A DNA stretch of 41,432 nt from Nitrospirota bacterium (GTDB taxonomy: Bacteria > Nitrospirota > Thermodesulfovibrionia > Thermodesulfovibrionales > UBA9159), in the NCBI GenBank assembly GCA_021790195.1, contig JAJYIF010000027.1, positions 1 through 41,432 of the forward strand, given 5' to 3'. Shown in pieces: positions 1 to 41,432 of the stretch. The notes beneath the pieces were generated by a model. That model worked only from the letters and a program-made list of their open reading frames with translations. It had not been told where the DNA came from and made no database searches. Each line of letters begins with the position of its first letter. The first letter of the stretch is position 1. A program made the translations under genes and the position numbers.

Positions 1-10
1 TCGGCACGAG
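1..10. other. Possible cloning-adaptor remnant
   Basis: The first ten bases, TCGGCACGAG, equal the 3' part of the EcoRI adaptor (AATTCGGCACGAG) widely used in library construction. An exact match placed precisely at the end of the sequence is unlikely by chance. If it is an adaptor, genomic sequence starts at about base 11. Without the clone history this stays an inference. Confidence 0.45.
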
Positions 11-93
11 AACATGGATAACTGGAGAATTTGATATATCGGACGGTCCTGAAAAGAAAATGGTGCGCTGATGAAAAACTTATGGCAAGAAAA

Positions 94-450
94 TCAGTCG
101 AAAAATAGCTTTCCGCAACAGAATCTAATTAGAAGATCCGGAATGCCCACGACCTCAAGCTCCTGACCGTCCACGAACGCCAGAGCGCGAAGTCCGCCCT
201 GGTATATAACAGGACTGCCTTTCCGGATTTCTTCAATTGTTTTCTCAGCAGGGCGACCTGTCAGATCAGAAACTTCAGGGAAAGTGGCAAGGTGGCTCAT
301 CTCGTGCTCTTGCCCAAGACGGATGAAGACCTCTTCGAACGGACTGAGCGGAGCGGGATCGACGCCTTTATGGCTCAGATATAAACGTAGCTCACACCTG
401 GAAGGACTGAAAAGACGATAAAAATCAGAAGGCTTGATTACCAAGGCCAT
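94..450 (-). pseudogene. Truncated TM0106-family RecB-like nuclease (N-terminal fragment)
   Basis: The 118-residue frame matches, from memory, the N-terminal part of the TM0106-type PD-(D/E)XK nucleases: an opening 'KPSDFYRLFSPSRCELRLYL' segment, an 'RLGQEHE' helix, then 'GIPDLLI', which would carry the PD of the nuclease core. Full members are several hundred residues long. Here a TGA follows at 94-96, before the (D/E)XK strand, and no other frame in the remaining 93 bases clearly continues the domain. It is therefore a broken gene, or one cut by the edge of the insert. The start is weak, with only a G-rich stretch upstream. Its substrate is unknown, and as it stands it should not be catalytic. 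Confidence 0.55.
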
Positions 451-622
451 TGCTTAAACCCCATTTTCCCCGTTATAATCTTCCCCTCACGCTTTGACAT
501 CGTCTCCCAAAATATCAATATCCTATGCCAAAAGAACCCTAAAGCGCAAGGACAGCATGAGCTATTATTGATGACAAACCCGGAGCGGTAAGAGGGAAGG
601 CAATAAATCTCAGTTCCTGTGA

Positions 623-1990
623 TCAATCACTCGCATGACATTTGTTGCATAGTGACCGCTGATATGTGGCGTAGGCGCCGGCATTTCTGTCATAGAAGGT
701 CTTCTGGACCTGGGCCTGTGTGTATCCGAGATTATATTGTCCCTTGCGGGCCTCGGCAGAAGGGGCATCCACCCCGGGATAGACTCCCTGGACAGTGAGA
801 AACGATCCCCCGTCCGCGTTCCATCTAAGCGCGTGCGGCCAGCCGCTTGCATGGGCCCTGTGGCATGAAAGGCACATTACGTTCTCTCTGCCGGTGGAAG
901 GTCCCATCCTCCTCGACCCGTCGCTCACGGCCCTCGTAGCAAGGTCCGCATAATTGGTGCGATTAAGATTCAATCCTTCTTCATAGGGGACCATCGAGGT
1001 ATAGGAAGTCTGCTGATTGCCCGTTAGATTGCCGGAATAGACATATGCATTATATTTCTGGGCAATACTCATTCCAGTGCGGTCGGTGCTTGAAAGGTAT
1101 GCGCTTATATTGTTTCCGGTCGGATGTTCGTGCTTTGAGGGATAGTTGGAATTGTAGAGCGCGGAATGGCAGTTGGCGCACCACTCCGACATGCCGCTCC
1201 CATAAGCGACCCTCGTATCGGATGATGTCTCGGCCCTGTTATAGCTGACAGGTGAAAAAGCAAAGGGCGGGGGATTGACGAATTGTGCTCCGGCCACCCC
1301 GCCCAGAGATGGGGGAAGATAGCCCGTTCCGGCTAAGAGTCTGTAAACGCCCACCGATTCCGTGTCTGTCGGCAATACAGTCCCGTAAGAGCCGGACCCC
1401 GCGATGTCTCCGGTGTTTGTTGAAAGGGCCGAAGTGACTATCTGATAAGAGCCGTTTACCCTGTATGTGCCGTGCGGGTCGTGACAACTCGAGCAATGGA
1501 GATTGGAAGATGGATAGACGCCCCCAGGCGCTGTCGAGAGATTCCCTCCCGCCGCGGTCAGCCCGTAATCGGCGGCCACGATGTTATGTCCATGATCAGT
1601 GCCTGCATTGTTGATGCGCGTGCCGTCTTCATCAATCGCACTCGTCGTGATTCTCAGCCAGGCAAAGTCGCCGCCGGGGGTCATTTCCACAGGTATTCCG
1701 GAGGCCCCTGCAGCCCCCGACATTACATGCTCTCCTGTCGGGGTCTTGTCGGTGATCGACCTGTGGCAGTTCAAGCACGTTGAGCTTTGATCACTCCCTA
1801 TCAAGAAGTATATGTGACCGTTAAACTCGGTAGCTCCACCTGTCGTTGTTAGCGCTGTCCCTTCCGAGGAATTGTGCATCGTATGACAGCCGCCGCAAGC
1901 GCCGACGCCGCCGTTGTGAAAGGCATAGCCCGGAAGGCAGAGGAAAACGACCAGAAAGATGACGGCGAGAAAACATATACAGCCCTTCAC
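623..1990 (-). CDS. Periplasmic six-haem c-type cytochrome
   Basis: This is a probable electron-transfer cytochrome exported to the periplasm or cell surface. It has six CxxCH haem-binding motifs (CGGCH, CLNCH, CSSCH, CANCH, CLSCH, CNKCH), the last one only three residues from the C-terminus. An ATG at 2003-2005 opens the longest frame, but the sequence GGAGGAGCGG lies inside its first codons and is an excellent ribosome binding site for the GTG at 1988-1990. I choose that GTG, which gives 455 residues and a clean signal peptide (MKGC, a hydrophobic core, PGYAF). Between motifs the protein is rich in Gly, Ser and Thr, as in multihaem cytochromes of metal-reducing and Nitrospirota-type bacteria. 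No partner oxidoreductase is adjacent; the gene stands alone between two gene fragments. The electron donor and acceptor cannot be read from the sequence. Confidence 0.85.
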   Translation of the reverse strand: MKGCICFLAVIFLVVFLCLPGYAFHNGGVGACGGCHTMHNSSEGTALTTTGGATEFNGHIYFLIGSDQSSTCLNCHRSITDKTPTGEHVMSGAAGASGIPVEMTPGGDFAWLRITTSAIDEDGTRINNAGTDHGHNIVAADYGLTAAGGNLSTAPGGVYPSSNLHCSSCHDPHGTYRVNGSYQIVTSALSTNTGDIAGSGSYGTVLPTDTESVGVYRLLAGTGYLPPSLGGVAGAQFVNPPPFAFSPVSYNRAETSSDTRVAYGSGMSEWCANCHSALYNSNYPSKHEHPTGNNISAYLSSTDRTGMSIAQKYNAYVYSGNLTGNQQTSYTSMVPYEEGLNLNRTNYADLATRAVSDGSRRMGPSTGRENVMCLSCHRAHASGWPHALRWNADGGSFLTVQGVYPGVDAPSAEARKGQYNLGYTQAQVQKTFYDRNAGAYATYQRSLCNKCHASD

Positions 1991-2084
1991 AGCCCGCTCC
2001 TCCATGAAGATGTATGATTCTGAACATCCCCGCCTTCACCCTCCAACACTCCCTCTCGGCGCAGGCAGGCAATAAGATGCGATA

Positions 2085-2375
2085 TTATTGTTGATCGAGA
2101 TCAAAAAGGTCAATAAGAAAAGTAGTATCAGAACAAGTGCCGGCGCCCATCCTAACGCCTCCCGCCGTAGTCGCTCCCGGGAGGACCATTATGATGTTGC
2201 TGCCTATGCTCTCGATGAAATCGGACATCTTCCTGCTCGCCCCTGTTCCGACCGCCAACATGATTATGACTGCGCTGACGCCGATGATTATCCCAAGCAT
2301 GGTCAGCACGGAACGCATCTTGTTCACCAGGAGCGACCTGAAAGAGACCCTTATAGTAAGAAGCGGATCGATCAT
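2085..2375 (-). pseudogene. N-terminal fragment of a MacB-type ABC transporter permease
   Basis: The frame opens like the MacB/LolC-type permease domain: an amphipathic start, 'NKMRSVLTMLGIIIGVSAVI' as the first membrane helix, then 'GSNIIMVLPG' at the start of the periplasmic domain and 'GGVRMGAGT'. Family members are about 400 residues with four membrane helices. This frame ends after about 96 residues, with a tail (CSDTTFLIDLF...) that does not resemble the family, so the gene has lost its 3' three quarters. I chose the ATG at 2373-2375 because homologous sequence begins there; the frame is open further upstream but only inside the helicase 3' end. No ATPase or membrane-fusion partner is nearby. 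It is probably the scar of a deletion that joined it to the cytochrome locus. Confidence 0.65.
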
Positions 2376-2415
2376 CAATTTGCCGGGACAGGATGAGATT
2401 AGTAATCCCGAGACT

Positions 2416-4704
2416 TCACCCAACCCATCTTTCGAGCAGGAACTTTGCCCCATGCTTGTCGAGGGGTTGATTTCCGGAGCCGCATTGAGGGTCCTGGACG
2501 CAGGAGGGGCAGCCTTCCTCGCAGTGGCATTCCGTTATTAATGAAAGCGCTGTCCTGAGCCAATCTTCTATGACATCGAAGGCCCTTTTCGTCAGGCCGA
2601 TGCCTCCTTCGTAACCGTCATAGACAAATATTGCGGGTGACTTAAAGGGCGGGAAAAAAGGATAGCTCAGCCCGCCGATGTCGCCCTTGTCGCACAAGGC
2701 AAACAAAGGCAGGCATGAAATAGAGGCATGTTCCGCTGCGTGGAGGCTGCCGGCAAGGTCATAGCCGAGGGATTCGAGGAGGTCCTCCGTCTTCCTGTCT
2801 ATCTTTATCCACATCCCCTCGGAGTCAAAGACGTATTCAGGCATCTCAAGGTCATGCCTCGACAGTCTGGTCCTGTCAAAGATGTTCTTCTTCTCATAGC
2901 CGCTGACCCTGTGGGACATCCTCAGCGTTCCCCACTGCACTGAAAAGTTCCCGAGTCTCCTCGCCTCCCTCTCTTCGAGAGCCTCTGTCTCTTCCTTGCT
3001 CAATGCCTGGGTGTAGTAGAGCACGTCGACCTCCCTGCAAAAGACCCTCTTGTTTTCGAGGTCGAGTTCGACGACCCTGTATTGTCTTCCCCTGTGAAGA
3101 TATATGGCGCCCGGAAAAGCTTCCCTGAATATCCTGTAGCCGCTCAATTCCCCTATCACCCTTCCGGCCTCGTCCCTGACCTCGAAGGAATCGCCGAGCG
3201 CCCTTATGGCTACGTTCCGATGCGGCGCCCTCTCCCTTGAGAACCATACGTCGCCCGTCCTTCCCGGGACGAGCAGTCCTTCCTTAACGCTCTCTTCAAT
3301 GACGGGCCCGAGTCTTTCGACGTTGTAGACGGGGTCGTCCTTTTTCAGATATACCTCTGCGGCAGCGCAGGGTAGGTGCCTCTTGAGTATGTTTCTGTTT
3401 TCCGGATCGATCACTGCCGCCTCGTGGCTTTTTTCGAAAAACATCGCCGGATGTCTCATGAAGTACTGGTCGAGGGCGTCCTGTATGCCCACCATGAAGA
3501 TCAGGGATTCCTGTCCGTGTCTTCCGACCCTCCCTGCCCTCTGCCAGGTGCTGGACACCGAACCGGGATAACCGACAAGAATGCATGCATCCAATCCCCC
3601 GATATCCACTCCGAGCTCAAGGGCGCTTGTAGAGACGACCCCGAGCAGCTCCCCGCCGAAGAGCTTCTCCTCTATTTCTCTTCTCTCCCTCGGAAGAAAA
3701 CCTGCCCGATAGGGGCTTATCTTCCCCGAGAGTTCAGGCGCCCGGTCGACCGTCCACCGGTAGATGAGCTCGGTGATCTTCCTTGCCTTGGTGAAGACGA
3801 TGGTCTTCAGCCCTGCCTTCAGACATTCGATGAAGAGCCACATGGCCTCAGTGTACGGACTGTCGAACGGGTTCAGGAAAAGAAAATGGATCCCGGAGTG
3901 AGGGGCGCCGCTTTCCGTGACCTCCCTGAAGGACAGGCCCGTCAGCTCCTCGGAGAGCTGCCTGGGATTGGCGATGGTCGCGGAGCAGGTTATGAACTGG
4001 GGGTTTGAGCCCCAGCGCGCACAGACCCTCCTCAGTCTCCTGAGCACATGGGCCACATTGGAGCCGAAGACCCCGCGATAGGAATGGATCTCATCCACCA
4101 CGACATAACGGAGTCTCCTGAAGAAAGACTCCCATTTCAGGTGAAAGGGGTTTATTGCAAGATGGAGCATATCCGGGTTGGTGAAGATCACATTGGGGAC
4201 CGTCTCGCGTATCTTCTTTCTCTTATAGGGCGTCGTGTCTCCATCGTAAACCTCTGCAGGCTCTATGACCGCGCTTCTCGAACTCTTCCTGCCGGGAACC
4301 GCCGGTCCCCCGCCTTTGCCATGAATGCCAAGCGAATGTAAGAGCTCATTCAGGTTTTTCACCTGGTCCTGCTCAAGGCCTTTGAGGGGAAAGATATAGA
4401 GGGCCGTGGAGTCGGGACGTTCAACGATCGACTCGATCACCGGTATATTGTAGATGAGCGTCTTCCCGCTTGCGGTGGGGGTCATTACTACGACGTTCTC
4501 TCCCTGTCTGATCAAATCTATGGCCTCGACCTGGTGGCTCCAGAGGCGCTCCACACCCCTTTCCCTCAGTACATTCTTCAGGCGATCGTCAAGCTCAATC
4601 TTTCTGTGTCTCGGCTCGACCGGCGGGATATATCTGTGTTCCGCAAGCTGACGGGAGAATCTTTCGTTTTGTTCCAAAGAATCGAGGAAATCAACGAGGG
4701 ACAT
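2416..4704 (-). CDS. mrfA: MrfA/YprA-like DEAD/DEAH helicase with C-terminal Zn-binding DUF1998 region
   Basis: A 762-residue superfamily 2 helicase. Visible motifs in order are the Q-like segment 'LWSHQVEAI', motif I TPTASGKT, motif II DEIH, motif III CSATIANP, and motifs V and VI in 'STSALELGVDIGG' and 'QRAGRVGRHG'. The C-terminal region ends with the four-cysteine pattern C-H-C-x4-C-x2-C-x4-C, as in DUF1998. This architecture and length match Bacillus MrfA (YprA), a 3'-5' DNA helicase that repairs mitomycin-type damage independently of UvrA; that role is known for the family and only inferred here. The start codon has no ribosome binding site but has TATAAT five bases upstream, which suggests a leaderless message. 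It is divergent from the sensor-kinase gene. Confidence 0.88.
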   Translation of the reverse strand: MSLVDFLDSLEQNERFSRQLAEHRYIPPVEPRHRKIELDDRLKNVLRERGVERLWSHQVEAIDLIRQGENVVVMTPTASGKTLIYNIPVIESIVERPDSTALYIFPLKGLEQDQVKNLNELLHSLGIHGKGGGPAVPGRKSSRSAVIEPAEVYDGDTTPYKRKKIRETVPNVIFTNPDMLHLAINPFHLKWESFFRRLRYVVVDEIHSYRGVFGSNVAHVLRRLRRVCARWGSNPQFITCSATIANPRQLSEELTGLSFREVTESGAPHSGIHFLFLNPFDSPYTEAMWLFIECLKAGLKTIVFTKARKITELIYRWTVDRAPELSGKISPYRAGFLPRERREIEEKLFGGELLGVVSTSALELGVDIGGLDACILVGYPGSVSSTWQRAGRVGRHGQESLIFMVGIQDALDQYFMRHPAMFFEKSHEAAVIDPENRNILKRHLPCAAAEVYLKKDDPVYNVERLGPVIEESVKEGLLVPGRTGDVWFSRERAPHRNVAIRALGDSFEVRDEAGRVIGELSGYRIFREAFPGAIYLHRGRQYRVVELDLENKRVFCREVDVLYYTQALSKEETEALEEREARRLGNFSVQWGTLRMSHRVSGYEKKNIFDRTRLSRHDLEMPEYVFDSEGMWIKIDRKTEDLLESLGYDLAGSLHAAEHASISCLPLFALCDKGDIGGLSYPFFPPFKSPAIFVYDGYEGGIGLTKRAFDVIEDWLRTALSLITECHCEEGCPSCVQDPQCGSGNQPLDKHGAKFLLERWVG

Positions 4705-4709
4705 GGGTA

Positions 4710-4715
4710 ATTATA
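4710..4715 (-). promoter_or_regulatory. -10 box predicting a leaderless mrfA transcript
   Basis: A perfect TATAAT on the minus strand is followed by five bases and then the mrfA ATG. No ribosome binding site is present. A TSS about seven bases below the box would fall on or next to the A of the start codon. No good -35 hexamer is visible at 17 bases. Confidence 0.5.
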
Positions 4716-4742
4716 CAATATGCCTGAGACCGTCCGGCCAAA

Positions 4743-4772
4743 TTGCAATCGGCCCCGGATATTTGCTATATT
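4743..4772 (+). promoter_or_regulatory. Sigma70-type promoter for the hybrid histidine kinase
   Basis: TTGCAA, an 18-base spacer and TATATT. Transcription would start near 4779 and give a leader of about 55 bases before the strong ribosome binding site of the kinase gene. Confidence 0.45.
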
Positions 4773-4834
4773 CAGTGCGTTGTCAGCCGGTCATCCCGAA
4801 CAGTTTGAATCTGACGCAATGCAGGAGGGCGAGA

Positions 4835-6760
4835 ATGAGCACCGCCGGGGGTTGGCGGCCTGGAGAAGGTCATACGGACGAAGAGCGGATCTATCGACTG
4901 ATATTCGAGACCTCGCCAGACGGTATTGCAATCGTCGATCCGGACTTCGTTATAACCGCCGCAAATCCTCAAAGCGCAATCTTACTCGGATATAACGGAC
5001 CCGTGGATCTCATTGGCAGGAATTTGATCGATTTTATCGCGTCTGAGGACCGGCAGTCAGCCGCAGAAGGATTCAGACGGGTTTTCAAGACGGGCAGTGT
5101 GGAAGGCGTCGAGAACCGCTTGCTTAAGAGAGACGGCAGCAGGGTCGTTGTCGAGGGAAGGGCCACGCTTGTGACCGGTCCGCAAGGGAACCCCGAGTTC
5201 ATCATAGCCGTTGCGCATGATATTACGGCCCATAAACATATCGAAAAGGCCCTCAGGGAATCCGAGGCAAAATACCGCGACCTTTATGATAATGCGCCGG
5301 ACATGTATCACTCCCTGGACAGAAACGGCGTCATAATCCAGTGCAACGAGACCGAGGCGAGAATGCTGGGTTACGAGAAGGAAGAGATCATAGGCAGACC
5401 CCTTACAGATTTCTTCACCGAAGAATCGAGGAAACTCTTCGAGAGGGACTTCCCGAGGCTGAATTACGAAAAAAGGATGCTGAATATCCAACGCGAATTC
5501 GTCAGGAAGGACGGGAGCACCTTTCTAGCCAATCTGAACATCTTTTCTGAATACGACGAGGACAATAATCTGACCGGTACAAAGGCCATCGCAAGGGACA
5601 TAACAGACCTCAAGAAGCTCGAAGCGGAGTTTCTCAAGTCCCAGAAACTTGAATCTATCGGAATCCTTGCGGGCGGCATTGCCCATGACTTCAATAATAT
5701 CCTTACCGCAATCGTCGCCAATATCAATCTTGCAAGGGCGGAGATGAAAGAGGGCGACCCTCTGTTCAAGCGGCTGTCAGAGGCGGAGATCGCCTGCGCG
5801 AGCGCCTCAAAGCTGACGCAGCAGCTGCTCACATTCTCCAGGGGCGGAAAGCCGATAAAGAAGGCGGTCTCACTTCCTGAGCTGATAAGGAATTGCGCAA
5901 GTCTCGCTCTGACAGGCTCAAACGTGAAGTGCGGTTTTTCTTTTGCCGGCGACCTGCTGCCGGTGGAAGCCGACGAGGGTCAGATAGGGCAGGCCGTCAA
6001 CAATCTCGTTCTCAATGCGGCCCAGTCTATGCCGGGCGGTGGCGCGATCAATATCTGCGCCGTGAACGACCACATAGGGGAAGGGCTGTCCCTGACGAAG
6101 GGGATGTATGTAAAGGTCACCATCGAAGATCACGGCGCTGGCATATCCGGCGAACACCTCGAAAAGATTTTCGACCTTTATTTCACCACAAAAGAGAAGG
6201 GCAGCGGACTCGGGCTCTCCATCACCTATTCGATAATAAAGAACCACGGGGGGCAGATCACCGTGAAGTCGAGCCCGGGAAGCGGCACGACTTTTACCAT
6301 TCATCTGCCCGCCTCTGAAAAGTCTTTTCCCGCAATAAGGACCTCGGAGGAGAGATTTGTCCGGGGCAAGGGTCGTGTCCTTCTGATGGATGACGAGGAA
6401 ATGGTCAGAAACGTGGGCGGAGACATATTGGCGCATGTCGGGTACGAGGTGGAGTTTGCGAAAGACGGCGACGAGGCCCTTGAAGTTTACAGGAAGTCGT
6501 TCGAATCCGGCATCCGGTTCGATATAGTAATCCTCGATCTTACGGTTCCGGGCGGAATGGGCGGAAAAGAGACCATCAGGGCCATCAAAGAGATGGACCC
6601 ACAGGTCAAGGCCATCGCCTCAAGCGGTTATTATGACGACCCGGTCATGGCACGTTTCGGCGATTACGGCTTTGCGAATGTCATTCCGAAACCTTATAAG
6701 GGCACTGAGCTTAGTAAGATCGTCTACGAAGTCCTTATGTCCGGCAACCCCGGCCAATAG
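4835..6760 (+). CDS. Hybrid sensor histidine kinase (PAS-PAS-HisKA-HATPase-receiver)
   Basis: The 641-residue protein has no clear membrane segment, so it is probably cytoplasmic. Two PAS domains lie at about residues 20-135 and 140-260. The HisKA box reads 'GGIAHDFNN' with the phosphorylatable His at 284. The ATP-binding domain shows the N-box (NLVLNAAQ, about 389-396), the G1 box DHGAGIS and the G2 box GSGLGLS. A C-terminal receiver has the acidic pair 'DDEE', the phospho-acceptor Asp568 in 'VILDLTVPG' and the conserved Lys in 'PKPY'. I place the start at the ATG at 4835 because GGAGGG lies seven bases upstream; the frame is open for 44 more codons without homology. No dedicated response regulator is adjacent; the AraC-type regulator at 32.6 kb is a distant possibility only. 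The signal sensed is unknown. Confidence 0.92.
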   Translation: MSTAGGWRPGEGHTDEERIYRLIFETSPDGIAIVDPDFVITAANPQSAILLGYNGPVDLIGRNLIDFIASEDRQSAAEGFRRVFKTGSVEGVENRLLKRDGSRVVVEGRATLVTGPQGNPEFIIAVAHDITAHKHIEKALRESEAKYRDLYDNAPDMYHSLDRNGVIIQCNETEARMLGYEKEEIIGRPLTDFFTEESRKLFERDFPRLNYEKRMLNIQREFVRKDGSTFLANLNIFSEYDEDNNLTGTKAIARDITDLKKLEAEFLKSQKLESIGILAGGIAHDFNNILTAIVANINLARAEMKEGDPLFKRLSEAEIACASASKLTQQLLTFSRGGKPIKKAVSLPELIRNCASLALTGSNVKCGFSFAGDLLPVEADEGQIGQAVNNLVLNAAQSMPGGGAINICAVNDHIGEGLSLTKGMYVKVTIEDHGAGISGEHLEKIFDLYFTTKEKGSGLGLSITYSIIKNHGGQITVKSSPGSGTTFTIHLPASEKSFPAIRTSEERFVRGKGRVLLMDDEEMVRNVGGDILAHVGYEVEFAKDGDEALEVYRKSFESGIRFDIVILDLTVPGGMGGKETIRAIKEMDPQVKAIASSGYYDDPVMARFGDYGFANVIPKPYKGTELSKIVYEVLMSGNPGQ

Positions 6761-6784
6761 CCGCAATCATCAATTTGTTCAAGG

Positions 6785-7351
6785 CTATGCGTGGTGGACG
6801 GAAGGACGCTTGTAATGCTCCCTGCGGTAATAAACGATCAGTTCTCTGACAAGCTTGCGAGGGTCCGCGTTATAGATGACTTTGGCGCCGGTCTTCTTCT
6901 TTATTATATCAATGATGTCTCTTATCTCCGAGGTGATGCCGCCTGTCCCTTGAAGAACGCCTATCAGCTTGCCCTCGTCATAGGCGATGGAGAATTCCCC
7001 GAGCGTTCCGGAACGGCCTCCTACGATGATCACGATGTCGGAACTGCGTATGTTGACCACCTCTCTTCCCATGAGCCCGCTTCCCGTGAAAATGAGGACA
7101 TCATGGTGCTGAACAGGCGAATGATATTTGTTGACGTGTTCCCATTCGCTGAGACCGGGAGATATTCCTATAACCAGACCGCCCGCCCCGCTCGCGCCCC
7201 TTGCCGCCTCCAGGGGCAGTCCCGGGCAGGCCCCCGTAATAGTTATGCAGCCTTCCTCCGCAATGACCCGGCCGAGCTCAAACGCGAGCCTTCGGTGTTC
7301 CCTTGGAAGTTTTCCTGACGCGGATCCCATTACGCCTATCTTTAATTTCAT
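6785..7351 (-). CDS. LOG-family (TIGR00725-like) Rossmann-fold protein
   Basis: A 188-residue Rossmann-fold protein of the lysine-decarboxylase-like/LOG group. It begins 'KIGVMGSASG', has 'TGACPGLPLEAARGA' as the phosphate-binding turn, and 'GGRSGTLGEFSIAYDEGK' where LOG proteins carry the PGGxGTxxE motif. The first Pro-Gly is replaced by Gly-Gly-Arg-Ser, as in the TIGR00725 branch. Classical LOG proteins are phosphoribohydrolases that release cytokinin-like bases from nucleotides; for this branch the substrate is not established. The start at 7351 is preceded by an A/G-rich stretch; an earlier ATG at 7450 would run into the 3' end of the upstream secreted-protein gene. It is convergent with the kinase gene. 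Confidence 0.8.
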   Translation of the reverse strand: MKLKIGVMGSASGKLPREHRRLAFELGRVIAEEGCITITGACPGLPLEAARGASGAGGLVIGISPGLSEWEHVNKYHSPVQHHDVLIFTGSGLMGREVVNIRSSDIVIIVGGRSGTLGEFSIAYDEGKLIGVLQGTGGITSEIRDIIDIIKKKTGAKVIYNADPRKLVRELIVYYRREHYKRPSVHHA

Positions 7352-7404
7352 TTCTTCTTTTTTCAAGTGGTATCCGAGGTCGTCCGGATAAGAGATCGTG
7401 CGCT

Positions 7405-7752
7405 TCACATGTCTGCAATGTCGCAGTTCGGCAATATCCTGACGAGGCAATCCCCGTTTTTGTCGAAGGACTTGAAGTCTTTGTATGTCGTCTTCTTCCC
7501 GCAGTACGAAGTCTTGCAGGTAAGGTCGGAAAATATTTCAATAACGTCTTCCGGCTTCATAAAGAAGACTTGATCGTGTACCCATATGAAACAGTCCCCG
7601 CCGTTCTTCTTGTACCACAGGTCGAGCATCGTCATATTCTTTACGATAATGCCTTTTTCCGCGCAGCTGTCTGTTTCTTGTCCGGCGGACGAGGGAGTTA
7701 CAGAAAATGCGAGAACTAGGATAAGGATGAAAACCTGCAAAATCCGTTTCAT
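7405..7752 (-). CDS. Small secreted cysteine-rich protein of unknown function
   Basis: A 115-residue protein with a clear Sec signal peptide: MKR, a hydrophobic stretch to about residue 18, and SSAG before the mature part. The mature part has six cysteines, which could form three disulfides in the periplasm. It contains no haem motif and no lipobox. I do not recognise the family. It lies directly upstream of the LOG-family gene on the same strand, about 50 bases apart, so the two may be cotranscribed. The ATG is preceded both by TAAGGT, which may act as a ribosome binding site, and by a TGATACAAA box six bases away. Confidence 0.7.
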   Translation of the reverse strand: MKRILQVFILILVLAFSVTPSSAGQETDSCAEKGIIVKNMTMLDLWYKKNGGDCFIWVHDQVFFMKPEDVIEIFSDLTCKTSYCGKKTTYKDFKSFDKNGDCLVRILPNCDIADM

Positions 7753-7758
7753 ACCTTA

Positions 7759-7767
7759 TTTGTATCA
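7759..7767 (-). promoter_or_regulatory. Extended -10-like box close to the start of the secreted-protein gene
   Basis: TGATACAAA on the minus strand ends six bases before the ATG at 7752. It has the TGn extension plus TACAAA. It belongs to the set of start-proximal boxes seen at other genes in this window, but the AAGG between box and start leaves ordinary translation possible. Confidence 0.35.
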
Positions 7768-7804
7768 AATATGCAGAGCATTGTCAACCGGCTGCCCCCA
7801 GTTT

Positions 7805-7821
7805 GGGACAATACCTGTCCC
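7805..7821. repeat. Palindrome GGGACA-N5-TGTCCC between divergent genes
   Basis: A perfect 6-bp inverted repeat with a 5-base centre (ATACC) lies between the divergent secreted-protein and small-protein genes, about 10 bases upstream of a -35 box. It could be an operator or a copy of a short dispersed palindrome. No second copy of the same arrangement was seen in the window. Confidence 0.5.
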
Positions 7822-7832
7822 CTAATAAACGT

Positions 7833-7861
7833 TTGACAGCCGTCACATAATTCTATAGAAT
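7833..7861 (+). promoter_or_regulatory. Sigma70 promoter for the small protein at 7898
   Basis: TTGACA, a 17-base spacer and TAGAAT make a near-consensus promoter. The TSS would be near 7868, giving a leader of about 30 bases. It starts just downstream of the GGGACA/TGTCCC palindrome, which may therefore act as an operator. Confidence 0.65.
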
Positions 7862-7897
7862 GAGGCTATATCATAAATAAGACTTTAGGATAATCTT

Positions 7898-8200
7898 ATG
7901 GCAGACATAATGAGTCTCTATAGTGAGATCCTGGAGGCTACGAAGGTTGATCCCGACCTCTGTATTCTTTGTCAAAGGGCCGCTGAATATGCGCGTCTTC
8001 ACCTCTATGTTCGCAAGATTAGCCGCTGCAATAGTCTCGGGGAAGTAGAGAACCTCCTCGACGAGTTCAGAAAGATGATTTATGAAATCATGAGATATTG
8101 CCGCAGGAAAAGGTATATTGACGACCTTGCCATTTTCACTGTGGACGTTACCGATGACGAACTTGTAAGACTCGGCGCCGACCTGGGGGAGTTCCTTTAA
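7898..8200 (+). CDS. Conserved-looking small protein of unknown function
   Basis: A 100-residue, probably cytoplasmic and mostly helical protein. It carries 'CILCQRAAEYA' near residue 22, a further Cys in 'RYCRRKRY', and an acidic C-terminus. No known domain was recognised. A strong sigma70 promoter lies upstream (7833-7861). The ribosome binding site is weak (AGGA, about eight bases away). It stands alone and is convergent with the doxX-like gene. The promoter, the balanced composition and the lack of any better overlapping frame support it being real. Confidence 0.6.
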   Translation: MADIMSLYSEILEATKVDPDLCILCQRAAEYARLHLYVRKISRCNSLGEVENLLDEFRKMIYEIMRYCRRKRYIDDLAIFTVDVTDDELVRLGADLGEFL

Positions 8201-8245
8201 GAGAAGTGTTATTTTTCTTCAGGATGCGGCAGTCAATAAATTTTT

Positions 8246-8692
8246 TTACTCCTTCTTCGCTATCAGCCTGTCTACAGACCAGCGTCCGCCCCCTTTTATC
8301 ATCAGCGCAATAGCTATGGCTATGACCAGGAGGTGGTATTCAAAACCCTCTCCCTGTTGTCTGCCGGACCAGTTCATAAAAAAGCCGTTCTTGAGGTGCA
8401 CCGTAAGCACCGCTACGACCATATTGCAGGCGATGCCGAAGGCAGAAAGCCTTGTCAGAAACCCCGCGATGAGCCCGAGCGATCCCGCCGACTCTGCGAG
8501 AATGGCGAGGAAGGCAAGAAAAGCGGGGATTCCCATCTTTGTGGTGAAGGTCTCCATTGTTGCCGAAAAGCCGCTGCCTCCGAACCAGCCCAGGACCTTT
8601 TGCGCGCCGTGAGGGAAAAAGACAACCCCGAGAAACACCCGGAGAACGAAACTCGCTATCTCATTGTCGGTCCGGAATATTTTCTTGAACAT
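8246..8692 (-). CDS. DoxX-family membrane protein
   Basis: A 148-residue integral membrane protein with four hydrophobic segments. It has the family features '[22 protein letters not shown]' in the first segment (split here as RVFLG and [12 protein letters not shown]), '[15 protein letters not shown]' in the second or third, and '[10 protein letters not shown]' before the last. DoxX proteins are found in thiosulfate-quinone oxidoreductase and in oxidative-stress membrane complexes; many members have no assigned function, and that is the case here. GGGGAGG lies seven bases before the ATG. It is monocistronic. Confidence 0.88.
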
Positions 8693-9063
8693 CGAAACCT
8701 CCCCAAAATTTCATCTTTTTGTTAACCCTACTTCGACCATTCCCTTGGACATAGATCCCAAAAAAAACTTTATAAATGGCGACGAGGTTACATAGTCACA
8801 ATCTCAACGCGGATTTCATATCCGGTGCAGTCCTGATAAGAGCTGCAAATTCTGCTGCAACGAATATAACGTGTCGCACATAAAGCTTCTTTCGGCCTTC
8901 ATGTCCACATGCGCCGATTCTTTATGCAACCGCAAGGCTAATTATCACGCTATCAGAAAACAGATGGTTGTCAATGAATGAAAGAAAAAAGTAAATTTGC
9001 ATCGAGACATGTCGGTGATATAATGAGTTAAATTCCACTCGGAAGAATTGTGAGAGGTGTATT
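8693..9063. other. Intergenic stretch between divergent genes
   Basis: 371 bases without a supported gene. Short frames here are shadows without ribosome binding sites. It holds the leader of the doxX-like gene on the left and a promoter for the flavoprotein on the right (8997-9024). No RNA gene or clear hairpin was seen in the middle. Confidence 0.5.
8997..9024 (+). promoter_or_regulatory. Sigma70 promoter for the flavoprotein at 9064
   Basis: TTGCAT, a 16-base spacer and a perfect TATAAT. The TSS would be near 9031, with a 33-base leader that contains GAGAGG before the GTG start. Confidence 0.65.
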
Positions 9064-10428
9064 GTGAAATCGTATGATGTGGTCGTAACCGGCGCCGGAG
9101 ATGTCGGCATAGGCATTGTGTTCAAAGCAGTCGCTGCTAAATTGAAAGTCGCCCTGATTGAAAAGGGAAATGTCGGGGGCACCTGCGTAAATGTCGGCTG
9201 CGTCCCCTCCAAGACCCTGATATATACCGCGGACAGGATCATGGAGATAAGGGAATCCTCCAGGTTCGGGATTCATGCTGAAATAACGAAGATAGATTTC
9301 GGGTCCATAATGCGCCGCATGAAGGACGCGGTCGGGAGCGGGCGAAGCGGCATAGAAGAGGCGATCAGGGACACGAGGAACCTGGATTTCTATAATGAAG
9401 AAGGACACTTTATCGATGAGCATACGCTGAAAGTCGGAAGTAAGAAGATCACGGCGAAGAAGATCTTCATCGCAACCGGCGCCCGCATTTTTGTCCCTCC
9501 GGTCAGCGGCCTGGAGAGGTCTGGATACCTGACCAGCGACAGTGTGCTGGAGCTTGAAAGATGCCCGCAAAGCATGATAATCATCGGCGGGGGATACATC
9601 TCTGTAGAGTACGGGCACTTCTTCTCCGCTATGGGCTCGAAGGTAACAATAATTGAAAGAGGCAGCCGTCTTCTGGCTGCCGAAGAGCCGGAGATATCCA
9701 ACTTGCTGAAAAAGGAGATGGTAAAACGCATGGAGATCCTCACGAATACCGAGGTGCTTAAAGTCATGCGGCTCAGCGGCGGTTATGATGTAATTGTGAA
9801 AGACCACGATACGGGCGAGGAAAGGAAGATCTCTGCGGGGAAGATCATGATCGCAACAGGGAGGATATCGAATGCCGATCTGGTCCATGTCGAAAAAGCA
9901 GGGGTAAAGACGGACAAAAGGAATTTCATAGTTGTGAACGATTATCTCGAAACCAACAGGAAGCACATATGGGCGCTCGGCGACGCCATCGGCAGGCAGA
10001 TGTTCACACACGCAGGCGACAAGGAAGCGGAGATTGCGTGGCATAACTCCACTCATAAGAAGAAGATCAGGATGGACTTCGGCGCAGTCCCTCACGCTGT
10101 TTTCACCCATCCGCAGATCGCCTCCGTGGGCCTTACGGAGGAGCAGGCTAAACAGAAATACAAGGTACTTGTCGGAAGGGCAAAATACTCTGACACCGTA
10201 AAGGGTACTGCGATGATGGAAGAAGAGGGCTTTGCCAAGGCGATAGTCGAAAAGACGACAAAGAGGATTTTAGGTTTTCATATCATAGGCCCCGAGGCCT
10301 CGACGCTCATTCAGGAAGTAGTCAATGTTGTGGTGAACAAGAGCGACATGAAATATATAACGGACAGTATGCACATCTTCCCGGCGCTTCCGGACCTCAT
10401 AACAGAGACCCTCGGCAATCTTGAATAG
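9064..10428 (+). CDS. MerA/Lpd-like FAD-dependent pyridine-nucleotide disulfide oxidoreductase
   Basis: A 454-residue class I flavoprotein disulfide reductase. The FAD motif GAGDVG is at 10-15. The redox-active pair C41 and C46 lies in 'GGTCVNVGCVPSK'. The NAD(P) motif is in 'IIIGGGYISVEYG', the second FAD motif is 'ALGDA', and a dimerisation domain follows. In dihydrolipoamide dehydrogenases the C-terminal HxHPTxxE supplies the catalytic His; here the aligned segment is H437-I-F439-P-A-L-P-D444, with Phe in place of that His. Mercuric reductases also have Phe-Pro there, but they end in a vicinal Cys pair, which is absent. No N-terminal metal-binding domain and no mer or lipoyl genes are nearby. 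I therefore call only the superfamily; the electron acceptor is unknown. GTG start at 9064. Confidence 0.85.
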   Translation: MKSYDVVVTGAGDVGIGIVFKAVAAKLKVALIEKGNVGGTCVNVGCVPSKTLIYTADRIMEIRESSRFGIHAEITKIDFGSIMRRMKDAVGSGRSGIEEAIRDTRNLDFYNEEGHFIDEHTLKVGSKKITAKKIFIATGARIFVPPVSGLERSGYLTSDSVLELERCPQSMIIIGGGYISVEYGHFFSAMGSKVTIIERGSRLLAAEEPEISNLLKKEMVKRMEILTNTEVLKVMRLSGGYDVIVKDHDTGEERKISAGKIMIATGRISNADLVHVEKAGVKTDKRNFIVVNDYLETNRKHIWALGDAIGRQMFTHAGDKEAEIAWHNSTHKKKIRMDFGAVPHAVFTHPQIASVGLTEEQAKQKYKVLVGRAKYSDTVKGTAMMEEEGFAKAIVEKTTKRILGFHIIGPEASTLIQEVVNVVVNKSDMKYITDSMHIFPALPDLITETLGNLE

Positions 10429-10430
10429 AG

Positions 10431-10459
10431 CCGGACATCACTGAGGACTGATGTGCCGG
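10431..10459. terminator. Hairpin between convergent genes
   Basis: CCGGACATCA, an 8-base loop, then TGATGTGCCGG form a 10-pair stem with one bulged G, three bases after the flavoprotein stop codon and 16 bases from the end of ywbE. There is no U-tract, so it may be a weak bidirectional terminator or an mRNA-stabilising hairpin. Confidence 0.5.
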
Positions 10460-10475
10460 GGAAAGCAGATTGTCA

Positions 10476-10667
10476 TCAAGGTATCTTCTTTACGCGGCCC
10501 ACCTCGCCGCTTTCAAGACGAACCTTGATCCCATGTGGATGGCTTGGCGACTTAGTCAAGATGTCTCTCACAATTCCTTCAGTAAGCGCGCCTGTGCGCT
10601 GGTCCTTCTTCAATACAATTGAAACGCGAAGCCCCGGCCTTATATCACTCCGCCTTGTCCCATTCAT
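10476..10667 (-). CDS. ywbE: YwbE family protein
   Basis: The 63-residue protein matches the YwbE (DUF2196) family over its whole length: 'R..DIRPGL.V.IVLKKDQRTG', then 'EGIVRDILTKSP' and 'HPHGIKVRLESGEVGRV'. These small, very conserved basic proteins have no established function; the short beta-rich form suggests nucleic-acid or ribosome contact, which is a guess. It lies 54 bases downstream of greB on the same strand and is probably cotranscribed with it, which hints at a role near transcription. It ends at a hairpin shared with the convergent flavoprotein gene. Confidence 0.9.
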   Translation of the reverse strand: MNGTRRSDIRPGLRVSIVLKKDQRTGALTEGIVRDILTKSPSHPHGIKVRLESGEVGRVKKIP

Positions 10668-10721
10668 GTTTTGCCTGACGTCATTTATATCGGGAGATTA
10701 CAAGGCCGGGAGATATGAATT

Positions 10722-11243
10722 TCATTCGGGCCTGCTTATGGGCTGCCGCATTTCGTAGTCGACTGAGGTCACCACAAAGGCGTCCGTTCCGGTTGGCCGT
10801 TTCACCACAACTTCGTCACCCTCGGACTTGCGCAACAGCGCCTTTGCCATTGGAGAATTAATGCTGATAAAACCCCTTTTGTGATCGGATTCGTCCGGCC
10901 CGACGATGCGATACCGAAACAGGTTCCCATCGGAATCCTCAACCTCAACCCAGGCGCCGAAAAATATTTTCGTCGTATCGTCAGGCGGTCTGTCCACGAC
11001 AATCAATTCGCTTAACCTCTCTGTGAGGAACCGCATACGGGAATCTATCTGCCTTAACTGTTTCTTCCCGTAGATATACTCCGCGTTCTCCGACCGGTCT
11101 CCCATGGCCGCGGCTTCGGCAACCGCCTGTGTGACCTGCGGGCGTTTCACCTTCCAGAGGTATGAGAGTTCTTCGCTTAAACGTGTCCGACCCTCGGGGG
11201 TAATATACCGGGAGACCTTCGCTTTATCCAGGAATGGTTTCAT
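10722..11243 (-). CDS. greB: Transcription elongation factor GreB
   Basis: A 173-residue Gre factor. The N-terminal coiled coil includes 'LWKVKRPQV' and the acidic tip 'GDRSENAEYIYGKK', where the Asp and Glu coordinate the second metal for transcript cleavage in the RNA polymerase secondary channel. The C-terminal FKBP-like domain follows from about residue 95 ('FGAWVEVED...', 'SINSPMAKALL'). The tip sequence and the 'YIYGKK' stretch point to GreB rather than GreA. The ribosome binding site is weak (AAGG). Two overlapping TATAAT elements lie 40-60 bases upstream. It probably forms a two-gene operon with ywbE. Confidence 0.92.
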   Translation of the reverse strand: MKPFLDKAKVSRYITPEGRTRLSEELSYLWKVKRPQVTQAVAEAAAMGDRSENAEYIYGKKQLRQIDSRMRFLTERLSELIVVDRPPDDTTKIFFGAWVEVEDSDGNLFRYRIVGPDESDHKRGFISINSPMAKALLRKSEGDEVVVKRPTGTDAFVVTSVDYEMRQPISRPE

Positions 11244-11280
11244 GCCTTATTCTTCTTGCGTTTCCAGTTTCTTGTACAGT

Positions 11281-11302
11281 TATTATACCGGTATTATACC
11301 GG
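11281..11302 (-). promoter_or_regulatory. Tandem 11-bp repeat carrying two -10 boxes upstream of greB
   Basis: TATTATACCGG is present twice with no gap. Read on the minus strand each copy gives a perfect TATAAT flanked by CCGG, and the pair also forms the inverted repeat CCGGTA-TTA-TACCGG. This could be a double start site for greB or a promoter overlapped by an operator. No consensus -35 was found for either. Confidence 0.45.
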
Positions 11303-11405
11303 AATTGCGGCCTTGCCCGCCGCAAGCTGATATATCATTCAGCAGGGTGATTCCGGGGAGCTTATCGCTATTAGTCGTAGGGCTGCTGTAAATTTCGCCT
11401 CTTTC

Positions 11406-11414
11406 TGATACATT
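11406..11414 (+). promoter_or_regulatory. Extended -10 box predicting a leaderless putA-like transcript
   Basis: TGATACATT ends six bases before the ATG at 11421, and no ribosome binding site is present between box and start or just upstream. A TSS seven bases below the box falls on the start codon. The -35 region is poor (CTGTAA), which is tolerated by extended -10 promoters. Confidence 0.45.
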
Positions 11415-11420
11415 GTAGTC

Positions 11421-14369
11421 ATGGTTCAGAAACCTGATCTCGAAAAGCGTATAAGAGAGATAGGCTCAGAAATATATGGTTCTGTTTCGGGAGCGGCCCC
11501 TTCCCTCTTCAACGCCCGGATGTGGATGGGGAGGATGATGGATTGGGCCATGAAGGACGAGAACTTCAGATACCAGCTTTTCCGGTATATCGACGTCCTT
11601 CCTACTCTGAAAAGCGATGCGCTCGTTGTGAAATTCCTGAAGGAGTACTTCTCCGGAGACGCAGGTGCGCCGCTCATAATCAGAAAAGGCATTGACCGCG
11701 CTTCGAGGGGCGGTCTTGCGGCCCATGCCGCCGCCGGAATGATAAGGTCGGGAGTCGAAACGATAGCAAGACAGTTTATCGCGGGAGAGGAAGCCGGAGA
11801 CGCGCTTAAGTCATTAGAGGCGTTGTGGAAGAATGGCTTTGCCTTCAGCGCAGACCTTCTCGGAGAGGTTGTCGTGAGTGAAGAGGAGGCGAAGCAGTAT
11901 TCAGAGAAATACCTGAGACTCCTTGATCACCTTGGCCCTGGAATCAAAGGGTGGGGAGAAGATCCGCTGATCGAACGTGACGGCACAGGACCCATCCCGA
12001 GAATCGACATCTCTCTCAAGGTGTCTTCCCTTTATTCTCAGCTCGACCCTATAGACTGGGACGTCTCTATCGAAAAGACAAAGGAGAGGCTCCGGCCCAT
12101 ATTCGGCAAGTCGCAGAAGACCGGGGCATCGGTCTGCCTTGATATGGAGCAATATTACTACAAGGACATAATCATCGAAATATTCAAGGGCATTCTCGGG
12201 GAGTTCGCGGATTATCAGTTCGGAGGAATTGCGATGCAGGCATACCTGAAGGAGTCAAAGGATGACCTTCTCGAACTCTTGAAATGGGCAAGGGACAGTA
12301 AAAGGAGGATCTCCGTTCGTCTCGTAAAAGGGGCCTACTGGGATTATGAGACGGTAGTCAACCGTCAGAAGGGCTGGCCTGTGCCGGTCTTCGAGAGCAA
12401 GAGAGAGACGGACTCGAATTTTGAGGAGCTCACGCGCATACTGTTGGAAAATTGTGAGTTTGTACGCCCCGCCATCGCCTCTCATAACATAAGAAGTATC
12501 AGCAATGCGTTAGCGATAGCGGAGGCCCGGGGGCTTCCAAGGGAAGCCTTTGAGTTTCAGATGCTCTACGGCATGGGAGAGCCGGTAAGAAACATACTTC
12601 GGAAGATGGGCTATAGAGTGAGGATCTATGCTCCTGTCGGAAACCTTGTCGCCGGGATGGCCTATCTCGTAAGAAGGCTCCTTGAGAATACATCCAATGA
12701 ATCCTTCGTCAGAAAGCTCTTCGCGGAGAGCAGACCCTTTGAAGAGTTGATAAGTCCACCGGGGACCGGATGGAGGCCGACAAAGGAAGGGAGCGCTCAA
12801 GAAGGTTTCAGAAACGAGCCCCCGACCGATTTTTCGCGAAGCGAAAGCAGAAAGAGGATGGAAGACGCGCTGAAAGAAGTAAGAACGCAGTTCGGAAGAG
12901 AATATCCTCTCCTCATCGGAGGCGAAGAAATTGTGACCGAGAAGAAGACGGCCTCTTTGGACCCTTCCAGCCCCGGAGAGATCGTGGGCCATGTTTCCGT
13001 AGCCGCTATAAAGGAAGCTGAAAGCGCTCTCAAAGAGGCCGCAAAGGCATTTGGTCCGTGGAAGAAGGTACCTTCCGGGGAAAGGGCGGAATACCTGTTT
13101 AAAGCGGCGGCAGAGATGAGGCGGGAGAGGTTTTCGCTATCCGCCCTTGAGGTATACGAGGCCGGAAAGACATGGAGAGACGCAGACAGCGATATTGCCG
13201 AGGCGATCGATTATCTCGAATACTATGGACGCGAGATGATCAGGATAGGCAACGCAATGCTTCTCGGGGATTATCCGGGAGAGTTGAACGAATACTCGTA
13301 TGAGCCCAGGGGGACCGGCGTAGTCATAGCGCCATGGAACTTCCCCCTGGCCATTCCCGCCGGCATGGTGTCCGCAGGGATAGTCACAGGAAATTGCGTA
13401 ATCTTCAAGCCTTCGGGCCTGTCGCCTGTTATCGGGTGGAGACTCGTCGAGATTTTCCGAAGAGTCGGACTTCCCAAGGGAGTCTTGCAGTTTCTGCCCG
13501 GATCGGGCAGCGAGGTTGGAGCGTTCCTTGTATCGCATCCTGAAACAGACTTTATAGCGTTCACGGGGTCAAAAGACGTGGGGCTTGAAATTGTAAAGCG
13601 GGCGGGCGAGACCCCATACGGTCAGAGGAACGTCAAGAAGGTCATCGCCGAGATGGGAGGGAAGAATGCGGTGATCGTTGACGAATCGGCCGACCTGGAT
13701 GAGGCTGTCATCGGGGTACTTGAGTCTTCCCTTGGCTGTCAGGGGCAGAAATGCTCGGCCTGCTCAAGGGTTATTGTGATAGGAGAAGTCTTCGAAGAAT
13801 TCTGCGAGAGATTGAAGAAGGCGATGGAAAGCGTGACGATCTGTCCGCCTGAAAAACCCGGCGCTTTTGCCGGCCCTGTGATCGACGATGTCGCGGTAAA
13901 GCGGATAAAGAAGTACATCGGCATAGGCGCGAAGGAAAGTAAAACTCTTCTCATTAGGGAGGTCGACAGCGATGGGTATTTCATAGGCCCCGCCATGTTC
14001 GCTGATGTCTCACCGGATTCCCCGCTTGCTACAGAGGAGATCTTCGGCCCGGTGCTCACAATTATTAGGGCGGCCGACATGGATGATGCCATAACTGTCG
14101 CCAACCAGAGCCAGTACGCGCTCACAGGCGGAATCTTTTCGAGAAGCCCGGCCAATATCAGGAAGGCTAAGGACGAATTCAGAGTCGGTAACTTATACAT
14201 AAACAGGAAGATCACGGGTGCTCTTGTGGCAAGGCAGCCTTTTGGCGGATTCGGCATGTCGGGCACAGGCTCTAAGGCGGGAGGTCCCGATTATCTGAAA
14301 CAGTTCATGAATCCGAAGAGCGTCAGTGAAAATACCCTCAGAAGAGGTTTTGTCTCCTCCGTCTCCTGA
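11421..14369 (+). CDS. putA: Bifunctional proline dehydrogenase / L-glutamate gamma-semialdehyde dehydrogenase
   Basis: The 982-residue fusion oxidises proline to glutamate. The N-terminal half (to about 450) is the FAD-dependent proline dehydrogenase barrel, with the motifs 'RLVKGAYWDYE', 'ASHNIRSI' and 'EFQMLYGM' typical of the active site. The C-terminal half (about 490-965) is the P5C dehydrogenase, with Glu744 in 'AEMGGKN' and the nucleophile Cys778 in 'GQKCSACSR'. There is no N-terminal ribbon-helix-helix DNA-binding domain, so it is not an autoregulator like enterobacterial PutA. The length fits the short PutA type seen outside Gammaproteobacteria. It is monocistronic. The start has no ribosome binding site but has a start-proximal -10 box. 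The symbol is given for the family. Confidence 0.93.
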   Translation: MVQKPDLEKRIREIGSEIYGSVSGAAPSLFNARMWMGRMMDWAMKDENFRYQLFRYIDVLPTLKSDALVVKFLKEYFSGDAGAPLIIRKGIDRASRGGLAAHAAAGMIRSGVETIARQFIAGEEAGDALKSLEALWKNGFAFSADLLGEVVVSEEEAKQYSEKYLRLLDHLGPGIKGWGEDPLIERDGTGPIPRIDISLKVSSLYSQLDPIDWDVSIEKTKERLRPIFGKSQKTGASVCLDMEQYYYKDIIIEIFKGILGEFADYQFGGIAMQAYLKESKDDLLELLKWARDSKRRISVRLVKGAYWDYETVVNRQKGWPVPVFESKRETDSNFEELTRILLENCEFVRPAIASHNIRSISNALAIAEARGLPREAFEFQMLYGMGEPVRNILRKMGYRVRIYAPVGNLVAGMAYLVRRLLENTSNESFVRKLFAESRPFEELISPPGTGWRPTKEGSAQEGFRNEPPTDFSRSESRKRMEDALKEVRTQFGREYPLLIGGEEIVTEKKTASLDPSSPGEIVGHVSVAAIKEAESALKEAAKAFGPWKKVPSGERAEYLFKAAAEMRRERFSLSALEVYEAGKTWRDADSDIAEAIDYLEYYGREMIRIGNAMLLGDYPGELNEYSYEPRGTGVVIAPWNFPLAIPAGMVSAGIVTGNCVIFKPSGLSPVIGWRLVEIFRRVGLPKGVLQFLPGSGSEVGAFLVSHPETDFIAFTGSKDVGLEIVKRAGETPYGQRNVKKVIAEMGGKNAVIVDESADLDEAVIGVLESSLGCQGQKCSACSRVIVIGEVFEEFCERLKKAMESVTICPPEKPGAFAGPVIDDVAVKRIKKYIGIGAKESKTLLIREVDSDGYFIGPAMFADVSPDSPLATEEIFGPVLTIIRAADMDDAITVANQSQYALTGGIFSRSPANIRKAKDEFRVGNLYINRKITGALVARQPFGGFGMSGTGSKAGGPDYLKQFMNPKSVSENTLRRGFVSSVS

Positions 14370-14405
14370 GCGGAGTTTGCTTTTAACAGGAGCAAAGCAG
14401 GAATT

Positions 14406-14424
14406 TGTAGGACGGAGACCTACA
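14406..14424. other. Small hairpin after the putA-like gene
   Basis: TGTAGG, a 7-base loop and CCTACA form a perfect six-pair stem about 35 bases after the stop codon. It lacks a T-run, so terminator function is uncertain. Confidence 0.3.
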
Positions 14425-14530
14425 GGCAATTAATGTATGAATCTTACAAAAAAATCCGTTTTACGCTGATATATTTCGAAATGGATCTCGTTTATAGTTA
14501 AAGCATTCACCTGTAGGAAAGGAGGATGTC

Positions 14531-14824
14531 ATGGGTTTAAGAGATCTTTCGGAGGCAATTATACTTCAGTCTGCATCGGATCTTCTGGGTGCCCCCAATG
14601 ATGAGGAGGCCCTTGAATTCTTCTCCGGGGAAGGGTTCCGGATGTGCGCGGAGATGGCCAGGATGAGACATGACGACAAAATCGAGTTCCTGAATATGCT
14701 CGTTGAGTCTATCTCTGCCTGCAAGAAGGCGAATACCTGCTCGGCTCACGGATCGAGGAAAGCCGTTAAGAGGTGGGCAGTCCCTCATAAGGTCAGGAAG
14801 AACGCTGTGATGAATGCTGTGTGA
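14531..14824 (+). CDS. Small orphan protein of unknown function
   Basis: A 97-residue soluble protein. Its first two thirds are acidic and probably helical (LRDLSEAIILQ, NDEEALEFF). A short segment with two Cys (SACKKANTCSAHG) follows, then a basic tail. A strong ribosome binding site (AGGAGG) lies six bases before the ATG, TATAGT is at 14493-14498, and a perfect hairpin overlaps the stop codon, so the gene looks like a complete, separately expressed unit. I do not recognise the family. The basic C-terminus could bind nucleic acid, but that is only an inference. Confidence 0.65.
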   Translation: MGLRDLSEAIILQSASDLLGAPNDEEALEFFSGEGFRMCAEMARMRHDDKIEFLNMLVESISACKKANTCSAHGSRKAVKRWAVPHKVRKNAVMNAV

Positions 14825-14843
14825 AGAGCTTCCGGCTCTTCAC
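14821..14843 (+). terminator. Perfect 9-bp hairpin overlapping the stop codon of the orphan small gene
   Basis: GTGAAGAGC, loop TTCCG, GCTCTTCAC. The stem includes the TGA stop codon. No U-tract follows, so it may act as a 3' stabiliser or as a Rho-dependent pause as well as a terminator. Confidence 0.6.
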
Positions 14844-15215
14844 GCCATACACCTTTCAGAGGAAATTCTGCGGGTGTGTAATTCGGCGTTTCCATTTTTC
14901 TTAATCGTGCATTAGGTTCTCCCGCCACATTATCGCAAATCCGTCATCTGCCGGACATTTGTCCTGGCCGCGCAATCATAATTGTTCCGGACAGCACCCG
15001 GGAGCAATCACGGGAATAGCGGACATGCATGAGTTTTCCCTTCTTATCCACGACTACAAAACGTTGAAAAAATAAAGAAAAAACATGTAAAATTAATATC
15101 CTGACGGGCAGGGAGTGTATGTCCATAACGCATGTTTGTTTCTCCGGAGTTCTGAGCGGGCCCGTAATGACGGGATGGCGCTTTATAAACGGACCGAAAC
15201 AGAGAGGAAGGGACG
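14844..15215. other. Leader and intergenic stretch before the aromatic operon
   Basis: About 370 bases without a supported gene. It holds a sigma70 promoter (15064-15093) and about 115 bases of leader before pheA, with only short inverted repeats (CTCCGGAG, and CCCG-TAATGA-CGGG at 15161-15174). I looked for a T-box or a leader peptide rich in Phe or Tyr codons and did not find one. Confidence 0.45.
15064..15093 (+). promoter_or_regulatory. Sigma70 promoter for the aromatic amino-acid operon
   Basis: TTGAAA, an 18-base spacer and TAAAAT, in an A-rich segment that could also act as an UP-type element. The TSS would be near 15100, giving a leader of about 115 bases before pheA. Confidence 0.6.
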
Positions 15216-16292
15216 ATGAGCGAGCTAAGAGGACTGAGGGAAAAGATCGACGCGATCGATGATGAGATACTTCGCCTTCTCAATAAGCGGGCCGAGATCG
15301 TCATTGAGGTGGCCCTCATCAAGAGAAAGGAGAATGCGCGATTTTATTCCCCTCAGCGCGAAAAGGAAATATTTGAGAGGCTGACCTCTATTAATAAAGG
15401 TCCGTTTCCGAACAGCGCCATAAAGCCGCTTTTCAGGGAGATCCTCTCCGCCTCCCTCTCTCTTGAACAGCCGCTGAAGGTCGCCTATTTCGGCCCTGTC
15501 GCCACCTTCACTCACCTTGCCGCAATGAGGTATTTCGGCGCGTCCGCGAGTCTGATACCGGTCGAAGGGATAAAAGACGTGTTCGAAGCCGTCTACTCCG
15601 GACAGACGGAGTTCGGGGTTGTGCCGGTGGAGAACTCCAATGAAGGGGTTGTCAGCTATACCCTTGACATGTTCATGGACTATGAACTGAAGATCTCGGG
15701 CGAGGTCATGCTCAAGATTTCCCACAACCTTCTGTCGAGGAGCGGAGAGAAGTCTAAGATAAAGAAGATATACTCGCATCCGCAGCCCACGGCCCAATGC
15801 CGCAAGTGGCTGGAAAGGAACATGCCGGGGATTCCTATAAAGGAGGCTACGAGCACTGCAAAGGCCGCAGAGATTGCGTCGAGGGAAGACGACTCCGCGG
15901 CTATTGCGAGCGAGGTCGCCGCAAAGATATATGACCTCCATTTCGTAGAGAGGCACATAGAAGACTTCAAGGACAATTATACGCGGTTCTTTATTATCAG
16001 CTGGGAGCCTGCAGCCAAGACCGGAAGGGACAAGACCTCCATCATGTTCTCGACAAAGGACAGGCCGGGCGCTCTCTTTACGGTGCTTGAGCCGTTTAAG
16101 CAGGCGAAGATCAACCTTACAAAGATCGAGTCGAGGCCGTCGAAACGCAAGGCCTGGGAGTACATTTTTTTTGTGGACATGGAAGGACACACGGAGGACA
16201 AGAAGGTGATGAAAGCCATAGAAGAGGTGAGCGAGGGATGTCTCTATCTGAAGATACTCGGGTCTTACCCCGCAGGTGATGCAAATGATTAA
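15216..16292 (+). CDS. pheA: Bifunctional chorismate mutase / prephenate dehydratase (P-protein)
   Basis: The 358-residue enzyme makes phenylpyruvate from chorismate. Residues 1-90 are an AroQ-type chorismate mutase ('LREKIDAIDDEILRLLNKRA', 'FYSPQREKEIFERL'). The dehydratase domain spans about 95-270, with 'GPVATFTHLAA', 'VPVENSNEGVV', 'SHPQPTAQCRKWL' and the catalytic Thr-Arg-Phe in 'YTRFFII'. A C-terminal ACT domain, 'STKDRPGALF' to 'IESRPSKRKAWEYIFF', should sense phenylalanine. Good ribosome binding site (GAGAGGAAGG). First gene of a long operon; its 3' end overlaps hisC by a few bases, which suggests translational coupling. Confidence 0.96.
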   Translation: MSELRGLREKIDAIDDEILRLLNKRAEIVIEVALIKRKENARFYSPQREKEIFERLTSINKGPFPNSAIKPLFREILSASLSLEQPLKVAYFGPVATFTHLAAMRYFGASASLIPVEGIKDVFEAVYSGQTEFGVVPVENSNEGVVSYTLDMFMDYELKISGEVMLKISHNLLSRSGEKSKIKKIYSHPQPTAQCRKWLERNMPGIPIKEATSTAKAAEIASREDDSAAIASEVAAKIYDLHFVERHIEDFKDNYTRFFIISWEPAAKTGRDKTSIMFSTKDRPGALFTVLEPFKQAKINLTKIESRPSKRKAWEYIFFVDMEGHTEDKKVMKAIEEVSEGCLYLKILGSYPAGDAND

Positions 16293-17349
16293 GCCGCCCG
16301 AATACGTATCGGCCATAAAGCCTTATGTGCCGGGGAAGCCGGTCGAAGAACTGGAAAGAGAATTAGGCATAAGGGATTCGATAAAGCTCGCGTCCAATGA
16401 AAACCCCATCGGTCCTTCGCCGCTGGCGGTCGAGGCCATCAGGGACGCTGCTGCGGGCCTTAACAGATATCCGGACGGCGGAGGATATTATCTCAAGAAA
16501 GCCCTTTCGGAAAGACTTTCGGTGAGGCCGGATTGCATAGTCCTCGGCAACGGTTCCAACGAGCTTCTCGACATAGCTGCAAGGACCTATATGCGCCCCG
16601 GAGATAATGCGGTAATGGCGCAGCCGTCGTTCGTTGTCTACGCCATGTCAGTGCAGGCTTTGGGATGCCGCGCCGTGCAGGTCCCGCTCAAAGACCACAC
16701 ACACGATCTGGGCGCGATGCTGGAGGCCGTTGACGGGAAGACAAGGATGGTGTTCATTGCCAATCCCAATAACCCGACAGGGACTATAAACAGGAAAGAT
16801 GAGTTCGATGCCTTTATGGAGGGATTGCCGGACGGTTTGCTCGTAGTCATGGATGAGGCCTATTACGAATATGTCTCAGACGAGCGCTACGCAGACAGCA
16901 TGAAGTGGTTCAGGAAGGGCAAAGACATCCTGATCCTGCGGACCTTCTCGAAGATCTTCGGACTGGCGGGTCTCAGAATCGGCTACGGCATAGCGCGGCC
17001 GGATATTATCACGGAAATGGATAAGCTGAGGCCCCCGTTTAATACAAATACGATGGCTCAGATCGCGGCCCTCGGCGCGTTAAGAGATTACGACCATGTA
17101 AGAAGGTCGGTAGAAATAAACGAGCAAGGCAAGCAGTATCTATATGGAGAGTTGAAAAGGCTGAAACTCGGGTACGTTCCCACCGAGGCGAATTTCATAT
17201 ACATGCCAGTGGAGAAATCATTAAGTCTTTACGAAAGCCTGTTGAGGTTCGGCGTTATTGTCAGACCGATGGGACCGGCTATAAGAGTGACTATAGGCTT
17301 GCCCGAAGAAAACAGGCGGTTTGTAGAAGCGCTGGAAAAAGTTATTTAG
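16285..17349 (+). CDS. hisC: Histidinol-phosphate / aromatic aminotransferase (HisC family)
   Basis: A PLP-dependent fold-type I aminotransferase. Substrate and cofactor signatures include 'KLASNENPIGPSP', 'NPNNPTGT', 'VMDEAYYEY' and the Schiff-base Lys223 (counted from the 16285 start) in 'TFSKIFGLAGLRIGYG'. Possible starts are GTG 16276, ATG 16279 and ATG 16285; the last gives the family-like 'IKPPEYV...YVPGKP' beginning. It overlaps the end of pheA. HisC homologues placed inside aromatic operons often transaminate phenylpyruvate, 4-hydroxyphenylpyruvate or prephenate as well as imidazole-acetol phosphate. No other his gene is in the window, so an aromatic or dual role is my inference. Confidence 0.9.
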   Translation: MIKPPEYVSAIKPYVPGKPVEELERELGIRDSIKLASNENPIGPSPLAVEAIRDAAAGLNRYPDGGGYYLKKALSERLSVRPDCIVLGNGSNELLDIAARTYMRPGDNAVMAQPSFVVYAMSVQALGCRAVQVPLKDHTHDLGAMLEAVDGKTRMVFIANPNNPTGTINRKDEFDAFMEGLPDGLLVVMDEAYYEYVSDERYADSMKWFRKGKDILILRTFSKIFGLAGLRIGYGIARPDIITEMDKLRPPFNTNTMAQIAALGALRDYDHVRRSVEINEQGKQYLYGELKRLKLGYVPTEANFIYMPVEKSLSLYESLLRFGVIVRPMGPAIRVTIGLPEENRRFVEALEKVI

Positions 17350-17351
17350 TG

Positions 17352-17369
17352 TGGGCACAGCAGTGCCCA
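17352..17369 (+). other. Seven-pair hairpin in the hisC-aroF spacer
   Basis: TGGGCAC, loop AGCA, GTGCCCA, starting three bases after the hisC stop codon. It has no T-run. It could mark an mRNA processing or stabilising site inside the operon, or attenuate expression of the downstream genes. Confidence 0.45.
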
Positions 17370-17423
17370 GTGTTAGTTATGGGTTTCCTTTTTACTGACA
17401 CTTGCATTAACGGAGAGGAATAG

Positions 17424-18449
17424 ATGGACATAATTGTTCTAAGGCTGGACGCAACGGAAGAGGCGCTGAAGCACATTTTAAAGAAACTCGAATCCAAGGG
17501 ACTGAATGCGCATGTCTCCAGGGGTACTGAAAGGACTATTGTCGGCGTGATCGGCGACACTTCGAGGATAACCGAGGAAGAAGAAGACGCCATAAGGGTT
17601 ATGGCCGGCGTCGAGAACGTGATGAGGATCCTTAAGCCTTACAAACTCGCAAGCAGAGACTTCAGGCCTGAAGGCACACTTATAGATATCAAGGGAAGGA
17701 TCATCGGCGGGAAGCGGATACAGGTCATCGCCGGACCTTGTGCAGTCGAGAATAGGACGCTGATCACGAGCATAGCCGAGAAGGTGAAAGAGGCCGGAGC
17801 CTCATTTATAAGGGGAGGGGCCTTCAAGCCGAGGACCTCGCCATACTCATTCCAGGGCCTCGGGGAGGAGGGCCTCAGGTATCTCGCCGAGGCCAGAGAG
17901 ATAACGGGGCTGCCCGTGGTGACGGAATTGATGGACCCGAGGGATATCGAAGTGATGGTCAAGTATGCCGATATCATACAGATCGGGGCGAGGAACATGC
18001 AGAATTTCCGGCTTCTCCTTGAGGTAGGCTCGGTCAGAAAACCGGTACTGTTGAAGAGAGGGCTATCCGCCACCGTGAAAGAGTGGCTCATGTCTGCAGA
18101 GTATATAATGTCCCGCGGCAATCATGAGGTCATCCTCTGTGAGAGGGGCATAAGGACGTTTGAAACAGCCACAAGGAACACGCTCGATCTGAGCGCTGTC
18201 CCCCTCCTAAAACAACTTAGCCATTTGCCGGTTGTGGTGGACCCCAGCCATGGCGTAGGCAAATGGGACCTTGTTTCCCCAATGGCAAAGGCTGCGGTCG
18301 CGGCAGGCGCCGACGGACTCCTGATAGAGGTCCATACCAATCCGGAGGAAGCGATGTCCGACGGTGAGCAGTCTCTTAAGACGGAGGCCTTCAGGCAGCT
18401 TATGGAGGAGCTTAAACCCGTGGCCGTTGCAGTGGGAAGAGAGATATGA
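17424..18449 (+). CDS. aroF: 3-deoxy-7-phosphoheptulonate synthase, type I beta with N-terminal regulatory domain
   Basis: The 341-residue DAHP synthase condenses PEP and erythrose 4-phosphate, the first step of the shikimate pathway. Residues 1-70 form the ferredoxin-like regulatory domain known from Thermotoga-type enzymes, where Tyr or Phe inhibits. The barrel carries 'IAGPCAVEN', '[16 protein letters not shown]', 'IGARNMQNF', 'LLKRG' and 'DPSHGVGKW', which include the metal ligands and PEP-binding residues. A clear ribosome binding site (GGAGAGGAA) precedes the ATG. It lies third in the operon, about 75 bases after hisC. Confidence 0.95.
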
Positions 18450-18495
18450 GCATAAAAAGGTAACGAAGGTTAAAGATTAAAGAGGTAAAGGCATA

Positions 18496-19362
18496 GTGAG
18501 CAAAGATATTTTTTTTGACAGAGTAACCGTCCTTGGTGTTGGACTCATCGGCGCATCCTTCTCCCTTGCCTTGAAAAAGCACGGGCTTTGCGGACACATA
18601 TGCGGCTTTGGCAGGAAGGAGTCTAATCTTATAGTGGCCAGGGAAAGGGGGATCATAGACTCCTTTTATCTTGACCCTTCAAGGGCTGTTGCCGGTTCCG
18701 GGCTTGTCGTCCTCTGTTTGCCTGTTGGGTTATTTCTTGAAACGGCAACGGCGATAAAGAGCTCCTTGATGGCGGATGCTGTTGTGACGGACGTGGGAAG
18801 CGTCAAGGGTAGACTCGTGAGCCGGCTGGAAGAGATTTTGTCCGATAGGGCATTTTTTGTCGGGGGCCATCCGATTGCGGGAAGCGAAAAATCGGGGATC
18901 GGGACGGCCGATCCAGACCTTTTTAGAGGGCGCAGGTGTATAGTGACGGAGACCGGGAATACGAGGAGTGCGGCATTGAAGCTGGTGGTCGATCTCTGGC
19001 GCTCGATCGGAGCCCTGGTCGAAAAGATGGACCCGCAGGAGCATGACAGGGTCTTCGGGGCTGTCAGCCACCTTCCTCATGTTATAGCGTATGAGATGAT
19101 AAATACTATTGACGAGATCGACAGTTCATATCTTGAATATGCCGGCCGCGGTTTGGCGGATGTGACACGCATTGCCTCGAGCTCGCCTGAACTCTGGCGG
19201 GACATCTGTATCCTGAACCGGGAAAATCTCGTACGATTTATTGACGCCTTTATTGGGAGACTCCAGAGAGTCAGGGAAGATGTTTCCTCAGGAGAAGCGG
19301 ACCGCCTGGAAGGAGAGTTCACAAAGGCAAAGGCATTGAGGGACGGTATTGGACAGGATTGA
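18496..19362 (+). CDS. tyrA: Prephenate dehydrogenase
   Basis: A 288-residue NAD(P)-dependent enzyme that decarboxylates prephenate to 4-hydroxyphenylpyruvate for tyrosine. The Rossmann motif 'VLGVGLIGASF' is near the N-terminus. 'DVGSVKG' and 'GGHPIAGSEKSG' (with the catalytic His) lie in the middle, and 'VFGAVSHLPHV' starts the helical dimerisation domain. There is no ACT or chorismate mutase domain, so this is the minimal form. GTG start with AGAGGT upstream. The last 14 bases overlap aroA. Confidence 0.94.
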   Translation: MSKDIFFDRVTVLGVGLIGASFSLALKKHGLCGHICGFGRKESNLIVARERGIIDSFYLDPSRAVAGSGLVVLCLPVGLFLETATAIKSSLMADAVVTDVGSVKGRLVSRLEEILSDRAFFVGGHPIAGSEKSGIGTADPDLFRGRRCIVTETGNTRSAALKLVVDLWRSIGALVEKMDPQEHDRVFGAVSHLPHVIAYEMINTIDEIDSSYLEYAGRGLADVTRIASSSPELWRDICILNRENLVRFIDAFIGRLQRVREDVSSGEADRLEGEFTKAKALRDGIGQD

Positions 19363-20647
19363 ACTGACGAGCGCAAAGTGCATCAAAGGCGAGTTTGTCC
19401 CTCCCCCGGACAAATCGATATCCCATAGAGCCGTCATATTCTCTTCCATAGCCGAAGGCAAGAGTGTGATCAAGAACTTCCTGAGGGCTGAAGACACCCT
19501 GAGCACTGTTTCCGCCTTCCGGGCGCTCGGCATAGATATAACGGAAGAAAGGACCGGAGAGATAATCGTACACGGCAGGGGAATCAATGGATTAAGAGAA
19601 CCCGGTAATGTCATCGACTGCCGGAATTCCGGCACCACCATGAGGCTCCTTTCTGGAATCCTCGCCGCCAATCCTTTCTTCACCGTCCTGTCGGGCGACG
19701 ACTCCCTGAGAAGAAGGCCGATGCGCAGGGTCCTCCTCCCTTTAAGAGAGATGGGGGCGGAAATCAGCGGAAGGGACAATGACAGATATCCTCCGCTGGC
19801 GATCAAGGGCAAGGCCCTGAGGGCCATAAAATACGAAATGCCGGTTGCAAGCGCTCAACTCAAATCCGCCGTGCTCCTGGCGGGTTTGTACCCGGAGGGG
19901 GAGACAGAGATAACCGAACCTTTCCCTTCGAGGGACCACACCGAGAGGATGCTGCCTGCATTCGGAGCGGAGATCGGCGTTGGGGGCCGCGCAGTGAGGA
20001 TCAGGGGCGGAGCCAAGTTGCGCGGAAGAGACACGGCGGTGCCGGGAGACTTTTCTTCGGCAGCTTTCTTTATCGCTGCCTCGCTTCTCGTCAGGGACTC
20101 CGACGTCGTGATAAAGTCGGTCGGCGTAAACCCCACAAGGACCGGGTTCCTTAATGTTCTGAAGAAGATGGGGGCGGATGTTGTAGTAGAGAATATTCAC
20201 GAAGTCTCGGGAGAGCCGGTGGCGGATATACACTGCACAGGCGGAAAGACCCTGAAAGGGACGGACATAAAGGGTGATGAGGTGCCCCTTCTGATCGATG
20301 AATTCCCTATACTATGTGTGCTTGCGTCCCAGGCAGAGGGTGTCACCTCCATCTCGGGCGCTGAAGAACTCAGGATAAAGGAGTCCGACAGGATAAAGGC
20401 CATGGCGACGGAATTGAGGAAGCTCGGAGTCCGGCTGGAGGAACGTCCCGACGGGATTTCGATAGAGGGGCGGACCGGCCTGAAAGGCAGCGAGGTCGAA
20501 AGTTACGGTGACCACAGGATAGCCATGTCCCTTGCCGTTGCGGCCCTGGTTTCGAGCGGGAAGACGACGATCAACCACGCTTCATGCGTGGACATATCGT
20601 TTCCCAATTTTTTCGAAGAATTGAGGAGACTGGAGTGTCGTGGGTAA
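19349..20647 (+). CDS. aroA: 3-phosphoshikimate 1-carboxyvinyltransferase (EPSP synthase)
   Basis: The 432-residue enzyme joins shikimate 3-phosphate and PEP. Key segments are 'PPDKSISHRA' (substrate-binding Lys and Ser), 'RNSGTTMRLLSG', 'DDSLRRRPMRR', 'LKSAVLLAG', 'DEFPILCV' with the catalytic Asp, and 'DHRIAMS'. The start is TTG at 19349, inside the last codons of tyrA, with GAGGGACGG upstream; no ATG gives the conserved N-terminus. This unusual start and the overlap point to translational coupling with tyrA. The 3' end overlaps cmk by eight bases. Confidence 0.95.
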   Translation: MDRIELTSAKCIKGEFVPPPDKSISHRAVIFSSIAEGKSVIKNFLRAEDTLSTVSAFRALGIDITEERTGEIIVHGRGINGLREPGNVIDCRNSGTTMRLLSGILAANPFFTVLSGDDSLRRRPMRRVLLPLREMGAEISGRDNDRYPPLAIKGKALRAIKYEMPVASAQLKSAVLLAGLYPEGETEITEPFPSRDHTERMLPAFGAEIGVGGRAVRIRGGAKLRGRDTAVPGDFSSAAFFIAASLLVRDSDVVIKSVGVNPTRTGFLNVLKKMGADVVVENIHEVSGEPVADIHCTGGKTLKGTDIKGDEVPLLIDEFPILCVLASQAEGVTSISGAEELRIKESDRIKAMATELRKLGVRLEERPDGISIEGRTGLKGSEVESYGDHRIAMSLAVAALVSSGKTTINHASCVDISFPNFFEELRRLECRG

Positions 20648-21296
20648 GGTTGTCGCTATAGACGGTCCTTCAGGCGCCGGCAAGAGCACGGTAGCGAAGA
20701 TGCTGGCCGGCAGACTCGGTTTCCTCTATCTCGACACAGGGGCGCTTTACAGGGCCGTAGCGCTGCATTTCCTTCATAACGGGATCAGGCCGGAGGACGA
20801 TGACCGTGCGCTTGCGGCCGCGTTACAGTCGGTCGACGTGCGCTTCAGGGACGGTAGGGTCTTCCTTAACGGCATCGATGTCTCCGGGGAAATCAGGACA
20901 ACAGAGGTTGGGCACTTCTCTTCTGTTTTTTCAGCAAGGAAGACAGTCAGGGCCTTTCTCCTGGAAGTCCAGAGGAGGGCCTCGTCGGACAATGACCTTG
21001 TTGCGGAAGGGCGTGACACAGCGACCGTTGTCTTTCCTGAGGCGTGCAAGAAGTTTTATATGGAGGCGTCTGTGGTCGAGAGGGCGAGGCGGAGATACGC
21101 GCAGTTGAAGGAGCAGGGCATGGACGTTACCGAGGAGGGTGCCGAAAGGGACGTCGTCGAAAGGGACAGAAGGGACAGCGAAAGAGAGATAGCGCCGCTG
21201 ATGAAGTCCGGAGATGCTATTATAATAGATACTACAAACAGGACGATCGAGCAGGTCCTCGAAGAAATTCTTGCTATTGTAAGGTCTGATCCGTGA
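20640..21296 (+). CDS. cmk: Cytidylate kinase
   Basis: A 218-residue CMP/dCMP kinase with the P-loop 'GPSGAGKST', 'YLDTGALYRAVA', the NMP-binding insertion, 'VAEGRDTATVVFP' and the lid arginines in 'ERDRRDSERE'. GTG start overlapping the end of aroA; GAGGAG is about 15 bases upstream. The aroA-cmk-rpsA order is also found in enterobacteria, which supports the assignment. The last four bases (GTGA) are shared with ispH. Confidence 0.95.
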   Translation: MGKVVAIDGPSGAGKSTVAKMLAGRLGFLYLDTGALYRAVALHFLHNGIRPEDDDRALAAALQSVDVRFRDGRVFLNGIDVSGEIRTTEVGHFSSVFSARKTVRAFLLEVQRRASSDNDLVAEGRDTATVVFPEACKKFYMEASVVERARRRYAQLKEQGMDVTEEGAERDVVERDRRDSEREIAPLMKSGDAIIIDTTNRTIEQVLEEILAIVRSDP

Positions 21297-22165
21297 ATGA
21301 TATGGTGGATGAAAGAAGTGGAATAGAGATAGTGGTTGTCGAAAGCGCGGGCTTTTGCTTCGGCGTGAAACGCGCCATCGATATCGCCTTTGACCTGGCG
21401 AGAAAAGACCGTAGAGGCATCTATACCTTCGGCCCCATCATCCATAACCCCCAGGTGATCGAGAAGTTGAGGGATAAGGGCGTATTCTCGACCGAAGACG
21501 TTTATCAGGACGACGCAAAGGTCATGATCATCAGGACGCACGGCATCCCTCTGGACCTCATGGAGAAGGCATCGAAGATGGGATACGAGATTGTCGACGC
21601 TACCTGCCCCTTTGTGAAAAAAGCACAGCATTATGCTAAACTTCTTAGTGAAGAAGGCTATCAGGTCATCATTTTGGGAGACAGAGATCATCCCGAGGTC
21701 AAAGGACTGGTGAGCTACGCCGGCGGGGATGTCCTCGTAATCGGGGACAAGGAAATCCTGCCGGAGTTGAAACACAGGGTGGGTATTGTTGTCCAGACCA
21801 CTCAGCCGGTGGAAAATCTCAAGAGATTGATGGGAAAGGTCATGGAGCAGTCCAAGGAGATGAAGGTTTACAATACCATATGCAATTCCACGGCCCAGAG
21901 GCTGGCCGAGACCGCACAGATAGCCGGCAGGGTGGGCGTCATGGTCGTAGTGGGAGGGAGAAACAGCGCCAATACGACCCAGCTTGCGAACCTATGCTCC
22001 TCCGTCCCTGTAAGGACTTATCATATAGAGACCGCCGCCGAATTGAAGCTTGAATGGTTTAAGGACTGCAGGAAGGTCGGAATCACTGCGGGGGCTTCCA
22101 CCCCTGATTGGATCATAAATGACGTAAGAGAAATGATAAAAGATATAGGAGGAAGGCAAGGGTGA
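21293..22165 (+). CDS. ispH: 4-hydroxy-3-methylbut-2-enyl diphosphate reductase
   Basis: The 290-residue Fe-S enzyme of the last step of the MEP pathway makes IPP and DMAPP. The three Cys that hold the 4Fe-4S cluster are C22 (GFCFGV), C105 (DATCPFV) and C197 (TICNST). 'RTHGIP', 'GDRDHPEVKG', 'QTTQ' and 'AGASTPDW' are the other conserved segments. The GTG start overlaps the cmk stop in GTGA; an ATG three codons on is an alternative. An ispH-rpsA neighbourhood, sometimes as a fusion, is known in clostridia. Confidence 0.95.
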   Translation: MNDMVDERSGIEIVVVESAGFCFGVKRAIDIAFDLARKDRRGIYTFGPIIHNPQVIEKLRDKGVFSTEDVYQDDAKVMIIRTHGIPLDLMEKASKMGYEIVDATCPFVKKAQHYAKLLSEEGYQVIILGDRDHPEVKGLVSYAGGDVLVIGDKEILPELKHRVGIVVQTTQPVENLKRLMGKVMEQSKEMKVYNTICNSTAQRLAETAQIAGRVGVMVVVGGRNSANTTQLANLCSSVPVRTYHIETAAELKLEWFKDCRKVGITAGASTPDWIINDVREMIKDIGGRQG

Positions 22166-23736
22166 CGGAACTTAAGAACAATGAGATGGAAAGGCTCTAC
22201 GCCGAGAGCATTCATCAGATCGAGGAGGGATCTATCCTTCAAGGGAGGGTCATTTATGTAAAGCAGGACGGCGTCATAGTGGACATCGGGTACAAGTCTG
22301 AAGGGTTTATACCGTCTGAAGAGTTCTCTCAGGAAGAGCTTTCGAAGATCAATGCAGGCGATGTGATCGAGGCATACGTGGTCGACATTCAGGATTCCGA
22401 AGGAGTGGTTATACTCTCCAAGGAAAAGGCCTCCAAGATAAAGGCATGGGATCTGCTTGAAGCGGCCTTTCAGAAGGGCACCTTGATTGAAGGCACCATA
22501 TGCGGCCGCATAAAGGGAGGACTGAGCGTAGATATATCGAACGTGAAGGCCTTTCTGCCGGGTTCGCAGATTGACATGAAGGCCGTGAAGGAAACCGACA
22601 GCCTTATAGGCAAGACCATGAGTTTCAAGGTCCTGAAGCTGAACAACAAGCGCTCAAACATAATAGTCTCCCGCAGGGCCGCCCTGGAAGAAGAGAGACA
22701 GAAGAAGAAACTGGTGACGCTCACCAAGCTTGCGGAAGGCGCCAGTATGGAAGGCACAGTCAAGAATATCACCGACTACGGGGTTTTTGTGGACCTCGGC
22801 GGCATCGACGGACTGCTGCACATATCCGATATCTCCTGGGGGAGGATCACCCATCCGTCCGAATTTTTTGCCGTAGGCGACACGGTCGAGGTGATAGTAT
22901 TGAAATACGACGAGGAGCACGAAAGGGTGACTCTCGGATACAAGCAGAAGAGACCCGATCCCTGGTTATCGATCGAGGAAAAATATCCAGTCGGCGGGAA
23001 GGTCAAGGGAAAAGTCGTGAGCATTACCGACTACGGGGCTTTTGTTGAGCTGGAAGAGGGTATAGAGGGACTCGTTCACGTCTCGGAAATAGACTGGTCG
23101 TCGAGGCCGAAACATCCGTCCAAATACCTTTCGATCGGAGAGACGGTGGATGCCGTAATCCTCAAGGTCGACAAGGAGGAAAGACGTATATCATTGAGCA
23201 TAAAGCAGCTCAAGCCGAGTCCATGGGAATTGGTTTCCCAGAGGTACAGCATAGGACAGAAGATAACCGGAAAGATCCGCAGCATTACCGAGTTCGGGGC
23301 CTTTGTCGGTCTTCCCGAAGGCGTGGACGGTCTGATCCACATTTCGGACATTTCGTGGACCAAGCACATCAAACATCCGTCGGAGGTCCTTAAGAAGGGA
23401 CAGAAGGTCGACGCCGCGGTTTTGAACATCGAGCCTGAAAAAGAGAGGATAGCGCTTGGGATAAAACAGATATCGCCGGACCCCTGGCTCAAGGAGATAC
23501 CCGAGAGATTGAAGCTTGGTGACGAAGTCAGGTGCAAGGTCCTCAAGTCTACGGATTTCGGCATATTCGTGGAGATTGAAGGGGAAGTCGAGGGTCTTAT
23601 TTATTCGTCGGAGGTCCTGAGGGCGGAGGAGCCGCTCAAGGAGGGTGATGAGCTTATCGCCAGGATAATAAAGATAGACGCCGAAGACAGGAAGATCGGA
23701 CTCAGCATGAAAAACGTAAAGGGCGATCGGGCGTGA
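22162..23736 (+). CDS. rpsA: 30S ribosomal protein S1
   Basis: The 524-residue protein has six S1 RNA-binding repeats, beginning at about residues 20, 105, 190, 275, 362 and 445. Repeats 3-5 are the most typical ('DYGVFVDL', 'DYGAFVEL', 'EFGAFVGL' with 'GLLHISDISW'). S1 binds mRNA on the 30S subunit and helps structured leaders initiate. GTG start sharing GTGA with the end of ispH, with AGGAGGAAGG upstream. The four-base overlap at its own 3' end couples it to sppA. Confidence 0.95.
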   Translation: MTELKNNEMERLYAESIHQIEEGSILQGRVIYVKQDGVIVDIGYKSEGFIPSEEFSQEELSKINAGDVIEAYVVDIQDSEGVVILSKEKASKIKAWDLLEAAFQKGTLIEGTICGRIKGGLSVDISNVKAFLPGSQIDMKAVKETDSLIGKTMSFKVLKLNNKRSNIIVSRRAALEEERQKKKLVTLTKLAEGASMEGTVKNITDYGVFVDLGGIDGLLHISDISWGRITHPSEFFAVGDTVEVIVLKYDEEHERVTLGYKQKRPDPWLSIEEKYPVGGKVKGKVVSITDYGAFVELEEGIEGLVHVSEIDWSSRPKHPSKYLSIGETVDAVILKVDKEERRISLSIKQLKPSPWELVSQRYSIGQKITGKIRSITEFGAFVGLPEGVDGLIHISDISWTKHIKHPSEVLKKGQKVDAAVLNIEPEKERIALGIKQISPDPWLKEIPERLKLGDEVRCKVLKSTDFGIFVEIEGEVEGLIYSSEVLRAEEPLKEGDELIARIIKIDAEDRKIGLSMKNVKGDRA

Positions 23737-24581
23737 AAAAGGTCTGCATCGCGATTATTGTGCTCTTCTTAGTCCTGGCGGTCGTTAGCGCGCTGATAGT
23801 TCTTTTCCATAAAGGTATGCCGATTGGCGACAAGGTGGCTGTTTTGCGGGTCGAGGGACCAATACTCGATTCGAAGGCGACCATCGAAGAGCTCACTGAG
23901 TATGTCAAGGACCCTTCTGTGAAGGCTATAGTCTTGAGGGTGGACAGTCCTGGGGGGGTAGTTCCACCGTGTCAGGAGATATACGAAGAGGTGAAGAAGG
24001 CGGTCGCCAAGAAGAAGATTATCGTTTCCATGGGGTCAGCTGCTGCATCGGGCGGGTATTATATCTCGGCGCCGGCCACGAGGATTTTTGCCAATCCCGG
24101 CACCCTGACCGGCTCTATCGGCGTAATTATGGAACTGCCGAACATAGAGGGGCTTTTGAACAAGGTGGGTGTCAAGGCGGAAGTTATTAAGAGCGGCAAG
24201 TACAAGGACATGGCTTCTATGTTCAGGAGCATGGGCGGCAAAGAAAGGAATATACTCCAGGGCGTTCTGGACGATGTCCATCAGCAATTTATTGATGTTG
24301 TTGCCGAAGGCAGGAAGATGTCGCCCGAGGAAGTCAAGAAGATCGCAGACGGAAGGGTATTTACTGGGAGGCAGGCCATGAATGCCGGTCTGGTGGATGA
24401 AATGGGAGACCTGGAGGACGCGATTAAGGCCGCCGGAAGACTTGCCGGAATTAAAGGAGAGCCGACTGTCGTGACCAAGAAAGAAAAACTCTCCGTAATA
24501 GATATATTGAGGGGTCAGCTGCCCAAGGAATTAACGGAGATTTTCCCGACTATGAAGATGAAGTATATCCTTGCGCCGTAA
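23733..24581 (+). CDS. sppA: Signal peptide peptidase SppA (short type)
   Basis: A 282-residue membrane-anchored serine protease of family S49 that degrades cleaved signal peptides. One N-terminal membrane segment (residues 5-25) is followed by the protease domain, with 'RVDSPGG', the catalytic Ser106 in 'AAASGGYYIS' and, 52 residues later, Lys158 in 'SGKYKD'. The spacing equals that of the Ser-Lys dyad in Bacillus SppA. It is the single-domain form of about 280 residues. GTG start shares GTGA with rpsA. Confidence 0.93.
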   Translation: MKKVCIAIIVLFLVLAVVSALIVLFHKGMPIGDKVAVLRVEGPILDSKATIEELTEYVKDPSVKAIVLRVDSPGGVVPPCQEIYEEVKKAVAKKKIIVSMGSAAASGGYYISAPATRIFANPGTLTGSIGVIMELPNIEGLLNKVGVKAEVIKSGKYKDMASMFRSMGGKERNILQGVLDDVHQQFIDVVAEGRKMSPEEVKKIADGRVFTGRQAMNAGLVDEMGDLEDAIKAAGRLAGIKGEPTVVTKKEKLSVIDILRGQLPKELTEIFPTMKMKYILAP

Positions 24582-24599
24582 AAGGCGGATACAAGGATA

Positions 24600-24661
24600 C
24601 AGGATGAAGGATGCGGGACCAGAGAACCGTTGCGGGCGTGCTTCTTGCATCATGAATCCTG
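24600..24661. repeat. Imperfect inverted repeat between sppA and the IHF gene
   Basis: CAGGATGAAGGATGC (24600-24614) and GCATCATGAATCCTG (24647-24661) match 12 of 15 as inverted repeats, around a GC-rich centre, and a run of seven T follows at 24670. Sequences of the 'GGATACAGGATGCAGGAT' style recur as dispersed repeats in many bacteria. The hairpin plus T-run could also attenuate read-through from the operon. Confidence 0.5.
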
Positions 24662-24690
24662 CATCGTGAATTTTTTTGAGGAGGAGTCTT

Positions 24691-24969
24691 ATGACGAAAT
24701 CGGCCCTTATTGACAAGGTTGCGGAGAAGGCGGAAGGTCTTACGAGAAAGCAGACCGAAATAATAGTGGATACGGTTTTTGAGGGGATAAGAGAGGCCCT
24801 GGCAAAAGGAGAGAAGGTCGAGATAAGGGGGTTCGGAAATTTCAGGCTCAAGAGCAGAAGACCGAGAAGGGCGAGGAACCCGAAAACGGGCGACGGCGTG
24901 GACGTCCCCGCCAAGAGGGTCCTCCATTTCAAGGTCGGCAAGGCGCTGAAAGACGCCCTCAATCCATAA
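24691..24969 (+). CDS. ihfB: Integration host factor / HU-family DNA-binding protein
   Basis: A 92-residue DNABII protein with 'MTKSALIDKVAEKA', 'KVEIRGFGNF', the DNA-inserting arm 'RNPKTG' with the intercalating Pro, and 'FKVGKALKDAL'. The GFGNF turn and the cmk-rpsA-ihfB order favour the IHF beta branch over HU, though the two are hard to separate by eye. GAGGAGGAG precedes the ATG at 24691; the frame is open five codons earlier from a TTG, which I reject. A repeat of about 60 bases separates it from sppA, so it may also have its own promoter. Confidence 0.9.
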   Translation: MTKSALIDKVAEKAEGLTRKQTEIIVDTVFEGIREALAKGEKVEIRGFGNFRLKSRRPRRARNPKTGDGVDVPAKRVLHFKVGKALKDALNP

Positions 24970-24973
24970 GTCT

Positions 24974-25282
24974 GTGAATGCAAGAGCTGTCACGACAGCT
25001 GTTGTTTTGCTCTTTCCGGCTTTTCTTTCGTTGAGTTGCTCCAGGCCGCAGAGTGTGAGCCTGTGGGAGAGACACTGTGAAGCCTGCCATGACGGGAAGA
25101 CCGTCCTCGACGGGAAAGTAGTCGCAGACAAGGGGCAGATTAAGAAGAAATACAAGACGCTCGAAGAATTTGCCGGCGCCTGCGGGAAATCGCCCGAATG
25201 CATGAATATAGTTAAACACGAAGAAGGGTTGTTGCTGAAGGTCGGCGCCGAGATAGGTTTAGCGCCCTCAGGGAAGAGATGA
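24974..25282 (+). CDS. Monohaem c-type cytochrome lipoprotein
   Basis: A 102-residue protein. The signal peptide has the lipobox 'LSLSC' at about residue 22, so it should be lipid-anchored. One haem motif, CEACH, begins near residue 35. A further Cys pair (ACGKSPEC) could form a disulfide. A Met that could serve as the second haem ligand lies just beyond it. It begins four bases after the IHF stop codon, with a GTG start. It looks like a small electron carrier of the outer or inner membrane; its partners are not visible. Confidence 0.75.
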   Translation: MNARAVTTAVVLLFPAFLSLSCSRPQSVSLWERHCEACHDGKTVLDGKVVADKGQIKKKYKTLEEFAGACGKSPECMNIVKHEEGLLLKVGAEIGLAPSGKR

Positions 25283-25292
25283 GAAAGAGGAG

Positions 25293-25685
25293 ATGAAGAA
25301 CCTATTGATAATGTCCCTACTGGTATGCGCAGCCCTCCTTTATTACGGGACCGCGTTCGCGGCTAACTGGATCCGGATGGGGACGAGTGACGATGAAAAC
25401 GCTACTTTGTATGTAGACAAGGAAAGTGTCATTGGTATCTCCCGGAGCGTGGTAAGCGCATGGACGAAATTTCTCTTTGAAAAACCGGAAACCTTTGAAT
25501 CAAAGCCCTTCTCCCAGATGCTGGTCCATATCGAGTATGACTGCTCCGAAAAAAAAACAAGGATGATCGAGTTGACCTTCAATTATTCCGACGGCAGTCA
25601 GGAGACTTTTAACCTTGAAAAAGAGTGGAGTCCCGTGAAGGCCGGAACGCTCCAGGACGAATCGTATCTGTATCTTTGCAGATAG
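25293..25685 (+). CDS. Surface-adhesin E-like exported protein
   Basis: The 130-residue protein has a Sec signal peptide (MKN, a hydrophobic core, GTAFAA). Its mature part resembles surface-adhesin protein E: 'NWIRMGTSDDENATLYVDKESV', split as NWIRMG and ATLYVDKESV, then 'VVSAWTKFLF', and two Cys (YDCSE and the C-terminal YLCR) that are likely to pair. In Haemophilus, protein E binds host matrix, but in environmental bacteria the function is not known. GAAAGAGGAG lies directly before the ATG. The last 88 bases overlap the convergent yqgE-like gene. Confidence 0.72.
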   Translation: MKNLLIMSLLVCAALLYYGTAFAANWIRMGTSDDENATLYVDKESVIGISRSVVSAWTKFLFEKPETFESKPFSQMLVHIEYDCSEKKTRMIELTFNYSDGSQETFNLEKEWSPVKAGTLQDESYLYLCR

Positions 25686-26419
25686 AAATCCGCTTTATCG
25701 CCCGCCTGCACCCACAGTTTTGAAGTCTGTTGAATGAGCTCGGGCCATATATCCGAAGACTTCTTGTCGAAGATTGTCCTGGAATCGGCATTGAGGACAT
25801 GCCAGTCGCCTCTCATCACCTCCTGATCGAGCTGTTGCGGGGACCATCCCGCGTACCCGGCATATACCCGGAATTTCCTGACTGAATTGCCGGCGGCCAT
25901 CTGGCGCAGCACCTTCTCGCTCGAGCTTATCGATACGTCGTCAAACACACGAAGGGACTCCTTGGCCACACCGGCTGAATGTATGAGGAGAAACATTCGC
26001 TCGACACCTACCGGACCGCCGATATAGATGGTGTCCTTCCGCTGCTTTAGCTCCTCCATCTCGGGAAAAGCCGCCGAAAGCCTGACTTCCGTCGGCCGGT
26101 TGATAATTAGACCCATGGCGCCATCGGGGCTATAATCAACCAGGAGAATAACGGTCTCAGCGAACCTCGGATCTTTTATATTCTTGCCGGCGACAAGAAA
26201 CTTTCCTCTGGAGAGAACCGTCGTAGAGAAGGGGGAACGCTGTTGAGGCTCGGAGGAATAACTTCGATAGAGCGTGTATATCTCCTGCCTGCCGAGAGAG
26301 AAGACGCCCGCCAGGGTCAATCCCGCAAGAAGAATGGAAGAGCAGGGATTACCTTTAAGCCTGCGGTAATGCGGCTCATTCGGGCTGGGTTGTTCATATC
26401 CGGGGCCTTTGAGTTCCAA
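25598..26419 (-). CDS. Membrane-anchored YqgE/AlgH family protein
   Basis: A 273-residue protein. Residues 65-245 match the YqgE/AlgH (UPF0301) fold, with 'GKFLVAGKNIKDPRFAETVI', 'GAMGLIINRPTEV', 'YIGGPVG' and 'VYAGYAGWSPQQLDQEV'. Usual members are about 185 residues and cytosolic. This one has an added N-terminal part with a hydrophobic segment (about 27-42), so the domain should be held at the membrane, and an extra C-terminal tail of about 30 residues. The tail is encoded antisense to the 3' end of the adhesin-E-like gene. It overlaps the upstream small membrane protein gene by 26 bases, so the two are translated together. The function of the family is not established. Confidence 0.82.
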   Translation of the reverse strand: MELKGPGYEQPSPNEPHYRRLKGNPCSSILLAGLTLAGVFSLGRQEIYTLYRSYSSEPQQRSPFSTTVLSRGKFLVAGKNIKDPRFAETVILLVDYSPDGAMGLIINRPTEVRLSAAFPEMEELKQRKDTIYIGGPVGVERMFLLIHSAGVAKESLRVFDDVSISSSEKVLRQMAAGNSVRKFRVYAGYAGWSPQQLDQEVMRGDWHVLNADSRTIFDKKSSDIWPELIQQTSKLWVQAGDKADFYLQRYRYDSSWSVPAFTGLHSFSRLKVS

Positions 26420-26669
26420 ATGATTCCTCAGGCGCTGATTTTTCTATCAACCGCTCTTTTTTTGCAGACCCCGACGTGGAGAGGCTGGAAACTACATAGA
26501 ACACCCCCATAATGAGCACACCAATCAGAAACAAGGTGAGGAAGAATTTGGGCCTCCTGTAAATGAAAAAGGCAAGGACTATCAACGCAACGACGGCAAT
26601 GAAGGGATTTGATCTCACAAGAGATGCGATCTGGCCGTCCATATTACTAATGATAGTCGTCAAATTCAT
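26394..26669 (-). CDS. Small two-helix membrane protein
   Basis: The 91-residue protein has two adjacent hydrophobic segments (about 22-39 and 45-65), split by 'YRRPK', and a charged tail. No domain was recognised. It overlaps the start of the membrane-anchored yqgE-like gene and is likely to be its partner. AAGGA lies eight bases before the ATG, and an extended -10 promoter lies at 26689-26697. Confidence 0.65.
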   Translation of the reverse strand: MNLTTIISNMDGQIASLVRSNPFIAVVALIVLAFFIYRRPKFFLTLFLIGVLIMGVFYVVSSLSTSGSAKKERLIEKSAPEESFGTQRPRI

Positions 26670-26688
26670 CCAGGGAATCCTTAATGAA

Positions 26689-26697
26689 ATTATATCA
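26689..26697 (-). promoter_or_regulatory. Extended -10 promoter for the small membrane protein and yqgE-like pair
   Basis: TGATATAAT on the minus strand is the full TGnTATAAT consensus. It ends 19 bases before the ATG at 26669, which leaves a leader of about 12 bases that includes AAGGA. Confidence 0.6.
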
Positions 26698-26864
26698 TAA
26701 TATGACTGTCCGCTCTTGTGAAACGAGCGCTTCTGCGTCGAACTTTAAAGCAGGAGAATCGGGGAAACCTTGGTAAAATTGCCTTCACATATCTGCCGAT
26801 AGATGGAAGGCGTTATAAAGCAAGACGTTCTGCAGGGTAAGGCGGCAATATCTTTCTCTCATGT

Positions 26865-26893
26865 TTGACACTGCCAGGCGTTTCTGATAATAG
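26865..26893 (+). promoter_or_regulatory. Promoter predicting a leaderless nifU-nifS transcript
   Basis: TTGACA, a 17-base spacer ending in TGA, and TAATAG form an extended -10 arrangement that ends six bases before the nifU ATG. GATAAT at 15 bases is an alternative -10. In both readings the TSS falls within a few bases of the start codon. No ribosome binding site is present. Confidence 0.55.
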
Positions 26894-26899
26894 TAAATT

Positions 26900-27733
26900 A
26901 TGTGGGAGTATACGAAGAAGGTCAAGGATTTCTTCCTCCATCCCAGAAACGTCGGCGAGATAGAGCAGCCCGATGCGGTAGGGGAGGTGGGCAGCCTGCT
27001 CTGCGGGGACGCGCTCAAGCTGACCCTCAGGATCGACAAGGAGACCGGAAAGATAGCCGATGCCAAATTTCAGACGTTCGGCTGCGCTTCTGCTATAGCA
27101 AGCTCTTCCGTTCTCACGGAACTTATCAAGGGCAAGACTGTTGACGAAGCGCTGAAGATCACCAATCAGGACATAGCGGAATATCTCGGGGGGCTGCCCA
27201 AGGAGAAGATGCACTGCTCCGTCATGGGGCGGGAGGCCCTTGAGGCCGCAGTCGCAAATTACAGGGGCGAAGAAAAGCCCGCGGAAAAAGAAGAGAAGAT
27301 CATCTGCAAGTGCTTTGAGGTCTCCGAAGAAAAGATACGGCGGGTCGCCCGGGAAAATCATCTCACCACAGTCGAAGAGATAACCGACTATACAAAGGCC
27401 GGCGGCGGGTGCGGCTCCTGCATTCCGGCCATCGAGGCGATCCTGAAAGATATCTGGTCCGTCAAACCGGTGTGCGAGGTGACGGCAAGACCCAAGAAGA
27501 TGACTAATCTCCAGAGGATAGCTCTCATCCAGGACATAATAGAAAAAGAGATAAGACCGCAGCTCCAGACTGATGGGGGAGACATCGAGCTGATCGACGT
27601 GGACGGCTGCAGGGTCACTGTTTCGCTTAGGGCGATGTGCGTGGAATGTCCGATGGGCGATGTGACCCTGAAGGGCATCGAGGATAAACTGAGAGAGCTT
27701 GTGAGCGAGGACATCGTTGTGGAGGCCGGATGA
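26900..27733 (+). CDS. nifU: Fe-S cluster assembly scaffold NifU (three-domain)
   Basis: The 277-residue scaffold has the full NifU architecture. The IscU-like domain (1-125) carries C35, C62 and the Cys in 'HCSVMG'. The central BFD-like 2Fe-2S domain carries C136, C138, C171 and C174. The C-terminal Nfu domain carries the CxxC at C247 and C250, here 'CVECPMG'. No nitrogenase gene is in the window, so a housekeeping or stress Fe-S role is more likely than nitrogen fixation; this is inferred from context. The start has no ribosome binding site, and the promoter -10 box ends six bases upstream. ATGA is shared with nifS. Confidence 0.95.
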   Translation: MWEYTKKVKDFFLHPRNVGEIEQPDAVGEVGSLLCGDALKLTLRIDKETGKIADAKFQTFGCASAIASSSVLTELIKGKTVDEALKITNQDIAEYLGGLPKEKMHCSVMGREALEAAVANYRGEEKPAEKEEKIICKCFEVSEEKIRRVARENHLTTVEEITDYTKAGGGCGSCIPAIEAILKDIWSVKPVCEVTARPKKMTNLQRIALIQDIIEKEIRPQLQTDGGDIELIDVDGCRVTVSLRAMCVECPMGDVTLKGIEDKLRELVSEDIVVEAG

Positions 27734-28929
27734 AACCGATCTATCTCGACAATAATGCGACCACCTCTGTGGCCCCTGAAGTGTCTGCTGAGATGCTTCC
27801 CTACGTCAATGAATTCTACGGCAACCCTTCGAGCATGCACACCTTCGGCGGCCAGCTCCATCGCAAGATAGAGGAGGCCAGGGAAAGGGTGGCGGCGCTT
27901 ATCGGGGCAGAGCCCGAAGAGATGATCTTTACCAGCTGCGGCACCGAAAGCGATAACACAGCCGTAATGAGCGCCGTAGAGACGTATCCGCACAAACGCC
28001 ATATCATTACTACGAAGGTTGAGCATCCTGCCGTCCTGAACTTTGCCAAGTATTTTGCGAGAAAAGGGTTCCGCGTCACTTTTGTGCCGGTGGACAATCT
28101 CGGAAGGCTAGACATGGATCTGTTTTACCGCGCCCTCGATGAAGACACCGCTGTTGTCTCTATAATGTATGCAAACAACGAAACAGGCGTGATATTCCCG
28201 ATTCAGGAGATTGGACAGATCCTGCGCGAGAGGAAGGTCCTCTTTCATACCGACGCGGTGCAAGCCGTAGGCAAAGTCCCTGTCAGTATGAAAGAGCTTC
28301 CGGTCGACATGCTTTCTCTTTCGGGACACAAGCTGCACGCTCCGAAGGGAGTGGGCGCACTCTATCTGCGGAAAGGCACACGCTTTTCCCCCTATATTAT
28401 AGGCGGCCACCAGGAAAGGGGCCGGAGGGCCGGCACAGAGAATGTGCCCTCCATTGTCGCTCTGGGTAAGGCGTGCGAGCTTGCAAAGACGGGCCTTGAC
28501 AATGAGGTGCGTTATGTGGGCGGACTCCGCAACAGGCTTGAAGCTGCTTTGCTTCGGTGCTGCCCCGACGCCAGAGTAAACGGCGATACGGAACACCGTC
28601 TTCCGAATACTTCGAACATTAGTTTTGAATATGTGGAAGGCGAGGCGATCCTCCTTAGACTTGACGAATACGGGATATGCGCCTCTTCCGGTTCTGCCTG
28701 TACATCGGGTTCCCTCGAGCCGAGTCATGTGCTGAGGGCGATGGGCGTGCCCTTCACGGCCGTCCACGGCTCCATAAGGTTTTCACTGAGCAGGTACAAT
28801 GAAGAATCCGATGTCGACAAGGTCATTGAAGTCCTTCCGCCGATCATAAAGGAGTTGAGGTCACTTTCGCCTTACGGCAGAGATAAGCTCGCCGCGTGCG
28901 CGCCGGACAGGGAGAGCGGTACAGAGTAA
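27730..28929 (+). CDS. nifS: Cysteine desulfurase NifS
   Basis: A 399-residue PLP enzyme that takes sulfur from cysteine and passes it to NifU. It has 'YLDNNATTSV' at the start, 'TSCGTESDN', 'HTDAVQAVGK', the PLP-binding Lys201 in 'LSGHKLHAPKG', and the persulfide Cys324 in 'ASSGSACTSG'. The loop around the Cys and the pairing with nifU place it in the NifS/IscS group. The ATG overlaps the nifU stop in ATGA. The reading frame has a short extension (YGRDKLAACAPDRE) beyond the family core. Confidence 0.95.
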   Translation: MKPIYLDNNATTSVAPEVSAEMLPYVNEFYGNPSSMHTFGGQLHRKIEEARERVAALIGAEPEEMIFTSCGTESDNTAVMSAVETYPHKRHIITTKVEHPAVLNFAKYFARKGFRVTFVPVDNLGRLDMDLFYRALDEDTAVVSIMYANNETGVIFPIQEIGQILRERKVLFHTDAVQAVGKVPVSMKELPVDMLSLSGHKLHAPKGVGALYLRKGTRFSPYIIGGHQERGRRAGTENVPSIVALGKACELAKTGLDNEVRYVGGLRNRLEAALLRCCPDARVNGDTEHRLPNTSNISFEYVEGEAILLRLDEYGICASSGSACTSGSLEPSHVLRAMGVPFTAVHGSIRFSLSRYNEESDVDKVIEVLPPIIKELRSLSPYGRDKLAACAPDRESGTE

Positions 28930-28952
28930 GTATCTACCACCTGAAACAAGGA

Positions 28953-29082
28953 AACCACAGACCTGCCTGCCGGCAGGCAGGGGCACACAGAGACGCAGAG
29001 TCGGATTTCTGAAAAAGTAGATTCCAGATTCCATCTTCTTCCCTCAATTCTTTTTTCTCCGTGCCTCCGTGAATCTGTGGTT
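28953..29082. repeat. Intergenic repeat element with 9-bp inverted ends
   Basis: AACCACAGA (28953-28961) and TCTGTGGTT (29074-29082) are perfect inverted ends. Inside, CACAGAGACGCAGAG (28985-28999) pairs partly with CTCCGTGCCTCCGTG (29057-29071). These words are well known from dispersed intergenic repeats in many bacterial genomes. Translated frames here ('RLCVSVCPCL') are spurious. Confidence 0.65.
28962..28981. repeat. Perfect 20-bp palindrome nested in the repeat element
   Basis: CCTGCCTGCCGGCAGGCAGG is a perfect palindrome lying directly after the left inverted end. It looks like a second, independent palindromic unit inserted in the larger repeat. It could also end nifS transcription, but no T-run follows. 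Confidence 0.65.
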
Positions 29083-29111
29083 GATGGTGAATTTTGGTTC
29101 CTTTTTGTTGT

Positions 29112-29141
29112 TTGACTAAGCATCCGCCGTTATTCTATAGT
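29112..29141 (+). promoter_or_regulatory. Promoter for tig with a very short leader
   Basis: TTGACT, an 18-base spacer and TATAGT. The box ends ten bases before the ATG, so the leader would be about four bases. No ribosome binding site is present. Confidence 0.5.
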
Positions 29142-29151
29142 AGATACTACC

Positions 29152-30411
29152 ATGTTAAAAACCGTTGAAGCTGTAAGCAAAACGAAGAAGCGTCTTCAGA
29201 TAGAGATCCCGGCGGAGATTATCGAAAGCGAGATACGGGAATCCCTCGAAAAACTGAGACGCAGGACTACCCTTCCCGGATTTCGCACCGGCAAGGCCCC
29301 TCTTAGTCTCATCGAGAAGAAATTCGGCAGGGAAATCGAATCCGATGTCCTCGACAGGATGATACCGCGCGGGTATATGGACGCCCTGAAGGAGGCGGAC
29401 ATTACTCCCGTCGGCAGTCCTGTTTTGGAAAATAAGGTCGATTTCAGGAGGAGCGCCCCGGTCTCTCTGACCTTCACGGTGGAGATCATGCCGAAGATCG
29501 AGGACCTGAGCTATGAGAATATTAAAGTGAAGGACGTGGCTGTAGCAGTGGACGATTCTGAAATCGAAAGCATACTCAAGAGACAGCAGGAAGAGAAAGC
29601 AACATATGAGCCTTCAGACGGGCCGGTCGACACGGGCGATCTGGTAGTCATGGATTATTCTTCTACCGATGACGGGGTTGAGGCGAAGGACCAGGTATTC
29701 AAGGTCGGAGGGAACATGTTCCCGGAAGATTTCTCTCGGAAAATGGCCGGGAAGAAAAAGGGTGAAGAGTTTGTAGCGGAGACCTCTTTCCCGGAAAGCC
29801 ACCCGTCCGAGAAGTTCGCGGGCAAGCGGCTTTCTCTGAAGGTCGTCGTCAAAGATATAAAGAAGGTGAACCTCCCGGCGGTGGACGATGAGCTTGCAAA
29901 GGACACCGGGTTTGAATCTCTCGATGAAATGAAGAAGCACGTGAGGGAGGAGATACTCAAGGCGAAGAAATCCGAAGTATCGAAGATCCAGAAGGCGGAG
30001 ATCATCCGCAAACTTGTGGAGTCCCACGAATTTGACTTGCCGGACTCTCTCGTGGAGCAGGAGCTCGAGCATCTTGTGTCGGCGGTCCTTGCCAACAAAG
30101 GGGAGGAGCCCGGCGCGGTCGCCGATGATCCGGAGGCGCTTAAGAAGGAGCTGATGCCAAGCGCGGTCAGGAATGTGAAGGCATCTCTGCTTATCGAGAC
30201 TATAGGCAAGAAACAGGGCATTACTGTGTCCGACGATGAAATCAAGGCCGCTATATTGTCTCTGGCGAGGAGACTTTCCGTATCGCCCGAGAACATCATG
30301 AAGTTTTACATCTCGAGAGACGGCTCCCTTGACGGCCTTAAGGGGTCGCTTTTTGAGGACAAGGTGCTTGACTTCATTTTATCGAAGGCCGAGTTCGGGA
30401 AAGGAGAATAG
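29152..30411 (+). CDS. tig: Trigger factor (ribosome-associated chaperone and prolyl isomerase)
   Basis: The 419-residue protein has the three usual parts: an N-terminal ribosome-binding domain with the signature '[10 protein letters not shown]', a central FKBP-type isomerase domain (about 150-245, starting '[10 protein letters not shown]'), and a long helical C-terminal substrate-binding region. It captures nascent chains at the ribosome exit. The tig-clpP-clpX order is very common. The start has no ribosome binding site. Confidence 0.95.
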
Positions 30412-30412
30412 C

Positions 30413-31000
30413 TTGAGTTTGATCCCTATTGTTATAGAACAGACCGGGCGCTCGGAAAGGGCGTATGACATATATTCGAGACTGCTTAAGGATAGGATCA
30501 TTTTTATCGGGACGGGAATAGACGATAATGTTGCAAACACGGTAATCGCCCAACTCCTTTTCCTCCAGACGGAGGACCCGGACAAAGACATACATCTCTA
30601 CATAAATTCGCCTGGGGGGATCGTTTCTTCCGGCCTTGCGGTGTATGATACGATGCAGTACGTGAAGCCCGACATAGCCACGTATTGTATCGGACAGGCC
30701 GCGAGCATGGCGGCGCTGCTTCTCGCTGCCGGGGCGCGCGGGAAGAGGTTCGCGCTGCCGCACGCGCGTGTGATGATACACCAGCCCATGGGCGGCTTTC
30801 AGGGCCAGGCCACCGACATCGAAATACATGCGAAGGAAATACTCAGGATAAAGGACATCCTCAACAATATCTTTGCGCATCATACCTCTCAGCCGATCGA
30901 AAAGATACAGGCCGATACCGACAGGGACTTTTTCATGTCCGGAGAAGAGGCAAAGGACTACGGCATTGTTGATGAGGTCATCAGCGGCAAGAAGAAATAG
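30413..31000 (+). CDS. clpP: ATP-dependent Clp protease proteolytic subunit
   Basis: The 195-residue serine protease forms the ClpXP barrel. Ser98 lies in '[11 protein letters not shown]' and His123 in 'MIHQPMGG'; the third member is the Asp in 'DTDRDFFM'. I start it at the TTG at 30413 ('[10 protein letters not shown]'), which has AAGGAGA upstream and gives the exact family length; the frame is open further up inside tig, without homology. Only one base separates it from the tig stop codon, so the two are coupled. Confidence 0.95.
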
Positions 31001-31012
31001 ACGGAGGATTAA

Positions 31013-32260
31013 GTGGCGAAGAAGGAGAGGGACGAGAGTAAGCTGAAATGCTCTTTCTGCGGGAAGGGCCAGGACGAGGTAAAGAAACTTATTGCAGGTC
31101 CGACCGTTTATATCTGCGATGAGTGCGTGGAGCTCTGCAATGAGATCATAGCCGAGGAGCTTTACGCTGAGACGACTTCGCGCACCCTGCCTAAGCTTCC
31201 GACGCCAAAGGAGATACATCAGTTCCTTAACGATTTCGTGGTCGGGCAGGAAAGGGCCAAGAAGATACTCTCTGTAGCCGTCCACAATCATTACAAGAGG
31301 ATCTACAGTCCCGGCGCCGCCGATGTGGAGCTGCAGAAGAGCAATATCCTCCTCATCGGCCCTACCGGGACCGGCAAGACGCTCCTTGCGCAGACCCTTG
31401 CGCGGCTCCTGGATGTCCCCTTTACGATTGCCGACGCTACCACGCTTACCGAGGCAGGTTATGTCGGGGAAGACGTAGAGAACATTATCCTCAAGCTCCT
31501 TCAGGCGTCTGAGTATGACGTGGAAAGGGCCCAGAGAGGGATTGTCTACATAGACGAAATCGACAAGATAAGCAGAAAGTCCGAGAACCCTTCGATTACG
31601 AGGGATGTGTCGGGTGAAGGGGTCCAGCAGGCGCTCCTGAAGATAGTCGAGGGCACTATGGCAAATATACCTCCTCAGGGAGGGAGAAAACATCCCCAGC
31701 AGGAGTTTATCCAGGTCGATACTACCAACATCCTCTTCATCTGCGGAGGGGCGTTTGTGGGGCTTGACGGCATTGTCGAGCAAAGGACAGGCAGGAAGAC
31801 GCTCGGCTTCGGCGCTGAGGTTATGGGGGCGAAGGAGAGGAAGATAGCCAATGTCCTGAGCCTTGTCGAGCCTGAAGACCTGATAAAATACGGCATGATA
31901 CCCGAATTCGTAGGAAGGCTTCCCGTGGTGGCGCTTCTCGAAGAGCTTGATGAGGCGGCCCTTGTGAAGATCTTAACGGAGCCGAAAAACTCGCTTATAA
32001 AGCAATATCAGAAACTGCTTTCCTTCGATAATGTCCGGCTGAGATTCACCGACGCCGCCCTTACGGCTATTGCGAAGAGGGCAATCCAGAGGAAGACGGG
32101 CGCTCGCGGATTACGCTCTATCCTCGAAGAGATAATGCTCGATGTGATGTACGATATTCCTTCCGAGAAGACCGTCAAGGAATGTCTCATTAACGAAGAT
32201 ACCATACAGAAGAAGGAAAGACCGATCCTCATTTACGAGAAACAAGCGGAATCGGCGTAG
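31013..32260 (+). CDS. clpX: ATP-dependent Clp protease ATP-binding subunit ClpX
   Basis: A 415-residue AAA+ unfoldase that feeds ClpP. The N-terminal zinc domain has the four Cys of '[10 protein letters not shown]' and 'CDECVELC'. Walker A is GPTGTGKT (about 116-123), Walker B is '[10 protein letters not shown]', and pore and sensor segments '[10 protein letters not shown]' and '[11 protein letters not shown]' follow. The ClpP-binding loop contains 'LGFGAEV'. GTG start with GGAGG upstream. Third gene of the tig-clpP-clpX operon. Confidence 0.96.
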
Positions 32261-32500
32261 GTTTTCTCTGCGCCCATGGCGTTTTTGTGCGCGGGAAAGA
32301 CTTCTGTCTCGCGCCAAGCCGCCAAGCATGCAAAGTTTAACAAATAGCAATATCCTCTTTCATCTTTTCTTAGCGCCTTTGCGTCTCTGCGTGAGAATAA
32401 TGTTTTTGCTATATTCCGTGTGGTACATCCTTTCTTTGCGACCTTTGCGCCTTTGCGAGAGAGATATTCCATTCATTTTTCACAATACTTCATCCTAAAG
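32261..32500. repeat. Dispersed intergenic repeat with GCGCCTTTGCG words
   Basis: GCGCCTTTGCG occurs at 32373-32383 and 32447-32457, and GCGACCTTTGCG at 32438-32449, together with 'GCGTCTCTGCGTGAG'. The minus-strand translation gives the familiar spurious 'SRKGAKVAK ... SRRDAKALRK' peptide, often wrongly annotated as a protein. A degenerate relative (CTTTGCGCAATTTGCGG) appears near 34134. No gene is present. Confidence 0.65.
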
Positions 32501-32551
32501 GGACCAATCCGCCTTCGATGCGTGTCCCCCAAAAATACCCGTACCGGGCTA

Positions 32552-32580
32552 TTGACTATGAAACCATCCGGGAATATTAT
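32552..32580 (+). promoter_or_regulatory. Sigma70 promoter for the AraC-type response regulator
   Basis: TTGACT, a 17-base spacer and TATTAT. The TSS would be near 32588, with a leader of about 34 bases that holds GGGAGGAAGG before the GTG start. The inverted repeat CCCG-TAC-CGGG just upstream of the -35 could be an operator. Confidence 0.6.
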
Positions 32581-32621
32581 GAAAGCCATCATTGACGAAG
32601 CGGCTATTGCGGGAGGAAGGC

Positions 32622-33368
32622 GTGCAGAAGAAAGTAATTCTGCTTGTGGAAGACGACAAACCGGTAAGAGAGCTGATGAAAGACGCCCTCTCTCTGGAAT
32701 ATGACGTGATAGAGGCCTCGGGTTATTCCGAGGCGATCACTCAAATCAGAAATCCCTTCAGCATCGCGCTTGTTGATTACGTCCTGCCGGACGGCGACGG
32801 ATTGGAACTCATAAAAACGATTCGGCGTCGGAGGCCGATGATTCCCGTCATCTTCATGACAGCCTATGACCATAAGACTGCGGCCCTAAACGCCGCCAGG
32901 TCCGGTGCGACGGCTTATATGAATAAGCCGGTAAGTCTTAAGCTTCTTTCCGCGAGAGTTGCATCCGTCCTTCAAGGGAAGAGCGATCTTTTTAGAGCTG
33001 ATGAGACTGAAGCTGTCGGAAGCAGAGAGGAATTTGTTATGGACGGCATAAAAGCCCACATAGAGAACAACTTTATGAAGGACATGACACTTGATGGCCT
33101 TGCAGCTATGGCCGGCATGGCAAGATTCAGACTGTGTAGGGCCTTCAAAAAAAGATTCGGTAAGAGCTGTATGTCATATCTCAACAGCGTCAGGATCAGG
33201 AATGCCGAGGAATTGCTGCTGAGTCCGGATTTGAACATAACCGAGGTGGCTTCATTCGTGGGGTTCGGCAGCGTCGAATACTTCGACCGCCTCTTCCGCG
33301 CCGCGCACGGGATATCGCCGAGAGAGTACAGAAAAAAGATGCTCGCAGGCGGCATGGAAGGCAAGTAG
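32622..33368 (+). CDS. Response regulator with AraC-type DNA-binding domain
   Basis: A 248-residue transcription regulator. The receiver (1-120) has the acidic 'LLVEDDKP', the phospho-acceptor Asp in 'IALVDYVLPDGDG', 'MTAY' and the Lys of 'NKPVSL'. The C-terminal AraC/XylS domain has two helix-turn-helix units: 'MTLDGLAAMAGMARFRLCRAF' (split as MTLDGLAAMAG and RFRLCRAFKK) and 'NITEVASFVGFGSVEYFDRLFR' (split as NITEVASFVGF and YFDRLFR), ending in 'GISPREYRKK'. The start is the GTG at 32622, because the ribosome binding site fits there. No kinase gene is adjacent. It sits at the border of the AT-rich island and might regulate it, though nothing proves this. Confidence 0.92.
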   Translation: MQKKVILLVEDDKPVRELMKDALSLEYDVIEASGYSEAITQIRNPFSIALVDYVLPDGDGLELIKTIRRRRPMIPVIFMTAYDHKTAALNAARSGATAYMNKPVSLKLLSARVASVLQGKSDLFRADETEAVGSREEFVMDGIKAHIENNFMKDMTLDGLAAMAGMARFRLCRAFKKRFGKSCMSYLNSVRIRNAEELLLSPDLNITEVASFVGFGSVEYFDRLFRAAHGISPREYRKKMLAGGMEGK

Positions 33369-33375
33369 CGGAATC

Positions 33376-33735
33376 TTAGTTCTTCTTCCTGGATGCCTTA
33401 ATGTCGTTTAATATTTCGCGTATAAACGGCTCTATAGTAGGCAATTCTTTTTTCACAACCGACCAGACAACCTTGTAATCAATGCCGAAATAGAAATGTG
33501 TGATCTTATCTCTCATCCCCGCCATGTCCGTCCAGGGAAGGTCCTTGTATTTTGACTTTATCTCCTTGGGTATGTTCTTCGATGCTTCTCCGATATTCTC
33601 GATCTTGAACGCAACAGCGCTCCTTGTTTTGTCATCTGCGATGAATTCCCTGCGTTTCATCGTTCCAACAAATTCTTTGATCTGCTGTATTGCATCAAAG
33701 ATGTCCCGAACGAAGAATCTCCATTCCCTCGTCAT
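33376..33735 (-). CDS. hepT: HepT-like toxin (HEPN ribonuclease, DUF86)
   Basis: A 119-residue all-helical HEPN protein. The Rx4HxY motif reads 'RDKITHFY', with the Arg and His of the RNase centre, followed by 'GIDYKVVW'. It overlaps the mntA gene in the ATGA at 33732-33735. In studied HepT-MntA pairs the toxin is an RNase that cleaves tRNA or mRNA and is silenced by adenylylation of the Tyr in this motif. All of these residues are present, so it appears intact. It ends seven bases from the convergent response-regulator gene. Confidence 0.9.
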   Translation of the reverse strand: MTREWRFFVRDIFDAIQQIKEFVGTMKRREFIADDKTRSAVAFKIENIGEASKNIPKEIKSKYKDLPWTDMAGMRDKITHFYFGIDYKVVWSVVKKELPTIEPFIREILNDIKASRKKN

Positions 33736-34043
33736 ATATAGACAACCTCTTTCAGGATGCCCTTCTTGAGCTCAGGTCGAATGCCGTTCTTTGTGACCAG
33801 ATCGACCTTCTTCCTAAGAAGCTTTTGCAGATACCTTTCCATTTCGCATAACTTGATAAGACCCGGGATACTTCTGCGGTCAAATTCAACGAGGATATCG
33901 ACATCGCTCCTCCGTTTCTGCTCGCCGCGAACGAAAGAACCGAAGATGCCGATCTCGCGCACCCGGTACTTTTGCACCACTTCAGCCTTATGCTCCTTCA
34001 GGATCGCCTTTACTTCTTCAACGCTCTTGACAGCTTTTTTCAT
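33732..34043 (-). CDS. mntA: MntA-like minimal nucleotidyltransferase antitoxin
   Basis: A 103-residue nucleotidyltransferase with the GS-x10-DxD motif: 'GSFVRGE' and 'SDVDILVEF'. It is the antitoxin of the HepT pair and would add AMP to the toxin Tyr. It is the first gene of the two-gene unit and shares ATGA with hepT. No ribosome binding site is seen, but TGATACAAT ends six bases before the ATG, which suggests a leaderless transcript. The pair lies at the left border of the AT-rich operon, as toxin-antitoxin units often do in islands. Confidence 0.9.
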   Translation of the reverse strand: MKKAVKSVEEVKAILKEHKAEVVQKYRVREIGIFGSFVRGEQKRRSDVDILVEFDRRSIPGLIKLCEMERYLQKLLRKKVDLVTKNGIRPELKKGILKEVVYI

Positions 34044-34049
34044 GTTTCT

Positions 34050-34058
34050 ATTGTATCA
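34050..34058 (-). promoter_or_regulatory. Extended -10 box predicting a leaderless mntA-hepT transcript
   Basis: TGATACAAT on the minus strand ends six bases before the mntA ATG. The arrangement and spacing equal those before the putA-like gene and nifU. Confidence 0.5.
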
Positions 34059-34299
34059 GTTTCGGTGAGTTTGTTCAGAACTTTCTCGCCGGTAAGAAAA
34101 AAAAACGCTGGAGAGGTCCTTATTGATCTCATCCTTTGCGCAATTTGCGGTTTTGCGTGATGCAATTCTAAACAGTCCTAAGTCAAGAGCAATATTGTAC
34201 AGAAAGAAAGCAAGATGGTGCAGACCGAGAGCAAGATCGGTCAAGATATTAATAAAGGAAATGCATTAACATTTCTTAACCTGATCTCTGGGGAGGAAG
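34059..34299. other. Intergenic stretch before the five-gene operon
   Basis: About 240 AT-rich bases with no convincing gene. The 62-residue minus-strand frame lacks a ribosome binding site and partly covers a degenerate copy of the 'CTTTGCGC' repeat. TATTAA at 34247-34252 is a possible -10 for the operon, but no good -35 matches it. Confidence 0.4.
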
Positions 34300-34671
34300 T
34301 TGTTGAATTGCAGGAAGCGCATAGATGGAAAGAGACTCATGGCTGGTCTTCTCATGACTCTATTTGCAGCGTCATTTCTTGCCTGTAACAGCTTTCCTTT
34401 CGGATACGAAAAGATATCTGATATTCTTACGTCGCCAAGTAAATACAACGGCAAGTCAATAAAGATAAAAGGTAAAGTCATAGAATCAGTTATCGCGTTC
34501 GGAGTTGGTTATTTTGCGATAAGTGACGGCACTGCGGCTATAGCTGTGATTCCGGCTAAAACATTTCCGAAAGTCGGTGAAGAGGTGACGATAAGAGGAC
34601 AAGTGAAAAATGCGTTTGTGATTGGTGATAAGAGTTTGACTGTCATAGTTGAAGATACAGGAGGAAAATAA
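34300..34671 (+). CDS. OB-fold-like lipoprotein, first gene of the candidate system
   Basis: A 123-residue protein. Its basic N-terminus and hydrophobic core end in 'SFLAC' (C29), a probable lipobox, so the mature part should be lipid-anchored outside the inner membrane. The rest reads as a small OB barrel: 'YNGKSIKIKGKVIESV', 'YFAISDGTAAIAVI', 'GEEVTIRGQV' and 'LTVIVED', like the tRNA-anti/OB proteins found in envelope proteins. The start is TTG 34300 or 34303, after GGGAGGAAG; ATG 34339 is an alternative that would lose the basic residues. It overlaps the next gene by one base. Its ligand is unknown. Confidence 0.68.
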   Translation: MLNCRKRIDGKRLMAGLLMTLFAASFLACNSFPFGYEKISDILTSPSKYNGKSIKIKGKVIESVIAFGVGYFAISDGTAAIAVIPAKTFPKVGEEVTIRGQVKNAFVIGDKSLTVIVEDTGGK

Positions 34672-35975
34672 TGAGAATCTTAAACACAGTCTGGAGCAAC
34701 AAAGCCCTAATATACATCCTCTTAGTCACGGCTTTATTCACATCCAGCTGTTCTGAAAAAAAAGCAGATATCAAATGGGACGTCGCCGATATAGTTGCCG
34801 CTAAAACGCAACCCGAGTCATCAATAAAAGCAAATATATATGTAGATGCAACCACGTCAATGGCCGGATTTGCGTCAAACCGCGATAGCGTATATAACAG
34901 CTTTCTCAATGATCTTGAAGGCGCTATTATCGCAGGATGGAAGAATGCAAATATTGGGTTTTATAAATTCGGCACAAAAGCGAAAGAACTGACCCGTGAA
35001 CAATTCAGGACTTTCTCGACCCCAAGCTTCTATGCTGAACCAGGCATCTTTGAAAAGACAAATATAGATAGTGTTATCGACGCGATGGACAGCAAACAGG
35101 TAAATATTGTTGTGACAGACCTTTTCCAAAGCGATGGCGATGTGAACGCGATGATTAAGAGTATCAAAGAAGGATGCTTTGCAAAAGGCATTTATATGGG
35201 CATTCTTGGTATTAAGAGCGATTATAGCGGGAAAATCTACGATGCAAAAGTACCGTCATTTCCATTCAAATCGGAGAAAGGAAATGAGGAAACTTACCGT
35301 CCATTTTATGTCCTGATTTTTGGAGACAAGAATAATATAGAGCATCTTTTTGAACAATTGAAAGCAAGCAAAGGGGTAAAAGAGAATAACTTCGTCCTTA
35401 TCTCAAAGTATATAGTTAATAAGTTCGCCGTGTCTCTGACAAAGGACAAGACATCCAAGGATCTGAATATTAACGGCCAGGAAGACAAGAGATATTACAA
35501 ACAGTTCAATTTCACCCTTAAAGAAGGCGGTCGTGAAGGGGTCATGATCGCCGACATTACTTTTGAGAAGATCGCTAAGGCTGCGGATATTTCCGACAAA
35601 GCTATTAACATTTCAGCTTTGCGGAAATTTGCAGCAAAGGGTCAAGCGGCTCCTAAGAATGGAGAGGAGTCAAATGACATAACGGTAAAAGAGTTGAGAG
35701 TCGCCAATGGAAATAAGATCAGCGCCAAACTTTCTGTAACGCCGGGTGATCAGCCGGGAATGTATTCATATCTCGTCTATGTACAGCCATCTCAGGTAAA
35801 CGGCTATATTCCGCCTAAGTGGATAGATGATTTTTCTTCAGATAATCCAACTCCGAAGCATGATGCCAATAAGACCCTTAATCTGAAACCGTTTATAGAG
35901 GGGCTCTTGAATGCAAATGCCGCCGTGGCGCAGCCGAAAATAGTGCAAATGATAATAAATATAAAGAAACTGTAA
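34671..35975 (+). CDS. vWA-like lipoprotein of the candidate system
   Basis: A 434-residue protein with a signal peptide ending at 'FTSSC' (C27), probably lipid-anchored in the periplasm. Residues 50-200 resemble a von Willebrand A domain: the first strand 'IYVDATTSM' has D59-x-T61-x-S63 in place of the DxSxS metal-binding motif, and the later strand 'NIVVTDLFQ' carries T149 and D150. A second, beta-rich region with 'SVTPGDQPGMYSYLVYV' fills the C-terminus. vWA domains bind partner proteins through a metal ion. It has a strong ribosome binding site (AGGAGG) and a start overlapping the previous stop. I do not recognise a named family beyond the vWA-like fold. Confidence 0.68.
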   Translation: MRILNTVWSNKALIYILLVTALFTSSCSEKKADIKWDVADIVAAKTQPESSIKANIYVDATTSMAGFASNRDSVYNSFLNDLEGAIIAGWKNANIGFYKFGTKAKELTREQFRTFSTPSFYAEPGIFEKTNIDSVIDAMDSKQVNIVVTDLFQSDGDVNAMIKSIKEGCFAKGIYMGILGIKSDYSGKIYDAKVPSFPFKSEKGNEETYRPFYVLIFGDKNNIEHLFEQLKASKGVKENNFVLISKYIVNKFAVSLTKDKTSKDLNINGQEDKRYYKQFNFTLKEGGREGVMIADITFEKIAKAADISDKAINISALRKFAAKGQAAPKNGEESNDITVKELRVANGNKISAKLSVTPGDQPGMYSYLVYVQPSQVNGYIPPKWIDDFSSDNPTPKHDANKTLNLKPFIEGLLNANAAVAQPKIVQMIINIKKL

Positions 35976-35987
35976 AGGAGGTCACGT

Positions 35988-36449
35988 ATGAACAAAAATC
36001 CAATGAATTATCTGATTACGTTGGCGGGAGGGGCGATATTGTGGGTTATTACTGCAGTTGTATTGGGCGGTGTAATAGGCGATAAAGTTTCTCTTTCTTC
36101 AATGAGTGTAGAGGAGTTTCTCGCAAGATATCGGATTGTATTGGCGATTGCTGCGCTCATTGGAATTACGAATTCCCTTTACTGGTTTTACTACGGTAGC
36201 AAAGATTCCACTGCTGGGGCGTTGGAGCGAGCAAAAAAGATTTGGAATATATCATTCATAATACAAATTGTAGCGTCAGCAGGTATTGTATTGGCGTTAG
36301 TGTTGATGTTGATGACACAGGGGGTAGCCCCTATTTATTACATTATGCTTTTCGGCCTTGCAGCTCTTCATACCTTTATTTTTTTCTGGATTAGTACACT
36401 ACTGATGTCGCCTACAAATGTCGAGCGACTACCGCTTTGCAAGAGATAA
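35988..36449 (+). CDS. Four-helix inner-membrane protein of the candidate system
   Basis: A 153-residue protein with four hydrophobic segments (about 8-30, 48-69, 86-108 and 115-140) and short loops. The loop after the second segment is charged (KDSTAGALERAKK). No known domain was recognised. A strong ribosome binding site (AAAGGAGG) lies 12 bases after the vWA-like gene. It is the natural candidate for linking the lipoproteins outside with the two NTPases inside; that role is inferred only from position. Confidence 0.7.
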   Translation: MNKNPMNYLITLAGGAILWVITAVVLGGVIGDKVSLSSMSVEEFLARYRIVLAIAALIGITNSLYWFYYGSKDSTAGALERAKKIWNISFIIQIVASAGIVLALVLMLMTQGVAPIYYIMLFGLAALHTFIFFWISTLLMSPTNVERLPLCKR

Positions 36450-36461
36450 AAGGGGGCGTAT

Positions 36462-38021
36462 ATGTCTAAAAATTATTTGATTGGGATAGGCGGTACAGGT
36501 GCAAGAGTTATAGAGGCAATGGTGTTCATGTGTGCTGCTGGTTATGGGCCGGATGAGCTGTCTATTTTTCTTGTGGATCCTGACAAAGGTAATGGTAATT
36601 TCCGCAGAACCAAAGAATTGATAGAGACCTATACATATTGCAGGCGAAATTATCAGAGGATTGATAACGGTGGGCTTTTTAAAACTGACATAAAGATTCC
36701 AGACCCTATCGTATGGAATATATTTGAGGATGAGAGGGAAAATCAGGATACGACATTGGCAGCATATATCAATTTTGGAGGTTTGCAAAGAGATAAGGCT
36801 GATTTTGCGTCGGTGCTGTTTTCCAATGATGAACTTGAAACGCCACTCAACAAAGGCTTCCGTGGGCATCCGTCCATTGGCTCGGTTGTAATGTCTAACA
36901 TAGATGAGAGCAAATATCCGTGGAAACTGCTTTTTGATGACATGCCTACTGCCGGTCAAAATGAGATTAAACTTTTTTTGGTCGGCTCGATTTTTGGAGG
37001 CACTGGCGCTGCCGGGGTTCCAACTTTCGGCTCAAAGGACATCATTAAATATCACAAAGAGGCTGATCTTGGCAGTAATAAGAGTAAGGTATTGTTGGGC
37101 AGTGCACTTATCTTACCGTATTTTAGTTTTGCTTCCGATGTGGATACAGACGAGAAGATGTTTGTTACACCAAAGGATTTTCCAATGGCGACAAAGGCTG
37201 CGCTGGATTACTATGGAACTAAAAAGGAAGAACTCGGATTTGATCAAATCTATTTCGTCGGGGATAGCGGTGGTCAGAATGTGGGAAACTTCAGCGCCGG
37301 TAGCGACACACAGGAAAATCTACCGCATTTCATAGAAATTGTGAGCGGCCTGACAGCGTATGATTTTTTTGAACAAGAACCAGTCGCCGATATTCCTATA
37401 AAGCAATATTTTGTAGGAGGCAGACCCGAGGATGCTGTCACATGGAATAACTTACCATTTGGTCGCGAATTTGACGACAACAGCGGGAAAAAAATGCAGC
37501 GGGATAAGAAATTTAAATCAGACGTGGTAACTATGTCTGTGTTTACTTATGCCATGTGCACGCATGTATGCCGTGATGACAAAAAGGGCGTTCTAGATAC
37601 CGAGAATGATAGTCTCCCATGGTTCGCCAATAATTTTCCTAAGGCGGCACGAACTGACGATAACAAAAAAATGGTAATTAAATTTTGCGAGTTTTCCAAG
37701 TTGTTTTTAGCATGGATATGTGCGATAGGCCAGAATGAGAGAGTAAAGTTGATCGATAAAAATAAGATCGTTGACGGTAATATTTTGGTTGGGCAAGACA
37801 TCAAAGTGTTTGATGATAATAAGAACGGTGGCTTACATGAACGGTTCATAGGAGATATTGTTGCCGGAGGCGGTTCAAAAGAGTCAAAACCTTTTTCCAC
37901 GCTAATAAGCAGATTAAATGATATCAATCTGAAAAAGGCGAATGTTTCACCTGTGAGTAAGGTCATTAGTGCAGTATATCAAAGTGCGAGACGCTTTTCC
38001 GAGGAAAACTATAAACTGTGA
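36462..38021 (+). CDS. Tubulin/FtsZ-superfamily GTPase-like protein
   Basis: A 519-residue protein. The N-terminal 'YLIGIGGTGARVIEAM' is the first nucleotide-binding loop of the tubulin/FtsZ fold, with G8-x-G10-G11-T-G13, followed by an acidic strand end 'IFLVDPDKGN'. The tubulin signature appears as 'GSIFGGTGAAG' (175-185), close to GGGTGTG. I could not find the catalytic T7 loop (NxDxxD), so it may bind GTP without FtsZ-like hydrolysis, or complete its site differently. The C-terminal half has no recognised domain. It resembles the 'tubulin-like' (Tubulin_2/FtsZl) proteins outside FtsZ proper. Ribosome binding site AGGGGG, 12 bases after the membrane-protein gene. Confidence 0.75.
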   Translation: MSKNYLIGIGGTGARVIEAMVFMCAAGYGPDELSIFLVDPDKGNGNFRRTKELIETYTYCRRNYQRIDNGGLFKTDIKIPDPIVWNIFEDERENQDTTLAAYINFGGLQRDKADFASVLFSNDELETPLNKGFRGHPSIGSVVMSNIDESKYPWKLLFDDMPTAGQNEIKLFLVGSIFGGTGAAGVPTFGSKDIIKYHKEADLGSNKSKVLLGSALILPYFSFASDVDTDEKMFVTPKDFPMATKAALDYYGTKKEELGFDQIYFVGDSGGQNVGNFSAGSDTQENLPHFIEIVSGLTAYDFFEQEPVADIPIKQYFVGGRPEDAVTWNNLPFGREFDDNSGKKMQRDKKFKSDVVTMSVFTYAMCTHVCRDDKKGVLDTENDSLPWFANNFPKAARTDDNKKMVIKFCEFSKLFLAWICAIGQNERVKLIDKNKIVDGNILVGQDIKVFDDNKNGGLHERFIGDIVAGGGSKESKPFSTLISRLNDINLKKANVSPVSKVISAVYQSARRFSEENYKL

Positions 38022-38039
38022 GAACTTGGAGGTCCTGAC

Positions 38040-41000
38040 ATGCCTATACATTATTATTTACCCAAACTGGAAGGTGAGAAGGATATTAAGCCGCCGACCA
38101 CAGGCAGGTGGGAAAAACAGGACGGTGGCATATTCAGCGCTATCAGTAATGCGATAGAAGTCGCCGAAAGGGCAGAAGACCTGCATGTCAGTTCTGTGCC
38201 GGATATATGGGCGCGCCCGTTGATTTTTCAGTCTGCTTTAAGAAAGAACTCGCAGAATCCTCTTAGAGCAAGATTTAAACAGGAATGGAGAGGTTTGCTG
38301 AGCTTATTAGCGTTAGCTGACTATAAGTATAAGAATATAGTGACAGTTGTTCCAGTCACCTGGGATGAAGGGAGATTTTCTAAGGCATTATCAAAATTAA
38401 AGCCCCATCGTGAAGGCATTCAGCTTGAAAAAGACACCCGCTATCTATGGACTGATGTCTTTCTTATCAAATTCGGCGAGATCCCCGTAGGTGCATTTTC
38501 GCCGGTTACTCTTGTCTATACTGCGGTCGCCTACAATCAACAATTGAAAAATACGAACTTGGATATAAAGGATGATTATGGTTTTCTTCGTCCACCCTTA
38601 AAAGGTGAGGACAGCTATGAACTTATCGGAGAATGGCTGGAAGTCCTGCTCAGTAAACTTGACCAATCAGATGATGAAAGACGCGATGGTCTCCTCTATA
38701 CTAATGAAAAAAATACACATCGCGATGTCACAACTAATATCTTGGAACTGCTTAAAGAATGGCGGAATGAAATCAGAGGAGATTTTGACGGTCAGGAAAT
38801 TGACTCTGAAAAAGTAAGAGTGGTTGATACGCCTATAATTACCCATTCGGTTCTTGACAGGTATCAAATATATCGTGCCCTTTTATGCCCGCTGGAAAAA
38901 GAAGACATAGGCGCTTATGCGGCTGTCGGGAGATCGGATTTTTCTCTCGCCATGAAAAGAAATTACAGCGAATATGATGAAGTTGTCATAATTACGGAAA
39001 ATCTGCTCAAAAAAACGAATAAAAGAATTTGGGAGCCGAAGGATAAGGGTCCAATAAAACTGAGCGATTTAAACAGCAGCGATGCAAGGGCAGCATTGGA
39101 AAAATTCTTTAAGCCGGATGAAGACGGCAAGGGTAATGAAGTAAAGATTCACAGCGGTTATAAACTTGCTGATGAGAAGGCTGTGTGGATAAGACCTGAG
39201 AAATATTTTTTGACTGATATACTCCTCAAAGGGAAAAGTGGCGACCTTCTCGTAGATTCCGAGTCCGAATATAATGCAGGCAAAACAAAGTATATCCTAC
39301 CGTTCAAGAAAGAGATACTTAATTTCTTCTCATGGGAAGACATAGGGAAGTTAAAACCCGATTACAAAGAAGACGGCGAGAACGTGACCTTTTCCTTCCA
39401 ACTACCGATAAGGGGCGGCGATTCAGAGACGGTAAAGAAGCTTTATAAGAAAAAAGGCCCCATCGTAAGCGAAGGTTCAATAACAGACATTGATGCTCCT
39501 ATTGTTGAAATCTTTCCGAATTATCTTGACCATCACTGGCGCAGGTATTATCTATTTCACGCAAGTGCTGAAGATGTGTCAGTTGCGCCTGTTGTTTTTG
39601 GAAAAGATAAAGGCTCGCCTCGTCCTGTTACTGAATCACGAGAGCATGAGGATAAAGAACTCAAACAAAAAATTAGAATCACTGAAATAAGCGGGGATAA
39701 TGCATTTCCAGAGGGATTGGAGATAAAGATTGATTCAGATAAGAAAGCCGGGCTTGTGATAATTCAGCATCAACTCCAATTGCCAGACCTCTCGAATAAA
39801 TGGAAAGTTGGCATTGATTTTGGAACATCAAATACTAATATCTTTAGGCAGAGCGGTACATCCGATACTGCAGTAAAGTGGCGGTTTGAGTTTCCCAAAT
39901 ATGTCAGAAGGATCTGTACAAGTAGTGATGATATTAGAAAAAGGGTTGCTCAGAATTATTTTGTCCCTCTTGAATCCATTGATCTTCCTGTCCCTACAAC
40001 ACTAAAAATATTTAACCTTGCGCGTAAGAGCCATATGTTGTTAGATTATTTTGCCTTTTTCCCTTCAGCTTATCAATTGCCGCACAATGTTTATTCCGAC
40101 ATCAAATGGGATGTTGAAGGTGAGCGCAAGACCGAATATTTTATTGAAAGCATTCTTTTCTTAATTCTCGTCGAAGCTGTTGATCAAAGAATTTCAGAGA
40201 TTGAGTTCCTATGCTCATACCCAAAGGCTTTTTCGCCAAATAATATAACTATGTTAAAGGGCGAATGGGAGAACGTGTTTAAGAAAATGTTGAATGAATC
40301 TTATCGGATCATTGATAAATATGAGAAGAAGGAAGACGAAAGAGACAATCCAATAATAGTTAATAGAGATAGCCAAATGAAACCTGCATTTGAAACAGAG
40401 GGGATAGCCGCAGGAGAATTTTTTGGAAGCGAGAAAACTATATCCGATATTACGGAAAGAGCCAATAAAGATATCGCTGCCATATGCCTCGATATTGGAG
40501 GCGGAACGACCGACATTAGTATATGGTATGGAGGGGATATCAGATTTGACGCCTCCGTAACATTGGCTGGTCGTCAAATAGCACAACTATTCCAAAAAAA
40601 CGGAAGACTCGCCGATTTTCTTTTTAGTCGAAAAGCGGCAATTGCCCTTGATGAGAAAAAAAATGAGCCTGCATTTTTCGCTGCAAGACTAAATCTTATA
40701 TTGAGAAACGAGGAAAAGACAATCCATGATATGCTGCTAAAGCATGCAAATCAAAAAGACATCCAATGGCTGAGGCAAATTATTGCTCTGGAGTTTTGCG
40801 CTATATCATTTTATACTGCGATGCTAACTGCTGCCGCTAATGACATAATAGGGGAGAATCAGCTTTTAGACAGGATTGGCCAAAAGGCAATCGGCTTGCA
40901 TTGGGGAGGCAACGCGGCAAAACTTATTAATTGGATTGACTTTGGGAAATATGATAGAAACGGCGTTGGGCATAAAATGCTTAGTGCTGCTTATTTTAAT

Positions 41001-41390
41001 TGTTTGAAAGATGTTGGAGTTAAACCAAATGCCCTGTCTCACTTCCAGTCTCCGTGGCATAAAAGCGAAGCGGCCGGAGGATTGGTGGTTATGGATATGG
41101 GGAAATATATTTCGTCGCGTGAGACTTCTGAAACTAACGCATCAGATTGGCATGACATGGACGCACAAAAGGAAAAAGATAGAAAACTTTGCGCTGACGG
41201 GATTGTCTGCGGTGAGGTTATAGAGTTATCAGATGGTAGAAGAATTGCTGCTACGGATATGATCACCGCAAATGATCTTTTTGATAATAAAAACAAAACA
41301 AGGTTTAAATTGTCATTTTTCAGCTGCATTCCCCCACCTGGTTTTCAGGGTCATTCCCCCAGGTGCAGCATCCTATCCTCGATTTTTTAG
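38040..41390 (+). CDS. Large protein with C-terminal actin/Hsp70-type ATPase domain (3' end replaced by IS sequence)
   Basis: The frame encodes 1116 residues. Residues 1-580 have no recognised domain ('SVPDIWARPLIFQSAL', 'EWRGLLSLLALAD'). An actin/Hsp70/SrfB-like ATPase follows: phosphate-1 loop D593-F-G-T-S-N-T, phosphate-2 loop D818-I-G-G-G-T-T-D825, and an adenosine-type motif with G956-G957-N958 in 'LHWGGNAAK'. Hsp70 proteins carry this domain first; here it is last, behind a long new region, somewhat as in SrfB-like virulence factors. From 41311 the DNA is an IS21-like end, so about the last 26 residues (from 'SFFSCIPPPG') are not native and the true C-terminus is lost. Ribosome binding site GGAGG, 18 bases after the tubulin-like gene. 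It may still fold if the missing part is small. Confidence 0.78.
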   Translation: MPIHYYLPKLEGEKDIKPPTTGRWEKQDGGIFSAISNAIEVAERAEDLHVSSVPDIWARPLIFQSALRKNSQNPLRARFKQEWRGLLSLLALADYKYKNIVTVVPVTWDEGRFSKALSKLKPHREGIQLEKDTRYLWTDVFLIKFGEIPVGAFSPVTLVYTAVAYNQQLKNTNLDIKDDYGFLRPPLKGEDSYELIGEWLEVLLSKLDQSDDERRDGLLYTNEKNTHRDVTTNILELLKEWRNEIRGDFDGQEIDSEKVRVVDTPIITHSVLDRYQIYRALLCPLEKEDIGAYAAVGRSDFSLAMKRNYSEYDEVVIITENLLKKTNKRIWEPKDKGPIKLSDLNSSDARAALEKFFKPDEDGKGNEVKIHSGYKLADEKAVWIRPEKYFLTDILLKGKSGDLLVDSESEYNAGKTKYILPFKKEILNFFSWEDIGKLKPDYKEDGENVTFSFQLPIRGGDSETVKKLYKKKGPIVSEGSITDIDAPIVEIFPNYLDHHWRRYYLFHASAEDVSVAPVVFGKDKGSPRPVTESREHEDKELKQKIRITEISGDNAFPEGLEIKIDSDKKAGLVIIQHQLQLPDLSNKWKVGIDFGTSNTNIFRQSGTSDTAVKWRFEFPKYVRRICTSSDDIRKRVAQNYFVPLESIDLPVPTTLKIFNLARKSHMLLDYFAFFPSAYQLPHNVYSDIKWDVEGERKTEYFIESILFLILVEAVDQRISEIEFLCSYPKAFSPNNITMLKGEWENVFKKMLNESYRIIDKYEKKEDERDNPIIVNRDSQMKPAFETEGIAAGEFFGSEKTISDITERANKDIAAICLDIGGGTTDISIWYGGDIRFDASVTLAGRQIAQLFQKNGRLADFLFSRKAAIALDEKKNEPAFFAARLNLILRNEEKTIHDMLLKHANQKDIQWLRQIIALEFCAISFYTAMLTAAANDIIGENQLLDRIGQKAIGLHWGGNAAKLINWIDFGKYDRNGVGHKMLSAAYFNCLKDVGVKPNALSHFQSPWHKSEAAGGLVVMDMGKYISSRETSETNASDWHDMDAQKEKDRKLCADGIVCGEVIELSDGRRIAATDMITANDLFDNKNKTRFKLSFFSCIPPPGFQGHSPRCSILSSIF

Positions 41391-41432
41391 CATAGGTTGT
41401 AGAACATAATCAAGCCTGTGCCTTTCTTTTTC
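41311..41432. mobile_element. End of an IS21-like insertion sequence
   Basis: The segment starts TGTCATTTTTCAG and carries tandem copies of a CATTCCCCCA word, an arrangement typical of the multiple terminal repeats of IS21-family elements. It interrupts the ATPase gene. On the minus strand a frame is open from the window edge to a TAG at 41373-41375 (ending 'RLDYVLQPMLKNRG'), which could be the tail of an element protein. The other end and any target duplication are outside the window. The family call rests on memory of such ends, not on a search. Confidence 0.6.
41317..41366. repeat. Two tandem 25-bp terminal repeats
   Basis: Two adjacent 25-base units (41317-41341 and 41342-41366) agree at 19 positions; both hold TTTTCAG, then CATTCCCCCA. 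They are direct repeats, as expected for transposase-binding sites at the end of an IS21-like element. Confidence 0.7.

Follow-up and report, generated by a model that had tools for sequence, protein, structure and literature searches.

Tubulin_2 proteins (PF13809) are distant bacterial relatives of tubulin and form a known, little-studied family. In the description of the FtsZl1-type group (Makarova and Koonin 2010, PMC2875224), the T6-H7/T7 region was not identifiable by sequence, and whether it is missing or merely diverged was left undecided. The window (the whole 41,432-nucleotide stretch analyzed here, i.e., the entire contig C6, one of the 54 contigs of its genome) encodes a diverged protein of this group. 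Its gene lies within the following cassette:

34671 to 35975, plus strand: vWA-type protein of 434 aa with a signal peptide, a lipobox (TSSC), and a MIDAS-like DATTS motif; homologs in relatives share the position and the motif
35988 to 36449, plus strand: small multi-helix membrane protein of 153 aa; the same place and size in relatives, with weak sequence conservation
36462 to 38021, plus strand: tubulin-like protein (Tubulin_2/FtsZl1 type) of 519 aa, assigned from the open reading frame and its translation, PF13809, and the AF2 core model
38040 to 41390, plus strand: actin-like protein of 1116 codons, closest to FtsA (E = 5e-6) and MreB (2e-5) with profile A4

The window protein shares several features with the FtsZl1 group: it is a diverged GTPase of the tubulin type in which T1 and T4 are clear but T7 cannot be recognized from the sequence, and a vWA gene adjoins; some FtsZl1 operons also include OmpA-domain genes (PMC2875224). 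Unlike the FtsZl1 type member (~1000 aa), the window protein has ~500 aa and no long coiled coil in its model, no kinase or GTPase gene adjoins, and the gene is paired with an actin-like gene, of which we found no mention in the available part of PMC2875224. It also scores below the Pfam cutoff for Tubulin_2. The locus recalls FtsZ and FtsA in that a tubulin-type GTPase gene adjoins that of an FtsA/MreB-type actin and in that a T1-T4-T5-H7-T7 order can be matched, but the protein has neither NxDxxD nor the FtsZ C-terminal domain, and the actin is fused to an extra part of ~590 aa. Tubulin-domain and vWA genes also occur together in the tubulin/HSP70 conflict systems around GAP1-N2 GTPases, in whose related neighborhoods HSP70 (actin-fold) genes are found (Kaur et al. 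2020, PMC7159879); unlike those systems, which are described from firmicutes and actinobacteria, the window locus has no GAP1-type GTPase and its tubulin has no C-terminal coiled coil. The cassettes of many relatives end in ZorA-like and ZorB-like genes, as in Zorya. However, no other Zorya gene was seen, Zorya does not include a tubulin/actin pair, and no ZorA/ZorB-like gene turned up in the window genome, where the contig ends. A search of open-license papers found no description of a tubulin, actin, and vWA cassette, often accompanied by a ZorA/ZorB-like motor.

The tubulin-like gene is a single, intact open reading frame (519 codons) that starts at an ATG preceded by a ribosome-binding site. 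Tubulin_2 was the sole family that Pfam gave for its product (E = 0.0019; 17.9 bits, under the curated cutoff of 27), with no match to PF00091 or FtsZ_C. Of 64 relatives, 38 match PF00091 and 59 match PF13809, the latter at E values of 0.01 or lower (best, 1.3e-12). A canonical FtsZ (L136; 418 aa; T7 motif NVDFADV) and a canonical FtsA are encoded separately in the genome. Close-relative scans of genome contigs and viral contigs with the single protein as a query gave no match. An alignment query did, recovering at least 564 relatives in genome contigs, of which 80 loci were kept; alignment-based searches added five relatives on viral contigs and six plasmid records, and no match was obtained in the phage records searched. 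The five IMG/VR viral contigs (L098-L102), which may be genuine viruses or islands in a host genome, carry the tubulin-like and actin-like genes together. Among the matches listed, the taxa include Cyanobacteria, Bacteroidota, Selenomonadaceae, Poribacteria, Pelagibacteraceae, Aminicenantes, Acidobacteriota, Nitrospirae, and others. The cassette also occurs in the streamlined genomes of Pelagibacteraceae (L050, L053, L058, and L062), where an accessory system would not be expected. Within the window's class, the distribution is patchy (~5 of 230 genomes).

The order of vWA lipoprotein, membrane protein, tubulin-like protein, and FtsA/MreB-like actin is recurrent, and the cassette spans Nitrospirae, Acidobacteriota, Bacteroidota, Cyanobacteria, Poribacteria, Pelagibacteraceae, and Selenomonadaceae. 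Of 91 loci among the matches listed, 59 have a vWA gene upstream and 72 an actin-like gene downstream; a MotA/ExbB-like gene follows in 21 (counted with a model built on seven of these same 21 loci), and a MotB-like motif follows in 15. The MotB-like proteins match PADLOC ZorB (up to 2.4e-15) and, in Pfam, OmpA. At three loci (L014:14354-16204, L015:14715-17251, and L018:14960-17461), two further genes come after the cassette; their products, one MotA/ExbB-like with a long coiled coil and the other MotB/OmpA-like, match the ZorA and ZorB models. The same pair is present at L020, L028, L074, L082, and L085. Several Selenomonadaceae loci with a W-x-D motif (L021, L022, L025, L026, L031, L034, L035, L051, and L067) have no actin-like gene within their flanks; the same is true of L029, in which the motif is I-x-D. 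In some cyanobacteria (L041:17314-19374, L054:16403-18595, L057, and L069), a second, shorter downstream protein matches the actin-like profile, apparently through its non-actin N-terminal part. In the window, the vWA-type protein had no Pfam match, and the actin-like protein comprises an FtsA/MreB-type ATPase domain (residues ~590 to 1090) and a unique N-terminal part of ~590 aa. Directly 5' of the vWA gene lies a small putative lipoprotein (34300-34671; lipobox-like LAC; weak CcmE-like match), of which relatives showed no conserved counterpart in their cassettes. The gene at 27730-28929 gave a match to DndA/SspA, a reading that was rejected; it is read as an ordinary NifS/IscS gene because a nifU gene precedes it.

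The original prediction, made from the sequence of the window, held that both nucleotide-binding glycine loops are clear, and across the family the two hardly vary. The visible part of the site is larger than had been claimed, because T2, T3, T5, and T6-like segments and H7 can also be placed (invariance and ≥90% conservation refer to the 64 relatives):

36483 to 36500, plus strand: T1 glycine loop, residues 8-13 (GIGGTG); G10, G11, and G13 invariant
36576 to 36596, plus strand: T2-like segment, residues 39-45 (DPDKGNG); D39 invariant, D41, N44, and G45 at ≥90%
36855 to 36881, plus strand: T3-like segment, residues 132-140 (GFRGHPSIG); G132 and G140 invariant, aligned with FtsZ GLGAGSNPEIG
36984 to 37016, plus strand: T4 glycine loop, residues 175-185 (GSIFGGTGAAG); S176 and F178-A183 invariant, aligned with FtsZ AGMGGGTGTGA
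37113 to 37124, plus strand: T5-like segment, residues 218-221 (LPYF); Y220 invariant, L218, P219, and F221 at ≥90%, aligned with FtsZ TKPF
37311 to 37373, plus strand: T6-like Q284-x-N286 followed by H7 (residues 290-304); Q284 invariant, N286 and E292 at ≥90%

Structure prediction, which had been proposed as a check, returned a tubulin-type GTPase fold. The best 50 PDB matches of the AF2 core (residues 1-372; pLDDT 85.1, pTM 0.88) were all tubulin, FtsZ, CetZ, or TubZ, with a best E value of 2.9e-5, probabilities of 0.99-1.0, and TM-scores of only ~0.3, perhaps owing to inserts and domain placement. The full-length model (pLDDT 81.8, pTM 0.90) gave a best PDB E value of 1e-3, with other nucleotide-binding folds among the lower matches; a BFVD fold search gave weak tubulin/PhuZ-like matches only, and a PDB search with the single protein gave none. 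H7 (residues 290-304) is a helix in both AF2 models. After H8, the C-terminal part of the model is all helical, with no extended FtsZ tail and with helices of at most ~27 residues in the two models; most FtsZl1 members have an extended coiled coil together with a helical C-terminal domain. The protein is longer than FtsZ, as had been noted (519 versus 418 aa for the FtsZ of the same genome), but the extra length is not solely C-terminal, since the location of T4 at about residue 176 implies an insert between T2 and T4.

The NxDxxD loop that completes the GTPase site of the neighboring subunit had been reported as not apparent. The literal motif is indeed missing: neither NxDxxD nor the relaxed form N-x-[DE]-x-x-[DE] occurs anywhere in the 519-aa protein. 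At the level of the family this point is not new, as it was already published in 2010 (PMC2875224). The further step, that the loop itself is absent, is probably wrong, because the family has a conserved loop at the T7 position, and the GTP-splitting loop is probably present in a diverged form:

37437 to 37457, plus strand: T7-position motif, residues 326-332 (VTWNNLP), the sole well-conserved block between H7 and H8, aligned by HMM-HMM comparison with FtsZ NVDFADV
37449 to 37451, plus strand: codon 330, AAC (Asn); Asp in 77 of 91 relatives

Across the 91 full-length sequences among the matches listed, the H7-H8 stretch is variable outside a single block that reads h-x-[W/F]-x-D-[L/F/I]-P: column 328 is W or F in 86, column 330 is Asp in 77 (His in 7, Ser in 4, Asn in 2, and Lys in 1), and column 332 is Pro in 71. 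We compared this family with an FtsZ profile built from the genome's own FtsZ and its relatives, and then supplemented with diverse FtsZ sequences from plasmid records. In two alignments that include the window protein, FtsZ NVDFADV aligns in register with VTWNNLP; with the window protein left out, the profile of all 90 relatives places its motif Asp exactly opposite FtsZ D212. The same pairing was obtained with 19 of 20 random 30-sequence subsets, at weak E values (0.006-0.04) and from subsets that overlap and thus are not independent. Of four clade profiles, a mixed set of other lineages placed D212 on the motif Asp, whereas the Selenomonadaceae, Bacteroidota, and Cyanobacteria profiles alone placed it elsewhere or nowhere, and the global mode of hhalign gave no useful alignment of FtsZ with the family. 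The FtsZ motif has two acids (D209 and D212), of which the window family conserves one. By these profile alignments, the post-H7 block is the likely T7 equivalent. A tree from which the motif columns were excluded implies seven or more changes of the Asp state, so Asp is not indispensable and its loss recurs in nature; beta-tubulin, a known member of the superfamily, also lacks the T7 acid. This tree gives the window protein a long branch (1.14) and no support for its placement.

The consequences of Asn330 can be approached through mutants of characterized proteins, for which we take alpha-tubulin E254 and FtsZ D212 to be equivalent positions. The D212A form of Escherichia coli FtsZ has 7% of its GTPase activity left, and D275A of Arabidopsis thaliana FtsZ1 has ~15% (PMC8142252); FtsZ D212N yields stable polymers (PMC12754632), and alpha-tubulin E254N shows no GTP hydrolysis and grows without catastrophe (PMC8764682). 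Because D212N FtsZ and E254N alpha-tubulin hydrolyze poorly and their polymers are stable, a slow or locked polymer would be the likeliest outcome for the window protein, which may bind GTP without splitting it well. The slow or non-hydrolyzing polymer, one of the options originally put forward, is thus a reasonable prediction, given Asn330 in the window protein and Asp in 77 of 91 relatives, while the option of a site completed by the actin-like partner gained no positive support.

The reading that we prefer, with about even confidence, is that of a diverged Tubulin_2 GTPase in a membrane-linked vWA/actin cassette, with a T7-like loop in which Asn would lead to a slow or non-hydrolyzing filament. 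The loop after H7 would be the T7 equivalent and, in most members, would complete the site of GTP hydrolysis in the next subunit of the filament. In the window protein, with Asn in place of Asp, the filament would form on GTP and hydrolyze it slowly or not at all. The tubulin-like and actin-like filaments would act at the inner membrane and would signal or transmit force to the periplasmic vWA lipoprotein, with an ion-driven motor presumably often added to the cassette in relatives. Envelope remodeling and phage defense each fit as a function. The patchy distribution and the likeness to ZorAB fit defense, but the 77 flanking genes inspected, for which there was no control set, are mostly ordinary and show no clear defense enrichment, so defense is not supported by context. 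A broader proposal appears doubtful to us, namely, that the tubulin-like protein, the FtsA-like actin, and a periplasmic vWA sensor go together, in many lineages with a ZorAB-type ion motor, and that natural replacement of the T7 acid in several lineages, including that of the window, gives GTP-locked, stable filaments.

An explanation that we rate somewhat short of even, and which is compatible with the preferred reading of the family, is that the local copy is decaying, i.e., that an insertion sequence broke the actin-like gene and that the change from Asp to Asn is drift without selection. It concerns the following feature:

41311 to 41432, no strand assigned: terminus of an insertion-sequence-like repeat present in multiple copies, TGTCATTTTTCAGCTGCATTCCCCC...; eight other contig ends of the genome carry the identical sequence

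The flanks of these copies differ up to the same base, and the repeat is most simply interpreted as the end of a multi-copy insertion sequence. Its transposase was not seen, and a plasmid search with this end gave no match. A related 42-base end (83% identity) is present in several more contigs, mostly near contig ends. Homology of the actin-like gene ends by 41333, at position 1029 of 1088 in the profile; thus, ~60 residues before the homologous end are replaced by 26 read from the repeat. Neither a 3' remainder of this gene nor a MotA-like gene was found elsewhere in the genome. Because the insertion-sequence end cuts the actin-like gene and the contig stops, the local system may be damaged or nonfunctional, and the long branch of the window protein and the retention of Asp by relatives of the same order (L014, L015, and L016) likewise favor decay. 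On the other hand, the other three cassette genes (vWA, membrane, and tubulin-like) are undamaged and have good ribosome-binding sites, the ATPase motifs of the actin-like protein are intact, and the missing 3' part of its gene may lie past the repeat in unassembled sequence. In addition, 13 other members, several with complete cassettes, have Asn, His, Ser, or Lys at column 330. The insertion is probably recent, since the other reading frames are open.

It is rather unlikely, in our estimate, that the protein acts as a GTP-binding switch, monomeric or dimeric, for which a T7 loop was never required, with W-x-D-L-P as a structural element that packs the post-H7 loop and has no hydrolytic role. 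Unlike FtsZ or tubulin, the protein has a short H7 of 15 residues and an all-helical C-terminal part; a single acid is conserved, with the neighboring W and P nearly as conserved, as expected of a structural turn; and the repeated changes of the Asp state on the tree are in keeping with such a role. The 2010 authors retained the absence of filaments as an option, but they also stated that all characterized FtsZ-tubulin proteins form filaments (PMC2875224). The alignment of FtsZ D212 with the motif Asp in nearly all resampled profiles also argues against a switch. It is very improbable that the actin-like partner, in place of a second tubulin-like subunit, completes the GTPase site in trans: the two genes adjoin in most loci, but many Selenomonadaceae copies keep W-x-D with no actin-like gene nearby, the actin-like gene is truncated in the window genome, and we know of no actin that donates catalytic residues to a tubulin.

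For the clade that includes the window protein, the alignment favors a diverged over a missing T6-H7/T7 region. The motif Asp is a single residue to mutate, and the natural Asp and Asn/His/Ser versions allow comparison. The recurrent tubulin, actin, and vWA cassette represents a concrete, widespread system in which envelope remodeling or phage defense can be tested.
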